Below, in pieces: positions 1-64,000 of a stretch of DNA of 64,000 nt. The stretch lies in contig CALUTP010000041.1 in NCBI GenBank assembly GCA_944323725.1, positions 62,001 through 126,000 of the forward strand, read 5' to 3'. The notes under the pieces are model-generated. The model did no database searches. It saw only the letters and a program-made list of their open reading frames with translations, and was not told the DNA's origin. The DNA is from Candidatus Gastranaerophilales bacterium. Lineage in GTDB: Bacteria; Cyanobacteriota; Vampirovibrionia; Gastranaerophilales; Gastranaerophilaceae. Each line of letters begins with the position of its first letter. Position 1 is the stretch's first letter. Position numbers and translations under genes: made by a program.

Positions 1-1026
1 AGTTTTACGGGTAAAATTATAGACATTCTGCATTACTTCTGATGTTCTAAAGTTTTTAGCGAGCTCAGATAGTTTTTTATGTAAATCCTCTTTTGCTTTT
101 GGAATAACTTCGTCAAAAATATTTTTAATTTTATTCAAATTATCCTGAGCAAAATCATACGTTTCCTGTTCTTCTTCAAATAAATCATTGACTTTAAGTT
201 TTTTATATCCTGCAAAGAAACCTTCACCCATATCATACCCAAAGTCATATTTTGTAACTTTTGCTTTCTCTGTGTTAAATTCTTCTAAAGTTCCAAAATC
301 CCGTCTTACAATACTATAGGCATCATTTACATCCATCATATTACGATTTTTAAATACATGTTCTCTTGAATTATCAACTTTTAAAGCCATTAAATCATTG
401 ATTATAGAAATTTTTTCTCTTGCAATAGTGCCTTGATCATCCTGCGCATCAGCATTTTTCAATAGCGCTTTTCGTTGTTTTCTCAATTCAAGCCATTCAT
501 TATCACCTTGCAATTCTATCAATTTATTTTTTACAGCTGAATAAGAATCATCGCGCATTTTTTCATATTTTTCAATACTGAAATCATCACCGGTTTTCAG
601 AGCATCTTTAAAATCTTCAAGATCTTTAGATGAATTAAAAGTTACACCTTCTCTAACTTTTAAATCATCAGAAATATTCTCGTTAAAATCAGCAAGAATG
701 TCCTCTTTTAATTTTTGGTACTCAGTTTTAGCTGTCTTTTTAATTTTATTCAAAGGTGATTCTAAAGAAGAATTTTTAACACCTTTTCCTTTTTTCATTT
801 TGTTATAAATAAGTACAGACGTAGTCCCAATAACAGCAAGCCCTCCTAATCCTAATAAGAGCTTTTTAGTCTTATCATTATTTAATTTTTTATCATTTTC
901 AGTAGTATTAGAATCTAAAGATTGTGAAACTTTTACAGCAGGCTTTTGCGGAGCTGTAATCATATAATTCATTGTTGAAAAATTTTTATTTTGACTTCCT
1001 ACAGTATTTAAAAGTGTATATGTCAT
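1..1026 (-). CDS. Hypothetical membrane-anchored protein, C-terminus beyond window
   Basis: The frame is open from ATG at 1026 to the window edge, so at least 342 codons are present and the C-terminus is missing. I read it directly from the sequence. The first ~50 residues are Ser/Thr/Asn-rich, followed by one hydrophobic segment at about residues 56-74 (KLLLGLGGLAVIGTTSVLIY) and then a long charged, probably helical region rich in Lys, Asp and Glu. An AGAGGAA ribosome binding site precedes the ATG by a few bases. I recognise no family. The layout (short tail, single membrane span, long charged domain) resembles other uncharacterised proteins in this window, for example those at 10405 and 36435. 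Function unknown. Confidence 0.7.
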   Translation of the reverse strand, partial: MTYTLLNTVGSQNKNFSTMNYMITAPQKPAVKVSQSLDSNTTENDKKLNNDKTKKLLLGLGGLAVIGTTSVLIYNKMKKGKGVKNSSLESPLNKIKKTAKTEYQKLKEDILADFNENISDDLKVREGVTFNSSKDLEDFKDALKTGDDFSIEKYEKMRDDSYSAVKNKLIELQGDNEWLELRKQRKALLKNADAQDDQGTIAREKISIINDLMALKVDNSREHVFKNRNMMDVNDAYSIVRRDFGTLEEFNTEKAKVTKYDFGYDMGEGFFAGYKKLKVNDLFEEEQETYDFAQDNLNKIKNIFDEVIPKAKEDLHKKLSELAKNFRTSEVMQNVYNFTRKT

Positions 1027-1052
1027 GATTTCCTCTACATTTCTTTAATTTT

Positions 1053-1074
1053 AAAAATCCGTAAAAGATTTTTT
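1053..1074 (-). terminator. Weak hairpin after GH13 gene
   Basis: AAAAATC and GATTTTT are complementary across a 7-nt loop, just past the stop of the GH13 gene on the minus strand, followed by an AT-rich run. There is only one G-C pair per arm besides A-T pairs, so this is a weak candidate. Confidence 0.3.
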
Positions 1075-1085
1075 TTGCGCATTAT

Positions 1086-2633
1086 TTATTTTATAGGAAA
1101 ACTATTTAACACAAGAACTTGAATTTCACCCGGTTCTAATCTTACCGACATTTTGCCTTTGCTAGAGATTGGTGTAGTCATTGTTTTTATAACAATAACA
1201 TCTTCACTACCTTTAAAACCTGGTATTTTCACATCTGCTTCGTTATCCGAAGTGAAATTCATATTGCCTATAACAATAAAAGATTCCTTTGTATCACTTA
1301 CAGCATATGCAAAAACAGATGGATTATTAGTCTTCAACTGGATAAATTTACCTTTTGAATTTAATGTTGAAGCATATTTTTTAAACTGATTTGCGAGTTT
1401 GAAATCAGCACTTAATTCTTTATCCCCTCCTCCTGGACGTCTTGAAAAATTAAATATATCAATCTTACCACGATGTGCAAAGTAATACTCATCATCAGTA
1501 AAAGTTTTTGGAGCTTTTTTATTCGCCCAGAAATAAATATAATTATCCCCAGTATCAAAACCGTCTACATAATACGCATTAATAGGCAGTGTAGAATTAA
1601 GCCACATAATCATTTCACTATATTTTTTACCATTAATAAGTACAGGACTTAATTCATCATGGGTGGTAAAACTACCTATAACACTTTTTGACTGACCTAA
1701 TTTTTTAGTTAAAGAACGGTCTAAATTTAACTGATTAAAAAGTTCCTTAGAAGTTTTCCAATCTTTCATATTAAAGTAGCTTCCATAATATCCATCAAAT
1801 CCAGCCTGTAAAAGTTTATCATATGGCGTATATACAGCATATTCAGATACTGGATCTTTCCAAGAATTAGAAGATTCGGCAAGCCATAAAAATTGAGGAT
1901 CTCTTTTTCTAGAATATTCTATTAACTCTTTCCAGAATTTTGCTGGTTTACAATGAGCAACATCAGCTCTAATTCCATCAACTCCTAAATCCATCATATA
2001 ATCGACGAATTCTTTATATAAATTCAAAACATCTTTATTAATCTGTACCTCATTACCAGCATTTAAAAGTCTGACATCAGTCCAATCCGCAGGGATAACA
2101 GCTTTGCCAGACTTATCTTTTACAAAAAGCTCCGGTCTTTGCATAAATAAATCATATGAACCGCAAGCCGGCACATCGACAATTACAGCAATTCCTCTAT
2201 CATGAGCTTCTTGGATAAATTTTCTTGCCTGCTCTTCAATAGTAAGCATAGTCTTATCGCTTTTTAATTGAGGATTCAGTGAATTAAAACTAGATGCAGC
2301 ATATAAAGAACCTGCAGTACCGAGAGCTTTCATTTTACCAACAGGAGTAATAGGTAAAATATGTATTGCATTAACTCCCTTTGCCTGAAGCTCATCCAAA
2401 TTAGCTATAGCATTAAGAAAATTTCCACTTTCCTCACCCTCATCAAAATCAATAATTCCATTTCCATTAGAATCTTGAGCATTAAAAGTTCTAATATTTA
2501 TTTCATAAATTATTGCAGAATTACTCAAGAACTTGCTGCGCAAATCATTTACATGGACTGGAGCGGTCAACCCAGCCGAAGAAACACAGAATGCAATTGA
2601 TAATGCTATAATTAATTTTTTCATGTTATTCAT
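1086..2633 (-). CDS. Secreted alpha-amylase family (GH13) glycosidase
   Basis: Glycoside hydrolase of the GH13 clan, expected to act on alpha-glucans outside the cytoplasm. The start is placed at ATG 2633 because an AGGG ribosome site lies just upstream and the next residues (MNNMKKLIIALSIAFCVSSA) form a signal peptide; a longer frame would run into lipA. The catalytic triad is visible with this start: nucleophile Asp about 224 in GVDGIRADVAH, acid/base Glu about 253 in FLWLAESS, and transition-state Asp about 326 in FTTHDE. Conserved region I is unusual: DVPACGS instead of the common DxVxNH. In region IV the Asn of NHD is Thr. Exact substrate cannot be told. The gene lies 64 nt downstream of lipA on the same strand. 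Confidence 0.85.
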   Translation of the reverse strand: MNNMKKLIIALSIAFCVSSAGLTAPVHVNDLRSKFLSNSAIIYEINIRTFNAQDSNGNGIIDFDEGEESGNFLNAIANLDELQAKGVNAIHILPITPVGKMKALGTAGSLYAASSFNSLNPQLKSDKTMLTIEEQARKFIQEAHDRGIAVIVDVPACGSYDLFMQRPELFVKDKSGKAVIPADWTDVRLLNAGNEVQINKDVLNLYKEFVDYMMDLGVDGIRADVAHCKPAKFWKELIEYSRKRDPQFLWLAESSNSWKDPVSEYAVYTPYDKLLQAGFDGYYGSYFNMKDWKTSKELFNQLNLDRSLTKKLGQSKSVIGSFTTHDELSPVLINGKKYSEMIMWLNSTLPINAYYVDGFDTGDNYIYFWANKKAPKTFTDDEYYFAHRGKIDIFNFSRRPGGGDKELSADFKLANQFKKYASTLNSKGKFIQLKTNNPSVFAYAVSDTKESFIVIGNMNFTSDNEADVKIPGFKGSEDVIVIKTMTTPISSKGKMSVRLEPGEIQVLVLNSFPIK

Positions 2634-2697
2634 TTTCCCTAATCCCCTATTATAAATTATGCTATCAAATAAAATTGTATTTTGCAAATTATTAAAG

Positions 2698-3540
2698 CTA
2701 TACAAGTTCTGCTGCCCGATAAGAACTTCTTACAAGCGGGCCTATTTGATAATTTTTAATCCCGCAATTTTTTGCAATTTCTTTTAAATTTTCAAACTCA
2801 TCTAGACTGTAATATTTTTCAACAGCCATATGGGCTTTTGATGGTTGGATGTACTGCCCCGCAGTTATAATATCGCACCCTGCATTTTTTAAATCATTAA
2901 ACGTTTCTTCAATTTGAGTAAAGCTTTCACCCAATCCTACCATCAAACCAGATTTTGTAATAATAGAACTATTATCTTTGATATATTTTAAAACACCTAA
3001 TGAAATATCATAATTTCCCTGAGGTCTTGCATACTTAAATATACTTCTAACAGTTTCTATATTATGATTAAATACATCCGGAGCGGAATTTATAATTATA
3101 TCAAGAGCTTTTTTATCTCCCTTGAAATCAGGGGTAAGAATTTCTATTTTAACATCTTTAGAGAGTTTTCTTATTTCTTCGATACATCGTGCGAAATGCG
3201 AAGCCCCGCCATCAGGCAAGTCATCACGTGTAACTGATGTAATGACCGCATACTTTAACCCCAAATCTTTCACAGCCTCTGCAAGATGAATAGGTTCATT
3301 TTCATCAATTAATTCAGGACGACTACAGCCAATATTGCAATAACGGCAGTTTCTTGTGCAAGTATTTCCCATAATCAAGAATGTTGCAGTATTTTTAGTA
3401 TAACATTCATTCTTATTAGGACACCGAGCATTTTCACACACCGTATTCAAGCATCTATTTTTTAGAATTCTTCTTACTTTTTTTGTTGAATCAGTATCTA
3501 TAATCGGACGTTTTAAATATTCTGGCAGTCTTTCTCTCAT
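2698..3540 (-). CDS. lipA: Lipoyl synthase
   Basis: Radical SAM enzyme that inserts two sulfurs into protein-bound octanoyl groups to make lipoate. Both iron-sulfur motifs are present: the auxiliary cluster C35-x4-C40-x5-C46 and the radical SAM C61-x3-C65-x2-C68, plus the C-terminal RSSY (about 271-274) that supplies the serine ligand. Length of 280 residues is normal. A TATAAT box ends 6 nt before ATG with no Shine-Dalgarno sequence, so the mRNA is probably leaderless. Together with the LipM-like transferase at 53045 it would complete the octanoyl-to-lipoyl route, and the dihydrolipoyl dehydrogenase at 3995 would use the product. Confidence 0.95.
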   Translation of the reverse strand: MRERLPEYLKRPIIDTDSTKKVRRILKNRCLNTVCENARCPNKNECYTKNTATFLIMGNTCTRNCRYCNIGCSRPELIDENEPIHLAEAVKDLGLKYAVITSVTRDDLPDGGASHFARCIEEIRKLSKDVKIEILTPDFKGDKKALDIIINSAPDVFNHNIETVRSIFKYARPQGNYDISLGVLKYIKDNSSIITKSGLMVGLGESFTQIEETFNDLKNAGCDIITAGQYIQPSKAHMAVEKYYSLDEFENLKEIAKNCGIKNYQIGPLVRSSYRAAELV

Positions 3541-3546
3541 AAAATC

Positions 3547-3575
3547 ATTATATATTGCTAATTTTATTTAGTCAT
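3547..3575 (-). promoter_or_regulatory. lipA promoter (leaderless type)
   Basis: Minus strand: ATGACT (-35-like), 17-nt spacer, TATAAT, then GATTTT and the lipA ATG. The predicted start of transcription falls on or next to the start codon. Confidence 0.5.
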
Positions 3576-3621
3576 ATTATTCTTTTTTTTAGTAACATTT
3601 TTAAATAAACTAGTTAAAATA

Positions 3622-3651
3622 TTGATTTTTAAAGCATTTATAATTTATAAT
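3622..3651 (+). promoter_or_regulatory. Sigma-70 type promoter
   Basis: TTGATT, 18-nt spacer, TATAAT, 22 nt before the ATG of the small exported protein at 3674. A second TATAAT overlaps 7 nt upstream. Confidence 0.5.
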
Positions 3652-3673
3652 ATAAATAAAAAGGAGAATTTAT

Positions 3674-3994
3674 ATGAAAAAATTAGCAATGATTTTATGT
3701 CTGCTTACTTTTACACCGGCTGTATTAGCCTCAGAAATCCCAAATTATGATGTGGATTCTGTAACTAATACAAGCGACTCATTATATACCGAACAATCAT
3801 TCTCTGAAAAATTACAGACAACTACAAAACAAGAAGGATTAAATATTACCCCTGAAAAGACAACTACATATGAAAGAAAAATCAACATAAGACCTAAAAA
3901 ACAAATGGATACACACAAATATTGGGATCACGGTGGCGTAAAATTCGGCACTGGCGGAGCATTTAAAAATGGGTCTTCCCTAAACAGCTGGTAA
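3674..3994 (+). CDS. Small exported hypothetical protein
   Basis: 106 residues with a clear signal peptide (MKKLAMILCLLTFTPAVLAS, cleavage probably after VLAS). The AAGGAG ribosome site sits 8 nt before ATG and a sigma-70 type promoter precedes it. The mature part is polar, Thr/Lys/Glu-rich, and ends in a Gly/Lys/Phe segment (GGVKFGTGGAFKNG). No family recognised. The stop abuts the stop of the convergent lpd gene (3994/3995) with no room for a separate terminator. Confidence 0.75.
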   Translation: MKKLAMILCLLTFTPAVLASEIPNYDVDSVTNTSDSLYTEQSFSEKLQTTTKQEGLNITPEKTTTYERKINIRPKKQMDTHKYWDHGGVKFGTGGAFKNGSSLNSW

Positions 3995-5233
3995 TCAGAG
4001 TTTAAATAAACTTTCAAATATTCCTTCTGAATAAGTAGGATGCGCAAAACATATCTCTTTCAGTTTACTGACAGAAATATTGTTTTGCATTGCAATAAGA
4101 ACTTGTTGAATCATAGCAGAAGCTTCTTTTGAAACAATATGAGCTCCTATAATTTTGTCATTATTTGATAATATTTTTATAAATCCATCAGTAGAATTAT
4201 CACAATGTGATTTACCCAAAGCAGAAATAAGCATCAAAGATTTGTTATAAGTCCCTTCTTCCAAATCCTGTTCCCTTTTACCAACCCAAGCAATTTCAGG
4301 ATTTCCATACACGACCGAAGGTACGAGATTTTCATTAAAAGGAACTCCCTCAACATAAGATAAAGCCTGTTTGATAGCAAAATGAGCAAGTTGAATTGAA
4401 CCGCACATATCACCTAAATAAGTGACTCCCTCCATTTTTTTAATACAATTTGGAACCCTTCCGGCAGCAACAAAAACATATTCCGGTTGTAAGACTTCCC
4501 CATTAGTCAAGTATACATTTTTATCTTCTATTTTTTGGATACTAGTTGATTTGTAAGTCTTTATCTTTTTTGTTTTGAATATTCTTTCTATTCGTTTTGA
4601 AACCTCAATATCCGCTAAAGGAAGCAAATTATCCGCCATTTCAACAACAGTTACTTCTACTCCAAAAGCTGAAAAAATTCTTGCCCATTCAGTACCAATA
4701 GCACCAGAACCCACAATTAAAATATTTTTAGGAAGCTGCTCTAGACTCAAAATATCATCAGAACTTAAAATAAATTTGCCATCAAATTCTAACCCTTTAA
4801 TTTTTTTAGGGGAAGAACCACATGCAGTAATTATATTTTTACAAAAATAGACTTCGCCATCAGCAATAATCTCATTTGCTGATTTTATTTCAGCTTCTGC
4901 TATAACTGTCACTATACCGCTATTTTTTATAGAAAGCTCCAACGCTTTACGTAATTTCTCCACTATTTTATTTTTATGTTGGATAACTGCAGAATAATTT
5001 ACTGAAAGAACTTCACAATTAAGCCCAAGTTCTTGAGCACACTTCATTTCTTCATACAGTTCCGCAGAATGCAAAATTGCTTTTGTTGGAATGCAACCTC
5101 GATTAAGGCATACTCCACCAATGCAATCTTTTTCAAATATAACAACTTTCAACCCCCTAGAAACGGCATGCAATGCTGCGGTATATCCTGCTGGGCCTGC
5201 ACCAACTATTCCAAGGTCAAAATTTTCAATCAT
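3995..5233 (-). CDS. lpd: Dihydrolipoyl dehydrogenase, shortened form
   Basis: FAD-dependent pyridine nucleotide-disulfide oxidoreductase that reoxidises dihydrolipoyl groups of 2-oxoacid dehydrogenase or glycine cleavage complexes. Visible: the FAD motif GAGPAG (11-16), the redox disulfide GGVCLNRGCIPTK (C42, C47), a second Rossmann motif VGSGAIG for NAD, and the C-terminal catalytic HPTYSE (H398, E403). At 412 residues it is about 50 shorter than usual. Much of the loss lies between AAGRVPN and the second FAD motif GD, where about 16 residues replace about 40. The frame is uninterrupted, so this is a compact variant, not a frameshift. It could be a related disulfide reductase, but the Lpd-type active site favours this call. 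The nearby lipA supports a lipoate link. Confidence 0.8.
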   Translation of the reverse strand: MIENFDLGIVGAGPAGYTAALHAVSRGLKVVIFEKDCIGGVCLNRGCIPTKAILHSAELYEEMKCAQELGLNCEVLSVNYSAVIQHKNKIVEKLRKALELSIKNSGIVTVIAEAEIKSANEIIADGEVYFCKNIITACGSSPKKIKGLEFDGKFILSSDDILSLEQLPKNILIVGSGAIGTEWARIFSAFGVEVTVVEMADNLLPLADIEVSKRIERIFKTKKIKTYKSTSIQKIEDKNVYLTNGEVLQPEYVFVAAGRVPNCIKKMEGVTYLGDMCGSIQLAHFAIKQALSYVEGVPFNENLVPSVVYGNPEIAWVGKREQDLEEGTYNKSLMLISALGKSHCDNSTDGFIKILSNNDKIIGAHIVSKEASAMIQQVLIAMQNNISVSKLKEICFAHPTYSEGIFESLFKL

Positions 5234-5258
5234 ACACTCTCCCCCTAAAATTTAAATT

Positions 5259-6380
5259 TTATCTTGTATAAACTCTAGGCAGGCGGACTTTTAAACGGCA
5301 ACACAACTCATAATTAATCGTTCCAAGTATCCTTGCCCAATCATCGATAGATATTCCATCCCCAATTAAAGTAATAATATCACCAATTTCTGCTTCAACA
5401 CCAGTAATATCAAACATCATTTGATCCATAGTGATATTCCCGACCTGAGGGACTTTTTGTCCATTTAAAATACCGTAAATTTTATTTGAAAGGCCCCTTG
5501 ATACGCCATCAGCATAACCAATTGGGATAGTTGCAATCTTTCTATCACCTTTAACAATATAAGTATGCCCGTAGCTTACACCTTCACCATCTTTTGCTGT
5601 ATGGATATTGACAATACGGCCTTTCACTGACATAACCGGCTTTAAATCCGGCCTAAATCCCTTTTCATCAGGCATATCTGTCCATAATCCGTATAAAGCT
5701 ATACCAACTCTTCGCATATTTGACTTTGGAATTTCATAACACATTGTACCAACTGTATTTTGGATATGAAGCATCAATCTAGATGTATCTACTTTGGATA
5801 GTATGTTATTCCACTTATCAATTTGTACTTGAGTTTTTTCTCTATTTTCAGCATTTGCAAAATGAGTAAATATCCCTTGCAAATTTAAATAATCAGCATT
5901 TTGAGCTTCTTTGATGAAATCAACAGCATCATCAATTGAAACCCCAATTCTATTCATACCTGTATCCAGTTTAATATGAACTTTCGGTTTTATGCCTGTA
6001 CGTTCATAAGCCTGCCTGCAAGCTTTAAGATGGTCTTTAGAGAATACTGCAATAGAAATATCAGCATTAACAGCACTTTCTACAGCCCAAACAGGCACAG
6101 CTCCTAGTACTAGGATATCACAAGTAATTTTTGCATTTCTTAAATCGACACCTTCATCAATTGAAGCAACACCTAACATATCAAATCCTGAAGCCAAAAG
6201 CGTAGGGGCAAGCATAACTGAGCCATGTCCATATGAATCCGCCTTAACAACTGCAAGAAGCTTCGTATCATTTGGAACATGTTTTCTTATATCTTCAGCA
6301 TTATGAGCTAAATTACCTACATTTATTTCAACCCAAGAATCTCTGTGAATATTTACATTAGTTTGTCTTATATTTTTCAT
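5259..6380 (-). CDS. alr: Alanine racemase
   Basis: PLP enzyme converting L- to D-alanine for peptidoglycan. The PLP lysine is K46 in AVVKADSYGHG; SYGHTY and the IPIGYADG segment carry further conserved residues, and the protein ends in the usual RLPRVY. Length (373) is typical. No Shine-Dalgarno sequence is seen; a TATAAT box ends 9 nt before the ATG, so the leader would be only a few bases. Stands alone, same strand as lpd, with 25 nt between them. Confidence 0.95.
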   Translation of the reverse strand: MKNIRQTNVNIHRDSWVEINVGNLAHNAEDIRKHVPNDTKLLAVVKADSYGHGSVMLAPTLLASGFDMLGVASIDEGVDLRNAKITCDILVLGAVPVWAVESAVNADISIAVFSKDHLKACRQAYERTGIKPKVHIKLDTGMNRIGVSIDDAVDFIKEAQNADYLNLQGIFTHFANAENREKTQVQIDKWNNILSKVDTSRLMLHIQNTVGTMCYEIPKSNMRRVGIALYGLWTDMPDEKGFRPDLKPVMSVKGRIVNIHTAKDGEGVSYGHTYIVKGDRKIATIPIGYADGVSRGLSNKIYGILNGQKVPQVGNITMDQMMFDITGVEAEIGDIITLIGDGISIDDWARILGTINYELCCRLKVRLPRVYTR

Positions 6381-6413
6381 AGCGTAACTATTATATAACA
6401 GAAAAACAAAATA

Positions 6414-6441
6414 AAAAAGGCGGCATTGTTTCCGCCTTTTT
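6414..6441 (-). terminator. Rho-independent terminator
   Basis: Ten-base-pair stem AAAAAGGCGG / CCGCCTTTTT with an 8-nt loop, followed by a U-run on the minus strand. It ends transcription from the prepilin gene whose stop is at 6503. Confidence 0.85.
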
Positions 6442-6502
6442 GTTACCTATTTAACCAGCCAGAAAAGTATTTTCCGGTTTCCCTCATAGTTGAACAATTG
6501 AA

Positions 6503-7673
6503 TCAATCACCCAAACACACCGCCTGAAGGTCACTGGAGTCGCGACTGTAGTTGTACCAGAGCGTGTACGTGGAGTAGAAGGTACGGAAGTATGCGGTGT
6601 CGCTAGTGCACTCCTCACCAGACCACAAGTAGAAGGTAGGTTCAGGTAAGCCTAAAGAGGTTGCAGTTCCAGCTATGTAAGTCAGGTTGCTCACATTCTG
6701 TTCTGCTCCTACACTTGGATTGCCTTTGTATATTGCACTCGCTATCTTTGCTAAGTCATTGGAAGTCGGCATGTTCTTTACTCCGCCACAGTGTTTTACT
6801 GCGCCCGCCCAGTAATCATTGGCAACGTAACAGTGTTTTATTCCCAATTCGCCTTTTTGTGCCATACATTCGTCATATGTTAACGGCGTTGGTGAGAATA
6901 CAGAGCCAAAGCATTTGCCTCCGTCAAGTTCTACGGCACAACTGCTCCCCAAACCATTCGCATTAAACAGAGCTACATCATCATTCTGTTTGTTTGGACG
7001 TTTTTTACCGTTTATCTCAAATACTGCTGCGACACAGCTCGCTGTCGCATTGGATACCGGCTTGTTATCTTCTGTACTCCACGTGTAACTTTTTACAGGG
7101 TCCAGGGCTTCGCATTTTGTGTTATAAGATAGTATCATTGGTGTTCCATCACCTGTTATTATCCCCACATTAGGGCTGCTATAGTCTGCTGTGTCACTGT
7201 CTTCCATTTTCAAGTGTTTTCCTGTTTGCGTTTTAGATATTTCCCACTCTTTTCCGTCTAATAGTGTTACTGTGTCATATGGCCAGCAGTCACGAAGGTT
7301 CGATGAGGTACATACTTTCGCAATCTTTAAATGTTTCTGAAGTTCAGCTACAAATGCTGCAGTACTATCATATGGGCCTATTAGCCCCTGTGCTGCCATC
7401 TTCTCCGTTGCTTTCGTAAACTTATACTTCACTGTTCGTATCTGTTCTGCGCGCACCTTTTTATTTATCGCTGCGTTCAACGTCGGAAGCGTGATGGCTG
7501 CCACTACGCCTATTATGCCCAGGGTTATCAACACCTCGGCTAGGGTAAAGCCTCGTTTAATGGTTCTTCTTCCGGCGGCGCGAAATGGCTCGTTGCCTGC
7601 ACCAATACCGGATAAGGAGCTTAAACTACTTTGCCCCCCCCCCGGAAACTCTTGTCATCACTATGTTTTCCAT
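6503..7673 (-). CDS. Type IV prepilin-like protein, frameshifted (OFF) in a G10 tract
   Basis: Surface-fibre subunit or pseudopilin. The gene starts at ATG 7673 behind AAGGAG (7 nt). The first codons read MENIVMTRVSGGG and then stop at once (GGGAK*) because the tract has ten G. Removing one G gives an open frame of 389 residues: a 41-residue leader containing GGGQSSLSS, cleavage after Gly41, then the N-methylation segment FTLAEVLITLGIIGVVAA with Glu at +5. The rest is Cys-rich; the C-terminal ~130 residues (GGVKNMPTSNDL, FYLWSGEEC, QAVCLGD) look like a C-type-lectin/FISUMP-like fold. The body is much richer in G+C than its neighbours, with GC-ending codons, suggesting transfer or special mutation. 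Either this is a phase-OFF gene or the tract length is a sequencing error. Confidence 0.8.
6530..6610 (-). other. Candidate DGR-type variable region
   Basis: In the 27 codons encoding C-T-S-D-T-A-Y-F-R to D-S-S-D, 19 end in C and most are Tyr, Ser, Thr, Asp, Phe or Asn codons (TAC, TCC, ACC, GAC, TTC, AAC). This is the pattern left when AAC codons of a template are changed at their A positions. It lies at the very end of a C-type-lectin-like domain, the usual place for variable regions of diversity-generating retroelements. No reverse transcriptase or template repeat is in this window. Confidence 0.45.
7614..7643 (-). repeat. 30-bp repeat shared with the prepilin gene at 56314
   Basis: These 30 bases, comprising the poly-G tract and the next 20 bases of the leader, are identical to 57086-57115. 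The two genes differ widely outside the leader and the N-methylation segment. Confidence 0.9.
7634..7643 (-). repeat. G10 homopolymer, slipped-strand switch
   Basis: Ten G (minus strand) inside the leader codons of the prepilin gene. Nine would keep the frame open; ten close it after 15 residues. A homopolymer of this length is exceptional in this AT-rich sequence and is repeated only in the second prepilin. Confidence 0.8.
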
Positions 7674-7764
7674 ACTTAATCTCCTTTGTTTCTAGCTTTG
7701 ATTTTATTTATTTATTAAAGTAAATATATTTGTGTTCGAGGTCACACTCTCACCCTGCTTTTTT

Positions 7765-7773
7765 ATTATAACA
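7765..7773 (-). promoter_or_regulatory. Extended -10 promoter for prepilin gene
   Basis: TGTTATAAT on the minus strand, about 90 nt upstream of the prepilin ATG; no convincing -35 box. Confidence 0.4.
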
Positions 7774-7797
7774 TAATTTTAAATAAATATGAATATA

Positions 7798-7826
7798 TTG
7801 TCATAATATTTTATTTCCTCTATAAT
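7798..7826 (+). promoter_or_regulatory. glyA promoter
   Basis: TTGTCA, exact 17-nt spacer, TATAAT, 26 nt before the glyA ATG. One of the best sigma-70 promoters in the window. Confidence 0.7.
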
Positions 7827-7852
7827 TTTCTTGAGGGAAATGTGAGGTGATT

Positions 7853-9094
7853 ATGAATTTGGAAAATATTAAAAGAACAGATCCACTTGTAGCACAGCAA
7901 ATTGAATTAGAATTAACAAGACAACAAGAAACTATAGAACTTATAGCAAGTGAAAATATAACTTCTAAGGCTGTAATGGAAGCAGCAGGAAGTGTTTTAA
8001 CTAATAAATACGCAGAAGGAAAGCCTCACAAAAGATTCTATAACGGATGTAACCATGTTGATGTAATAGAAGAAATGGCACAAAAACGAGCTTGTGAGCT
8101 TTTTGGCATGGATCATGCTAATGTTCAGCCTCACAGTGGAGCCCAAGCAAATATGGCAGTATTTATGTATTGCCTAAAACCTGGTGATAAAGTTCTTGGT
8201 ATGGATTTATCAAATGGCGGACATCTTTCTCATGGTTCTCCTGTTAACTTTTCAGGGTTATATTTTGACGTAAAAAGTTATGGTGTAGATGAAAATGGGA
8301 ATATTGATTATGATGATGTCAGAAAAATGGCTCATGAGCATAAACCAAAATTAATTATCTGCGGTGCAAGTAATTATTCTAAAATAATTGATTTTAAAAA
8401 ATTTAGAGAAATCGCAGATGAAGTCGGGGCTTATCTTTTAGCCGACATCGCCCATATTGCAGGATTAGTTGTCGCAGGACTACATCCATCACCTGCGCCT
8501 TATGCTGATTTTGTTACAACAACAACGCATAAATCATTAAGAGGCCCAAGAGGCGGAATTACAATGTGTAAGGAAGAACATGCTGCAGGAATTGATAAGG
8601 CAATATTTCCAGGAATTCAAGGAGGCCCTTTAGAGCATATCATTGCAGCAAAAGCAGTAGCACTACTTGAGGCATCTAAACCTGAATTTAAAGAATATGC
8701 AAAACAAATAATTAAAAATGCACAAGCCCTTGCTCAGGGACTAATGGATGAAGGTATGGATATAGTAGGCGGAATGACAGAAAATCATCTTATGACACTT
8801 GATTTAAGAAGAACAGGCAAAACCGGCAAGGATATGGCAAATGTTCTTGAAAAAGTCGGAATTACCGCAAATAAAAACACTGTACCAAATGATCCCCAAA
8901 GTCCTTTTGTAACTTCAGGTATAAGATTAGGTACACCAGCTGTAACAACTAGAGGTTTTAAAGAAGATGATATGACAGAAGTTGCTAAGATTATAGCTTC
9001 TGCTATATATGCATCTGACAATGAACAGGCTTTGCAAAATCTTAGAGAACGTTCTTTGAAACTTTGCAAAAAATATCCACTTTATCAAGATTAG
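7853..9094 (+). CDS. glyA: Serine hydroxymethyltransferase
   Basis: PLP enzyme that converts serine and tetrahydrofolate into glycine and methylene-tetrahydrofolate, the main entry of one-carbon units. The PLP lysine lies at about residue 227 in [21 protein letters not shown] near the N-terminus and the NTVPND segment are typical. ATG 7853 is chosen over the GTG two codons upstream because GAGG lies 5 nt before it. Full length at 413 residues. It can feed one-carbon units to the acsE/acsDC methyl-transfer set elsewhere in the window. The next gene begins 15 nt downstream. Confidence 0.97.
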
Positions 9095-9109
9095 TAAAAG
9101 AGAAAAACA

Positions 9110-10141
9110 ATGATTATTAAATTAACACACGCTCATATTATAGGAACAATAATAGCATATATTTTTGGAGTATTTTTAGTACCTTTGGTAATTAACTTTT
9201 CCAAAAAAGAAGGACTAGTAGATGTGCCTAATGAAAGAAAAATTCATACAACCCCTATTTCAAGAATAGGCGGAGTGGCAATTTGGACTAGCACAATGTT
9301 GACATTTTTATGTCTTGTGTTTTTAAGCTATTATCCTTATGGAAGTTTATTATCAGGAATATTACTTGGAAGCTCCTTAATGTTTTTGTTAGGTTTAGTT
9401 GATGACATTTATAATCTTGATGCTAAATTTAAATTATTTATCCAAATTTCTATCGCTACATTAGTTTATTTATTAGGAGTAAGAATTGATTCTATTCCAT
9501 TTCTGGGGAATTTAGGACTATTGTCATACCCTATTACAATATTATGGATTGTCGGGATAAGCAATGCATTAAATTTTATAGATGGTGTAGATGGGCTTGC
9601 AGGTTCTGTAACCACAGTAAACGCAATCACACTTGCAATAATTGCAGTAGCAATGACACCACCAAATCCAATTATTGCATTAGTAGGATTTATCCTTGCA
9701 GGAGCCATGCTTGCTTTTTTAACATACAATTTTAACCCTGCAAAAATCTTTATGGGAGACAGCGGAGCTTTATTTTCAGGATTTTTACTTGCTACAATCT
9801 CTATAACCGGAATTATGAAAGCTGCAACATTTGCGATATTACTTCCATTTGTGGTATTAGCAGTACCAATTATTGATATTACATATTCTTTTCTAAGGAG
9901 AATTTCAAAGGGAAAATCTCCATTTGTTGCAGATGCAGAACATATTCACCATAAATTACTGCATGCCGGATTTTCACAGAAAAAAACTGTAGTTATTTTA
10001 ACCTCAGCAGCAATAATTGCAGGAGCACTAGCATCGCTTTTGATGGGTGAAAACACTATCTGGCACTATTTTACCTTTATTTTTGTTATTGTAATTATAA
10101 TGTTGTTACTAAACTTCATCAAGGTATTGACAAAAAAATAA
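9110..10141 (+). CDS. Polyprenyl-phosphate sugar-1-phosphate transferase (WecA/TagO type)
   Basis: Integral membrane enzyme of the MraY/WecA family, transferring a sugar-1-phosphate (usually GlcNAc-1-P) from a UDP-sugar to undecaprenyl phosphate to start envelope glycan synthesis. Visible motifs: PNERKIHTTPISRIGG at the first cytoplasmic loop, GLVDDIYNLD with the Asp pair that binds magnesium, NFIDGVDGLAGS, FMGDSGA, and the HIHHKLL loop typical of the WecA/TagO branch and absent from MraY. About ten hydrophobic segments. It follows glyA with 15 nt spacing, probably on the same transcript. The acceptor glycan cannot be told; rhamnose genes at 14-18 kb suggest an O-antigen-like polymer. Confidence 0.88.
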   Translation: MIIKLTHAHIIGTIIAYIFGVFLVPLVINFSKKEGLVDVPNERKIHTTPISRIGGVAIWTSTMLTFLCLVFLSYYPYGSLLSGILLGSSLMFLLGLVDDIYNLDAKFKLFIQISIATLVYLLGVRIDSIPFLGNLGLLSYPITILWIVGISNALNFIDGVDGLAGSVTTVNAITLAIIAVAMTPPNPIIALVGFILAGAMLAFLTYNFNPAKIFMGDSGALFSGFLLATISITGIMKAATFAILLPFVVLAVPIIDITYSFLRRISKGKSPFVADAEHIHHKLLHAGFSQKKTVVILTSAAIIAGALASLLMGENTIWHYFTFIFVIVIIMLLLNFIKVLTKK

Positions 10142-10369
10142 TATTGTGCTACCATACGATATGGATTTGATTACTCAGTTTTAAGTAATTGTGAACGGGG
10201 CATCAAACAAAATGGTCAGAGGGCAAAAACTTTATTGTGAGTTTATGTGCCTAATCCAGATGAATGAGAACTGAAATTATTTAAAATATTTAAGTGCAAA
10301 TCTACTCATACATACTTCGATTGAGATCGTTCACGTAAATCTCAATGAGCAGGTAGCGTATGGCAATAT
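10141..10369 (+). ncRNA. Structured RNA candidate or long 5' leader
   Basis: The longest gene-free stretch. Its ends pair: ATATTG (10141-10146) and CCATACG (10152-10158) with CGTATGG and CAATAT (10357-10369). Inside, GATTTG (10164) pairs with CAAATC (10297), TCAGTT (10175) with AACTGA (10269), and ATTGAGAT (10320) with ATCTCAAT (10339) in an 11-nt-loop hairpin. GCTACC (10148) can instead pair with GGTAGC (10352), which excludes the CCATACG pairing, so two end structures compete. I cannot match it to 6S, tmRNA, SRP, RNase P or a known riboswitch. It may be a free RNA of about 220 nt or the leader of the gene at 10405. Confidence 0.45.
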
Positions 10370-10404
10370 TATTGAGGTACTAGTTAAGTAAAGGTTTATT
10401 AACT

Positions 10405-10932
10405 ATGAAGACACATGCTATACATTCAAACGAGAACACATTTCCAACAATAGTAAAGGCATCAGCAGTGGGCGGAATTGCTGGATATGCTGCGAAATAC
10501 ATGTTGCCATTAACTTCAGATGAAATGGATGATGAATTTAAAGGTGCTATAAACATTATCAGAGAGCAATCAAAAAAAGCAAAAGCAAAATCAATAGAAG
10601 CTTTGAAAAAAATCCCTGATAAAACACCTGCACAAGATACTTTCGTAAAAATGGTTGCGGTTGAAAATGAAGCTGGAGTGTCAAAAATCGGCAGAGCATT
10701 AAAAATGAAAAAGGTATTTGAAAATGCGAAACTTACAGATGCCGATAAAATACAATTGAGAAGTATTATCTCAAATGTAAATGAGAAAGCTGTTGATATG
10801 TTTAAACGCTGCACTAGTGCATATGAAGGAGCAGTTAAAAAGACTCGCAGCACCGGAGCGTTTGTGGCAGCAGGTATAGCTGTAGGATTCCTTGCAGGTC
10901 TTGCTCATAACATATTAAAAACAGATGCATAA
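10405..10932 (+). CDS. Hypothetical membrane-associated protein
   Basis: 175 residues, ATG 10405 behind AAAGG (9 nt). An N-terminal Gly/Ala-rich segment (VKASAVGGIAGYAAKYMLP, about residues 13-31) and a C-terminal one (GAFVAAGIAVGFLAGLAH) flank a charged, helical middle rich in Lys and Ala. The two hydrophobic segments suggest a hairpin or two spans. No family recognised. It is the only gene between the structured RNA and a strong terminator, so it forms its own unit. Confidence 0.7.
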   Translation: MKTHAIHSNENTFPTIVKASAVGGIAGYAAKYMLPLTSDEMDDEFKGAINIIREQSKKAKAKSIEALKKIPDKTPAQDTFVKMVAVENEAGVSKIGRALKMKKVFENAKLTDADKIQLRSIISNVNEKAVDMFKRCTSAYEGAVKKTRSTGAFVAAGIAVGFLAGLAHNILKTDA

Positions 10933-10988
10933 AAAGTTTAAATTAATGTCTTAATGGAAATAAGCATCATATTATTTTCCATATTTAA

Positions 10989-11026
10989 GAGTATTCCACC
11001 CCCCACTAAGGAATGCTCTTTATTTT
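10989..11026 (+). terminator. Rho-independent terminator
   Basis: GAGTATTCC / GGAATGCTC stem (one G-U pair) with a 12-nt loop containing CCCCCC, followed by TTTATTTTT. Ends the gene at 10405. Confidence 0.8.
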
Positions 11027-11049
11027 TATATATTTAAGGAATAATTAAC

Positions 11050-11805
11050 TTATAAAAACATTTTTGAGCGCTCAGATTTAATTTGTGAAATAATTTCAGG
11101 ATAATTTCCAGATGTTAACTCTCCAATAGCTCTATACAGTTTCAAAATAGAATTTTCAATATTATGACTATTCATAGCCACCATATCGCAAGCCATTTCC
11201 TCATTTGATAATGCTAGACGCGTCATATCACGAAAACCGCTTGATGCGATTTGCAAAGCAAGAGGATTTTCCTTAGCAGCTAAAAATAATGCCTGTGCTA
11301 TTACCATAGGCATGTGAGAAATCATAGCAGCAGTCTCATCATGTTCTTGAGGTGTAGTAATAACAGGCTCCGCTCCAAGCTTTTTTATTACTTCAACTAG
11401 CTCTGAACTTTCACCAAAGCAAGGAGTAATAACCCACTTAGCACCCTTAAAAAGTCCTTCGAAAGAATTTTCATATCCTTTATTTTCTGTGCCGGCCATA
11501 GGATGAGACGGAATAAAACGATATGGACGTTTTTTTTGACATACAAAATTTTTCAAACTACATACATCCGTTACAATCGTATCAGGATTTAAAATTGATT
11601 CAAGTACATCTAGAATAGCAAGAGTTTTATTCATAGCTGAACATACAAAAACAATTCTACAATCCTTTAGTACATCATAACTTTTATATATATCCTCACC
11701 CTCTTGAGATTTTGAAACTGCAATCACATCATATCCAAGAGCCTTCAAATCCTTAAAAATAGAACCGCCAATCAAACCCAATCCAATGACACCAATTTTT
11801 ATCAT
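11050..11805 (-). CDS. tyrA: Prephenate (or arogenate) dehydrogenase
   Basis: NAD(P)-dependent dehydrogenase of tyrosine synthesis. The N-terminal Rossmann motif GVIGLGLIGGS and the signature SHPMAGTE (residues 100-107) are clear. At 251 residues it is the short, single-domain form without an ACT or chorismate mutase domain, the form common in cyanobacteria, where it is often arogenate-specific; substrate cannot be told here. AAGGAG lies before the ATG. Upstream of it on the same strand lies proA. Confidence 0.9.
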   Translation of the reverse strand: MIKIGVIGLGLIGGSIFKDLKALGYDVIAVSKSQEGEDIYKSYDVLKDCRIVFVCSAMNKTLAILDVLESILNPDTIVTDVCSLKNFVCQKKRPYRFIPSHPMAGTENKGYENSFEGLFKGAKWVITPCFGESSELVEVIKKLGAEPVITTPQEHDETAAMISHMPMVIAQALFLAAKENPLALQIASSGFRDMTRLALSNEEMACDMVAMNSHNIENSILKLYRAIGELTSGNYPEIISQIKSERSKMFL

Positions 11806-11960
11806 AAAAATTCTCCTTTATAAAATATACTAACAGAAAAAGTTAAATTTTTCCTGAAATTTATATTTATAAATTTATATAGATCTATTAACAAGTTATA
11901 TCTAGAAAATAATAAGAGTTATTACTTAAAATATCCACTAATAAGAATATATTAAAGACT

Positions 11961-13211
11961 TTAAATGACATCTTTATGATGGAACTGCTTTATCCCTTCA
12001 GCATAATCTCTTACAATCTGCCCTTTCCCTATTAATTTGTACTTGTAAATAGTAAGCCCCTCAAGCCCGACAGGACCCCTTGCGTGAGTTTTATTTGTAG
12101 AAATACCAACCTCAGCCCCAAATCCATATCTAAAGCCATCAGCAAAACGAGTAGATACATTCCAATATACACCAGCTGAATCTACTTTATTCATGAACTT
12201 TTCTGCATTTTCTTTATTACTTGTAATTATACAATCAGTATGCCCAGAACCAAATGTATTAATATGGTCAACAGCCTCATCTAAATTCTTTACAGTTTTG
12301 AAAGCCAAAATTTTATCACCATATTCAAAAGCCCAGCTATCAGGATTATCTATCAGCTTGATTTCTGATAACTGCAGCGAGGCAAGTAATTCCGCTTTAA
12401 ATTTAAATTTTTCATGGATTAATAATGTTTCTACAGCATTACAAGCACTAGGATATTGAGTTTTAGCATCAGTCACAATTTTTTCTGCCATACTTAAATC
12501 AGCACTTTCATCGACAAAAATATGACAAATTCCATCAGCATGACCTAGTACTGGAATTTTAGTATTTTCTTTTATAAATTTAACAAGCTTATTCCCGCCC
12601 CTAGGGATAATAAGATTTATATAATTGTCACATTTCAGCATTTCTCCGACATCATCCCGCGAAAAGACTTGTTGTATAACATTTTTTGGGAAATTATTAA
12701 TTTTATCAAGAGCTGAATTAATAATTTCAAGAATTTTTTTATTTGTATTAATTGATTCTTTTCCACCTTTAAGAATTACAGCATTTGAGGATTTGATTGC
12801 AAGAGCTGAAATTTGAGCAATAACATCCGGTCTTGCCTCAAAAATTATCCCAAGTACTCCAATAGGACAAGATACTTTATAAAGTGTAAGCTCCTCATCT
12901 AGTTCTCTTACCAAAAGTTTTTTATTGACTGGATCAGGTAAAGATGCAATATCTCTAATCCCCTTAATCATGTCACGCATTTTATTTTCATCAAGCTTAA
13001 GCCGATTAAATGTGGACTTTGTAATTTCTCCAGACTGAACTAGTTTTTCCGCATCCATTAAATCTTTTTTATTGGCATCAAAAATGGCATCCCTGTGAGC
13101 TTCAATTGCTTCAGCTATTTTTAGAAGAGCCTCATTTTTGATATCTTCAACTAAATCAGCAATCCCGAATGAAGCTTCTTTTGCCAATTTAGCAATATTC
13201 ACAAAGTCCAT
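11961..13211 (-). CDS. proA: Gamma-glutamyl phosphate reductase
   Basis: NADPH-dependent second step of proline synthesis, reducing glutamyl-5-phosphate to the semialdehyde. Aldehyde dehydrogenase-like fold; the active Cys lies in YPSACNAVET (about residue 256), with IFEARPD and VLGHADGICH also typical. 416 residues is full length. It follows proB by only 9 nt and has its own TAAGGAG ribosome site, so the two are an operon. Confidence 0.97.
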   Translation of the reverse strand: MDFVNIAKLAKEASFGIADLVEDIKNEALLKIAEAIEAHRDAIFDANKKDLMDAEKLVQSGEITKSTFNRLKLDENKMRDMIKGIRDIASLPDPVNKKLLVRELDEELTLYKVSCPIGVLGIIFEARPDVIAQISALAIKSSNAVILKGGKESINTNKKILEIINSALDKINNFPKNVIQQVFSRDDVGEMLKCDNYINLIIPRGGNKLVKFIKENTKIPVLGHADGICHIFVDESADLSMAEKIVTDAKTQYPSACNAVETLLIHEKFKFKAELLASLQLSEIKLIDNPDSWAFEYGDKILAFKTVKNLDEAVDHINTFGSGHTDCIITSNKENAEKFMNKVDSAGVYWNVSTRFADGFRYGFGAEVGISTNKTHARGPVGLEGLTIYKYKLIGKGQIVRDYAEGIKQFHHKDVI

Positions 13212-13220
13212 AAATTCTCC

Positions 13221-14363
13221 TTACAGAATAGTTATATTATCACGTGTCACAATAGCATCATAATTTTTAAAATTCAAAATTTTTATAATATCATCAGAAT
13301 GACATCCCATAACTTTTTTACACGATTCAGAATCATAATTAACAATTCCTCTAGCAAATTCATTGTCATTTTCATCAACAATAGATACAACATCACCCTT
13401 GCCAAAAGTATTAATTACATCTATAATCCCAATTGGTAAAAGACTTTTTTCCTTTTCAACAAGAGCTTTTTTTGCACCATGATTAACCACAATTTTTCCA
13501 ATAATATTAGTAGCGTAACCAATCCAGCGTTTTTTATCAGATAAACCTTCAGTCTGAGGAAGAAACATTGTACCTAAATCTTCACCTTCAAATATTTTTT
13601 TAATAACGTAAGGAATTTTTCCATTAGCAATAAGCACCTTACCACCAAATCTGGTAACAAGACGAGCAGCTTTGAGTTTTGTTCTCATCCCCCCTCTACC
13701 GCCATCTGAAGCATCAGAGCCTAAAGTACAAATTTCATCTGTAACCTCATCTACCTCTTTAATAATTTTTGCATCATGATTTTCTTTAGGATTTGAATCA
13801 TAAAGTCCATCCACATCAGAAAGAATAATTAACAAATCAGCATCTAATTCACTTGCAACAAGCGCAGATAATTTATCATTATCAGTAAAACAAACCTGCA
13901 TTTTTGCAGCAGAAGGTGAGACTTCAATAGTAGAGACGGTATCATTCTGGTTAATTATTGGAATAGCACCGAGTTCAAGTAATTTATTTAAAGTCGTTCT
14001 CAAGCTCAAATATCTAGTACGAATACCAAAATCATCTTCAGTCAAAAGTATTTGAGCCGCAATAAGATTATACGTATCAAAACCGCTTTCATATAATGAC
14101 ATTAATTTACCTTGTCCAATAGCGGCACAAGCCTGCTTAAGTGCAGTCCCCTCCGTACCTTCAAGTCTTAATCGTTTTCTACCCAGCCCCACAGCACCAG
14201 AAGTCACTACAATTACTTCCTTACCTGATTTTACTAAACGTGAAATATCTTCAATAAACGAAAAAATTCTCGGCAATGAAACAGTTCCATCATCACCTCT
14301 AAGAATATTCGTTCCAAATTTTATAACGATACGTTTTGCATTAATAAATTTTTCTCTATCCAT
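13221..14363 (-). CDS. proB: Glutamate 5-kinase with PUA domain
   Basis: First step of proline synthesis, ATP-dependent phosphorylation of glutamate. Amino acid kinase domain (KFGTNIL, VTSGAVGLGR, NQNDTVS, FTDNDKLSALVA, RGGMRTKLKAA) followed by a C-terminal PUA domain (from about residue 280). I place the start at ATG 14363 (MDREKF), not 6 codons upstream, because a TATAAT box lies exactly 6 nt before it, inside the longer frame, and neither start has a Shine-Dalgarno site. The product (380 residues) has the normal N-terminus. Forms an operon with proA. Confidence 0.95.
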   Translation of the reverse strand: MDREKFINAKRIVIKFGTNILRGDDGTVSLPRIFSFIEDISRLVKSGKEVIVVTSGAVGLGRKRLRLEGTEGTALKQACAAIGQGKLMSLYESGFDTYNLIAAQILLTEDDFGIRTRYLSLRTTLNKLLELGAIPIINQNDTVSTIEVSPSAAKMQVCFTDNDKLSALVASELDADLLIILSDVDGLYDSNPKENHDAKIIKEVDEVTDEICTLGSDASDGGRGGMRTKLKAARLVTRFGGKVLIANGKIPYVIKKIFEGEDLGTMFLPQTEGLSDKKRWIGYATNIIGKIVVNHGAKKALVEKEKSLLPIGIIDVINTFGKGDVVSIVDENDNEFARGIVNYDSESCKKVMGCHSDDIIKILNFKNYDAIVTRDNITIL

Positions 14364-14369
14364 AAAAAA

Positions 14370-14375
14370 ATTATA
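14370..14375 (-). promoter_or_regulatory. proB -10 box (leaderless type)
   Basis: TATAAT on the minus strand, 6 nt before the proB ATG at 14363. No clear -35 box. Confidence 0.4.
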
Positions 14376-14398
14376 ACCCAAAAACCAAAAACTAACTA

Positions 14399-15271
14399 CT
14401 AATTCAAAATTTTCAAAACATAATCATAATATTCATTATTTTTATATTCTGAAATATTATGGATCAATTCATTCTTGCTCACAAATCCCATTCTATAAGC
14501 AACTTCTTCAAGACACGCAATTTTAATCCCTTGATTTTCTTCAATGGTATGCACATATTGAGAAGCTTGAAGGAGTGATTTAGGCGTTCCAGTATCGAGC
14601 CAAGCAAAACCTCTCCCCAGCAATTCTGCATTCAAAAGTCCTTTGGATAAATATATATTATTCAAATCTGTAATTTCTAATTCTCCACGATTAGAAGGTT
14701 TAAGAGATTTAGCATAGTCTACGACATTCTTATCATAAAAATAAAGTCCGGTAACTGCAAAATTCGATTTTGGACTATTAGGCTTTTCTTCTATAGAAAT
14801 GACCTTTTTATTTTCATCAAATTCAACAACTCCAAACCTTTGAGGATCTTTGACTTGATAAGTAAAAATAGTTGCACCGCCATTTTCTGCGGTATGTTTC
14901 ATAACCTTTTTAAGACACCCAGAAAAACCAAAGCCATAAAAAATATTATCACCAAGTACAAGTGCAGTATCTTCTCCATCAATAAAATCTTCTCCGATAA
15001 TAAAAGCTTGAGCAAGCCCATCTGGCTTTTCCTGAATTTTATATACAAAATTTACACCGAACTGACTACCATCACCAAGCAGCCTTTTAAAATTAGGTAA
15101 ATCTACAGGAGTTGAAATAATAAGAATTTCTCTGATTCCTGCAAGCATTAAAACAGAAATCGGATAGTAAATCATAGGTTTATCATATACAGGCAAAAGT
15201 TGTTTTGATACTGCTATTGTCTCAGGATGAAGTCTAGAACCATTACCACCTGCTAATATTATACCTTTCAT
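14399..15271 (-). CDS. rfbA: Glucose-1-phosphate thymidylyltransferase
   Basis: Makes dTDP-glucose from dTTP and glucose-1-phosphate, first step of dTDP-L-rhamnose synthesis; cytoplasmic. The nucleotidyltransferase signature [20 protein letters not shown] and [11 protein letters not shown] are intact, as is the catalytic region LGDNIFYG. 290 residues, full length. It is the last gene of the rmlC-B-D-A set on the minus strand, separated from rfbD by 105 nt, so it may also have its own promoter. GAGGA lies before the ATG. Confidence 0.95.
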
Positions 15272-15376
15272 TTTACGAAGTCCTCATTAATCAAACATCA
15301 TTATATTTCAGATTATACCAATTTATTGAAATAATTTCAAATTAAGCTAAAACTTAAAATCATCATATTAATCAAT

Positions 15377-16198
15377 CTATATATTTCTCAATTCAAGATA
15401 ATCATGAAGAGCTGACTCCCAGTTTCTACACATTTTTTTATTATCCATAACGCTATTAAAAGGACGATTTGCAGGACGAGGAAAATCTTGAGTTTTACTA
15501 GGAGTTAATTTTGCCTGTATATGAGATTGCTTAAATATCTCCTGAGCAAACCCATACCAGCTGGTTCTGCCAGTTCCACATATATGATAAATTCCATATG
15601 GCATAGCAAGCAATTTTAAAATTCCATTTGCAAGCTCCACAGTCCAAGTAGGACAACCAAACTGATCATCTACGACTTTTAACTCCTCTTCCTTCCCTGC
15701 AAGCGTAAGCATTGTTTCTACGAAATTCTTACCATAATGTCCATATAACCAGCTTGTTCGAGCTATATAATATTTTTTACAATATTTTTTAACAACCTCT
15801 TCACCTACTAATTTAGTTTTTCCATAAATATTTATTGGATTTGGTGAATCTTCTGGAGTATAAGCACCTTCTTTAGATCCGTCAAAGACATAATCTGTGG
15901 AAATATATACAATTGGAATATCTAACTCCCCGCAAATTTTAGCTAAATTTTCTGTACCATTAACATTTATAAGTTTTGCCTTATCAGGTTCTTCTTCAGC
16001 TTTATCTACATTAGTATATGCAGCGCAGTGAATAACTAAATCAGGATGTACCTCATTTATAAATTTACTTACCAACTCAGAATTTGTAATATCAAGATTA
16101 TCTACATCAGTTTCAATAACAAAAGCTCCTACATCCTCTAGTATTGGACATAAATCCTGACCTAACATTCCATTCGCACCAGTTACAAGAATCTTCAT
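15377..16198 (-). CDS. rfbD: dTDP-4-dehydrorhamnose reductase
   Basis: Last step of dTDP-L-rhamnose synthesis. Extended short-chain dehydrogenase fold: GANGMLGQDL at the N-terminus, the YGKTK catalytic pair, STDYVFDG and RTSWLYG are characteristic. 273 residues. Its ATG overlaps the stop of rfbB by 4 bp, indicating translational coupling. Confidence 0.95.
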   Translation of the reverse strand: MKILVTGANGMLGQDLCPILEDVGAFVIETDVDNLDITNSELVSKFINEVHPDLVIHCAAYTNVDKAEEEPDKAKLINVNGTENLAKICGELDIPIVYISTDYVFDGSKEGAYTPEDSPNPINIYGKTKLVGEEVVKKYCKKYYIARTSWLYGHYGKNFVETMLTLAGKEEELKVVDDQFGCPTWTVELANGILKLLAMPYGIYHICGTGRTSWYGFAQEIFKQSHIQAKLTPSKTQDFPRPANRPFNSVMDNKKMCRNWESALHDYLELRNI

Positions 16199-17181
16199 TG
16201 AAATAACCCCGTATTTTTCTTATCTATAATTTTATTTAACCATCGTTCATTATTTAAGTACCAATCAATAGTTAGAAGAATTCCTTCTTCAAAACTTATT
16301 GAAGGTTCCCATCCAAGCTCATTTTTAATTTTATCATTACAAATTGCATAACGTCTGTCATGTCCCAATCTATCTTCTACATATTCAATAGCAGACTCAT
16401 CCTTGCCTAAAGTATCAATAATTAATCTTGTAATTTCAAGATTAGTTTTTTCATTATGCCCTCCAATATTATAAATTTCACCGACTTTACCTTTATGCAA
16501 TACAGCATCAATAGCAGAACAGTGATCATATACAAACAACCAATCCCGAACATTTAGACCGTCACCATATACAGGGACTTTCTCCCCCCTAAGTAATTTA
16601 GCAATAAAACAAGGTATTAATTTTTCAGGATATTGATATGGCCCGTAATTATTTGAACAACGAGTAATCATAGCAGGAACTCCAAAAGTCTCATGATAAG
16701 CTCTTACAAGCAAATCGGCACTAGCTTTTGAAGCTGAGTAAGGACTATTCGGTGCAAGAGGAGAACTTTCAGTAAAATACCCCTCCGCCCCTAAAGTTCC
16801 ATATACCTCATCAGTAGAAATCTGAATAAACCGTTCTATATTAAATGCCTTAGCAGCTTGTAATAAGGTAAGAGTACCCATAATATTAGTTTCAATAAAA
16901 ATTTCAGGTCCAGTAATTGAACGATCAACATGAGTTTCTGCTGCAAAATTAATAATTGCATCTACACCAGAAACGACCTCCAAAACAACTTGTTTATCAC
17001 ATATATCACCCTGAACAAATTCATAATTAGGATTATCTTTTACATCATACAAATTTTCGATATTGCCAGCATAAGTAAGAGCGTCATAGTTTACAATTTT
17101 ATAATCCGGATGATGCTCAAGCATATACCTTACAAAACAGCTTCCAATAAACCCTGCTCCACCGGTTACAAGTATTTTCAT
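16195..17181 (-). CDS. rfbB: dTDP-glucose 4,6-dehydratase
   Basis: NAD-dependent second step of dTDP-rhamnose synthesis. GGAGFIGS nucleotide motif, QISTDEVYGTLG with the catalytic Thr-Asp-Glu, and YSASKASAD with the Tyr-x3-Lys. 328 residues, normal length. Coupled by 4-bp overlaps to rfbC upstream and rfbD downstream. Confidence 0.96.
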   Translation of the reverse strand: MKILVTGGAGFIGSCFVRYMLEHHPDYKIVNYDALTYAGNIENLYDVKDNPNYEFVQGDICDKQVVLEVVSGVDAIINFAAETHVDRSITGPEIFIETNIMGTLTLLQAAKAFNIERFIQISTDEVYGTLGAEGYFTESSPLAPNSPYSASKASADLLVRAYHETFGVPAMITRCSNNYGPYQYPEKLIPCFIAKLLRGEKVPVYGDGLNVRDWLFVYDHCSAIDAVLHKGKVGEIYNIGGHNEKTNLEITRLIIDTLGKDESAIEYVEDRLGHDRRYAICNDKIKNELGWEPSISFEEGILLTIDWYLNNERWLNKIIDKKNTGLFQ

Positions 17182-17735
17182 ATTAACTCCTCTTTATTCA
17201 AATCTTTTAATTTTGGCTGAGATTTATCTTTTTTACTCAAAATGGGCTCAAAATTAATTCCCCAGTCAATATTAATCTCACAATCATTCCACAAAAGCCC
17301 TCTATCTGCATCAGGATTAAATTCTCCACTTGCCTTATAACATAATTCAGCCAAATCTGAAAGTACAACAAACCCATGTGCAAATCCTTTTGGAATATAT
17401 AACATATTTTTATTTTCTGCTGATAATTCAACTTTTACATACTTTCCATAAGTTTTTGAATTTAACCGGAGATCAACTGCAACATCATAAATTCTGCCCC
17501 TTACACATCTTACAAGTTTTGCCTGAGCATAAGGTTTAGCTTGATAATGCAACCCTCTCAAGACCTTAGCACTTGATTTTGAATGATTATCCTGATTAAA
17601 ATCAACATCTATACCATTATTTAAAAACTCTGACTTTTTATAAGTTTCCATAAAAAAGCCTCTATTATCTCCAAAAACCTTAGGCTTTACAAGAATTACC
17701 CCATCTATTCCAAGCTTTTCATATTCAAACGGCAT
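17178..17735 (-). CDS. rfbC: dTDP-4-dehydrorhamnose 3,5-epimerase
   Basis: Third step of dTDP-rhamnose synthesis, a cupin-fold epimerase. DNRGFFMETY, LRGLHYQ (catalytic His) and IPKGFAHGF are present. 185 residues. First gene of the rml operon, with AGGAGG 7 nt before ATG. The operon supplies rhamnose for surface polysaccharide. Confidence 0.96.
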   Translation of the reverse strand: MPFEYEKLGIDGVILVKPKVFGDNRGFFMETYKKSEFLNNGIDVDFNQDNHSKSSAKVLRGLHYQAKPYAQAKLVRCVRGRIYDVAVDLRLNSKTYGKYVKVELSAENKNMLYIPKGFAHGFVVLSDLAELCYKASGEFNPDADRGLLWNDCEINIDWGINFEPILSKKDKSQPKLKDLNKEELI

Positions 17736-17896
17736 AAAGCCTCCTTATTTAAGCATTATACATGAAAACTATATAAATTACTACAAGATAAACAAAAACA
17801 TACAAATCATTGTAAAGATTATTTTAAAAATACATTTTTAGGCTTTTTTGTGATATCATTTTATTATAGAAAGACTTGGATAATAAGGAGAAGATT

Positions 17897-20443
17897 TTGA
17901 GCCAACAAAATATATTTGAAGATGGGAAAATTGTTCCAGTTAATATAAGAGAAGAAATGAAACGCTGTTATATAGATTACGCTATGTCAGTAATCGTAGG
18001 ACGTGCGCTTCCTGATGTACGTGACGGATTAAAACCGGTTCATAGACGTATTTTATACGCAATGAATGAATTGGGTATGACACCTGATAAACCGTTTAAG
18101 AAATGTGCACGTATTGTAGGGGAAGTATTAGGTAAATATCACCCGCATGGTGACAGTTCTGTATATGAAGCTCTTGTAAGACTTGCACAGGATTTCAACA
18201 CCAGATATCTTGTAGTCGATGGACATGGAAACTTCGGCTCAGTCGACGGAGATGGCGCAGCTGCAATGCGTTATACGGAAGCTCGTATGCACAAAATTAC
18301 AACTTCCATGCTGACCGATATTGATTGCGAAACTGTTGAGTTTGAGCCTAATTTTGACGGCTCTTTACAAGAACCCTCCGTACTTCCAGTAAGACTTCCA
18401 ATGTTACTTTTGAATGGATGTTCAGGTATTGCAGTTGGTATGGCAACAAACATACCGCCTCATAACCTTGCAGAAGTCGTTGATGGAACTATAGCATTAA
18501 TAGATAATCCAAATATTACGGTTACAGAATTAATGGAATATATAAAAGGTCCTGATTTCCCTACAGCTGCAACTATTATTGGCTTGAATGACATAAAACA
18601 GGCTTATGAAACAGGCAGAGGCTCAATAAAAATGCAGGCTGTAGCTGGGTTTGAAGAAATTGCTGGCGGAGGCGGACGGCAATCCCGTACAGCAATTGTG
18701 GTAACAGAAATTCCTTATCAGGTTAATAAGTCTATGCTTATTGAAAAAATAGCTGAACTTGTTAAAGATCAAAGAATCAATGGTATTTCAGATATTAGAG
18801 ATGAATCTGACCGTGAAGGAATGAGAATTGTTATAGAATTAAAACGTGATGCAAAACCTGATGTTGTCAAGAATAACCTATTCAAATATACCCAATTAGC
18901 TACCACTTTTGGGGTTAATATGCTAGCCCTTTGCGGGAAACAACCAAGATTGATGAATCTTTATGAAGTGCTTTCAGAATTTGTTGAACACAGAGTTGAA
19001 ATAGTGACAAGAAGGACTATTTTCTTCCTTAAAAAGGCAAAAGTAAGAGCTCATATTTTAGCAGGGTTGATTATCGCACTTGGCTCAATTGATGAAGTTA
19101 TTGAACTTATTAAAAAATCCAAAACAACAGATGAAGCTCGTGAAGGTTTAATGTCAAGATTCGGACTTGATGCAGATCAAGCTAATGCAATTCTTGAAAT
19201 GCAATTAAGAAGATTGACCGGATTGGAACAAGACAAAGTTAAAGCTGAGTATGACGAATTGTTAAAGAAAATTGCAGAATATGAAGATATTTTAGCAAGC
19301 CGTCAAAAAATTCTTGATATTATCAAAGCTGAATTGCTTGAAGATAAAGAAAAATACGGTGATGATAGAAAAACTCAAATTTTACCAGAACAAGGTGAAG
19401 TAACTATTGAAGATTTAACACCAAATACTCCAATGGCAGTATTTATAACACATCAAGGCTATTTAAAACGAATTTCGCTTGATACATTTGAAAGACAAAA
19501 TCGTGCAACCAGAGGTAAGTCTGGAATTAAGACAAAAGATGATGACGATATCCAACATTTCTTTACTGCTATGATGCATGATAAAGTATTATTCTTCTCA
19601 TCTAAGGGGACTGTATATAGCTTGAATGTATATGACTTCCCAGAAGGTGGACGTCAAGCTAAGGGGTTACCAATTATCAACGTATTACCAATAGATCAAG
19701 ATGAAAGAATTACTGCAGTAGTTCCTGTAAGTAATTTCTCTCATGAATTAAATCTAATAATGCTTACTAAAAAAGGTTACATAAAACGTATTGAATTAGA
19801 CAATTTTGTAAATATTAGACGTAACGGTATTATTGCTATTGGGCTTGAAGAAGGTGATGAACTTAACTGGGTAAAACTAGCTACAGGACATGATGAAATT
19901 ATTATCGGTACCTCTTGCGGAATGGCAATAAGATTCCCTATTGAAGATTTACGACCTCTAGGCAGAAGCGCAAGGGGAGTTACTTCAATGAAACTGAGAA
20001 CCGGTGATGAAATTATCGGATGTGATATTGTACCTCGTGATTACGATGCAGATTTACTAGTAGTAACATCAGACGGATTTGGAAAACGAACTAAACTTTC
20101 TGAATTTAGAACTCAAAATAGAGGCGGTATTGGCTTAATTGCAACTAAATTCAAATCAAACACTTCTAGACTAGTTGCATTAACTATTGTAAAAGATTCT
20201 GATGATATTATGATGGTAACTGCAAATGGAGTAGTTTCAAGACTTAACGCAGGTTCTATAAGTTGTCAGGGAAGACCAGCTACAGGAGTTAGAGCACAAA
20301 ATCTTGTTGATAATGATACCGTAGTATCTGTAAATAAAATAGTCAATCCTGATAATGACGAAACTGTTATAAAAGATAATAATAATTCGGATGAAGATAC
20401 AAGTACTGCAGAACAAACAAGTCTTTTAGATAATATTGAATAA
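17897..20443 (+). CDS. gyrA: DNA gyrase subunit A
   Basis: Breakage-rejoining subunit of the type II topoisomerase that introduces negative supercoils. I choose TTG 17897 ([10 protein letters not shown], 848 residues) because TAAGGAG lies 6 nt before it; the longer frame begins at TTG 17876. The catalytic Tyr is about residue 126 in [10 protein letters not shown]. The quinolone-determining region reads [10 protein letters not shown], with Ser and Glu at the positions equivalent to E. coli 83 and 87, a drug-sensitive-type sequence. The C-terminal beta-pinwheel carries a GyrA-box variant, [10 protein letters not shown], in place of QRRGGKG; this form is one I associate with cyanobacteria. The tail is Asp/Glu/Asn-rich. 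Confidence 0.95.
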
Positions 20444-20463
20444 AAATAAATTAAAATAAATTA

Positions 20464-20496
20464 AAAAAGACAGGATTAAAAAATCCCGTCTTTTTT
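20464..20496. terminator. Bidirectional terminator
   Basis: AAAAAGAC-A-GGATT pairs with AATCC-C-GTCTTTTT, flanked by A- and T-runs. It sits between gyrA (plus) and the convergent gene whose stop codon overlaps the last bases, so it serves both. Confidence 0.85.
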
Positions 20497-21064
20497 AATT
20501 GGTGGCAAAACCATTTCCGGTAAGATGATTTGTTTCACGATATTCCCAGTAGTACTGAATTTCACCTGTAGTTGGATTAAGCATTTCATGTTTAATTGTC
20601 TGCCAGTCCCCAAAATCTTTATAAATTGGCGAACCATCCGCTTCATAATCGCTCAATTTTGAATATATTTGTTTGGTACTTCCATCCTTTTGGGTCAAAA
20701 TCGTAATTTTATATTGACCATCTTCTGAAAAACAGATAGATTCTTCTGTCCCATCTTTTTTAACTACAACAGATGATTCCGGCAAAATATTATCTGGGAT
20801 ACCAAGTGCATCTTGGAGTTCTTGGATATTTTGTCTAAACTGTTTTATACCTTCTTTAGCCATTTGCTCTCGAGTCTTATTATTAGTATTATGTTTAATT
20901 TCGACATTTGATTGTAAATTTTGAGATTTATTTGTACCTTTAGACCTTGCTGCTTCAATAATTGAATTCATAGCATCCTCTCCAAATTTACTGCGAGAAA
21001 TCTGTTTCGATTTATCATCTTGGGGTACAATTCCAAAATTATGCAATTTTCCTAGTTCAAACAT
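20495..21064 (-). CDS. Hypothetical protein
   Basis: 189 residues from ATG 21064 (MFELGKLHNFG), chosen because AAGGAT lies 7 nt before it; the longer frame lacks a ribosome site. Polar, with a likely coiled middle segment (KEGIKQFRQNIQELQDAL) and a C-terminal part of short beta-rich stretches (TEESICFSEDGQYKITIL). No signal peptide or membrane segment. No family recognised. Its upstream region holds an inverted repeat and a pentanucleotide repeat, which could affect expression. Confidence 0.6.
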   Translation of the reverse strand: MFELGKLHNFGIVPQDDKSKQISRSKFGEDAMNSIIEAARSKGTNKSQNLQSNVEIKHNTNNKTREQMAKEGIKQFRQNIQELQDALGIPDNILPESSVVVKKDGTEESICFSEDGQYKITILTQKDGSTKQIYSKLSDYEADGSPIYKDFGDWQTIKHEMLNPTTGEIQYYWEYRETNHLTGNGFATN

Positions 21065-21085
21065 AAAATATCCTTTCGTGTTTAC

Positions 21086-21122
21086 ACTTTTTAAGCACAA
21101 TTTGCTTATAATTTTAAAAAGT
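21086..21122. repeat. Nested inverted repeat before gene 20495
   Basis: Outer arms ACTTTTTAA / TTAAAAAGT and an inner AAGCA-CAATT-TGCTT hairpin, 22 nt upstream of the ATG at 21064. Could be an operator or a leader hairpin. Confidence 0.4.
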
Positions 21123-21157
21123 ATCTATACACAAAAAGATTGCTATACTTCCACCCC

Positions 21158-21180
21158 ATCCTATCCTATCCTATCCTATC
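21158..21180. repeat. Pentanucleotide tandem repeat (ATCCT)
   Basis: About 4.6 uninterrupted copies of ATCCT, 94 nt upstream of the ATG at 21064, in the probable promoter region. Confidence 0.85.
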
Positions 21181-21285
21181 TCAGAGTATAACTGAGTTTT
21201 AGGCATTTTAAAATTAAAATTAACATTTTGTTACAATAGCCGATTTATCACTATAAACATCCTGCAGACTTAGCAGATACAATTT

Positions 21286-21693
21286 CTAATTTTGTACAAA
21301 AAATTGAGCTCTTGCCATTGGTTCATGTGGTCTATCTTTGGAATACACTTGCATTACATATGCACCAGGTTCATTTACTACTACATAATCCGTAAAATAA
21401 TTTTCCTGCTCATCCTTTAATCTTACATTCCTTGTCCAATACAATTTATAACCGAGCCTCATTTCAGCATTGTCTTTTTTAATTAATTGGATATACAAAT
21501 ACCTTGAATGATTTTTCTTAGGCATCAAAACAAGATAATAAATCCTAACATTAGGCTTAAAGACCGATGAATGGTCAAGTACATTTTCTTTAGTTATCGG
21601 ATTTTTATTAAACATTATTGCAGGTTTATCAGAACACCCGACAGTTAAAAAAGCAAATAATAACGTAAATAATATTAATATATTTTTTTTCAT
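21286..21693 (-). CDS. Putative lipoprotein
   Basis: 135 residues with a lipoprotein signal: MKKNILILFTLLFAFLTVGC, lipobox LTVGC, so probably lipid-anchored in the envelope. The mature part contains mostly beta-like segments (VRIYYLVLMP, RYLYIQLI, YKLYWTRN, AYVMQVYS) suggesting a small beta-sandwich. Its start codon immediately follows the stop of the upstream TPR gene (21694/21693), so the two are co-translated and likely work together. No family recognised. Confidence 0.75.
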   Translation of the reverse strand: MKKNILILFTLLFAFLTVGCSDKPAIMFNKNPITKENVLDHSSVFKPNVRIYYLVLMPKKNHSRYLYIQLIKKDNAEMRLGYKLYWTRNVRLKDEQENYFTDYVVVNEPGAYVMQVYSKDRPHEPMARAQFFVQN

Positions 21694-23739
21694 CTACTTC
21701 AAACTTTTAATTTTATCTTCCACAGCTTTAACTTGGTTTGGATCCGTATTATACTTTAGAAACAACTCATAATTTTTAACAGCTTCTGATTTATTATTTT
21801 CTGTCTCAAAAGCAAGGGCTAGAGCATAATAGGCATAAGCATAATTATTATCAAGGCTAATTACTCTCTCAAAACATTTTTTGCTTTCTGCGACATTTTT
21901 TTGAGAAGCGTAAACTAAACCAAGATTAAACCAGCCATCAGCATATGATGGATTTACAAAAATTGCTTTTTTATAGAAATCAATTGCATTTTTCTCATCA
22001 TCTTTAAGCTTATATACATTCCCTATTTTAAGTAGAGTAACCTCATCGGATGGGTTTATTTTTAAAGCTTCCTTATAATTTAAAATCGAAGTATCATAAT
22101 TTTTTTTCTTATAATTTTCATCAGCAAGAGCAATTAAATCTTTATTCTTCTGCATATCAATTTCTTTTGTAGAAGTATCTGAAACTACAATAGCAGGAAG
22201 ACTGTCCTCTTCTTGTACAGAAACAGATACCCCTTGAGGATTTTCTATTTTTTCTGGTTGAGCAGTTGAGTTTATTTCGGAAATAAATTCAGCAAACTCA
22301 CTGCTGTATAATGTTTTTTCAGGATCCATAGCAATAGCTTTTTCATAATATTCAGAAGCTTTATCATTAACATTACAAGCTCTATATGCCCTTGCTAATC
22401 CATAGTATGCCATACTATCCTTTGTTCCGCGAGAAATTGCTTTCAAAAATTCATCTGTCGCCTTTGAATAATTATGCAATTTTAAATCTTCATGACCTTG
22501 TGCAACATAAGCTTCAGTAAGATTATTTTGGACAATATCGCTATTCTTTACTGTTAATAAGTCATTATACATAGCAATAGCAGTGTCATATTTTTTTGTA
22601 GCATGTAAAGCAATAGCCTTATTCAATTTTACATCATAATCATCAGGACTAACTGCCAATATCTCATCATAATATTTAATTGCCGTATCATAATCTTCCT
22701 GAAGATGATAACAGCTTGCTAAATCTTTTTTCAAATCGATATCATCAGGAGAAAGCTTAAGAGCTTTTTCATAATTAACAATTGTCATATTGTAATTTTT
22801 CTGACGTTTATATACAAGTCCTAGATTTTTATATACACGAGGATCATTTGGATAATGTGTAACATAAGAATTATACTCAACAAGGGCTTCAGTATTTTTA
22901 CCCATATCCGCAAGAAGATTTGCGTAATCAAATTTTAATGAGAATAAATTTGGCTTCTGAGCAAATACGACTTTAAACTGTTCAAGTGCTAAGTCATTTT
23001 TTTCAAGTTCCTGATATGCAAGAGCTAATGTTGCATGAGCTGAAGTATTTTCAGGATCTCGTTCTATTGCTTTTTCCAAAATTTCTGCAGATTTATTAAA
23101 ATCTTTTATTTGAAAAAGAGCAATACCATAATTAGAGTAAGCATCAAAATTTTGAAAATCTTTCAAATATAAATGTTCATACTCAACAACCGCTTTATCA
23201 TAATTTCCATTAGCCATATAGGCTGCTGCAAGATTTTTATGAGCTTCATTATGCTGTGCATAAGTTGCTAAAAAAGTATTATAATTATTTATTGCCTCTT
23301 TGTAATTTTTCATTTGATATTGAATATTAGCAATATTCAAATAATTATATTTATATTCTGGGAAAAGCTCAAGAGCTTTTTTATAAGCAGAAAGTGCTTC
23401 ATTATATTTACTTTGGGTTTCATAAATATTTCCAAGACTAATATACACAAACGCATCACTCGGACGGAGTTGAATAACTTTTAAATAAGCCTCAACAGCT
23501 TTATCATACTGATCCATGTCAGTATAAATTCCTGCTAATTTTGTATAAAGCATAGCCTCATCACCAGCAAGTTTTATAGCCTGCAAAAGTTTATTTACAG
23601 CTTCAGTGAGGTTATGCTGATATTCCAGAGTACAAGCCTGCTGATACAAAGCATTAGCCTCAGATGACATATATGCCTGAGCCGGTGTTGGAATGACCAT
23701 TGATAGTATTACAGCTGATAATAAAATTTGTTTTTTAAT
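21694..23739 (-). CDS. Exported TPR-repeat protein, probable ATT start
   Basis: Tetratricopeptide solenoid with about 15 repeats (typical units ALYTKLAGIYTDMDQYDKAV, VYISLGNIYETQSKYNEAL) and a linker near residues 480-510, for protein-protein contacts in the envelope. The first ATG, at 23700, would begin inside a signal peptide (MVIPTPAQA). Reading upstream without a stop gives IKKQILLSAVILSMVIPTPAQA, a complete signal peptide whose first codon is ATT at 23739, 8 nt after GAGGG; no ATG, GTG or TTG is available there. I therefore propose ATT initiation (681 residues). A sequencing error in the adjacent A-runs is the alternative. The lipoprotein gene at 21286 follows directly. Confidence 0.75.
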   Translation of the reverse strand: MKKQILLSAVILSMVIPTPAQAYMSSEANALYQQACTLEYQHNLTEAVNKLLQAIKLAGDEAMLYTKLAGIYTDMDQYDKAVEAYLKVIQLRPSDAFVYISLGNIYETQSKYNEALSAYKKALELFPEYKYNYLNIANIQYQMKNYKEAINNYNTFLATYAQHNEAHKNLAAAYMANGNYDKAVVEYEHLYLKDFQNFDAYSNYGIALFQIKDFNKSAEILEKAIERDPENTSAHATLALAYQELEKNDLALEQFKVVFAQKPNLFSLKFDYANLLADMGKNTEALVEYNSYVTHYPNDPRVYKNLGLVYKRQKNYNMTIVNYEKALKLSPDDIDLKKDLASCYHLQEDYDTAIKYYDEILAVSPDDYDVKLNKAIALHATKKYDTAIAMYNDLLTVKNSDIVQNNLTEAYVAQGHEDLKLHNYSKATDEFLKAISRGTKDSMAYYGLARAYRACNVNDKASEYYEKAIAMDPEKTLYSSEFAEFISEINSTAQPEKIENPQGVSVSVQEEDSLPAIVVSDTSTKEIDMQKNKDLIALADENYKKKNYDTSILNYKEALKINPSDEVTLLKIGNVYKLKDDEKNAIDFYKKAIFVNPSYADGWFNLGLVYASQKNVAESKKCFERVISLDNNYAYAYYALALAFETENNKSEAVKNYELFLKYNTDPNQVKAVEDKIKSLK

Positions 23740-23779
23740 TTTTTTACCCTCATATATACAACAGTATTTTAGCAGAGAT

Positions 23780-24691
23780 TTATATTTGTGTAAAGCTATG
23801 CGAATAAATTTTCTTACCTGCTAAAATCTCTGCTGTTTTGATAATTTCAGACTCACAAGAATTATTTTTATCATATTTTATATTAGAAATATCAGTAAAT
23901 TCCTCAACTGACAAGGCTAATTTAATATATAATTCATCAACCTCATTCTCAGGAGAATTTTTCTCAAGCATTCTAAAAATTCTGACTAATTCTTTATCTT
24001 CAGCATCAATAATAGCAGCATCAAGTCCCGCACCAAAGGCAAGTACCCCAAACACTCTATTTATAAGAGGTCGTAGTTTTTTAGGAGAGCCATTAGATAT
24101 GTTTGACAGTCCAATTACAGTATTAACAGGCGGATCAAAACTTTCTTTTATCATTTTAATTGTATTAATGGCCTCCATAGCCTGAGATTGGTCAACACTA
24201 ACCGGCAAAATCAATGGATCAAAAAATATCTTTTCACTATTTATACCATTTTCAATACATTTTTCATAAATTTCAAAAGCAATTTCTAATCTACCATCAG
24301 AAGTTTTTGGAATACCCATTTCTTTACTTAAAGTAAGCGCAATGAGATTTGAATTATAATTTAAAGCTAAATTCATCATTTTAGATAATCTCGGCTCATC
24401 TTTTCCTGTACTATTTATAAAAGTATCTGCAGGATTTACACAAGCTTTCAATCCTGCATGCATTTCCTCAGAATTAGTCGTATCAAATGATAGGTTTTTA
24501 TCTCGACAGATACCAGATAACCAACTTAACACCCCAGCCATATCACCTTTAGCTGGGCCGACATTCAAATCAATATAATCCATATCTTCCTGAATATATA
24601 TTAATTTTTTGATAAATTTTTCATCGCGTTCTTTTAAAGCTCTTTGAACAGACTTTGAAATTACATGTATATTTTCACCGATTAAAATCAT
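23780..24691 (-). CDS. acsE: Methyltetrahydrofolate:corrinoid protein methyltransferase (AcsE-like)
   Basis: Pterin-binding TIM-barrel enzyme that moves the methyl group of methyl-tetrahydrofolate to the corrinoid iron-sulfur protein (CFeSP). The sequence follows the acetogen MeTr pattern: LIGENIH at the N-terminus, YIDLNVGPAKGD, SFDTTNSEEM, FINSTGKDE, DPLILPVSVDQ, GLSNISNGSP and RPLINRVFGVLA. ATG 24691 gives 303 residues. A TGTTATATT extended -10 box ends 6 nt before the ATG, with no Shine-Dalgarno site, so the mRNA is probably leaderless. Its partner CFeSP genes lie 4.5 kb away (29163-31087). A DHPS-like or other folate methyltransferase role is less likely given the linked acsD/acsC. Confidence 0.82.
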   Translation of the reverse strand: MILIGENIHVISKSVQRALKERDEKFIKKLIYIQEDMDYIDLNVGPAKGDMAGVLSWLSGICRDKNLSFDTTNSEEMHAGLKACVNPADTFINSTGKDEPRLSKMMNLALNYNSNLIALTLSKEMGIPKTSDGRLEIAFEIYEKCIENGINSEKIFFDPLILPVSVDQSQAMEAINTIKMIKESFDPPVNTVIGLSNISNGSPKKLRPLINRVFGVLAFGAGLDAAIIDAEDKELVRIFRMLEKNSPENEVDELYIKLALSVEEFTDISNIKYDKNNSCESEIIKTAEILAGKKIYSHSFTQI

Positions 24692-24697
24692 AGACAC

Positions 24698-24706
24698 AAT
24701 ATAACA
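24698..24706 (-). promoter_or_regulatory. acsE extended -10 box (leaderless type)
   Basis: TGT-TATATT on the minus strand, 6 nt before the acsE ATG at 24691. Confidence 0.4.
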
Positions 24707-24845
24707 CAAAATAATTAATTCTAAAAACTGGTATATTTATAAAAACAAAATTATTTTACAAAAATTTACGCAGTAAAAATAAACAATAGACAGAAATTTT
24801 AAAAACTAATTCTTTTAGGTAGTAGCAAAAAGCTAAAAACCAAGT

Positions 24846-24851
24846 TATAAT
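24846..24851 (+). promoter_or_regulatory. -10 box for the small ORF at 24907
   Basis: Perfect TATAAT 55 nt before the ATG; the -35 region is poor. Confidence 0.35.
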
Positions 24852-24906
24852 ACAAACATTGTTAGGGGTATAAAGTTTAATGGTCAGGAAAAAGGAGAAG
24901 GATTCT

Positions 24907-25062
24907 ATGAAAACATTAACTAAGACAACAATGAAAAAACCAAAATCTAAATTCAATGACGAATTTGAAAACTATCTAAAAAAGCAATGTCTAAAGACAA
25001 CATTCAATGGAATTGAATTGGAGACATTCACTTGGTACAAAAAAGTTTTAGGACTTGTGTAA
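24907..25062 (+). CDS. Small basic protein (51 aa), unknown
   Basis: 51 residues beginning MKTLTKTTMKKPKSKFND, Lys/Thr-rich at the N-terminus, and ending TFTWYKKVLGLV. The AAGGAG ribosome site is well spaced before ATG 24907 and is a better start than the ATG 9 codons upstream. A TATAAT box precedes it and a strong terminator begins at its stop codon, so it looks like a true monocistronic small gene. No family recognised. Confidence 0.6.
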   Translation: MKTLTKTTMKKPKSKFNDEFENYLKKQCLKTTFNGIELETFTWYKKVLGLV

Positions 25063-25089
25063 AAAGAGGCTCATAATGAGCCTCTTTTT
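25061..25089. terminator. Bidirectional terminator
   Basis: AAAAAGAGGCTCAT is perfectly complementary to ATGAGCCTCTTTTT with a one-base centre (the inner pairs must open to form the loop). Lies between the small ORF (plus) and the aminopeptidase gene (minus), so it can serve both. Confidence 0.9.
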
Positions 25090-25093
25090 AATT

Positions 25094-26197
25094 TTAAATT
25101 ATCATCTTTCCATTTTCATAAATAAGAATATCATCTGCGTAAATTTTTCCACCATTTTTCATATTCTTAATCAAATCCCAATGCAGACCTGATACATTTT
25201 TACCGCCAGTTTCAGGATATGAGGCGCCAACTGCCATATGGATTGCTCCGCCTATTTTTTCGTCAAAAAGTATATTCCCTGTAATTTCCTGAATTTCATC
25301 ATTAGTACCAATTGCAATTTCACCAATTCCTCTTGACCCTTCATCCATATCAAGCATTGCGTTAAGAAAATCCTCACCTTTTTCAGCATTAGCCTTTATT
25401 ACTTTACCGTTCTCAATTATTAAATGCACACCCTGAGCTTCATTTCCACGATAAATTTGCGGGAAGTCAAAATAAATTTCACCATTAATTTCATTTTCGA
25501 CAGGAGAGGTAAAAACTTCTCCGTCAGGATAATTGTTTAACCCTGAACAGCTAATCCATTTTCTACCTTCTACTCCAAATGTTATATCAGTTTTTTCACC
25601 TACTATTCTTATTTTTTTAACCTTATTTAAGTAATCAGCCCACTTAGTTTGTTTATCGTCAAGTTCTTTTAATTTTGCTACAGGATCATCTAAATCTAGA
25701 TAGCAAGATTTAAATAAAAATTCCGAATACTCATCAAAAGACATTTTAGCCTCTTGTGCTAATGCATGAGTTGGGACATCAGCAATAACCCATTTTGCAG
25801 TACCATCAGCAGATCTTTTCATTAACAATTCAGATAGAGCTTTTGTAGCTTTACCTCTGCGTGCGAGTTTTTTCATATCAGCTTGAGCCATAGTTTTAGT
25901 ATTCATTGGACCGCCTATTGAAATAAATTTATCAACTTTTTCATACTCAAGCTGCGTAATAGGATCTACATAATCCAATTGTTCCTCACTTGCTAATTTA
26001 ATAAAAGTATCTGACATATCCTCAATAGAAGTTCTTACAAGCGGATGAGCACCTTTTTCCAATACTCTTTTAAAAACAGCTTTTACTAGCTCTTTTGTAT
26101 AAACACTTGTTCCTCTAATCTGGACTAAATCCCCTTTTTGAACATCCACTGAATAATCTACAAGTACTTCTGCATATTTATCCCAAATTGTTTTCAT
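25094..26197 (-). CDS. Aminopeptidase, family M29
   Basis: Metal-dependent aminopeptidase of the thermophilic M29 group (AmpS/AmpT-like), removing N-terminal residues from peptides in the cytoplasm. The metal-ligand region is intact: Glu in DGEVFTSPVE, Glu in GIGEIAIGTN, His in GGAIHMAVGASYPETGG, and His-x-Asp in SGLHWDLI. 367 residues, slightly shorter than the usual ~410. AGGAGG lies before ATG. No linked genes suggest a particular substrate. Confidence 0.92.
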   Translation of the reverse strand: MKTIWDKYAEVLVDYSVDVQKGDLVQIRGTSVYTKELVKAVFKRVLEKGAHPLVRTSIEDMSDTFIKLASEEQLDYVDPITQLEYEKVDKFISIGGPMNTKTMAQADMKKLARRGKATKALSELLMKRSADGTAKWVIADVPTHALAQEAKMSFDEYSEFLFKSCYLDLDDPVAKLKELDDKQTKWADYLNKVKKIRIVGEKTDITFGVEGRKWISCSGLNNYPDGEVFTSPVENEINGEIYFDFPQIYRGNEAQGVHLIIENGKVIKANAEKGEDFLNAMLDMDEGSRGIGEIAIGTNDEIQEITGNILFDEKIGGAIHMAVGASYPETGGKNVSGLHWDLIKNMKNGGKIYADDILIYENGKMII

Positions 26198-26249
26198 AAA
26201 ATATTTCCTCCTATATTCTTAAATTACTTATTTATCATAATAATTAAAA

Positions 26250-26281
26250 ACTCCCTTTACCTGCAATCGGGAAAAGGGAGT
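26250..26281 (-). terminator. Terminator of lpxA
   Basis: ACTCCCTTT / AAAGGGAGT stem with a 14-nt loop, followed on the minus strand by TTTTTAATTA, 23 nt past the lpxA stop. Confidence 0.8.
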
Positions 26282-26303
26282 AATTTTATTATATTTTTGT
26301 AAT

Positions 26304-27113
26304 TTATTCTTCACTTTCTAAAGATTCATGTCCTGATTTATGAGTTTTTAAAAGTACACCACGTTTAGAAGTCTTGATAAATTCAATCATTTTTTCAATA
26401 TATTCATTCATAGGAATTTCAGCTTTAATTTTTTCGATAGCTTGAGTTGTATTATACTCTTCAGAAATCAAAAGTTTGAATGCTTCATTTGTCGCTGTTC
26501 GGATTTCCTGAGGTACTCCGCGTCTTTTCATAGCGATAACATTAAGTCCGCGAGGAACAGGAGGTCTGCCTTCTCCTTTAGAATAAGGAAGAATATCCTG
26601 ACGAGAAGCAGAAAAGCCGCTGATAATAGCCATATCACCTATACGGATGTTTTGATGGAATACGCTCATTCCGCCTACAAAAGCTCCAAATCCAACGTGT
26701 ACATGTCCGCCAAGAGTTACTAAATTAGCGAGTATAACCTGATCAGCCAAAACACAATTATGAGCGATATGAGAACCAACCATTAACAGACATTTATTAC
26801 CTATTCTTGTAGTAAAGTCACCGCAAGCTGCACCTCTATGAATGGTTACATTTTCTTTAATGATAGTATCATCACCTATGACGACTTTTGTAGGTTCACC
26901 TTTGTAACCCAAATCCTGCGGTTCTGAACCTATTGTCGCAAATGGAGAAATTGTACATCTTTCCCCAATTTCCGCATGTTCAATATAAGCATTTGCAATA
27001 ACTCTTGTCTTACTTCCAATTTTTACGTTTTCTCCAATAATAACGTAAGGTCCAATAATTGCATCTTCTGCAATTTGTGCTGAAGGATGGATTACAGCTG
27101 TTTTGTCTATCAT
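26304..27113 (-). CDS. lpxA: UDP-N-acetylglucosamine acyltransferase
   Basis: First enzyme of lipid A synthesis, transferring a 3-hydroxyacyl chain from ACP to UDP-GlcNAc; evidence of an outer membrane with LPS. Left-handed beta-helix hexapeptide repeats fill residues 5-190; the catalytic His is about 118 in VGSHIAHNC (E. coli His125 equivalent); PQDLGYKGE and NVIAMKRRG are typical. 269 residues with a charged C-terminal tail. Usually linked to lpxD, fabZ and lpxB; here it stands alone, with its own terminator and GAGAGG before the ATG. Confidence 0.95.
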   Translation of the reverse strand: MIDKTAVIHPSAQIAEDAIIGPYVIIGENVKIGSKTRVIANAYIEHAEIGERCTISPFATIGSEPQDLGYKGEPTKVVIGDDTIIKENVTIHRGAACGDFTTRIGNKCLLMVGSHIAHNCVLADQVILANLVTLGGHVHVGFGAFVGGMSVFHQNIRIGDMAIISGFSASRQDILPYSKGEGRPPVPRGLNVIAMKRRGVPQEIRTATNEAFKLLISEEYNTTQAIEKIKAEIPMNEYIEKMIEFIKTSKRGVLLKTHKSGHESLESEE

Positions 27114-27234
27114 AATTACCTCTCTTTTCTAAATAATAGATTAATTATATTACAAAATTATATTTACATTCAAATTTTTAATATTATTTTAATCTCAACT
27201 ACCGGCTAATTTTCTTGTAAATCCTTTTAATAAA

Positions 27235-27262
27235 TTGAAATTTCTCATTTTTAAGTTATAAT
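27235..27262 (+). promoter_or_regulatory. ftsH promoter
   Basis: TTGAAA, 16-nt spacer, TATAAT, 33 nt before the ftsH ATG. Confidence 0.6.
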
Positions 27263-27295
27263 AAATTTGAGAAAAATTAATAAGAGAGGGAAATA

Positions 27296-29182
27296 ATGAA
27301 TAAAAATCAATCTGCGGGTATGTATATAGTTCTAGCAATTGTAGTACTGGTATTTGTATCATCAGTATTTATGTCAGGCCCGACTACAAGCACATCAGAA
27401 TTATCTTATTCTGATTTTATACAAAAACTTGAAAATGGTGAATTTTCAAAAGTCGAAAAAGCTGACGATTTTCTAATAGCAGTACCTAAAAACCAGCCTA
27501 AAACTGAGCAATCACAAAAGCCTTCTGAACCTAATCCTTTCGGGGTAGAGAAAAAAGCCCCTACTGTTCAATATAAAGTATTAACTCCTAAAGATTCTAA
27601 TTTAATGACTAAACTAGAAGATGCAAATGTAGAAATTTCTGTTAAAAAGCCTAGTGAGTCTTCTCAGTTAATGGCAGTATTAGGAACTTTATTACTCCCT
27701 TTATTATTTATTATTTTCTTAGTTGTCATGGCGAAAAGCATTCAAGCAGGCGGTTCTCAGGCAATGTCATTCGGGAAAAGCAAAGCTAAAATGCTTCTTG
27801 ACAGCAAAGTAAAAACTACATTCAAAGATGTAGCTGGTATTGATGAAGAAAAACAAGAACTTGAAGAAATTGTTGACTTCTTGAAAAATGGAGATAAGTA
27901 TATAAAACTTGGTGCTAAAATTCCAAAAGGGGTATTACTTGTAGGTGCTCCAGGTACTGGTAAGACATTAATGGCAAAAGCAGTAGCAGGCGAAGCAGGA
28001 GTACCTTTCTTCTCAATTAGCGGCTCTGATTTTGTTGAAATGTTTGTAGGTGTTGGAGCAAGTCGTGTAAGAGATTTATTCGATCAAGCTAAAAAGCATC
28101 AGCCTTGCATAATTTTTATTGATGAAATTGATGCTGTAGGCCGTCAACGTGGTGCCGGAATGGGCGGAGGGCATGACGAGCGTGAACAAACACTAAATCA
28201 GTTGTTAGTTGAAATGGATGGATTTGACGAAAATACTAATATTATTGTAATAGCAGCTACTAATAGACCTGATATCTTAGATAATGCACTTTTAAGACCT
28301 GGTCGTTTTGATAGACAAATTGTAATAAACAAACCAGATATTTTAGGTAGAGAACAAATACTTAACGTCCATGCAAAAAATAAACCTCTTGATAAAGAAG
28401 TAGAATTGAAATTATTAGCAAAAAGGACTCCAGGTTTTACTGGTGCTGACTTACAGAACTTACTAAATGAAGCAGCTCTACTTGCAGCCCGTCATGACCA
28501 AAAAACTATTACAATGGAAAACTTAGAAGAAGCTATCGACAAAGTTATGGCAGGCCCAGAAAAGAAAAGTAGAATAATTTCAGATGAAGAAAAAGAAAAT
28601 ACAGCATACCATGAAGTAGGTCATGCATTACTTGCTAAACTATTAAAAAATACAGATCCACTCCATAAAGTTTCAATAATTCCTCGAGGTATGGCTTTAG
28701 GAGTTACAATGACTCTTCCAGAAAAAGATCATTTAACAATGAAAAAATCTCAACTGCTAGATATGATAACAATGACACTTGGTGGAAGAGTAGCAGAAGA
28801 AATTGTCTACGGGAAAGAAAGTATCACCACCGGTGCTAGTAATGACCTTGAAAAAGTTACATCTATGGCTCGTAATATGGTCACAAAATATGGTATGAGC
28901 GAAAAAATGGGTAATATGGCCTATGGCAAAGATGAACAACATATTTTTATGGGACGTGATTTTGGTGTAAGACGTGACTTTTCTGAAGAAATTGCAGCAG
29001 ACATTGACAAAGAAATTAAAAAAATTGTTGATGAAAGATATGCTATTGCCAAAAACCTTCTAAATGAAAATAGAGATATGCTTGAGTATATTTCAAAAGC
29101 GTTGTTAGATAAAGAAACTCTTGATGAAAAAGAATTTGTTGAATTAATGGAAAAAGTAAAAAGTGAAAGAGAACACGCTTAA
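27296..29182 (+). CDS. ftsH: ATP-dependent zinc metalloprotease FtsH
   Basis: Membrane AAA protease that degrades misfolded membrane proteins and regulators. Two transmembrane segments (about residues 7-25 and 125-146) flank a short periplasmic loop that is Pro/Lys/Gln-rich. AAA domain: Walker A GAPGTGKT (217-224), Walker [12 protein letters not shown], pore motif [10 protein letters not shown]. Zinc site HEVGH at about 439. 628 residues, normal. Its stop overlaps the GTG start of acsD by 20 bp, so ftsH, acsD and acsC are probably one transcript. Confidence 0.97.
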
Positions 29183-29942
29183 TAAAATTAGAACTATAAA
29201 TTTTCAAGGATTAATAATAGGAAATTCAAAACCAGTTTTGTGTCTTGAATTCTCTATTTTCAATTTAGATTTATCAAAACCTATTGACAGTGATTGTGAT
29301 ATTTTTGGAATAAGGTTTGATATTGATAATGAAAACGAAATTAATAGTGTAAAAAAACAACTAGAAAAATATCTGCCTTTAATAAAAAAACCTTTAATGA
29401 TTAGAGGTTGCGGGAATGACAGTCTGGATAAAATTCTTTTGCCTGAACTGATAAAAACTTTAGATAGAGAAACTATAATAGCACATGCTAATGAAAATAC
29501 TTATAAAGAAATTGTCCCCCTAACCTCAAAAGGAAACCATATTATAGCATTACGCAGTCCAATTGATATTAATCTCGCAAAAGAATTAAATATTCTTGCA
29601 GCAGATTTAGGACAAAATCTGAATAAAATTTTAATTGATACAGATATAGGCGGACTTGGATATGGCCTTGAATATGGCTATAGTATTATGGAAAAAATTA
29701 AACTTGAAGGACTAAGCGGGGATGAATATTTGAATATGCCTATGATTAGCTTTGCTCCAGAAGAAAGTCTAAAGACAAAGGAAGCAAAGTCAGATACATT
29801 TTCTTCAAGCTGGGGCGATTTAAAAACACGTGCTGAAATGTTTGAACTTTCATCAGCTTCAGCAGTAATTGCTGCAGGAGCAGATGTTATCGTTTTAAAT
29901 AACCCGCAAAGTGTAAATATTTTGAGAGGAATTTTTGAATAA
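29163..29942 (+). CDS. acsD: Corrinoid iron-sulfur protein small subunit (AcsD/CdhD-like)
   Basis: TIM-barrel subunit of the corrinoid iron-sulfur protein that carries a methyl group on cobalt. Features that fit the family: [56 protein letters not shown], and a C-terminal stretch [20 protein letters not shown]. At 259 residues it is shorter than acetogen AcsD (about 320). It starts at GTG 29163 inside ftsH, and its TAA overlaps the ATG of acsC (TAATG), so the pair are coupled. No acetyl-CoA synthase or CO dehydrogenase gene is in the window. Confidence 0.8.
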
Positions 29943-31087
29943 TGGAACTTTCCGGATTACAAATTTTTAAATATTTGCCAGCAGCAAAAAAAGATGAAAA
30001 TTCTAATTGTAAAAAATGCGGATGCCCTACTTGTATGGCCTTTGCCATTAAACTTGCAAAACAAAATGCCAAAATCGAAAATTGCCCATATGTTCCTAAT
30101 GAACTAAAAGAAATCTATGAAATCAGCTGCAAACAACCTCAGAATATTGTTGAAATTCAAGGACTAAAAATTGGCGGAGAAAATGTTTTATATAGACATG
30201 AAAAAACTTTTATTAATAAAACTGCAATAGCAATTATTGTGGATAGATCTGAAATTAATTGGCAAGAAAAATTAAAAAGAATTGAGAATTTTGAAATTAC
30301 AAGAGTAAGTGAAACGTTAAAAATTGACTTGGTAATTTTCAAAAATTTCGAGACACTCCCACAATTAAAAAACTTACGAACAATAAGTTTTGATGATTTT
30401 AAAAAACTTCCATTAAAAGAGATTATTGATGAAAAATTTTCACAAACCTCTCAAGAATTAATTAAAATTAGAAAAAAAGCAATTTTGGAAAAAGATGGAA
30501 ATTATGCTGAGCCAGTCTATGTTTATTTCAAATACACAAATGATATAAATACACTTTGCGCAAAGGCATCTTATTATTTATGTAAATATGCAAATATGCT
30601 CGTATTTGAGAATTTTAATGAAGCTCTTATATCAACTCTTATGACTTTAAGACAAAATATTTTTACAGATCCTCAAAAACCATTGCAGGTAGAATCAAAA
30701 ATTTACGAATTTAATAATCCTGATGAAAATTCTCTGATATTTATGACAACAAATTTTGCTTTGACTTTTTATGCAGTAGCTAACGAACTTGAAAGTCTTC
30801 CTGTACCATCGTATCTAATAGTAACTCCTGCTGAAGGGATGAGCGTTTTAACAGCATGGTCTGCTGAAAAATTTACTGCAGCTATGGTTGCAAAAACTTT
30901 AAAAAAATTCGATTTCGCCAACAAAGTTAAAAATCGAAAAATTATAATTCCAGGACTTCTTGCACATATGAAAGAAGAATTAGAAGAAGAAATATCAAAT
31001 GCAGGTCTGGATTTTAAAATAGTAGTTGGAACAATTGAAGCATTTGCTATAAATGATTTTGTTAAAAATCTTGCTATATCTAAATAA
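29942..31087 (+). CDS. acsC: Corrinoid iron-sulfur protein large subunit (AcsC/CdhE-like)
   Basis: Corrinoid- and [4Fe-4S]-binding subunit. The N-terminal cluster motif is plain: NCKKCGCPTC followed by MAFAIKL and NCP (four Cys within about residues 22-50). A TIM-barrel-like middle and a C-terminal domain with LIVTPAEGMSVLTAWSAEKF and RKIIIPGLLAHMKEELEEE match the cobamide-binding end of AcsC. 381 residues against about 445 in acetogens, with most shortening in the middle. Coupled to acsD. Together with acsE this gives a methyl-THF to methyl-cobamide protein route. Confidence 0.82.
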   Translation: MELSGLQIFKYLPAAKKDENSNCKKCGCPTCMAFAIKLAKQNAKIENCPYVPNELKEIYEISCKQPQNIVEIQGLKIGGENVLYRHEKTFINKTAIAIIVDRSEINWQEKLKRIENFEITRVSETLKIDLVIFKNFETLPQLKNLRTISFDDFKKLPLKEIIDEKFSQTSQELIKIRKKAILEKDGNYAEPVYVYFKYTNDINTLCAKASYYLCKYANMLVFENFNEALISTLMTLRQNIFTDPQKPLQVESKIYEFNNPDENSLIFMTTNFALTFYAVANELESLPVPSYLIVTPAEGMSVLTAWSAEKFTAAMVAKTLKKFDFANKVKNRKIIIPGLLAHMKEELEEEISNAGLDFKIVVGTIEAFAINDFVKNLAISK

Positions 31088-31185
31088 ATATATTAAGTTC
31101 TAATATCTATTTCTTATGAAATGATTTTTATTTTGCATTAATAATCATTAAATAATGTTTTTTACTTAATATTAAGACTGCATAA

Positions 31186-31242
31186 AGACTGTTTAAACTT
31201 TATTTATAAAGTTTATAGTAACAAAATAAAGTTTAAATGTCT
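31186..31242. promoter_or_regulatory. Operator-like inverted repeat upstream of HTH gene
   Basis: Arms AGAC-TG-TTTAAACTTTATTT (31186-31205) and AAATAAAGTTTAAA-TG-TCT (31224-31242) are complementary over a 14-bp perfect core plus AGAC/TGTCT ends; a third TAAAGTTTA lies between them. It ends 17 nt before the -10 box of the HTH gene, the usual place for autoregulation. Confidence 0.5.
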
Positions 31243-31259
31243 ATAAAAACAAATTTTTG

Positions 31260-31265
31260 TATAAT
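31260..31265 (+). promoter_or_regulatory. -10 box of HTH gene (leaderless type)
   Basis: TATAAT exactly 6 nt before ATG 31272, with no ribosome site. Confidence 0.4.
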
Positions 31266-31271
31266 TGACTT

Positions 31272-31487
31272 ATGGGAATAAATGAAGATTTAAGAGTTTT
31301 ATTATTAAAAGAATTCACAACGATTAAAGATCTTGCACAAAAAGCTAGTGAAGCATCTGGCAAATCTATAACCCCAGACAGCATCTCAGCAAAACTTTTG
31401 CGAGGGACAATGAAGTATGATGAAGCAAAATTTCTAGGAGAAATACTTGGATATAATTTAGAATTTGTAAAAAGAAAAAATTCGTAA
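31272..31487 (+). CDS. Small helix-turn-helix DNA-binding protein
   Basis: 71 residues resembling short Cro/XRE-type proteins: LRVLLLKEFTTIKDLAQKAS, then SITPDSISAKLLRGTMKYDEA and FLGEILGYNLEFVKR. The helix-turn-helix lies at about residues 17-45. Probably a repressor acting on the inverted repeat just upstream and perhaps on the export genes that follow. ATG lies 6 nt after TATAAT, suggesting a leaderless mRNA. DNA target is inference. Confidence 0.7.
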   Translation: MGINEDLRVLLLKEFTTIKDLAQKASEASGKSITPDSISAKLLRGTMKYDEAKFLGEILGYNLEFVKRKNS

Positions 31488-31641
31488 ATCTTAACTACTC
31501 AATCTCATAAAAATCATTCGGATAAAGTTGATTTTTTCCAAAAATACATTAAAAGGTTGATGTGAAGTATAGGGATATATTTTATTGTATTGGTGGGGAA
31601 AACTCTTTACCGGACTAACATAAGGGGATAAATCCAACAAA

Positions 31642-32847
31642 ATGGACAAGTGTAAAATATCTACAGCAGATGCTTTATACGCAGAATATGACTGGTTCCA
31701 AAAATTATTTCCGCTTGCTATGCAGAAATCAGCGGATGGATTTTTTATGCCCGGATTAAGATGTGAACTAATCGGAATTAGCAGAAATATTAATTTACTT
31801 CAGACAAAAGAATCTTATTTTGTTACAAAAGTCCGTATTGATAAATTTTATGATATGTTTTTGAGAATTTCTGAAAGAACAGTGGCATTGCTTCTTAATA
31901 AAAGTCTTGGCAGACCGTCAAGGAGTTTTAACATTAACAAACTCACAGATCTTGAAGCTGAAATTATGACAGCTTTTAATGATTATGTGTATAAAATTAT
32001 TGTTCAATTTTTAGAACCCCCGCCTGTTGTAAACTTTAAACGCACTAATTTCGATATGACACATATCACATTTATCATCAAAGATGAAGAAGAACAGGCT
32101 ATGGGAAAATTTATAATTTCAGTTCCCGATGGAAGGATGAAGCCTAACAAAATAGTTTCATCCGGTAATACATTTGAATATGACGAGTTTTATAAATGTC
32201 CGGTACAAGTAAAAATAGAAATAGGGAAAACCCGATTTACTGTAAAAGATTTGAAAGAACTCGAAGCTGGTGATATGATTCTTTTAGAACATAGTAACCT
32301 TAGCTGCTTCAAATTAATTTTAAATGATTATACAAATAAAATTCTAATAGAACCTAATATGGAACTTGAAGTTCCATTTGACGAGGACGGAGGTAATAAT
32401 ATGGGAAGCAATACAGACACAGCAAACTTATGGGACAGCATCGAGGTCGATATGTATGCTGAATTTGATCCGGTGAAAATTTCTCTAGGCGATTTGAAAA
32501 AAATTGAAGAAGGGCTTGTTGTAGATGTTGCTGCGCTATATGACAACAAAGTTACTTTAAGAGTTGAGAATAAAGTCATAGGACATGGTGAACTTGTAAT
32601 TATAAATGATAGATACGGGGTTAAAGTTACTGAAATAGTTGATGAAGAAGAAGTGGAAGAGGATTTTTTAATGCCACCTGCATCAAAAGCAGAAAAGCCA
32701 TTACCTTCAGCACCAGCAACAGAAGAAACTCCTCAAGCCTCAGGATCAGCAGCAGCTCCTTCCGAACCTGTTCCACAAGCTGACAATTCTAATGAAGATG
32801 AGGAATTTGATTACAGCGATTTTGAACTTGAAGATGAAGATATTTAA
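31642..32847 (+). CDS. C-ring protein with two SpoA domains (FliM/FliN/SctQ-like)
   Basis: Cytoplasmic-ring (switch or sorting platform) component of the flagellar/type III export apparatus. 401 residues: an N-terminal FliM/SctQ-like region to about 170, a first SpoA-like domain about 180-255 (KTRFTVKDLKELEAGDMILL), a second about 275-345 (VKISLGDLKKIEEGLVVDVA), and a disordered acidic Pro/Ser/Glu tail. Two SpoA domains in one chain is the layout of SctQ in injectisomes, whereas flagella usually split them between FliM and FliN. It is followed by fliO, P, Q and R, so it belongs to the same machine. The ribosome site AAGGGG is rather far (about 13 nt) from ATG. Confidence 0.75.
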   Translation: MDKCKISTADALYAEYDWFQKLFPLAMQKSADGFFMPGLRCELIGISRNINLLQTKESYFVTKVRIDKFYDMFLRISERTVALLLNKSLGRPSRSFNINKLTDLEAEIMTAFNDYVYKIIVQFLEPPPVVNFKRTNFDMTHITFIIKDEEEQAMGKFIISVPDGRMKPNKIVSSGNTFEYDEFYKCPVQVKIEIGKTRFTVKDLKELEAGDMILLEHSNLSCFKLILNDYTNKILIEPNMELEVPFDEDGGNNMGSNTDTANLWDSIEVDMYAEFDPVKISLGDLKKIEEGLVVDVAALYDNKVTLRVENKVIGHGELVIINDRYGVKVTEIVDEEEVEEDFLMPPASKAEKPLPSAPATEETPQASGSAAAPSEPVPQADNSNEDEEFDYSDFELEDEDI

Positions 32848-32894
32848 TCAATTTGAATTAAAAGTAATTTAACAAATAAGAATATGAGGGAATT

Positions 32895-33287
32895 ATGGGT
32901 GGATACTTAGTTAACTTTTCAGTATATACAATGGCAATGATAGGATTAATCTTTTTTGCTCTTATGATATACAAAAAATTTGCAGGTGAAGGATTTTACA
33001 GCAATAAATCGAGCTTCCTGAGTGTTGAAGAAACCATTAATATAGCTCCACGCAAAAATCTTTATGTAATACGTGCAGGAAATGAAAGATTTCTTATAGC
33101 TGGTGATGTAGACAAGACGACACTTATTTCAAAGTTAGATAATACAACTTCACAACAACAAACACAAAATCTTATAAAAAGAATGCATACAACAAGTTCT
33201 ATAGATGAACTTCCAAAGATTCAAGCCTTTAAAAAACCTCAAAAACCAAATGTTTTACACGACATGGTAAGAAAAATTAACAGATAG
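32895..33287 (+). CDS. fliO: FliO-like export protein
   Basis: 130 residues: one N-terminal membrane span (YTMAMIGLIFFALMIYKKF) and a small cytoplasmic beta domain (VEETINIAPRKNLYVIRAGNERFLIAG) with the FliO pattern, then a basic tail. FliO assists FliP assembly in flagellar systems and is absent from most injectisomes, so it favours a flagellar origin. The GAGGG site precedes ATG; fliP follows after 13 nt. Confidence 0.75.
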   Translation: MGGYLVNFSVYTMAMIGLIFFALMIYKKFAGEGFYSNKSSFLSVEETINIAPRKNLYVIRAGNERFLIAGDVDKTTLISKLDNTTSQQQTQNLIKRMHTTSSIDELPKIQAFKKPQKPNVLHDMVRKINR

Positions 33288-33300
33288 GACAATAAAATTA

Positions 33301-33945
33301 ATGGATAACGTACTAAAAGATATAAATCCCGTTTTACAAATGCTTATAGTAATGACTGTATTTTCATTACTACCATTTGTCTTTTGTTGTATGACGAGTT
33401 TTTTGAGGTTTGTAATCGTATTTTCAATGCTTAAAACTGCTATGGGAACTCAACAGGTTCCGCCATCAATAGTAATCATAGGACTTTCTATGATTTTAAC
33501 ATTTTATACAATGGGGCCAACATTCCAAAAAATGTATGAAATGGGCAGTATCCCATATCAACAAAACCAAAATATCGTTGCAGCTATTGATCAAGGCTCC
33601 AAACCGTTAAAAGAATTTATGATGAAACAAACGAGGGAATCTGATTTAGCATTTTTTGTTGAATTGTCAAATAAAGTTCCGCCGAAAAGCCCTGATGAAA
33701 TAACCGTATGGCAAGTAGCTCCAGCTTTTATTATGAGTGAGTTAAAAACTGCTTTTGAAATAGGATTTATTATATTTGTTCCATTTATCGTATTAGATCT
33801 TGTAGTAGCAAATATTTTACTTGCACTTGGTATGTTTATGTTATCTCCTACAATTATTTCACTTCCATTCAAATTATTGATATTTATTGCAGTTGACGGA
33901 TGGGCGTTAATAGTTCAGGGATTGGTTACAAGTTACAATCAATAG
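33301..33945 (+). CDS. fliP: Flagellar/type III export protein FliP
   Basis: Core of the export gate (FliP5-FliQ4-FliR1). SFLRFVIVFSMLKTAMGTQQVPPS and the C-terminal MLSPTIISLPFKLLIF are signature segments; four hydrophobic spans. GTQQ is the flagellar form. At 214 residues it lacks the cleaved signal peptide and extra N-terminus of most FliP proteins, like SctR of injectisomes. Between fliO and fliQ. Confidence 0.92.
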   Translation: MDNVLKDINPVLQMLIVMTVFSLLPFVFCCMTSFLRFVIVFSMLKTAMGTQQVPPSIVIIGLSMILTFYTMGPTFQKMYEMGSIPYQQNQNIVAAIDQGSKPLKEFMMKQTRESDLAFFVELSNKVPPKSPDEITVWQVAPAFIMSELKTAFEIGFIIFVPFIVLDLVVANILLALGMFMLSPTIISLPFKLLIFIAVDGWALIVQGLVTSYNQ

Positions 33946-33957
33946 AGGATTAAAAAT

Positions 33958-34449
33958 ATGTTAGAAATGTTAGTTGAATATCTTGCTCAAGGATTTTTAA
34001 TAATGCTTGCTATTTCCATGCCTTGTGTACTTGTAGCTGCAGGGATTGGACTTGTTGTCGGTATTTTACAAGCTGTAACTCAGGTGCAGGAACAAACTAT
34101 TGCAGCTGCACCAAAAATTCTTGGAGTATTTCTTGTAATTGTGATTGGAGGATTTGGATTTATAAGATTATTAACAAATTTATTCACCGATGGCATGGCA
34201 CTGGCATTTAATGTAGTTCCTAAAAACGATAATTATGTACTCGCTGCAGATTATTACAGATATACCTCAGCTTTTGGAGAAGTAGCTCCACAAAAATTCA
34301 GAAATCAAGACAACATCGATTATATTATGAAAAATCCAGGTAAAATTCCATTCATAAGAAATGAAGAACGAGTAAAAGATATCCCTTCAAATAGAATGCC
34401 TAATCCTCGTCCGGATTTAGTTGAAACAAGAAGAATTTTAGGTAACTAA
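33958..34449 (+). CDS. fliQ: Export protein FliQ with C-terminal extension
   Basis: Two-span export gate subunit; residues 1-88 match FliQ (GIGLVVGILQAVTQVQEQT, IVIGGFGFIRLL). The remaining ~75 residues are an extra polar tail (KNDNYVLAADYYRYTS to RPDLVETRRILGN), nearly doubling the usual length of about 89. The frame is continuous with no sign of fusion to a known domain. ATG 12 nt after the fliP stop. Confidence 0.9.
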   Translation: MLEMLVEYLAQGFLIMLAISMPCVLVAAGIGLVVGILQAVTQVQEQTIAAAPKILGVFLVIVIGGFGFIRLLTNLFTDGMALAFNVVPKNDNYVLAADYYRYTSAFGEVAPQKFRNQDNIDYIMKNPGKIPFIRNEERVKDIPSNRMPNPRPDLVETRRILGN

Positions 34450-34474
34450 TCAAAAAGGAGATTTAAAAAATTTA

Positions 34475-35254
34475 ATGGAACAAATTCTAGCAGAACTTGC
34501 AAAATTATTTCCCCAATTAAATACCGCACTAGCGTCCGGTATTTATGTTTTTGCGAGAATGCTTGGATTTTTTAGGTTTGCTCCAGTATTTAACAGAAAA
34601 GAAGTACCAGGATTAATAAAAATTGGTCTTGCTTTTTTAATGACAATTGTGATAACCTCACTTGTTAAACCTCCTTCAATGGGAATGGAAGATTCACTGA
34701 TACTGTCAATTCTTTTAAACTTTGTCGTAGGAGCAATTATTGGGTATATGGCGCAGCTAATCCTTCTTGCAGTTGATGCAGGTGCTGATATGATAAATAT
34801 GCAAATGGGCTTATCCTCAGCTATGGTACTCGATCCGACATCTAACAGTCAGGTATCCATTTTAACAAAGTTATTTTCACTTTTTGGAGTACTTATTTTT
34901 ATACATCTTGGAGGAGTCTATTGGCTCATTAAAGCTTTTATTAGAAGTTTTGAGATTTTCCCGCTTTTTGCAACAAGTTTTGATTTAAAAAGTATTGTTA
35001 ATATCGATTATTTAATAGAAATGAGCTCAAATGTTTTATATATGGGACTCCAGATTGCATCACCAATATTACTTGCAACATTGGGACAGGATATTATTTT
35101 AGGTGTAATCTCAAAAACTGCCCCTCAAGTAAACGTATTCCAACTAAGTTTCCTTTTCAAACCAGTTCTAGGTGCAGCTATTATGGTATGGATTTTGCCT
35201 ATGCTAATGAATGTAATAAGTGATTACTTCTTATCTTATGCAAACATTTTTTAA
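34475..35254 (+). CDS. fliR: Flagellar/type III export protein FliR
   Basis: Six-span export gate subunit, 259 residues, typical length. GIYVFARMLGFFRFAPVFNRKEVPGLIKIGLA and DMINMQMGLSSAMVLDP (each quoted in part) are conserved in FliR/SctT. AAGGAG lies 11-12 nt before ATG. No flhB/sctU follows; the next gene is hemW. Confidence 0.92.
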   Translation: MEQILAELAKLFPQLNTALASGIYVFARMLGFFRFAPVFNRKEVPGLIKIGLAFLMTIVITSLVKPPSMGMEDSLILSILLNFVVGAIIGYMAQLILLAVDAGADMINMQMGLSSAMVLDPTSNSQVSILTKLFSLFGVLIFIHLGGVYWLIKAFIRSFEIFPLFATSFDLKSIVNIDYLIEMSSNVLYMGLQIASPILLATLGQDIILGVISKTAPQVNVFQLSFLFKPVLGAAIMVWILPMLMNVISDYFLSYANIF

Positions 35255-35255
35255 A

Positions 35256-35283
35256 TTTACAACTTTGCTTTAAAGATTATAAT
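35256..35283 (+). promoter_or_regulatory. hemW promoter (leaderless type)
   Basis: TTTACA, 16-nt spacer, TATAAT, then 6 nt to the hemW ATG. Confidence 0.5.
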
Positions 35284-35289
35284 TTAATT

Positions 35290-36381
35290 ATGGTAAAAAA
35301 CGTATACATACATATTCCTTTTTGTAAATCAAAATGCAGATACTGCTCTTTTATTTCTTTCCCCAAACTTGAATTGAAAAAAAGTTACCTAAAAGCTCTT
35401 GGCGAAGAAATATCATATTTTTATGAAAATGAAATACTTAATACAATATATTTCGGAGGTGGTACACCATCCCTATTAAAACCACAAGAATTTGAAAAAA
35501 TAATTGGGTATTTTAATATAAATAATCAAACAGAAATTACAGCCGAATTAAATCCGGAAACAATTGATTATGATTATCTAAGAGAATTACTAGATAGTGG
35601 AATAAATCGTATAAGCATTGGCTGCCAGACTTTCAACAATAAAATTTTAAAACTAATTGGCAGAAGACATAATTCAAAACAAGTAGAAAAGGCTGTTATA
35701 AATGCACAAAAAGCTGGAATTAATAATATAAGTCTCGATTTTATATATGGATTACCTGAACAAAATATTGATGATTTTATATCAGACTTAAAACATGCAG
35801 CAGATTTAGGCATAGAACATATCTCTCTTTACGGATTAAAAATTGACGAAGGATGCTACTTTTACAATCATAATCCAGAAAATACAGCTGATGAAGACAT
35901 GCAAGCTGAAATGTACCTGAACGCAATCAATACACTTACTGATATCGGATTTGAACATTATGAGATCAGTAATTTTTCAAAATCTGGGTTTTACTCAAAA
36001 CACAATTTAAACTACTGGAATAACAATTCCTACTATGGATTTGGAACCGCAGCACATGGATATAAAGATAATATTAGATATTCAAATGTAAATTCAGTCG
36101 AAGAATACATAAAAAATCCATATATACACAACAAAGAAAAATTTCTTACACAACAAGAACAGCTTGAAGAAGAAATTTTTCTTGGATTTAGAAAAATATC
36201 AGGTATAAATAAAAATTTAATAAACGAAAAATTTAATATAAATTTTGATGAAAAATATTCTGAGATTTTAACCAAATATATATCAAGCGGACATATAATA
36301 AAAACTAATACTGGCTATAAATTTTCTACGAATGGGATATTAGTTAGCAACATAATTTTATCAGATTTTATTGAAATATAA
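35290..36381 (+). CDS. hemW: Radical SAM protein HemW
   Basis: Coproporphyrinogen III dehydrogenase-like radical SAM protein, now regarded as a heme chaperone. C12-x3-C16-x2-C19 (HIPFCKSKCRYCSF) followed by Phe, lacking the extra Cys of true HemN; FGGGTPS; ISIGCQTF; DFIYGLPEQ; and LNYWNNNSYYGFGTAAHGY are typical. 363 residues. Probably leaderless. Transcribed with the same direction as the export genes but with its own promoter and terminator. Confidence 0.9.
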   Translation: MVKNVYIHIPFCKSKCRYCSFISFPKLELKKSYLKALGEEISYFYENEILNTIYFGGGTPSLLKPQEFEKIIGYFNINNQTEITAELNPETIDYDYLRELLDSGINRISIGCQTFNNKILKLIGRRHNSKQVEKAVINAQKAGINNISLDFIYGLPEQNIDDFISDLKHAADLGIEHISLYGLKIDEGCYFYNHNPENTADEDMQAEMYLNAINTLTDIGFEHYEISNFSKSGFYSKHNLNYWNNNSYYGFGTAAHGYKDNIRYSNVNSVEEYIKNPYIHNKEKFLTQQEQLEEEIFLGFRKISGINKNLINEKFNINFDEKYSEILTKYISSGHIIKTNTGYKFSTNGILVSNIILSDFIEI

Positions 36382-36409
36382 AAAAGCTCATGTTACACAT
36401 GAGCTTTTT
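36381..36409. terminator. Bidirectional terminator
   Basis: AAAAAGCTCATGT / ACATGAGCTTTTT, a perfect 13-bp stem with a TAC loop, directly after the hemW stop and before the convergent gene at 36435. Confidence 0.9.
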
Positions 36410-36434
36410 ATTAATTTATAAAACTCAAAACGAA

Positions 36435-36860
36435 TTATGCAAAAATGCCAGCTGCACTGGATCCTCCGGCATCAGTAGCCCCATCAGCTACTGTTTCAGC
36501 AGCTTCTTCAGCACCTTTTTTAGAGAAAATACCACCGACCTTTTTGCCAATCCATTCACCAGCTTCAACTAATTTATTAATTCCTTTTCTAAATACATTT
36601 GTTGTATCAGGATTAACTTTAACGCATTTTGATAGACCAAATAAAGCTGCACCAACTACAACAACAGCCCCGAGAATTCCACCGATAGTTTTTAATGTTT
36701 TATGTTTTTTAGGAGCATCAGTTGAATCATTTGTAACCATTGCAGATTGAGCTGGCTGCTGTGTATTTTTCATAGCAAATTTACCAGGACTTTCAATTAA
36801 TGCCTGATGAGCTCCAAGAGTATTATCACCAAAACTTACTCGAGAAACTGAACTTATCAT
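36435..36860 (-). CDS. Hypothetical membrane-anchored protein
   Basis: 141 residues from ATG 36860 (MISSVSRVSFG), set by AGGAGG 7 nt before it. One membrane span (TIGGILGAVVVVGAALFGLSK, about residues 65-85) preceded by a Lys-rich stretch and followed by a short amphipathic region and an Ala/Gly-rich tail. No family recognised. The short N-terminal Ser/Val/Phe-Gly tag recalls other uncharacterised proteins of this genome. Confidence 0.65.
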   Translation of the reverse strand: MISSVSRVSFGDNTLGAHQALIESPGKFAMKNTQQPAQSAMVTNDSTDAPKKHKTLKTIGGILGAVVVVGAALFGLSKCVKVNPDTTNVFRKGINKLVEAGEWIGKKVGGIFSKKGAEEAAETVADGATDAGGSSAAGIFA

Positions 36861-37025
36861 GAGAAAACCTCCTTTATTACACACTATTTTTGACACCATT
36901 TATAAAACGCCTGACAATTTAATTTTGACGCAAATAGGAGAATTTTACAATATTCTTTACAAAAATTTACATATTTTTTGGAATATTTTTTTACAGTGTG
37001 TAATCTGTATAATTAGGAGGAAATA

Positions 37026-40000
37026 ATGAGCATGGAACAAGAAACCTTAATTTACATTGAAGAAAATGACAAAAAAGAAGCAAGAATTTTAACACAGAGT
37101 TTTGCAAATAAAGAGACCAAAAGCAGAGCCTATATAAATGCATTAGGTGCAGAATTAGGAATGAAATACCTTACACTTGAAAATATTATTAATTGTAAAA
37201 CATATAATCTGCACAGCATACATAAAATTCTTGAAGAACTTGATATTTCTGATATTATGCTATCAAATATTCATATTGATGTAAGAGTCGTTTTCGATGA
37301 AAATTTAATTTTTATCCCAAAATCTCATTTCGAATATGATATTCTTCCTGATATTTACCTTGTTCTAAATATTTCCGAAGATCATGCTCATGCAAAATTT
37401 CTAGGATTTTTTGAACCACAATTAATAAATAAAAATAATCAAAATGAAAAATATTATTTCATTGAAAAAGAAAAATTATCTTCGCCTATGAATTTAAAAG
37501 AATACGTAGAAAATTTCAAGGGCAGCACAACATTAACATTATCAGATGAAGAGACTGAAAATGCCGAAATTCTTATGGTTTCATTAATTGATCAGAATGT
37601 TTCAAAAGATGAAATGAAAGAATTACTCAAATATTTAACAAAAAGTGCAGAATTAAGAGATAAATTCGTAGAATTTGAAAACTTTGAAACACTATCATAT
37701 AAATCACTCCATACACCAGGAATTGAAATTCCAAAAGATACAGAAGAAGAAGTGCCTATTGATGAAACTATAGATGGAATAGGTAATTTTGATACATCAG
37801 ATTTACTTTCTTCAACAGAGCAAAATGGAGAAAACCCTGAAAATAATACACAAGAAGAAACTGAAAACGGACTTTCAGATGATTCTGATATATTTACAGA
37901 TATTGAAACAACTAATGAAGATTATACGGATACAACTTTATTGGAAAATGAAAATTTATCAATTGATATAAACGAAATGAATGAAGTTGATAATTTTGAA
38001 GATTTTGATTTGGACAATAATATAGAAAATGAGTCAACAACAAGTAAATCAGAAACAAACCCGGAAGAATTTTCAGATAATAAAAAATCTGATTCTAATC
38101 TAATGTCTACTTTAACAGATACTGCTATAACAGCTTCAGCTGCAACAGCAGGGATGGCCATTGCAGGAGAAGCAGCTGTTGCTGCAGAAACTTTTGATTT
38201 AGCAGGTACAATTGGAGAAAACATAATTGAATCAACAGAATCTTTTATAAAAGGCTCTTTTGAATCTGAGTCAGACAATAATATTACAAGTGCGAACTCC
38301 AATACGATATCAGGGTTTGAACAAAACCTAACTGAACTTGAAGATTTGTCAAATATGGACGCAGTCTTACCAATGGAAACATCAGAAAATATCGAATTAG
38401 AAGATGTCGAAACACAAGATTTGAACTCTATTCAAACTGTAGAAATTGCTCAAGATAATTTTGAGCAAGCTGAAATAGAACTGGAATCCCTTGATATTTC
38501 AAATGTTAATGTAATTCCAAATAATTTTGACACCAATTTTAGTGAAACAATTGAATTTAACAATATTGAAAAAGCTGAAAATGAACCTTGCTCAAACGAA
38601 ATTAATGGAGAAAATACTGCACCAACTGTAAATCTTGACAATATTGATAGTTTTAATGGTTTGGACCCTATAAATCCAGAAAATATGATATTCCCAGATA
38701 ATTCTGTTGATATAGATAATTTAAACATTTCAAATATTAATGATTCTATACAAACTATTGATAAAGAATCTTCAAATAAATTCTCAACTATAGAAGAATT
38801 TGAACCATTTGATTTTGAAAATATTACATTAGATATGGGAATTTCACAAAATAATTCTATAAATACACAAAATCACAACGAATCATACACTGATACAATA
38901 AATCAAGACGAATTAAATTCATCTTTGGATGAAATTCCAGATTTTAACAGTGATTTGGACATTGGCATGGAAGGACTTGATAGCATTCCAGACATAAATG
39001 ATTCAAATACACCTTTGACTGATAATGATATCAACACTAATGAAATTTCTGATATTCCTGACTTTAACGATTTAGAAAATCTAACAACTGACGACATTGT
39101 GGAAACAACTGTAGATGAAATCCCATCATTCAATGACTCTGAAATAGAAAATTCTGAATCTATAAATAATATTAGCAATCTAGATTCTTCTGATTCATCA
39201 GATATAAATGAAATTTCAGATTTTGTGGACTCTTCTGATTCCTCTGATTCATCAGATATAAATGAAACTTCAGATTTTGTAGACTCTTCTGATTCTTCTG
39301 ATTCATCAGACATAAATGAAATTTCAGATTTTGTGGACTCTTCTAATTCTTATAATAGCAGTGAGGAAAAAGAAAAAGAATTTGAAATCCCTGATGAAAA
39401 TCCTGAATTTACTGCTATTGCAGGATTAGATGACCTAACAGCCGAGGACTCCAAAGAAGATATAAGAACAGAAGACTCTGAAAATTTTCAAGAAGAACAA
39501 GAAATTGCCGAAGATGAAGAAACTGATATAAATATGTTATTTGAAGAAGAACCTGGCAGTATGGCTGATTCTGAGCAAATACAATCTTTAGATTCACCAT
39601 TTTTAAATAGACAAGTTTCAAAAACTCCAAATAATATGAAAAAAGTACTAATTGGAGTTATTACAGCGGTACTATTGGGTGGATCATTTTTTGCATTCAT
39701 ATTAAAAAATAAAACAAGTAATGCTGAATTAGAATCATTAGCGCAAAACGGAGTTGGAACCGAAATTCCTGCAGAAGAAAGCTCTTCGACTAGTGTTCCA
39801 GAAACGCCTATAGCAACTGCACCTGATAATTCAGATATTTTAGCAAATACACCGGCTGTAGAAACAATTCCACCAGCCCAAACTGAAAATAAAACTAAAG
39901 AAATTAAACCGGCAGCTAATTCTGCAACTAAAGGAACAAAACCGATAAACCCTACAGGAACTTATTTAAATGTAAAAAAATTATTATGGGAAGTACCAGA

Positions 40001-40304
40001 CTATCTTTCATATAGCAGCAATATTAAAAAATATTTACAAACTGCAGGAAAAAGCATAAAACTTACATTATCAAGTGATCTTTTATTGACAAATGAATAT
40101 GCCTATTCAAATCAAGTAAAAGTGTCTATGAAACTTAGTAATGACGGGACTTTAAAAGATATACAAATAATACAATCAAGTGGATCTGACCAAATCAATA
40201 AAATTGTGTTACAAACTGTTAAAGATACACTAAATGTCATCAAACCCGCTACTGGAGAGGTTCCTACACCTGAATTTAGATTAGGACTTATCATTAATTT
40301 CTAA
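37026..40304 (+). CDS. Very acidic 1092-residue protein with C-terminal TonB-like domain
   Basis: Three parts. Residues 1-225 form a folded domain (KSRAYINALGAELGMKYL, IDVRVVFDEN, FIPKSHFEYDILPDIYLVL, KFLGFFEP) that recalls the cyanobacterial DUF1822 pattern (low confidence). Residues 225-860 are a long Asp/Glu/Ser/Asn-rich, likely disordered region with an Ala-rich stretch near 365-395 and three 18-residue repeats. A single membrane span follows (KKVLIGVITAVLLGGSFFAFIL), then a Pro/Thr linker and a C-terminal domain of about 110 residues (VSMKLSNDGTLKDIQIIQSS, VLQTVKDTL) resembling TonB/TolA C-termini. Topology suggests an acidic cytoplasmic part and a periplasmic TonB-like end. AGGAGG precedes ATG. 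Followed by a sigma factor gene. Confidence 0.75.
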   Translation: MSMEQETLIYIEENDKKEARILTQSFANKETKSRAYINALGAELGMKYLTLENIINCKTYNLHSIHKILEELDISDIMLSNIHIDVRVVFDENLIFIPKSHFEYDILPDIYLVLNISEDHAHAKFLGFFEPQLINKNNQNEKYYFIEKEKLSSPMNLKEYVENFKGSTTLTLSDEETENAEILMVSLIDQNVSKDEMKELLKYLTKSAELRDKFVEFENFETLSYKSLHTPGIEIPKDTEEEVPIDETIDGIGNFDTSDLLSSTEQNGENPENNTQEETENGLSDDSDIFTDIETTNEDYTDTTLLENENLSIDINEMNEVDNFEDFDLDNNIENESTTSKSETNPEEFSDNKKSDSNLMSTLTDTAITASAATAGMAIAGEAAVAAETFDLAGTIGENIIESTESFIKGSFESESDNNITSANSNTISGFEQNLTELEDLSNMDAVLPMETSENIELEDVETQDLNSIQTVEIAQDNFEQAEIELESLDISNVNVIPNNFDTNFSETIEFNNIEKAENEPCSNEINGENTAPTVNLDNIDSFNGLDPINPENMIFPDNSVDIDNLNISNINDSIQTIDKESSNKFSTIEEFEPFDFENITLDMGISQNNSINTQNHNESYTDTINQDELNSSLDEIPDFNSDLDIGMEGLDSIPDINDSNTPLTDNDINTNEISDIPDFNDLENLTTDDIVETTVDEIPSFNDSEIENSESINNISNLDSSDSSDINEISDFVDSSDSSDSSDINETSDFVDSSDSSDSSDINEISDFVDSSNSYNSSEEKEKEFEIPDENPEFTAIAGLDDLTAEDSKEDIRTEDSENFQEEQEIAEDEETDINMLFEEEPGSMADSEQIQSLDSPFLNRQVSKTPNNMKKVLIGVITAVLLGGSFFAFILKNKTSNAELESLAQNGVGTEIPAEESSSTSVPETPIATAPDNSDILANTPAVETIPPAQTENKTKEIKPAANSATKGTKPINPTGTYLNVKKLLWEVPDYLSYSSNIKKYLQTAGKSIKLTLSSDLLLTNEYAYSNQVKVSMKLSNDGTLKDIQIIQSSGSDQINKIVLQTVKDTLNVIKPATGEVPTPEFRLGLIINF
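39192..39353 (+). repeat. Three 54-bp tandem repeats
   Basis: Three near-identical copies encoding an 18-residue Asp/Ser unit (DSSDINEISDFVDSSDSS phase), differing by a few bases; the third decays at its end. In frame, inside the disordered acidic region. Confidence 0.85.
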
Positions 40305-40316
40305 TTATGCTATAAT
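40288..40316 (+). promoter_or_regulatory. Promoter of sigma factor gene
   Basis: TTATCA, 17-nt spacer ending in TGC, then TATAAT: a good -35 spacing with an extended -10, at the end of the preceding gene. Confidence 0.6.
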
Positions 40317-40340
40317 ATTGTAAAGTAAGGGAATAATTAC

Positions 40341-40916
40341 GTGGAATTAACTCAGGACAAATTAAATTTAATAGAAAAAATCATAAAAAATGATAGGAAG
40401 TTTGCAAACAATGAAGATTTGTATGAAGATTTTTTTAATGAGATGTGTAAACGTTCAATTCCTATCGTGAATACAATAACCTCAGACGTAACGCTGGAAG
40501 CATACTTAAAAAAGATTGCAACAACAAGTATACTTAATGTTTTAAAAGATTCTGGGCGTCTTAGAAGAACACGTGAAGGTTATATACCAACAAATAATGT
40601 TTCTCTTGATGAAATAAAAGAAAATAATTCTTCATCAGATTCATATAAAATAGCAAAAATAACATATCAAAATATAGACTTTGATAATGAACCAGAAGAT
40701 CTTGCAGTTGAACAGGAAGTGCTTCAAAAACTTATCAATTCACTATATAAAATTAACAAAACAGAACCAGAAAAACAATTTTTAAGAATATATAAATTAA
40801 GATATGAAGAAGGTATGACACAAAAAGAGATAGCAAATGAGTTAAATCTTTCACAGGCTGAAATATCTAAAAGATTGTTTAAATTAATGGAGAAAGTAAA
40901 AAAAGCTTTCAACTAG
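40341..40916 (+). CDS. RNA polymerase sigma-70 family factor
   Basis: 191 residues starting at GTG 40341 behind AAGGGA. The C-terminal region 4 helix-turn-helix is clear (YEEGMTQKEIANELNLSQAE then ISKRLFKLMEKVKKAF). The N-terminal part (VTLEAYLKKIATTSILNVLKDSGR) fits a degenerate region 2; the middle is a charged linker. Layout of an ECF-like or cyanobacterial group 3-type factor. No separate anti-sigma gene is recognisable; the flanking TonB-like membrane protein or zinc-ribbon NTPase may regulate it, which is inference. The next gene starts 13 nt downstream. Confidence 0.8.
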   Translation: MELTQDKLNLIEKIIKNDRKFANNEDLYEDFFNEMCKRSIPIVNTITSDVTLEAYLKKIATTSILNVLKDSGRLRRTREGYIPTNNVSLDEIKENNSSSDSYKIAKITYQNIDFDNEPEDLAVEQEVLQKLINSLYKINKTEPEKQFLRIYKLRYEEGMTQKEIANELNLSQAEISKRLFKLMEKVKKAFN

Positions 40917-40929
40917 TCAGGATTCTAAA

Positions 40930-43896
40930 ATGAAGTGTCCAATATGTAAAAAAACAATTCCAGATAATACATTAAAGTGTCCGTATTGTAAAGCTAGAAC
41001 AGGATTAATCTGCAAAAATTGTCATACTGTAAATTCTATATTTGACATAGTATGCAAAAAATGTGGGAAAGAAATATTAAAACTCTGTCCTGAATGTAAT
41101 TGCATAAACTTTCCAAATGCGAAAAAATGCAGAAAATGTGGTCATTTGTTGGAACAAACTGAGGAAAAACAAAAAATTACTCCAATAAACTTTAATAGTT
41201 TAGAATATCCAGCAAAATTTGTAACTCAGCAAAGCGCAAAAAATACACTCGCAAAAGGGATCTTAACAAGTTCAAGAAAAATCTTATCCCTTAGTGGAGA
41301 TCGTGGTATTGGAAAAAGTAGAGTTCTTGCAACCATAATGCAAGAGCTTAAGGATAAACAATACATATGGTTCTATGGCAAATGTACTCCTATTACCCAA
41401 TTAACTCCAGCAGGATTAATACAAGATATTCTATTTAATCTTTTTAACTTACCTAATTTTTGTATAAATAGTTTAAAATTTAAAAAAGATGCAACAAAAT
41501 TTTTCCAAAATGAATTTCCATATCTTTCAAATAATGAAGTATTTGACTTTTTAAACTTTTTATATCCAGCACAAACAGCCACATTTGAAGAATTATTTAT
41601 CAATAAAACCAAGACTTTTGAATTACTCAATAAAATTTTTGATAATATTATTCAAGATCATCAATTTGTAATTGTTGTTGACAATTTTGACAACATAGAT
41701 GGGTTTTCATATGAATTTTTAAGCAATTTTATAAAAAAAGAAAACATATGGCCTATTTTAAAACTACTAATGATATATGATGAACCTAAACCAGCTCAAG
41801 GATATTTTAATTTTGCCGAAGATAAAGATATTTATCTTGATATAAGCATTGCCCCATTAGAACCAGAACAAATGATAGAATTTGTAAAACATAAAGAAGA
41901 TGAAATTCCAAATTTTCCATACATGAATGACACAGAAAAACGTAACATATTTATGAATTGCAAAGGGAATCCTTCGTTTTTAGAACAAGCACTGAGTTTG
42001 CGATTTGATTCACAAATTGCAGACGTGCCATTCAATCTTCCGGAAGATTATACTGGATTAATTAATGAACGTATGGAAATTTTGAAAAAATATAATAAAA
42101 TTGCATATACAACATTAATTGGTTCAGCAATTCTAGGTAATAAAATTAACCTAAATTTGATAAAACAGATTTTTGATTTTAATGACAAACAATTTGAGGA
42201 CGTAATTAATTATTTAGAAAAGACAAATTTCATATCCCCAATAAATGATATTTTCTATGAATTTAAAGATTTATTGCTATGGGAAACTATACTAAAAATT
42301 TCAAAAGCAGACGCAAAATTTACAGAATTAAATACAAAAATATGCAATTCTTTAACCAACTTTACTCTAAACTCAAATGCAATTTTTGGTATAATAGCTC
42401 AGAATTTGAAACATCCAAAATTAGCGTTGGATATTTGGACAAAAAATACAAGACTTGCCTGCTACGTTGGAGACACAAATCTTTATGCAATATCACAAAA
42501 ACAATGTCTTGCACTAATAAATGAATTAGATGAAAGAGAGACGTTAAAAATAAGGTATAACATTTCAGAAAGATTAGGAAAACTGCTTTCTGATTTTAAT
42601 CCGCAAGAAGCAATGGATTACCTTCCCGATGCGATTTCAAATGCACAATCGACAGGAGATACCCCAAGAGAAATTGAACTTCTTGGATATATGGCTCATT
42701 GCTGCGAAAAAACTGGAAATTATTTTGGTAATGTAGAATGTGTAGATACAGTACTTGAAAAAATAAAACCTGAAATGGATTTAGAAATTGCACTTGTAAA
42801 ATGTACCAAATTAAATTCCCTTTTATATATCGGCAATTGCGGACAAATTATTAACATGATTGATAATGAGATAATGCCGGTATTTGACGATTATTTAGGT
42901 AGAAATTACACTCATCCAAGAATATCTCTTTCATTTTTATATGAAAGCTGGTTAAAAACTTACTTAATTCTTGCTAATGCACTTGTAATGCAGGGTAATG
43001 ACCGCTCATTTGAAATTTTAACAATATTATTTGATATAATAGAACGAAACGAAATTAAAGACGAACTATTTATATGCAAATGTAAACTCACTTTAGCTTT
43101 TGCAAATACAATGAAGGGGGATATTTACAGCTCAGAAAAATTCTTGGAAGAAGTACTAAAAACATATCAGACAAATATTATGGATAATGAAGCCATAATT
43201 CGGTGGAATTTAATAAATATAATTAACAACTTTATACGAAAACGTTATAACGGTTTACAGGAAGATTTATTCCAAATTGTAACATTTGCAAACAATAACG
43301 GAGACAATTTTACAAAAAATATTCTCAAATCATTACTAGGAAAAATTTTTAAAGATAATGACCAGACAAAACATGCAATAGAAATTTATCAAGATCAAAT
43401 TGCATATTTTTCAAAAGAGAAAATGGCTCTAGGTGCACTTTTAACTTGGTACTTGATAGCAGAAGCTACACTTGTGACAGAAGGGCCTTATGCAGCACAA
43501 GAAATCGCATCCCAAGCACTTGAAGTCGCACAAAACCCGAAAATTGATAATTATTTCTTTGCAATTCTATTAAAAATAGTTATAGCTAAGGCTTGTATCA
43601 CAATGTCAGAATATGAAACTGCAAAAATAAACATTGAAAGTGCAATTGCACAAGCAAAAAAATTCAATATGAATGATTTACTTTCAAGATTATATTTACT
43701 TTATGGGAAATATTTTCAAGAAATCGGGCTAGTAAAATCTGCTCACCAAACTGATTATCTTACAGGTGCAGTAAAGATGTTTGATTTAGCATCAAAACTT
43801 GTGCAACAAACTCGAAATAATTGCGTACATATAGAAATCCAAAAAGCAAAAAATGTACTAAAATCATTTTGTCAATTAAATAATATTAAATTGTAG
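40930..43896 (+). CDS. Triple zinc-ribbon STAND-like NTPase with TPR-like C-terminus
   Basis: 988 residues. N-terminus: three zinc ribbons with CxxC pairs at 3/6 and 17/20, 28/31 and 42/45, 53/56 and 67/70. Then an AAA/STAND-type NTPase domain: Walker A GDRGIGKS (123-130), Walker B FVIVVDNFDNIDG near 245, and a winged-helix-like part to about 470. From about 500 on, helical TPR-like repeats (GYMAHCCEKTGNYFGNVECV, KMALGALLTWYLIAEATLVT). This layout is common in signal-responsive ATPases related to adenylate-cyclase-associated and LuxR-type regulators, but no output domain is seen. Probably an operon with the sigma factor 13 nt upstream. Confidence 0.75.
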   Translation: MKCPICKKTIPDNTLKCPYCKARTGLICKNCHTVNSIFDIVCKKCGKEILKLCPECNCINFPNAKKCRKCGHLLEQTEEKQKITPINFNSLEYPAKFVTQQSAKNTLAKGILTSSRKILSLSGDRGIGKSRVLATIMQELKDKQYIWFYGKCTPITQLTPAGLIQDILFNLFNLPNFCINSLKFKKDATKFFQNEFPYLSNNEVFDFLNFLYPAQTATFEELFINKTKTFELLNKIFDNIIQDHQFVIVVDNFDNIDGFSYEFLSNFIKKENIWPILKLLMIYDEPKPAQGYFNFAEDKDIYLDISIAPLEPEQMIEFVKHKEDEIPNFPYMNDTEKRNIFMNCKGNPSFLEQALSLRFDSQIADVPFNLPEDYTGLINERMEILKKYNKIAYTTLIGSAILGNKINLNLIKQIFDFNDKQFEDVINYLEKTNFISPINDIFYEFKDLLLWETILKISKADAKFTELNTKICNSLTNFTLNSNAIFGIIAQNLKHPKLALDIWTKNTRLACYVGDTNLYAISQKQCLALINELDERETLKIRYNISERLGKLLSDFNPQEAMDYLPDAISNAQSTGDTPREIELLGYMAHCCEKTGNYFGNVECVDTVLEKIKPEMDLEIALVKCTKLNSLLYIGNCGQIINMIDNEIMPVFDDYLGRNYTHPRISLSFLYESWLKTYLILANALVMQGNDRSFEILTILFDIIERNEIKDELFICKCKLTLAFANTMKGDIYSSEKFLEEVLKTYQTNIMDNEAIIRWNLINIINNFIRKRYNGLQEDLFQIVTFANNNGDNFTKNILKSLLGKIFKDNDQTKHAIEIYQDQIAYFSKEKMALGALLTWYLIAEATLVTEGPYAAQEIASQALEVAQNPKIDNYFFAILLKIVIAKACITMSEYETAKINIESAIAQAKKFNMNDLLSRLYLLYGKYFQEIGLVKSAHQTDYLTGAVKMFDLASKLVQQTRNNCVHIEIQKAKNVLKSFCQLNNIKL

Positions 43897-43972
43897 CAAA
43901 TTAATAGCAATTTTTTATCTGAGGAGTTTTTTATATAAATAAGGTAGTATAATAAAAATTTTTAAGTGTAAA

Positions 43973-46096
43973 ATGTCGCAATTTATAAACTCCATAAAAG
44001 AAGTAAAAAACAATTATAGCAAATATGATGAATGGGAACAAACACAAGCTGATGAAAAAGCACGTAAGCAATATCTTGCTAAGACTTTGAATATTCCTAA
44101 AGATACCATAGAATTAACTGAATCAAAAGCAAAAACTGTAATCAGAGCTGCAGAACTGCTTGATACACGTTCAGAAAACAATTGTGAGAATATGGAACAA
44201 CTAACTGGTATAGCATCTTCAATTGCTATACTTATTCCAGCTTTAGGGTTTGAACTTTTAATGATGAATGCATTAAAAAAAGGGAGAAAACTTCCTAAAT
44301 GGCTTCAATTTGCATCTCCAATTGCGACTTTAGGTACAGCTATCGGACTTATATTATGGGGCAACTCACAGCAAAAAGAAGCCTCACGTATAGGAAGATT
44401 CCAAGCGAAACAAAATGAACTTCAGGATGTAAAAAACTTTGTTATATACACTCCTGAACAAATTAAAAATGCTGTAGAAAAAGCAAAAGATATTCCGGAT
44501 GAAAAGGAGAGAAACAGCATAATGCAAATGATTACGGAAGTAAAAGGAGTTTTCGCAGATAAAAAAGCCTATGAAAAATGGCAAAAAACAAAAGACCCAA
44601 AAGCAATAGAAAAATTAAAGGAACTGACCTGTACACCAGAACAACTAAAACAAGGGGAAACTGATAAAGAATTAATTGTGGATACAGTAAAAGATATTAA
44701 CATAAGAGCAGAAGAATATTCTGAAAATGTAGAAAATGTATTTGATACGATGAATACAGTATCATGGTTAGCCGGCATACCACTAACATACGGAGTTAAC
44801 AAAATATTAAAACATGTGCAAAGCTTCCCTAAATCTGTAAGACCTCTGGTTTCAACAATTGTAGGTTTCAGCCTTGGTATGGGGATAACTTTATGGGGCA
44901 CAGCCGAACAAAAAAATGCAGCAAGAATAGGACGCTACAAAGCAAGACAAGAATTAATGAAAAATCCTGCTGCATTACTTGCTTTTTCAAAAGAAGATAT
45001 GGAAAGAGCAAAAGATATTAAAGCACCTGAACAAAAAATTGGTTTCTTCCAAAAAATCGGACAAAATTTTTCATTCCTTTCACAATACCTAAAAGATAAA
45101 AAGGAATACAAAAATTACAAAGAAAAAACTCAAAAAGAAAATGAAAAAATTATAAAAGTTCTAAAAGAAGATTCCACAATCACTGAAAAACAATTAAAAG
45201 ATGCAAAACATCTTCAAGAAAAGGTATTTACAGCCTTTGATGAGGTTGATGAAATGTCACAAAGATATTCAGAAGATGTCGAAGCTGGAACTGAAATTGC
45301 CAAACAAGTTGCAACATCAATTTGGACAATAGGCTCAATGGGAGCAATGATTGGCAGCGCAATACTTATAAGCAAAGGGAAATTTCCACTTCACAAAATC
45401 ATAAAAGGGATTTCCTCTATGTCACTTGATAAAAATTCAAGCATTAAAAAATCTATAGATAAAATTTATGATACCGTAAAAGGAGACAAAAATCTTAAAC
45501 AAAAACTTAATTATGCTATATCTCATGGTAATTTTGAAGAAATAAAAGATATACCAAAACTAAAAGAGCCTCTTAATGAATTATTTGCAGAATTAGGTGA
45601 AATAACAATTAAAGGTCTACCAAATGGTGAAAAAGGAATAAAAGACTTAATGCAAAAACATTTTAAAAAAGGTCCTGTTGCCAAATGGTTTAGAAGTTTT
45701 ACCGCACAATGTACAAAGCTATGGGGTAAAAACAAAGCATCAAAACTTGGAATAGAATTAGACCCTGAAATTGCAGAAAAACTAAAATTTAACTATAAAA
45801 ATTACAATACACTTATAAATACAGGAATAGTTGCAGCAGCACCAGCACTTGGTGTAATAATTGGCGTACCATACGCATTCAATGCTTGGCTTACAAATGT
45901 TCAGAAAAAAGCCGGTAAAATTGGAATAATGAAAGCAATGGAAAAAATTGATGATGACAGAGTTTTTGTAAACCACAACGAAACTGCTGAAACATACTCA
46001 ATACAAGCACCAAAAGAGGCTCAAGAGTCCGTAAAAATTATAAAAAAAGCTCAAGAAACTCAAGGGAATTCTAACTTACTCAAAAATTTTCGATAA
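43973..46096 (+). CDS. Membrane protein with triplicated module
   Basis: 707 residues built of three related modules, each a charged helical segment, a pair of hydrophobic helices and a signature: WGNSQQKEASRIGRFQAKQ (about 125-143), WGTAEQKNAARIGRYKARQ (about 308-326) and NVQKKAGKIGIMKAMEK (about 643-659). Before the hydrophobic pairs come related segments such as DVKDINIRAEEYSENVENVF-type helices (AEEYSENVENVFDTM, SQRYSEDVEAGTEIA). The pattern suggests repeated membrane hairpins linked by long coiled regions. No signal peptide and no known family. TATAAT lies about 20 nt upstream; no ribosome site is obvious. Confidence 0.7.
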   Translation: MSQFINSIKEVKNNYSKYDEWEQTQADEKARKQYLAKTLNIPKDTIELTESKAKTVIRAAELLDTRSENNCENMEQLTGIASSIAILIPALGFELLMMNALKKGRKLPKWLQFASPIATLGTAIGLILWGNSQQKEASRIGRFQAKQNELQDVKNFVIYTPEQIKNAVEKAKDIPDEKERNSIMQMITEVKGVFADKKAYEKWQKTKDPKAIEKLKELTCTPEQLKQGETDKELIVDTVKDINIRAEEYSENVENVFDTMNTVSWLAGIPLTYGVNKILKHVQSFPKSVRPLVSTIVGFSLGMGITLWGTAEQKNAARIGRYKARQELMKNPAALLAFSKEDMERAKDIKAPEQKIGFFQKIGQNFSFLSQYLKDKKEYKNYKEKTQKENEKIIKVLKEDSTITEKQLKDAKHLQEKVFTAFDEVDEMSQRYSEDVEAGTEIAKQVATSIWTIGSMGAMIGSAILISKGKFPLHKIIKGISSMSLDKNSSIKKSIDKIYDTVKGDKNLKQKLNYAISHGNFEEIKDIPKLKEPLNELFAELGEITIKGLPNGEKGIKDLMQKHFKKGPVAKWFRSFTAQCTKLWGKNKASKLGIELDPEIAEKLKFNYKNYNTLINTGIVAAAPALGVIIGVPYAFNAWLTNVQKKAGKIGIMKAMEKIDDDRVFVNHNETAETYSIQAPKEAQESVKIIKKAQETQGNSNLLKNFR

Positions 46097-46125
46097 ATTT
46101 AAAAATTTAAACTGAATATTTGAAA

Positions 46126-46773
46126 TTAACTAAGATAAATTTTAGCAAGTTCAATATCACTTTGGGTTGTAATTTTAATATTTTTATAGCTGCCATCTAT
46201 GACATAAACATCACGCCCCATAGCTTCGACCATGCCTGCATCATCAGTAAAATTTTTACCAGCAAATTTCATATGAGCATCTAAAATTAAATCATACTGA
46301 AAAGCCTGAGGGGTTTGTGTATTATACAATTTAGCTCTATCAATAGTTCTTACAATTTTTCCATGTTCTACTTCTTTAATTGTATCAATAGTTTTAGTCA
46401 TTACAGAAAGCGCCTTATAATCTTTGACCATCTCAATGCAAATATTAATAAGTTCTGTGTTAATTATTGGTCTTGCACCATCATGGATAAGCACATAATC
46501 GCATCTATCGGCTTTTAATCCGTTACATACCGACTGTTGACGAGTCTGACCACCCTCAATTATTTTAACTTTTTCATAAGCTTTGAAAAGTTCTTTTAAT
46601 TCATCTAGAATAGAAATATTTGCACAAATTATTATTTCATCAACATTAGAATATCTGAAAGCATCCACTGTATATTTTATAACTTCACACCCGTTAATTT
46701 GCTCCAATAATTTATTTTTATTTCCGAATCTCGACGAAGTGCCTCCAGCTGTAATAATTGCATTAACTTTCAT
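46126..46773 (-). CDS. ispD: 2-C-methyl-D-erythritol 4-phosphate cytidylyltransferase
   Basis: MEP-pathway enzyme of isoprenoid synthesis, coupling CTP with methylerythritol phosphate. ITAGGTSSRFGNKNK (residues 7-20), GGQTRQQSV, LIHDGARP and the C-terminal DDAGMVEAMG are conserved. 215 residues, slightly short but complete. AGGAGC before ATG; the start overlaps the end of thiL by 4 bp. Confidence 0.95.
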   Translation of the reverse strand: MKVNAIITAGGTSSRFGNKNKLLEQINGCEVIKYTVDAFRYSNVDEIIICANISILDELKELFKAYEKVKIIEGGQTRQQSVCNGLKADRCDYVLIHDGARPIINTELINICIEMVKDYKALSVMTKTIDTIKEVEHGKIVRTIDRAKLYNTQTPQAFQYDLILDAHMKFAGKNFTDDAGMVEAMGRDVYVIDGSYKNIKITTQSDIELAKIYLS

Positions 46774-47687
46774 TCCTGCTCCTTAAAATGTTTGTATAAC
46801 TTTTTTTCAACATCTTCTTTTGTATAAAAAATTAATTTATCTGAGTACTTTATCCTTACTCCATATACATCAGAAGATTCAACACTGCCTATAACTGTCA
46901 AATCCTGAGCATCATCAACTGTAGCTATTAATTGATAATCTTCAGCTCCATATAATATTATATCCTCAAAATTTTCAAAATACTTTAAATCTTTATCAAA
47001 AGGGATTTTACCAAAATCAACCTCTAGCAACACTCTACTAGCTTGAGCTATTTGAGAAAGTGCATCCATTAAACCATCTGAAGTATCCATCATAGCATAA
47101 TCAGTTTTTTGACTAACAGCAATTTTCTCGGAAAACTGGATTTGAGCGCGAGGCATAAGATGAGCTTGAATAAACTTTTGTGGATTTTTTTTACCATCAC
47201 ATAATAACCTTAACCCAGCACCACTAGAACCATGTTCCCCAGATACTACAATTTTTTGACCTGGTCTGGCATTTTTTCTTGAAGATATTTTTCTTCCCTT
47301 ATCAGAACCAATTGCAGTTACAGAAATAAAAATTTTACCTGAACCTGTAATATCACCACCAACAATTTCTACTTTATCCTCACAAGCAGATTTCATACCT
47401 TCATAAAATTCCTTTATAAAACTTCCCTCAATATCATCCGGTAAAGAAAGTGCAGAAGTAAGATACAAAGGGATTGCTCCACTTGCACATACATCACTAA
47501 TATTAACCATAGCAGCCTTAAACCCAAGTTCAAATGGAGTTGCAAATTTTCTTGAAAAATGGACATCTTCAACAAGATTATCTTGAGTTATTACAATACC
47601 TAAATCTTTAAGATATGCACAATCATCCCCTATTAGTTCTGATTTAAGGGTGTGTTTTATTATATTTAAAAATTCTTTTTCTTTCAT
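46770..47687 (-). CDS. thiL: Thiamine-monophosphate kinase
   Basis: Phosphorylates thiamine monophosphate to the active pyrophosphate cofactor. LIGDDCAYL, TQDNLVEDVHF, VNISDVCASGA, GGDITGSGK and MDTSDGLMDAL match the family. I use ATG 47687 (MKEKEF, 305 residues) because GGAG lies 8 nt before it; the longer frame begins at TTG next to the upstream stop. Coupled with ispD, and just after the GGDEF gene on the same strand. Confidence 0.95.
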   Translation of the reverse strand: MKEKEFLNIIKHTLKSELIGDDCAYLKDLGIVITQDNLVEDVHFSRKFATPFELGFKAAMVNISDVCASGAIPLYLTSALSLPDDIEGSFIKEFYEGMKSACEDKVEIVGGDITGSGKIFISVTAIGSDKGRKISSRKNARPGQKIVVSGEHGSSGAGLRLLCDGKKNPQKFIQAHLMPRAQIQFSEKIAVSQKTDYAMMDTSDGLMDALSQIAQASRVLLEVDFGKIPFDKDLKYFENFEDIILYGAEDYQLIATVDDAQDLTVIGSVESSDVYGVRIKYSDKLIFYTKEDVEKKLYKHFKEQE

Positions 47688-47729
47688 TATAAAAACTCCG
47701 GCAATGTGGTAATAATCGCCTCTAATCAA

Positions 47730-49622
47730 CTAATCTATATCATGCTCTATAAGCGCAATAAACTCTCTAACGAGGTTTTCATTCCATTTTTTGCCTGCAT
47801 CTTTCTTAATTTCTTCTAATGCTTCTCTAGGACTCATTTTACTTCTATAAGCACGCTGTTCAATAAGTGCATAGTACGCATCCACAATTAAAATTATTTG
47901 AGAAGTAACAGGAATTTCATCTCGTGCAATTTTACCTGGATAACCTGTACCATCCCAATTTTCATGGTGATGTTCTATTATTGGTATAATATCTTGAATA
48001 TAAGAAATCGGGCTGAGAATTTCTTTTGCAGCAATAAGTGGATGAGCTTTTATTCTAGAAATTTCATCTTCAGTAAGTGGAGTAGCCTTTTGCAGTATTT
48101 CGCGAGGAAGCATTATATTACCAATATCATAAAGAAGCATAGCTATTTTTAATTTATCAATTTCATCTTTTGTCAAATCGAATCTTTTTGCAAGTGAAAC
48201 TGCTGTTAAAAGTTTTGATTTCACAATTCCTTGAGAATGAAGCGGATTATAAGTTAAAGTTAAAATATCTGCTACTGAATATAAAATTTCTTTTTGCGAA
48301 TTATTTGTTTTTAATTTTTCACATAATTCATCAGCGAGCTCTTGCGGAATAGGCATATTATGTTTTGATAAGATATCAGTAAAAGTATTTACAGCAATTT
48401 CTTGCCAATAAGTTTCATTAATAGGTTTTGCAAGAGTAACCCGATTTCTTCCATTCCTTTTTGAAATATACATTGCCTGATCAGTCAGTTCAAGTACTTC
48501 TTCAATATTATCAGAATGTTCTAAAAAGGAAGCAACACCAATACTAGCTGTAATATGACCGATGGTTTCCAATTCTAAATCTTCTATAGCTTTTCTAATA
48601 CGTTCAGCAGCAATCATAGCACCATCTGAAGATACACCAGGAAGAACCACATTAAATTCTTCCCCGCCCATTCTTGCAGCAGTATCTATTGCTCTGGCAT
48701 TGGATTTTAATACTTCTGCAACTGATTTTATTGCCAAATCACCATATGTATGCCCATATTTATCATTAATTTGCTTTAAAAAATCCAAATCAATTCCAAT
48801 CACACTAAAAGGCTGCCCGCTTCTAAGTGAACGAGTTACCTCTTTTGCAAGATATTCCTCAAAATAGCGTCTATTATAAAGTCCAGTAAGACCATCTGTC
48901 ACCGCCTGCTGTTTAACTTCTTCAAATAAATCTGCAATAGTTATTGCAATTTCAATCTGTTGAGCAAACATAGAAAGAAAGTCCATTTCAACCCCAGCAA
49001 GATCTTCTCTAGAAGAAAATACACAGAACCAGCCAAATGGTTTGCCTCTGGAATATAAAGGTATAATATTTAAAGATTTACTTGTCATACCACTCAGGAC
49101 TTTTTCTTTCATTTCATCATCCATATCAGGGATAATTCCATAAAGAGCTTTCCTCAAATCTTTAGTCTGGACAATTTTTTTCTCATTAAGTGCCTCAGCA
49201 TAAATACTTTCAGGATCAAATACCAAACGGCGTGCCTGCATTGGGACTTTTATAATTTCATTAACTCTATCAATAGCCTCATCTTTTGCTTCTGCAATCA
49301 CACTTATATAATCACCATTTTCATCTCGTTCTTTTCTAATAATTGTACTGTGTAAATATCCCAATTCACCCTTAATACTATTTACAATACTTTCGAGCAC
49401 ATTATTAAGCGGTTTTGAAGCACTCATCATATCAAGAATATGTTGTAACGTAAGCATACGTTTATTTGCAGTATTTAAATCATGAGTTCTTTCTTCAATC
49501 TCTTTTTCCAATTGCAAATTACGCTCGTAAATTTCAAGGTAATCACGCTTACCTGTATAGATATTATTTTCGACTTCTGAAATTTTGCTTCGTAAATCTT
49601 TGATTTTATCGAAAAAATTCAT
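47730..49622 (-). CDS. GAF-GGDEF-HD-GYP signalling protein
   Basis: Cyclic di-GMP type regulator, 630 residues, cytoplasmic. N-terminal coiled coil (about 10-55), a GAF-like sensory domain (about 60-235), GGDEF domain with intact GGEEF at about 318-322 (probable diguanylate cyclase), then an HD-GYP region. In the latter the HD pair is YD (LLYDIGNIMLP, about 495-505), so the first metal His is lost, while HHENWDGTGYPG and VDAYYALIEQRAYR remain. The phosphodiesterase half may therefore be inactive or altered. AGGTGG precedes ATG. Could act on the flagellar or pilus systems in this window; no direct evidence. Confidence 0.88.
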   Translation of the reverse strand: MNFFDKIKDLRSKISEVENNIYTGKRDYLEIYERNLQLEKEIEERTHDLNTANKRMLTLQHILDMMSASKPLNNVLESIVNSIKGELGYLHSTIIRKERDENGDYISVIAEAKDEAIDRVNEIIKVPMQARRLVFDPESIYAEALNEKKIVQTKDLRKALYGIIPDMDDEMKEKVLSGMTSKSLNIIPLYSRGKPFGWFCVFSSREDLAGVEMDFLSMFAQQIEIAITIADLFEEVKQQAVTDGLTGLYNRRYFEEYLAKEVTRSLRSGQPFSVIGIDLDFLKQINDKYGHTYGDLAIKSVAEVLKSNARAIDTAARMGGEEFNVVLPGVSSDGAMIAAERIRKAIEDLELETIGHITASIGVASFLEHSDNIEEVLELTDQAMYISKRNGRNRVTLAKPINETYWQEIAVNTFTDILSKHNMPIPQELADELCEKLKTNNSQKEILYSVADILTLTYNPLHSQGIVKSKLLTAVSLAKRFDLTKDEIDKLKIAMLLYDIGNIMLPREILQKATPLTEDEISRIKAHPLIAAKEILSPISYIQDIIPIIEHHHENWDGTGYPGKIARDEIPVTSQIILIVDAYYALIEQRAYRSKMSPREALEEIKKDAGKKWNENLVREFIALIEHDID

Positions 49623-49655
49623 TATCCACCTGCATAATAAACGCTGACATAACCA

Positions 49656-50726
49656 TTATACAACATTTTTAGTATTTTGCAGTATTTTGTTTACAATATT
49701 TATAATTTCTTGCGCTGTAGGTTTCCTTGTACAGGAGTTTTTTGCCTCGCCCTCTTTAGGGCAATCAAATAGGAAACAAGGCTGACAATCGAGTTTTGCA
49801 TTCACCGCAAAATATTTATCAGGATTACCAAAACACCCAAAGAGCGTAGGCGGAGTGCAGGTAAAAATTGAAATAACAGCAGGCTTATTTGTAGCCCAAG
49901 CAAGGTGAGCCGTACCAGAATCAGGAGCCATAACAATAGTCGCTCTGGATAAAAGTTCCTGCAGTTCTTTAAGATTTGTTTTTCCTGCAAGATTTAACCC
50001 GCAATCAGCACCTATATATCCCAAAAGTTCCTTATCTTTATCTGTTCCAGTAAATACTAAAGAACATTTATCTTTTATATTTTCTACAACTTCTTTCCAA
50101 TTATCTGGACTCCAATGCTTTAAAAATCTTGTAGTAGCTGGAGCAATAATCACCATAGGCTTTGACTTATCAAGGGGTTTTAATAAAGCATCAATCTTTT
50201 CTTGAATTTCCTTACTCGCAGGAGGAAGGGTAAATTCGACTTCTTCAGAATCTATTCCTAAATACTTTGTAAAATCCATATAATTTATAACAGAATGTCT
50301 TTCTATGCCATGATGAATTGCAGGAATAATCTCATTTCCTCCAAGTGTTGCATGTTCTCTAACATCAATTGGAACTATACGTCTTTTTGCTCCGCAAAAA
50401 CGCATCCAATACATTGTCTTTAGCATTCCCTGAGTATCAATTGCAATATCATATTTTTCTTTTCTTATTTCATATAAAATCTTTAAATATTCAAAAAAGC
50501 TTCTAAATGAAATCAATCCTCTTTTTTTCCATCTGCCAACAGGAGCAAGATATACTTTATCAACACAAGGATTATCTTTTATAATATCATATCCCTTTTC
50601 TGAAACAATCCAATCCACACGATAGCCATTTTTTTTAAAAAGGTTTGCCATGGGGATATTAAATACACAATCACCCAAAGAGGATAAACGTACTATGAGT
50701 AATTTTTTACCACTATTTTCATTCAC
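49656..50726 (-). CDS. Glycosyltransferase family 9 (heptosyltransferase-like)
   Basis: GT-B fold LPS glycosyltransferase, 356 residues. LLIVRLSSLGDCVFNIPMAN at the N-terminus, AIDTQGMLKTMYWM, IIAPATTRFLKHW and the C-terminal MAPDSGTAHLAWATNKP plus IFTCTPPTLFG are the family signature. Also Cys-rich near the end (LDCQPCFLFDCPKEG), as in many WaaF-like enzymes. Starts at GTG 50726, overlapping the intergenic bases after the ROK gene. The actual sugar (heptose or other) cannot be told. Confidence 0.88.
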   Translation of the reverse strand: MNENSGKKLLIVRLSSLGDCVFNIPMANLFKKNGYRVDWIVSEKGYDIIKDNPCVDKVYLAPVGRWKKRGLISFRSFFEYLKILYEIRKEKYDIAIDTQGMLKTMYWMRFCGAKRRIVPIDVREHATLGGNEIIPAIHHGIERHSVINYMDFTKYLGIDSEEVEFTLPPASKEIQEKIDALLKPLDKSKPMVIIAPATTRFLKHWSPDNWKEVVENIKDKCSLVFTGTDKDKELLGYIGADCGLNLAGKTNLKELQELLSRATIVMAPDSGTAHLAWATNKPAVISIFTCTPPTLFGCFGNPDKYFAVNAKLDCQPCFLFDCPKEGEAKNSCTRKPTAQEIINIVNKILQNTKNVV

Positions 50727-50728
50727 AA

Positions 50729-51691
50729 TTAATGAACTCCATTTTCTTCAAGGAATGCAGCTCCAATAACACCTGAATAATCACCCAAAGCCGCTTTTTT
50801 AAATTCTATTTTAGCAGCAGGTACCGGAAGGGATTTAGCCCTAGCTTTTTTTATTGTCTTTTGATAAAAATAATCTACAGCCTCAATCAATCCTCCACCA
50901 AGTACAATTAACTTAGGATTAATAAAATTAATTACACTAGCAATACCGCCGGATAAATATTCAGACGCTTCTGTTACACACTGAATTACAAGTTCATCAT
51001 CCCTTTCAATTGATTTTTGAATCATACTAGATGTAATAGCTTTGCCTTCTTCTAGGTAATCTAAAATAGCAGAATGCCGACCTTTTTTAAGAGCTCCCTC
51101 AATTCTTTTTTCAATAGCAGAACGAGAAGCATAAGCCTCCAAACAGCCATGTCCTCCACATCCACATTGTCTTCCATTCAGATCCACAATAACATGCCCG
51201 ATTTCACCTGCCGTACCTGTAGCTCCTCGTATAATTTTACCTTCCTTTATAACAGAAGACCCTACGCCTGTACCTACAAATATACATACAAAATCGTCAC
51301 ACCCTTTTGCTGCACCAAATTTCATCTCGCCTATAGCTGCAATTTCGACATCATTTCCCACAAATACTGGAAGATTAAATTCGCTTTCAATATGTTTTTT
51401 TATATTCAAGTCAAAACAATCAAGGTTGGGAGCACCAATAATAATTCCATTTTTGCGGTCAATTTGACCTGCTGCACCAATACCAATAGAACTTATTTCA
51501 TCTATACTAATCTGACTTTCTTCAAGAAGCTCAGAAATTCCTTCAATCATTTTTTTGACAATTTTTTCAGAACCCTTGTCCTTTTTTGTTTTCTTTTTAA
51601 CAAAAGCAATAACTTCTCCAGTCTGTTTATCAACAAGAGCCAGAAGAATTTTAGTTCCACCTAAATCTATACCAATAGAAAATCTCTTCAT
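50729..51691 (-). CDS. ROK-family sugar kinase (glucokinase-like)
   Basis: ATP-dependent kinase of the ROK family, most like bacterial glucokinase. IGIDLGGTKILLALV phosphate motif, VGNDVEIAAIGE, FVGTGVGSSVI, and the zinc motif with GRQCGCGGHGCLEAYAS. About 320 residues. ATG 51691 (MKRFSIG) is preferred over the ATG two codons upstream because a TATAAT box ends 8 nt before it, suggesting an almost leaderless transcript. First gene before the glycosyltransferase on the minus strand (2 nt gap). Confidence 0.88.
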   Translation of the reverse strand: MKRFSIGIDLGGTKILLALVDKQTGEVIAFVKKKTKKDKGSEKIVKKMIEGISELLEESQISIDEISSIGIGAAGQIDRKNGIIIGAPNLDCFDLNIKKHIESEFNLPVFVGNDVEIAAIGEMKFGAAKGCDDFVCIFVGTGVGSSVIKEGKIIRGATGTAGEIGHVIVDLNGRQCGCGGHGCLEAYASRSAIEKRIEGALKKGRHSAILDYLEEGKAITSSMIQKSIERDDELVIQCVTEASEYLSGGIASVINFINPKLIVLGGGLIEAVDYFYQKTIKKARAKSLPVPAAKIEFKKAALGDYSGVIGAAFLEENGVH

Positions 51692-51740
51692 ATACATTAA
51701 TTATATACAAAAAACAAGTGAAAGTAAATAACATAATTAT

Positions 51741-51768
51741 AAAGCCCCTTTAAAATAAAGGGGCTTTT
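51741..51768 (-). terminator. Rho-independent terminator
   Basis: AAAGCCCCTTTA / TAAAGGGGCTTT, 12-bp stem with an AAA loop, ending transcription of the gene at 51888. Confidence 0.85.
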
Positions 51769-51887
51769 TGCACTAACCTACAGGCTCTCCTTCACATTTC
51801 ACCTTTCACAAATGAGGAATCACTAAAACAAATATTTAATTTTTTAAATACTATAATTACCATATTAAAAATTTCTCCAAAAATAAA

Positions 51888-52961
51888 TTACGCAGCCTCA
51901 GCATCAACGTCATCAACTAATGGAATATTAGTTAATTTAGCGTGAATATCCATTATAGCTTGATAAATTTCACCGTCATTTCTCCACCAGCGACTAAGCT
52001 GACTTTCAACAACCGCTTGTTCTGGAGAAATATCAATACCTAATTCATCCGCTTTTTCTTTTAAAGCATTTAAAATATGTTCTGTATATTTTTTCCTGTC
52101 TGATCCACTGAATATATCATCATATATTGTCTCTATCAATGAATCATCCCCAGTTTTTTGCTGATAAGAAAGAAGCCATTTATCAAGAACAAATACTACA
52201 TTATCTTTATCAATTGACATTATTGCATTATCAAGTTTTTCTTCGTCTGTTCCAATACCATCGACTGCAACATATATATCTTTACAAATTTCTAAGGCTT
52301 TTGTATAAGCTTTTTGCTCTGCCTCAGAAGCTTCTGTTTCATCGTTATCTGGTCTTGGTAATGCAGGAGTTTCTGTTTCTTCATCTGTATAAGGAGCACT
52401 TTCTGGTGATGTTGTTTCTGTAGTCTGTTCAGTTTCAGGAGTATCCTCAGTTTCAGTTTCAGTCTCAGCTTCCTCCGGTTTTACAGCCAAAGTTGCAGCT
52501 TGTTTTAAAGACCTTATTTCTTCTTTAATTTCTTTAAGTTCTTCTTTTGATTTTTGCATATCCTGAGTACTTGCTTTTTTAGTAAACTCTTTCATTTTCT
52601 TTTCAGTTTCTTCAAGCAATTCTTTAATTTCTTCAAGTTTTTGCTTTTTATCAGCAGGAAGATCTTTCTGCTCAAGAAGATTTGTTATCTCTTTTTTAAA
52701 TTGAGCAATTTCTTGTACAGTTTGTGACACACTAGAATTAAAATTCATTTTTTCAGCAATTTGGAACCCTTGCATGTAAGCATTTTGCATCATAATACCA
52801 TCACCCATTGACGGCATCATCATATATGGGTTAAACATTTGCATTTGAAGCCAAGTATTTGGCGCATTAAAATATGTGAAATCATTCATATTACCCAAAG
52901 CTGCTGACCAAGGTAATACTTGTTGATTCATCATATAATATGGTAAAAAACCACCAATCAT
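51888..52961 (-). CDS. Hypothetical coiled-coil protein with annexin-like motif
   Basis: 357 residues. The first 60 are Met/Gln/Asn/aromatic-rich (YMMNQQVLPWSAALGNM). A Lys/Glu coiled coil spans about 80-165, a Glu/Thr/Pro linker about 165-215. The C-terminal ~130 residues hold VAVDGIGTDEEKLDNAI and YDDIFSGSDRKKYTEHILNA, a pattern like a single annexin repeat (GxGTDE, then helices). No signal peptide. Some bacterial proteins carry similar GTDE repeats, but the match is short and I do not assign function. AAGGAG before ATG; own terminator. Confidence 0.65.
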   Translation of the reverse strand: MIGGFLPYYMMNQQVLPWSAALGNMNDFTYFNAPNTWLQMQMFNPYMMMPSMGDGIMMQNAYMQGFQIAEKMNFNSSVSQTVQEIAQFKKEITNLLEQKDLPADKKQKLEEIKELLEETEKKMKEFTKKASTQDMQKSKEELKEIKEEIRSLKQAATLAVKPEEAETETETEDTPETEQTTETTSPESAPYTDEETETPALPRPDNDETEASEAEQKAYTKALEICKDIYVAVDGIGTDEEKLDNAIMSIDKDNVVFVLDKWLLSYQQKTGDDSLIETIYDDIFSGSDRKKYTEHILNALKEKADELGIDISPEQAVVESQLSRWWRNDGEIYQAIMDIHAKLTNIPLVDDVDAEAA

Positions 52962-53044
52962 TTTTCCTGACTCCTTGTGTTTTATTCCCCGTATCTATAT
53001 AAAGTATATTTTTTTACTAAAATTGCATATTAATAATCATTTTA

Positions 53045-53707
53045 TTAATAATTTGTAATATTTGAAAAAACTCTTATAATTTCATCTTTTGTCAAATCTT
53101 GATTAATCTCTTTTATAGAAGTTATTACAGCAGTATTGACAGGCTCTTTGAAAATCTTTTCAAGAAGCTCTGAATTATAATCATATAAAATTGAGCCATG
53201 TTGTAGTATATAACCAGATTTTCTGCATTGTGCAGACCCAATAAGCTTTTTGCCTTTATAACATAGATCTGCTCCTGTAGAAATAAGCATACAGTAATCA
53301 AATTTTGTATTCACTGGCTTTGATGCCCCAAAACCCAGTTCTATACCTAATTTTGCAAATCCATCAATTAAAATTTTTGAAATTTCCATATAAGACTCTT
53401 TTACATTTTCACCATTTTTTAAATAAGAAACAGGACATATATAACTATAAGTAATTTCATCGTCATGCAGTAAAGCTCGGCCTCCAGTAAGCCTTTTAAC
53501 CAAATCTATACCAGTATCTTTTAGAAACTTTTTATCTATAAAAGCATCTTGCTGGTTTCTTCCAAGTGAAATACAGGCAGGAGACCATCCATAGAGCCTA
53601 AATATCGGATAGTCTAACTTGTTTTGAATAGCAAACTCCAACAAATCGCTATCTATCTGCATATTTTCAGCTCCAGATTTAATTTCATATGGAACAAACT
53701 TAATCAT
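53045..53707 (-). CDS. Octanoyltransferase LipM-like / lipoate-protein ligase family
   Basis: Biotin/lipoate attachment fold, 220 residues. SPACISLGRNQQ, KRLTGGRALLHDDEITYSYI (71-90), GKKLIGSAQCRKSGYILQHGSI (152-173, quoted around the active lysine region) fit LplA and LipM. Cys139 in FDYCMLIS lies where LipM has its catalytic cysteine, and the protein lacks the LplA C-terminal domain, so octanoyl transfer from ACP is the likelier role. With LipA (2698) it would make lipoyl groups from fatty acid synthesis. No ribosome site is obvious. Confidence 0.8.
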   Translation of the reverse strand: MIKFVPYEIKSGAENMQIDSDLLEFAIQNKLDYPIFRLYGWSPACISLGRNQQDAFIDKKFLKDTGIDLVKRLTGGRALLHDDEITYSYICPVSYLKNGENVKESYMEISKILIDGFAKLGIELGFGASKPVNTKFDYCMLISTGADLCYKGKKLIGSAQCRKSGYILQHGSILYDYNSELLEKIFKEPVNTAVITSIKEINQDLTKDEIIRVFSNITNY

Positions 53708-53710
53708 GAA

Positions 53711-54610
53711 TTAATTCTTCTTTTTATCTCTTTCTGCAAGACTTTTTTCAAACTGTGAAAAAACATCATTACCAACAAACTGTTCAAGTGCAGCACGCTT
53801 TGCATAGAAATTTGAACGAGCTTTAAACTGATTATCAAGCGCTGTACGATAATACGCATCTGTAATAAGAATAATTTCTCTAGACAAATCCTGAGCAGCA
53901 TCGTAATTTTTTCTTCGCTGCTCAACTACTTTTGAATATAAATCAAGCATTTTTTTTGCAGTCATATAGTCATAATAAAGGTTAACAGTTTTTTGCTGTA
54001 AATCTTCTATTTTTCTTATAAGAATAATCATATCAGAATCAGTAACTCTTGTATATTTGTAATTAAGCGCCTTTGTATCTTGCGACATAATTCCAAAAAT
54101 ATTACTACCGAGCATTGACCCCATAGCAATCATCGGATTGCCTGTTCCTGCTCCAACAAGAGTAGACATGCTTGCTATATTCAAAAGCACTTTTTTTACA
54201 GATTTATCATTAGGCTTGTCCTCTTCAGGATTTGACAATTTATATAATGCAAAACTAATAGTATCACTTTTTGCAGCCGCCCCCTGCCATAGCAAGGTCA
54301 AATCACCCATCATATCTTCGTTTTCGAGTTCAAGTTCCTTAGAAATCTCTTTTGACATCTTTTTTATGCTCAAATCAGCATATGTAAGCTCACCTACATC
54401 AATTTGTTCTTCATCAACTTTTGCCTTAGTTTGTTCCACCTGAGATTTAGCTTTAATTTCAACATATTTTTTTTCAGGTTCATCAGTCAACCCAACACGA
54501 TATGCAGGAGGGCGAATATTCAATTCTTCAAGCTCTTCCAGCTTAACCTCTGCAAATACCGGTGCACTAACCATTATTATTAAAGATAAAAGGAACATTT
54601 TTTTTATCAT
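53711..54610 (-). CDS. Exported coiled-coil protein (paralogue of 54607 gene)
   Basis: 299 residues with signal peptide MIKKMFLLSLIIMVSAPVFA. Shares with the adjacent gene the sequence pattern LWQGAAAKSDTISFALYKLS ... DSDMIILIRKIEDLQQKTVN-YYDY and a long C-terminal helix, similar to the helical hairpin of TolC-type outer membrane efflux proteins, but it is too short for a whole one. A Gly/Met-rich hydrophobic segment (STLVGAGTGNPMIAMGSMLG) lies between. Probably envelope-located, acting with its paralogue. Overlaps it by 4 bp; AAGGAG before ATG. Confidence 0.7.
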   Translation of the reverse strand: MIKKMFLLSLIIMVSAPVFAEVKLEELEELNIRPPAYRVGLTDEPEKKYVEIKAKSQVEQTKAKVDEEQIDVGELTYADLSIKKMSKEISKELELENEDMMGDLTLLWQGAAAKSDTISFALYKLSNPEEDKPNDKSVKKVLLNIASMSTLVGAGTGNPMIAMGSMLGSNIFGIMSQDTKALNYKYTRVTDSDMIILIRKIEDLQQKTVNLYYDYMTAKKMLDLYSKVVEQRRKNYDAAQDLSREIILITDAYYRTALDNQFKARSNFYAKRAALEQFVGNDVFSQFEKSLAERDKKKN

Positions 54611-55425
54611 TTTGCCTGCTCCTTACCTTTTAATAAAGTTCCATCATAATTAAATTGATAAAGATTCAAATTATCAACAGTTTTCTTTCCAGCAAGTCTT
54701 TGAAGTTCAAGATGATATTTTTTTGCATTTTGAAGATAATAAAATTCCTCCATAGCCATATCGTCATACAATGAAGATGAAATTGTAATTTCCAGCAAAT
54801 CATCATTATTAAGTGCATTTGAATAATTTTTATTATACAAAATCAACTTTGAGCGAGTTTCTTTTAGCTGACTGAGTGCTGATTTGTAATTATAATAAGC
54901 ATTAATAATCTTATCCTGTAAATTTTCTATCAATCCAGCAAGTTCAATTAACTCAGTATCAGTAAGCGGGATTTCAGATGGCATATTTTTTCTGTTAATC
55001 AAATTTTGAGCAAGCCTGCCTGCGGCAAAAGCTGAAGTCTGAGCAAGATAATCAGCTCCAATTAATGAAGGTGCAAAAGACGCACCTGCCACGAGCGCAG
55101 ATAGAGTCTTTGACATCAAAGACGCATGAATCCTTCTTTGACTTTCTGGAGTCGCAAGTTTTTTAAGAGTGAACTCAATAACCTGATTATTTTCTACAGT
55201 TCCCTTCCACAAATTTTCAATATCTTGCAAATCTTTTTCTTTTTGTAAGTTTACAAGCTCCTGCATAACCTGTTCATCAGTAAGAACAAGCGAGCTTTTC
55301 AATTTCACATCAGATTTAGGCAGCTCCAACTTTTCAGGCTTAACACCCTCCAAAGCAACCTCCCCGCTATCTGCGAAAACAGTTGTCCCGCAAAATATCA
55401 TAACTAAGATTAACAGCCATCTCAT
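54607..55425 (-). CDS. Exported coiled-coil protein (paralogue of 53711 gene)
   Basis: 272 residues from ATG 55425 (MRWLLILVMIFCGTTVFA signal peptide). Parallel to its neighbour: LWKGTVENNQVIEFTLKKLA, a hydrophobic stretch (LSALVAGASFAPSLIGADYL), then ELIELAGLIENLQDKIINAY and long helices. The start is set by a TGCTATAAC extended -10 box exactly 6 nt upstream (leaderless type); the longer frame has no ribosome site. Function unknown. Confidence 0.7.
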   Translation of the reverse strand: MRWLLILVMIFCGTTVFADSGEVALEGVKPEKLELPKSDVKLKSSLVLTDEQVMQELVNLQKEKDLQDIENLWKGTVENNQVIEFTLKKLATPESQRRIHASLMSKTLSALVAGASFAPSLIGADYLAQTSAFAAGRLAQNLINRKNMPSEIPLTDTELIELAGLIENLQDKIINAYYNYKSALSQLKETRSKLILYNKNYSNALNNDDLLEITISSSLYDDMAMEEFYYLQNAKKYHLELQRLAGKKTVDNLNLYQFNYDGTLLKGKEQAK

Positions 55426-55431
55426 ATTAAA

Positions 55432-55461
55432 GTTATAGCACAAGCAAAATAATAAATCCAA
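55432..55461 (-). promoter_or_regulatory. Promoter of 54607 gene (leaderless type)
   Basis: Minus strand: TTGGAT, 18-nt spacer, TATAAC with TGC before it (extended -10), then 6 nt to ATG 55425. Confidence 0.55.
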
Positions 55462-55546
55462 TGATTGATAACCTAATAAATCCTTGGATTGTTCTACCGT
55501 CTCAAAAAAAAAAGTATGATTAATATTGATAAGAAAAGAGGTAGCA

Positions 55547-56278
55547 TTGAGTCCGAAATCAAATCAAAAAAGTAGCAAAAAAGCATCAAATTCTTTTTGC
55601 AAAAAAGCTGACAAGCTTCGTTTAGAAAACCTGCATAAAGAAGCAATTTCCCATTATTTGAATGCGATACTAATTGAACGAAATAATGCTAATTCCTACC
55701 TTGGACTTGGAATATGTTATAAACATCTAGAAAAGTATGCTCTGGCAATAAAGTATCTTGAAAAAGCAACTGAAATAGAGCCTGATTTTTATGAAGCATA
55801 TTATGAATTAGGAATATGTCATCTGCTAGAAGGAATACCTTGCGGAGCTATAAAAAACTTTGTTCAGGCTATACAGATAAACCCTGAAAATCCCGATGCC
55901 ATTTTACAGCTTGGAATTTCGCATGAACTATGCGAAGAGTATGATATGGCGTTAATGATTTATCAAAAATTAATCGAAAATTCTCCAAAATTCATAAAAG
56001 CATATGAGCATAAATCAACTTTATTAATGAAACTGAATAATTATAAAGAAGCCTCTCTTTTATTAAATCAGATAATAAAGATTAATCCTGATTATTATAG
56101 AGCTTATTTTGGCATAGCTACCTGCTTTGATAAACTTGGCAGAAGAGTAGACGCCCAAAGATACTATAGGAAATTCCTGCTCAAAAAGCCAAACTCACAT
56201 CAAGCACCCTTTGTAAAAGCAAGATTAGAAAAATTAAAATCGCTTTCAATAAATAGTCCACAACTCAAAATTATATAA
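55547..56278 (+). CDS. TPR-repeat protein
   Basis: 243 residues from TTG 55547, preceded by GAGG (5 nt); the longer frame (TTG 55526) has none. Basic Ser/Lys-rich N-terminus, then about six TPR units (ANSYLGLGICYKHLEKYALA, AYYELGICHLLEGIPCGAIK, AYFGIATCFDKLGRRVDAQR). No signal peptide, so probably cytoplasmic scaffold. Divergent from the paralogue pair at 53711-55425. Confidence 0.8.
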   Translation: MSPKSNQKSSKKASNSFCKKADKLRLENLHKEAISHYLNAILIERNNANSYLGLGICYKHLEKYALAIKYLEKATEIEPDFYEAYYELGICHLLEGIPCGAIKNFVQAIQINPENPDAILQLGISHELCEEYDMALMIYQKLIENSPKFIKAYEHKSTLLMKLNNYKEASLLLNQIIKINPDYYRAYFGIATCFDKLGRRVDAQRYYRKFLLKKPNSHQAPFVKARLEKLKSLSINSPQLKII

Positions 56279-56313
56279 AATTTTGAAATGTTAACAACTA
56301 AGATATATATAAA

Positions 56314-57144
56314 TTACCAAGGATAATCATCTTTTATTTGCCACCCATCTATTTGAATCAATGCAGAACAAAAATCTCCTTGATTATAACCAGTTGAAGA
56401 TATAGCATCTTTATTACAGCCACCTTGAACTGTAGACATCAGATATTCTCGAGTTTTCATAAAACTTGAATTATTTACACCAGAATTATTAGCTCCAGTA
56501 ACTCCTGTTAAAAATATATACTTATCACCTTTATCTGGCCTCATGGAAAATGCAAATACATCTTTTCCTATAGTTGTTGAACCCTTTGGACCATTAATAT
56601 CTACATATATTTTAGCAAAAGGCGCAGCCCCTGCACCCCATCCTAAACGAATAAGAATACCCATACCATTTGCTAAAATTAATCCCCTATAACCAGTATT
56701 AAAATTCTCAACAGTACCATCTAAAACATGAAGTTTATTTTTTTCATTATTATCTTCATAATAGCAAAATAAAGGAGGACCAGATCTTCCACAATCTTTA
56801 ATTACCTTCATGTATGGAATTAAGTATTTATCTGGAAAATCATTTCTATTATCAAAATCCCAATAAGCAGGCTCACCATTTTCAGCTTGAGATCGTATAA
56901 TAACCTGATACAATTCTGTATATGCCTTTTTTATACCGGTAATCGCAGCTTTTTTTTCGTTTTTCTGAATAAGTTGAGGCAATGTAAGAGCTGCTACTAT
57001 TCCAATTATTGCTACTGTTACTAGCACTTCAGCTAAAGTAAAGGCATTATTTTTAAAATTCTTTAAAAATGATTCAGTGCCTGGAAAGGAGCTTAAACTA
57101 CTTTGCCCCCCCCCCGAAAACCTTGCTATTACTGTATTTTGCAT
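56314..57144 (-). CDS. Type IV prepilin-like protein, poly-G leader in frame (ON)
   Basis: 276 residues. The leader MQNTVIARFSGGGQSSLSSF contains ten G in frame (TCG GGG GGG GGG CAA). Cleavage is probably after Ala34, then FTLAEVLVTVAIIGIVAALT with Glu at +5 and the pilin helix, followed by KKAAITGIKKAYTELYQ and a C-terminal globular domain with Cys pairs (DCGRSGPPLFCYY, GGCNKDAIS, DFCSAL) and Gly-rich loops. AAGGAG 8 nt before ATG and a strong promoter. Differs from the prepilin at 6503 beyond the leader and pilin helix and lacks the lectin-like end. Probably a minor pilin or pseudopilin. Confidence 0.85.
   Translation of the reverse strand: MQNTVIARFSGGGQSSLSSFPGTESFLKNFKNNAFTLAEVLVTVAIIGIVAALTLPQLIQKNEKKAAITGIKKAYTELYQVIIRSQAENGEPAYWDFDNRNDFPDKYLIPYMKVIKDCGRSGPPLFCYYEDNNEKNKLHVLDGTVENFNTGYRGLILANGMGILIRLGWGAGAAPFAKIYVDINGPKGSTTIGKDVFAFSMRPDKGDKYIFLTGVTGANNSGVNNSSFMKTREYLMSTVQGGCNKDAISSTGYNQGDFCSALIQIDGWQIKDDYPW
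57086..57115 (-). repeat. 30-bp repeat with G10 tract
   Basis: Identical to 7614-7643. The tract itself is 57106-57115 and is in frame here because the preceding codon (TCG) uses one G. Confidence 0.9.
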
Positions 57145-57187
57145 AGTTCAATCTCCTTGTATTTTAGTACTTTCTTTAATTATTTTT

Positions 57188-57216
57188 ATTATAAATCATT
57201 ATTTTATTACTTGCAA
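57188..57216 (-). promoter_or_regulatory. Promoter of second prepilin gene
   Basis: Minus strand: TTGCAA, exact 17-nt spacer, TATAAT, 43 nt before the ATG, immediately after the rarA stop. Confidence 0.65.
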
Positions 57217-57218
57217 TA

Positions 57219-58451
57219 CTATCTTACATATTTTTTACCCACCAATTCATCAGGTAAAAATTGTTGATACTCATCAGGTGCATCATGAGAATATATATAT
57301 CCTATCCCAAATCCGTAATTTTTAGCATCTTTATAATGAGCATCTCTCAAGTGCATTGGTGGAGGATAATCATTACCACTATCAATATCAGCTAGAGCAG
57401 CATCAATAGCGCATACGGTTTCATTAGATTTAGGAGCACGAGCAACATAAATAACTGCCAGAGCTAAAGGAATTCTTCCCTCAGGAAGTCCTAAAAGCTC
57501 TACAGCTTTATAAGCGTTTATAGCAACATTTAGGGCATTTGGATCTGCATTTCCAACATCTTCAGCAGAACAAGTTATCAAACGTCTAGCTATAAATCTA
57601 GGATCTTCACCAGCAGCAATCATCTTTGCCAGATAATAAATAGCAGCATCAGGATCAGAACCTCTTAAACTCTTTTGAAAAGCAGATGCACAATCATAAT
57701 GTTCCTGCTGGGAGTATCTTGTATTTCTTTTTTGACAAATTTCTTCAATAATTTTAACAGTCAAATTTCTCCGACCATCAGTCAAATCACTTGCAAAGTA
57801 AGCGTTTTCTACTACATTAAGCGCATATCTAGCATCCCCTCTTGCAAGATTTATTATAAAATCTAAAACTCCCCCCTCACAATCCATAGGGACATAATTT
57901 TTTGCAAGATATGCAAATCCTCTCATTACAATTTTTTTCATGCTCTCATCATCTATTGAATTAAGTCTTACAACTTGCACCCTTGAAAGTAAAGCTGGTA
58001 CAACCTGAAAAGATGGATTTTCTGTGGTAGAACCTATTAAAAATAATGTTCCATTCTCAAGATGAGGTAATAGAGCGTCCTGCTGAGTTTTAGAATATCT
58101 ATGAATTTCATCAATAAATAAAATAGTCTTCACACCGCTTCTTAAAGCAATTTTAGCATTTTCAACAGCATCCTTAATATCCTTTACCCCAGATGTAACC
58201 GCAGAAATTTCAATAAAATTTGCATTAGTTTTAGTAGCAATAAGTCTTGCAAGAGTAGTCTTACCACATCCTGGAGTCCCCCAGAAAATCATAGAGAATA
58301 AGCGATTTGTCCTGAGTAAATTTAAAATCGGACTATTTGCAGACACAACATTACTCTGCCCGAGAAATTCTTCCAATGTCTTTGGTCTTAAAAGCTCAGC
58401 CAGAGGAATCTGCTTATTTTGATTTTCTAGTTCCGTAAAAAGATTATTCAT
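57219..58451 (-). CDS. rarA: Replication-associated recombination protein RarA
   Basis: AAA ATPase acting at stalled replication forks, 410 residues. PLAELLRPKTLEEFLGQ, Walker A FWGTPGCGKTT (58-65 core), Walker B ILFIDEIHRYSKTQQDALLP, sensor IGSTTENPSFQV and the C-terminal MHLRDAHYKDAKNYGFGIGY (MgsA_C) are characteristic. Divergent from the solute-binding protein gene; start at ATG 58451 without an obvious ribosome site. Confidence 0.95.
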   Translation of the reverse strand: MNNLFTELENQNKQIPLAELLRPKTLEEFLGQSNVVSANSPILNLLRTNRLFSMIFWGTPGCGKTTLARLIATKTNANFIEISAVTSGVKDIKDAVENAKIALRSGVKTILFIDEIHRYSKTQQDALLPHLENGTLFLIGSTTENPSFQVVPALLSRVQVVRLNSIDDESMKKIVMRGFAYLAKNYVPMDCEGGVLDFIINLARGDARYALNVVENAYFASDLTDGRRNLTVKIIEEICQKRNTRYSQQEHYDCASAFQKSLRGSDPDAAIYYLAKMIAAGEDPRFIARRLITCSAEDVGNADPNALNVAINAYKAVELLGLPEGRIPLALAVIYVARAPKSNETVCAIDAALADIDSGNDYPPPMHLRDAHYKDAKNYGFGIGYIYSHDAPDEYQQFLPDELVGKKYVR

Positions 58452-58486
58452 AGTATAATTGTAACATTAAATCAGAGAGGATACAA

Positions 58487-59710
58487 ATGAGAAAAATTGT
58501 TGCAGTTCTTATAATTATTGCTTTATCACTAATTGCAATATTTGGACGTCCACATAATAATAGTTCAAAAGAGAATGAAGTGATAGTATGGACATTACAA
58601 ATGAGTGATTTTTCAGATTATATGAATCAAGTAATTTCAGAATTTGAAAAAGAAAATCCTCAAATAAAAATCAAATGGATTGATGTCCCATTTTCAGAAG
58701 GAGAAAAAAGAACTTTAGCATCAGTATTAAGTGATAACCCGCCTGATTTGATTAATCTTAACCCTGATTTTTCTGCAACGCTTGCTCAAAAAGGCGCATT
58801 GCAAGAAATTGATACCAAACAAACAGCTCAGTATAATCAGGAAATTTTAAATTCCTTAAAATACAACGGAAAATTATATTCAATTCCTTGGTATGCAACA
58901 TCTGCAGTTACTATATATAATAAAAAACTCATTTCAAAAGCTGGAGTAAAAGTTCCTTTGACATATGAAGATGCTGGTAAAATTGCCCCAGTTATAAGAG
59001 AAAAAACCGGAGCTTATATTTTTCTGCCAAATATTACAGAAAACGATACTATGCTTAAAATTTTGAATAAATATGGAGTTAACTCTGCAAGTACCATAAA
59101 TAGTGAAAATTCAGCCTATGTATTTAATTTCTTTAAAAATCTCTATGCAAAAGATTTAATTCCAAAAGAATCTATTACCCAAACACATAGAGAAGCTCTT
59201 GAAAAATACATGTCAGAAAATATTGTCCTATTCCAAGCCGGTGCAAATTTTCTTAACATGATTAAAGAAAACGCACCATCAACTTACCAAAACACAGATG
59301 TAGCTCCTCAAATGATTGGTAAACTGGGACAGAATGATTTTTCCTTAATGAATTTTATTATCCCTTTAAAAGCCAAACACAAAAATGAAGCTCTAAAATT
59401 TGCATTATTTTTAACAAATGAAAAAAACCAACTTGAACTAGCAAAATTGACAAACATAATAGCAACTAACCAAAATGCTCTAAACGATAATTTTTACACA
59501 AAATATTCTAACGATGACTTAATGGCGAAAGCACGAGTTATAAGTGCAAAACAACTTAATAAAATAGAACCTGCCCTTAAATCTGAACGCAATCAAAAAG
59601 ACATTAATAACCTTATAAACACAGCAGTTCAAGAGGTTTTACTTAATAAAGCTCCCACAATTAAAATTCTGAATAAAGTTTCAAACGACTGGAAAATATT
59701 GAACGAATAA
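58487..59710 (+). CDS. Extracellular solute-binding protein (sugar ABC type), orphan
   Basis: 407 residues, family 1 solute-binding protein of sugar ABC transporters. N-terminal hydrophobic signal (KIVAVLIIIALSLIAIFG) without a lipobox Cys. EVIVWTLQMSDFSDYMNQVI, FEKENPQIKIKWIDVPF, NPPDLINLNPDFSATLAQKG, LYSIPWYATSAVTIYNKKL are typical. No permease or ATPase gene is next to it, so partner and ligand are unknown. GAGAGGAT before ATG. Confidence 0.88.
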   Translation: MRKIVAVLIIIALSLIAIFGRPHNNSSKENEVIVWTLQMSDFSDYMNQVISEFEKENPQIKIKWIDVPFSEGEKRTLASVLSDNPPDLINLNPDFSATLAQKGALQEIDTKQTAQYNQEILNSLKYNGKLYSIPWYATSAVTIYNKKLISKAGVKVPLTYEDAGKIAPVIREKTGAYIFLPNITENDTMLKILNKYGVNSASTINSENSAYVFNFFKNLYAKDLIPKESITQTHREALEKYMSENIVLFQAGANFLNMIKENAPSTYQNTDVAPQMIGKLGQNDFSLMNFIIPLKAKHKNEALKFALFLTNEKNQLELAKLTNIIATNQNALNDNFYTKYSNDDLMAKARVISAKQLNKIEPALKSERNQKDINNLINTAVQEVLLNKAPTIKILNKVSNDWKILNE

Positions 59711-59718
59711 TATTAATA

Positions 59719-60234
59719 TTAGCAGAAAAATCCTCTAGTTGAAAATACGCTGAATCCAGAACCAAAATAAGGAGTTGCTAAAGATGATGGTAATGGAACA
59801 CCTCCAGCGACACCGCCTAAAATTCCTGGAGATAAGTAAGTTCCTCCTCCCAAGAATCCACCGCCACAACATCCAGCGCCATACATAGGCATCATTGGAG
59901 CGAAACCGCCACAATATCCACCATACATCCATGGACTGGAAACAACTGCGTTAAACAATGAAGCTCCCAACAATCCAGTCATACCTTTTTGATTTGCTTC
60001 TGCTGAACCATAACCTGCCATATTATTCACTAAAAAGCCCATATTTGTCCCATAATTTCTGCGCATATCATATGCAACTTCATTACGGACTGCGCCATTT
60101 GTTAAATTTAATCCGAAATTCATTATAGATTCACCAGTACTTGCACCATTTTGCTTATCTTGTATAGCACCAAGTGATGAACCTAAAATATTATTTATGT
60201 TACTTAATGTATAATTTAGTTTTGGTAAATCCAT
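59719..60234 (-). CDS. Gly-rich hypothetical protein
   Basis: 171 residues. Asn/Ser-rich N-terminal half, then a Gly/Met/Cys/Pro-rich half (MYGGYCGGFAPMMPMYGAGC, GGGFLGGGTY) like structural or surface coat proteins. No signal peptide. The GAGAG ribosome site lies just before ATG 60234. No family recognised. Composition echoes the Met/Asn/Tyr-rich start of the 51888 protein. Confidence 0.6.
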   Translation of the reverse strand: MDLPKLNYTLSNINNILGSSLGAIQDKQNGASTGESIMNFGLNLTNGAVRNEVAYDMRRNYGTNMGFLVNNMAGYGSAEANQKGMTGLLGASLFNAVVSSPWMYGGYCGGFAPMMPMYGAGCCGGGFLGGGTYLSPGILGGVAGGVPLPSSLATPYFGSGFSVFSTRGFFC

Positions 60235-60413
60235 AATAAATCTCTCATTTTATATACTTGATATATATATAAAAAACCTTTTTATATATAAATTGCCATA
60301 AAATTCCAAATTTATTAAGTATTGTTACAAAAATAGTAAAAAACTTTAAAGATTTATAACTTGCCATCCGATATAAAAAACATAAGGGATTTTTATAAAG
60401 GGAATTAATACTG

Positions 60414-60911
60414 ATGGCATTAAGTGTTTCACAAAATTTAAATTTAGGCATTGACAGAGCGACACTACAACAAGTGTCTCAAGAAATTCTTAAACGTGCA
60501 GAACAAAAAAACAGCCAATACAGTGTAAATAACAATACTAATTTCTTTCAACAAAGAGATTTAGGTATTGACCTTTATAAGGGTAACATCAATTCAGATG
60601 TAGCCAGACAAATTGCAATGAATAATTCAGGACTTCAAATCCAATTAAGTCAAAGTGCAAGAGATGCAATTAGCGCATTAAACTCACAAGCAGCTCAAAA
60701 TGTTCAAAAATCCGTAGAAGGTAAAATGACAGTAGCTGTAAATGAAATCACTGTTCAGGAACAAAAAAATATAACCCCAAAATTCAACAGTATAATAAGT
60801 CTTGCTGCAAATAAAGATAAAAATGGTTCAAATCCTTTTTATCATGGAGAATTATTGATGAATAATGCTAAAAAAGATGAAAAAGCTGAAGAAAAATCAA
60901 TCTTCGCCTAA
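60414..60911 (+). CDS. Hypothetical protein
   Basis: 165 residues, mainly helical and polar (ATLQQVSQEILKRAEQKNSQ, ARDAISALNSQAAQNVQKSV). No signal peptide or membrane segment. AAAGGGAA before ATG 60414. Its stop overlaps that of the convergent gene at 60908 by 4 bp. No family recognised. Confidence 0.6.
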   Translation: MALSVSQNLNLGIDRATLQQVSQEILKRAEQKNSQYSVNNNTNFFQQRDLGIDLYKGNINSDVARQIAMNNSGLQIQLSQSARDAISALNSQAAQNVQKSVEGKMTVAVNEITVQEQKNITPKFNSIISLAANKDKNGSNPFYHGELLMNNAKKDEKAEEKSIFA

Positions 60912-61300
60912 TCTACAATGTCATCAATTTGTTCAATATCTTCTTCTAAAGAATTAACAACCTCCTCTAAAACGCTTTCCTTGTGTTCAGATTTATTTTT
61001 TAGCTCTTCAAGTCTTTTTTGAGCTTTTTTCTCCATTTCAAGTTTTTTAGCATTGATAACATTTGCAACATTCATCATAGCAAGAGAGTTAAGGGTAGCA
61101 CGCAATACAGCACTTCTGTCCATATAACGGTCATGACCTTGATTTTCTTCATCCTCTTCATTTTTTTGCTGAGCAAAATACTCACCGCCCTGCCCCATTT
61201 TATCATCCTGAGTCCGAGCAGCAGTACCTGAAATATCACCGCTTTTGAAGTTAAAAGCGCCGCCAATCCCAAAAAATCCTGCTGACCTATTATCGACCAT
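60908..61300 (-). CDS. Hypothetical protein with C-terminal coiled coil
   Basis: 130 residues: Gly-rich N-terminus (GFFGIGGAFNFKSGDISGTA), a conserved-looking helix (AVLRATLNSLAMMNVANVIN), then a Lys/Glu coiled coil ending in an acidic tail (LEEDIEQIDDIVD). AGAGGAT before ATG. No family recognised. Convergent with the 60414 gene; a 14-bp palindrome lies 31 nt upstream. Confidence 0.6.
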   Translation of the reverse strand: MVDNRSAGFFGIGGAFNFKSGDISGTAARTQDDKMGQGGEYFAQQKNEEDEENQGHDRYMDRSAVLRATLNSLAMMNVANVINAKKLEMEKKAQKRLEELKNKSEHKESVLEEVVNSLEEDIEQIDDIVD

Positions 61301-61330
61301 ATCGTATCCTCTGCTACTGCTAATTTTAGA

Positions 61331-61344
61331 AATCTATATAGATT
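61331..61344. promoter_or_regulatory. 14-bp palindrome
   Basis: AATCTATATAGATT, perfect palindrome 31 nt upstream of the ATG at 61300. Possible operator; chance is also possible in AT-rich DNA. Confidence 0.25.
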
Positions 61345-61449
61345 CCCGCCACTACCATACATCGTGTTTATTAGAGTATAGCTAATTCAACATTATATTA
61401 ACTCATCTAAATAAATTATTTTGCTAAATTATTAATAAAAGTTTACAAA

Positions 61450-61479
61450 AAAAGAACTCCCCGATAGGAGAGTTCTTTT
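61450..61479 (-). terminator. rpmB terminator
   Basis: AAAAGAACTC / GAGTTCTTTT stem with 10-nt loop and flanking T-run, 19 nt past the rpmB stop. Confidence 0.8.
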
Positions 61480-61498
61480 AAAAATTTTTAAACAAAAG

Positions 61499-61690
61499 TT
61501 ATACAGCTTTTTGAACTTTACCAGCTCTTAAGCAAGAAGTGCAAACTTTAATTCTCTTAGTAGTGCCGTTAACGATAGCTTTAACAGACTGCAAGTTTGG
61601 TTCTTGAGTATGAACAATTTGTTTATGCGAAAAAGTTAATTTCGCTGCTTTAATCGGTTTTTTACCGCAAATTTCACATTGTTTAGACAT
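61499..61690 (-). CDS. rpmB: 50S ribosomal protein L28
   Basis: 63 residues. Zinc-binding form with C5/C8 (CEICGKKP) and C50/C53 (VCTSCLRAGKV); SHKQIVHTQEPNLQSVKA is the usual core. Monocistronic, with AAGGAA before ATG and a terminator after. Confidence 0.96.
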   Translation of the reverse strand: MSKQCEICGKKPIKAAKLTFSHKQIVHTQEPNLQSVKAIVNGTTKRIKVCTSCLRAGKVQKAV

Positions 61691-61863
61691 AGTTAATTTC
61701 CTTTTCTAGCTAGTTGCGTACTTTTATCATATCTAAAAAATAGTAAAAATCAAGTCACATGTTAAATTTCATTAAATTAATTGCTTACCTTTTACCTTTT
61801 TATAGCAAGTTTAATCACTAAATTATTGCAAATATATCATATAAAACACAATTAATAAGCTAA

Positions 61864-62433
61864 TCATCTTAATTTTCTAGCAAATGAGAGCCCTGCAGGC
61901 AAATTTAATACAACATGCCTATAATCAGGATGAGAATTTATAGCATCAATATAAGTCTGTACTTTCTCTTTATGAGAAAGGACATTATCGCAAGTATAAA
62001 TACCTCCAACCCTTAAATGCGGATGAATTAAATTAAAATAATCAATAGATTCTCTTTTATTTGCATCAACAAAAGCAAAATCTATTTTAAAATCATCAGG
62101 TAATTCCTTTAAAATATCACAGGCAGATCCCGGATGAATTGTTACCACATCAGCAGTCCCGCATTTTTTAAAATTATCAAGTGCAATAGAATAGCGTTTT
62201 TCATAATATTCAATAGTATCAAGCTTACCGTCATTTGACTTTAGAGCAGTAGAAAGCCAAATTCCAGAATATCCATTAGAAGTACCAACTTCTAGTCCAT
62301 GCGTAAAGCCTTCATTTTTGATTAGATTATATAAAAATAAAGCTGTAGGACGAGAAATATTCCAAAATTGATGCTGAGTTTTTTCTAAGCCCAATAAAAC
62401 CTCCTGAGCTGTCTTGCTGAAGTCAGTAATCAT
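61864..62433 (-). CDS. SAM-dependent O-methyltransferase (class I, family 3)
   Basis: 189 residues of the caffeoyl-CoA O-methyltransferase-like family. GLEVGTSNGYSGIWLSTAL (SAM motif I), KLDTIEYYEKR, FDFVDA-type motif DFAFVDANKRESIDYFNLIH and GGIYTCDNVL. Substrate unknown. Start overlaps the stop of the beta-propeller gene upstream by 4 bp, so they are co-translated. Confidence 0.88.
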   Translation of the reverse strand: MITDFSKTAQEVLLGLEKTQHQFWNISRPTALFLYNLIKNEGFTHGLEVGTSNGYSGIWLSTALKSNDGKLDTIEYYEKRYSIALDNFKKCGTADVVTIHPGSACDILKELPDDFKIDFAFVDANKRESIDYFNLIHPHLRVGGIYTCDNVLSHKEKVQTYIDAINSHPDYRHVVLNLPAGLSFARKLR

Positions 62434-63866
62434 TTCCCTATTTTTCTCACTCTATTAGCTACAACAATTGAACTTACAGGTAAGTCTATTGGATTTGTTT
62501 TAATAATTTTTTTTGCATCTAAGTCTATAATTGTATAAACACCGGCTTTAGCATCAGTTATCAATGCCAAATTTGTACCGTCTATATAATTTAACTTTGA
62601 TGGAAAACCGTCTCCGGTATTAAGCTCTATGGTTTCAACCAATTTATCAGTAGTCGTATCAATAACTTCAACCATATTACCTACAGCGCCCAGCACATAT
62701 AAGTAATTTTTATAAACAAGCATATCAACAGGTTTTTCAGCAATAGCATTCTCTGACATTAACCCCATAGTCTCATAATCAATTATAGCAAGCCGGCTTT
62801 TTGTACGGCTTGTAATATAAATTTTATTGTTTATAAATGCAATTTTAGAAACATTCGGAAACTTCCCAACTTCTTTTAACAAATAATTATTATTGAGTTC
62901 AATAGCCCAAATAGTCCTTGTTTGTTTGTCATTATAAAACATTTTTGTTCCATCAGCACTCAATGTAAGCTTCTCACACATACCGTTGACTTTAATTTGT
63001 TTTTTAACAGTCATACTCTCAAGATTTACAATATATATACTGCAATCCTCGCCACTAGCTATGTAGGCTATATTATTTTTATTATCTATTAATATCTCAT
63101 CAGGCTGTGTTTTAAATTCAATTTGTTTTATTACTTTATCATCAGCAAGAGAAATTACATCCATAGATTTTTTTCCATAACATGTCACAAGTAAAAAGTC
63201 ATCGTTATAACCTTTAAGTGAAATAGGAATATTTTCCTGCTGAAGAGCATATCCTGGATTCTTTCGTTCTGGATTCATAACTTGAACGTTTTTTGATAAA
63301 TTTGATGCTACATATAAAATTTTATTTTTTAACTGAGGAATTTCTGCTAATGAATTAATTTGACTTGAAGATGCAGTCGTTTTAACAGCAGGCACAATCA
63401 AACCCGTATCCTTTGCAGTTGTAATTTGAAGATTCCCTATAATATTTTTTAAATTCTCTGGAATAATAAGATTTCTAGGCACAAGCATATCTTGCGGAAG
63501 GAGTCCGGTTCTAACTTCCTGAGGTGGATTTTGTAATTTAGCAACGCTTTTCTGCCCCTTAGAATCTACAAGTAACTTTAAAAGAACATAATCATTATCA
63601 AAAATAACTACATCAGGTTTTTGAGCCATTGTCTTACCTGATGGGTAAGTTGCTTTTATTGTTAATTCTTTATCTGAATTAAGTTTAGCTGGAATGAGCG
63701 GTAAATAAACCGTATTATCTGGAAGAATTACCACACCGTCAAATCTAAAATTTGTATTAGGGAAATCCTGATTAATGGCATTTTTGACGTTATCTGGTAA
63801 ATTAGTAGAATAACCTGCTGATGACGCAGCCAAGACCACTGCAAAAGCAATTAACAACTTTCTCAT
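62430..63866 (-). CDS. Exported beta-propeller (YVTN-like) protein
   Basis: 478 residues with a signal peptide (MRKLLIAFAVVLAASSAGYS). N-terminal ~170 residues are mixed; the rest is a beta-propeller with blades like VISLADDKVIKQIEFKTQPD, AYIASGEDCSIYIVNLESMT, KIYITSRTKSRLAIIDYETM and VEVIDTTTDKLVETIELNTG, the YVTN/YncE style. Probably periplasmic. ATG overlaps the stop of dnaJ (TAATG), so it is in one operon with dnaJ and the methyltransferase. Confidence 0.82.
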   Translation of the reverse strand: MRKLLIAFAVVLAASSAGYSTNLPDNVKNAINQDFPNTNFRFDGVVILPDNTVYLPLIPAKLNSDKELTIKATYPSGKTMAQKPDVVIFDNDYVLLKLLVDSKGQKSVAKLQNPPQEVRTGLLPQDMLVPRNLIIPENLKNIIGNLQITTAKDTGLIVPAVKTTASSSQINSLAEIPQLKNKILYVASNLSKNVQVMNPERKNPGYALQQENIPISLKGYNDDFLLVTCYGKKSMDVISLADDKVIKQIEFKTQPDEILIDNKNNIAYIASGEDCSIYIVNLESMTVKKQIKVNGMCEKLTLSADGTKMFYNDKQTRTIWAIELNNNYLLKEVGKFPNVSKIAFINNKIYITSRTKSRLAIIDYETMGLMSENAIAEKPVDMLVYKNYLYVLGAVGNMVEVIDTTTDKLVETIELNTGDGFPSKLNYIDGTNLALITDAKAGVYTIIDLDAKKIIKTNPIDLPVSSIVVANRVRKIGK

Positions 63867-64000
63867 TACTTGAATACTCCTTTAACTTTATCCATAAGAG
63901 AATCTTGAGGTTTTCTATCATTTTTAAGCTCATATAATCTTCTATACAAAATTTTTTCTTCATCTGTAAGTTTTGTAGGGATTTTAACAGTCACAATTAT
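63866..64000 (-). CDS. dnaJ: DnaJ, C-terminal end only
   Basis: 44 codons enter from the window edge and stop with TAA at 63866-63868. VTVKIPTKLTDEEKILYRRL and the following charged tail ending DKVKGVFK match the extreme C-terminus of the chaperone DnaJ. I read this directly; the N-terminal J domain lies outside the window. Confidence 0.8.
   Translation of the reverse strand: MIVTVKIPTKLTDEEKILYRRLYELKNDRKPQDSLMDKVKGVFK

Follow-up and report, generated by a model that had tools for sequence, protein, structure and literature searches.

The window analysed here is a stretch of 64,000 nucleotides from the genome of a Candidatus Gastranaerophilales bacterium (G000; 1.91 Mb, 99% complete), and it carries on its minus strand a prepilin gene whose reading frame is set by a homopolymer (Table 1). 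Positions 7634-7643 read as ten C on the plus strand and as ten G on the coding strand, and the tract is situated ten codons past the ATG at 7673. With ten G the frame closes at a TAG (7626-7628) after 15 codons; with nine G it remains open for 389 residues and runs through FTLAEVL. The segment directly behind the tract, CAAAGTAGTTTAAGC, provides a stop in each of the OFF frames, this TAG in one and a TAA (7621-7623) in the other. A first-pass annotation, made without any comparison, had described the ribosome site, the ATG, the ten-G frameshift and the stop after 15 codons, all of which proved to be exact, and its claim that nine G would yield a 389-residue prepilin with FTLAEVL held as well, on the frames and on the Pfam match given below.

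The read-through protein matches the Pfam N_methyl family (PF07963, E=7e-6) and passes the signal test for a class III prepilin, that is G/A-FTLAE with a hydrophobic helix. A PDB search with the profile of its family returned the N-termini of type IV pilins as best matches, which are weak (E 0.01). For the variable C-terminal end of the protein no Pfam family was found, and a single-sequence fold was unusable (mean pLDDT 40). Internal re-initiation behind the tract was considered and rejected, because no in-frame ATG, GTG or TTG occurs between the tract and FTLAEVL. The GC content of the gene is 46% vs 32% for the window, and it departs from that of the neighbouring genes alr and glyA; acquisition of the gene from another lineage is possible.

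Table 1. Coordinates of the G-run prepilin loci of the window and of the related elements discussed in the text
Feature	Position	Strand	Remark
Ribosome binding site AAAGGAG of the leader	7681..7687	-	Read directly from the sequence
Leader codons 1-10, MENIVMTRVS	7644..7673	-	ATG at 7673
Ten-G run	7634..7643	-	ON length 9 (or 12), present copy OFF
CAAAGTAGTTTAAGC behind the ten-G run	7619..7633	-	QSSLS in the ON frame; stops in both OFF frames
Prepilin gene, 389 residues in the ON frame	6503..7673	-	Stop at 6503
FTLAEVL, class III (N-methylation) prepilin signal	7529..7549	-	PF07963
Hypervariable C-terminal stretch (FYLWSGEE...QAVCLGD)	6506..6638	-	Shares homology with the variable repeat of the G002 retroelement target
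Second ten-G run, ON frame	57106..57115	-	GGGGGGGGGGCAAAGTAGTTTAAGCTCCTT context as at 7634-7643
Second G-run prepilin gene, 276 residues	56314..57144	-	In frame (ON) as assembled; PF07963
Type B loci, own genome	L031, L038, L045, L046, L049 (two), L052, L055, L064, L043		Leader peptide, intrinsic terminator, separate prepilin gene
Retroelement of G002	L468 (G002:C22) 1179-2306, 2427-3521, 3979-4115, 4186-4578		

The window also holds a second tract of this kind. Both tracts lie within an identical 30-nt stretch, GGGGGGGGGGCAAAGTAGTTTAAGCTCCTT, and the prepilins that they precede are otherwise different. A G8 pattern gives six overlapping matches in the window (the two ten-base runs), while 0.23 are found in shuffles. 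This second tract had been missed by the first-pass annotation, as had the genome-wide and order-wide system and the membership of the window gene in a family diversified by a retroelement, which are described below.

According to our analysis, the genome contains 40 separate G/C runs of at least 10 bases, against ~0.05-0.1 expected from base or trinucleotide composition. Most of the G-runs are found 8-20 codons past an ATG with a ribosome site, where one of the three lengths joins the prepilin frame, and most of them lie in leaders of mutually unrelated prepilins. About two dozen loci have the run in the leader of the prepilin itself, as the window gene does (type A); the rest comprise about ten loci of another design (type B) and a few other surface genes. 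The window locus meets the membership test of a coding homopolymer that is far above chance and stands in a frame-setting position. Non-pilin targets encode RgpF-like, GT-D-like and LysM proteins in this genome and GT6-like and AlgX-like proteins in its relatives; these non-pilin loci (L034, L035, L039, L041, and L288, L258, L284 in G008) also include a membrane protein and a very long repeat protein. A search confined to type IV pilus ATPases gave four matches over the cut-off in the genome, which thereby passes the test for pilus assembly machinery, and from these together with the signal motif we infer that the encoded proteins are surface pilins, without data on expression or phenotype. 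Loss of mismatch repair was rejected as a cause of tract mutability, because MutS is present in the genome.

The comparative set consisted of consensus assemblies, one genome per species. A scan of the order for G9 followed by FTL[AS]EV at a distance of 8-38 nt found the pattern in 57 of 286 genomes, belonging to 10 of 50 genera, and the reversed pattern, taken as a control, was absent from every genome. In some genera poly-C tracts do the job of poly-G. Prepilin leaders of G059 (L303, L307 and L313, for instance) carry poly-C in the coding strand with n=10, the ON length being 11.

The lengths of these tracts differ between close copies. Tandem paralogues with identical leaders (L062) have G12 and G10, and a prepilin locus compared between two species (L252/L384) is OFF with G11 in one and ON with G12 in the other, its flanks being 98% and 95% identical. 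A membrane-protein gene (L041/L404) has 13 vs 14 G, with three substitutions and no indel in the 700 nt downstream; its 488-residue frame is open at 13 G, and the relative with 14 G loses it. The GT-D-like gene, followed through three species (L039/L386/L294), has 13 G in the species of the window, 12 in the next, and a shortened, A-interrupted run (8 G plus AGG) in the last. Such change is not universal, since some pairs of loci keep the same length. A second membership test, that length should differ while the flanks hold, is thus met between paralogues and between sister species, not between strains of one species.

Behind the tracts the frames are intact and under constraint. Compared with its G-run homologues, the window protein gives a dN/dS of about 0.09, with dS saturated, and ten homologues, nine of them of about 350 residues, all have open frames; the window protein is under purifying selection. 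Homologues from G003 and from G012 lack the tract, and their start lies just in front of the FTLAEVL signal; the tract-bearing leader is therefore a module that may be present or absent.

Selection may also act on the switch. Stops in both OFF frames within 24 nt of the tract occur in 79% of the loci of the genome, in 76% of those in a sister species and in 67% of a set with one locus per genome, the last being the fairest because loci of one genus share leader ancestry. Synonymous recoding, used as a control, gave 24-30%, and the observed level was reached in none of 300 simulations; G059 is an exception, where only the second of two measures was significant. Type A loci are rarely ON, in 15 of 141 cases (p=5e-10 against one third). 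When OFF, they depart from the ON length in a direction specific to the genus: one G too many in the window's own genus (14 of 19 loci in the genome, 22 of 25 in a sister species), and in other genera one G too few (29 of 39), mostly with n=10. This holds irrespective of the tract length and the ON length, of leader phase and of poly-G vs poly-C. The scarcity of ON copies and the lineage-specific offset are not predicted by free switching alone. It would be logical to suggest that selection keeps the majority OFF at one common slip from ON, which is a plausible inference only. As judged from sequence alone, the consistent one-base offset and the packing of the off-frame stops also suggest that selection acts on the switch as well as on the protein.

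The type B loci have a different architecture, to which the window gene does not belong. Here a short leader ORF, 35 codons long in nine loci and 46 in one, contains the G-run and is separate from the pilin. Of the three frames of the leader, two stop 7-13 nt past the tract and the third ends inside, once behind, a terminator hairpin that begins about 42 nt past the tract; the prepilin comes 50-80 nt further on and has a ribosome site of its own. The hairpins have energies of -10 to -15 kcal/mol (z -2.5 to -5.2), and an Rfam search of the loci found no known RNA. A near-consensus promoter stands upstream of the leader in all seven loci with the prepilin in view, and no promoter is found between terminator and prepilin in six of these (L031, L038, L046, L049 twice, L055), L045 having a second one there. 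These six of the seven pass the test for an attenuator of the pil1 type. The copies are mostly one amplified cassette, and of the genomes scanned for the pattern only G000 and G004 contained it (G008 was not among them, although it has similar loci). A genus-wide attenuator had to be rejected: all copies in G008 and G004 have TTGAAA-16/17-TATAAT between the terminator and the pilin gene, and the model fails for these leaders because the promoter sits downstream of the terminator.

Homologues of the window prepilin are conserved apart from a hypervariable C-terminal end of some 40 residues. In a sister species (G002) one homologue, with an 11-G OFF leader, is the target prepilin of a complete diversity-generating retroelement, whose other parts are a reverse transcriptase (376 aa), an AAC-rich template repeat and a bAvd-type accessory protein (PF22296, E=3e-15). 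Between its variable repeat and the template, 20 of 48 adenines and 1 of 85 other bases differ. The adenine signature recurs in about eight further copies of the variable repeat in G002, at least two of which likewise belong to genes with G-run leaders. G002 is estimated to be 8% contaminated; the linkage of the element does not depend on binning, because reverse transcriptase, target, template and accessory gene are all on one contig. The end of the window gene differs from the G002 template at 16 of 34 adenines and at 8 of 55 other bases (Fisher p=0.001) and so meets, against that template, the test of an adenine-biased variable repeat. By homology, the window prepilin is a member of the family that such a retroelement diversifies in the sister species. 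Searches of the window's own genome (99% complete) found neither a reverse transcriptase nor a template repeat, so that it fails the corresponding test, and the variable end may be an orphan or the retroelement may be unassembled. A different retroelement target, apparently of a prophage, was seen in G012 (L482, G012:C6, 415-1870; template 1759-1870, variable repeat 1522-1633), with 15 of 16 mismatches at adenine.

We propose, as the likely explanation, that a large repertoire of prepilins, mostly OFF in the consensus, undergoes slipped-strand phase variation; the switching itself is inferred, without read-level data. The ten-G run would act as a replication-slippage switch on the window gene, such that a gain or loss of G shifts the leader into or out of the prepilin frame and translation in the wrong frames would end within 15-17 codons, at the stops directly behind the tract. 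This switch would be one of some 20-30 prepilin switches in the genome, and of hundreds in the order, each cell probably displaying a small random subset of pilins, and the consensus assembly would represent the majority OFF state, one base away from ON. The data show the tract, the frames, the repetition over the genome, the length differences and a constraint that bears on both the protein and the off-frame stops. We only infer a mixture of lengths within a population, display of the pilin by ON cells, and a role for it in adhesion or in evasion of immunity or phages. We incline, by a narrow margin, to a bolder reading, in which one pilin adhesin is diversified independently by a poly-G switch and by a retroelement-rewritten tip, amid 20-30 mostly OFF prepilins with fail-safe stops, a random few of them being made per cell.

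The first-pass annotation had likewise read the locus as slipped-strand phase variation, and the comparative evidence supports this, with mixed lengths in the population remaining an inference only. It had proposed to compare tract lengths in related genomes, which do differ between paralogues and species, and had named, as one refutation, ten G throughout together with a degraded downstream frame in relatives; no such degradation appeared, the frames of the compared homologues being all open.

The main rival to phase variation, which we regard as unlikely, is programmed slippage, in which RNA polymerase or the ribosome slips at a set rate and gives a constant low expression from unchanged DNA. 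The strong bias of the OFF offset and its consistency within a genus are what such a mechanism would tend to produce, and some orthologues also keep their offset (L033/L271, L047/L273). However, near-identical copies differ in length and land in different frames, ON included, about 10% of the loci are in frame as assembled, and an OFF consensus one deletion away from ON is found as well in the pili of Bifidobacterium breve, where slippage of DNA was measured (PMC9187656). An error of sequencing or assembly, with a true tract of nine G and the gene on, is very unlikely. Homopolymers of 10 are error-prone, and the genome is fragmented, with contigs often ending at such loci; but assemblies of different origin from other genera show the opposite offset, and no single error can explain both directions. 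The packing of the off-frame stops and the differences in length from species to species also require that OFF states are real. A decaying pseudogene, for which the run would be a fixed frameshift in a dying gene, is also very unlikely, for although the gene is OFF as assembled and its genome lacks a reverse transcriptase or template for the variable end, its 389-residue frame and those of the ten homologues are open under the low dN/dS given above.

If our reading is true, non-photosynthetic gut cyanobacteria rely heavily on poly-G phase variation, with type IV-like pilins as its targets, and this would account for the many prepilins of the lineage that appear broken in assemblies. The G002 locus would then unite phase variation, here inferred, with retroelement mutagenesis in one gene. 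In the literature searched, with partial coverage, no paper was found to join the Gastranaerophilales lineage and phase variation, in agreement with the first-pass remark that no description in the presumed lineage was known to it, and none to join retroelement, pilin and homopolymer. Novelty is not proven by this, because the coverage is partial and we have only an absence of finds. Poly-G phase variation of pili, leader-peptide attenuation and retroelement-varied pilins are each known separately elsewhere; their joint use on a large repertoire of type IV-like prepilins was not met in the papers searched.

The closest parallel is B. breve UCC2003, whose sortase-pilus G-tracts are OFF in the reference, with a productive event that is mostly the loss of one G, and whose ON cells are enriched in the mouse gut (PMC9187656). 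As there, the poly-G lies within a pilin gene, close to its start, in a gut commensal whose reference is OFF, and the predominant one-G loss matches the bias to one G too many in the genus of the window (PMC9187656). B. breve, however, is an actinobacterium with two sortase-pilus operons, whereas the present lineage belongs to the cyanobacterial phylum and carries 20-30 or so type IV-like prepilins per genome, their tracts being followed closely by stops in the wrong frames. Campylobacter, Helicobacter and Neisseria carry many poly-G/C tracts of ~8-13 in genes for surface structures and glycosyltransferases. Here, in contrast to them, a prepilin family is the dominant target and MutS is present, and switching is inferred without read-level or phenotypic data.

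In Streptococcus gallolyticus pil1, expression is mostly low when the leader stop lies 28 nt or more upstream of the hairpin and high when it lies inside (PMC3894217). In our type B loci, as in pil1/pil3, the repeat length decides whether the leader stop falls far ahead of an intrinsic terminator that precedes the pilin or within that terminator (PMC3894217), and by this analogy an effect on expression may be inferred; type B differs in having poly-G and not GCAGA repeats, prepilins and not sortase pili, and one amplified cassette in one species. The diversity-generating retroelements of Bacteroides tip pilins (cited in PMC12632263) resemble that of G002 in that a C-terminal stretch of a pilin is varied at template adenines, and the G002 target differs from those tip pilins in being a type IV-like prepilin and in carrying a G-run switch as well.
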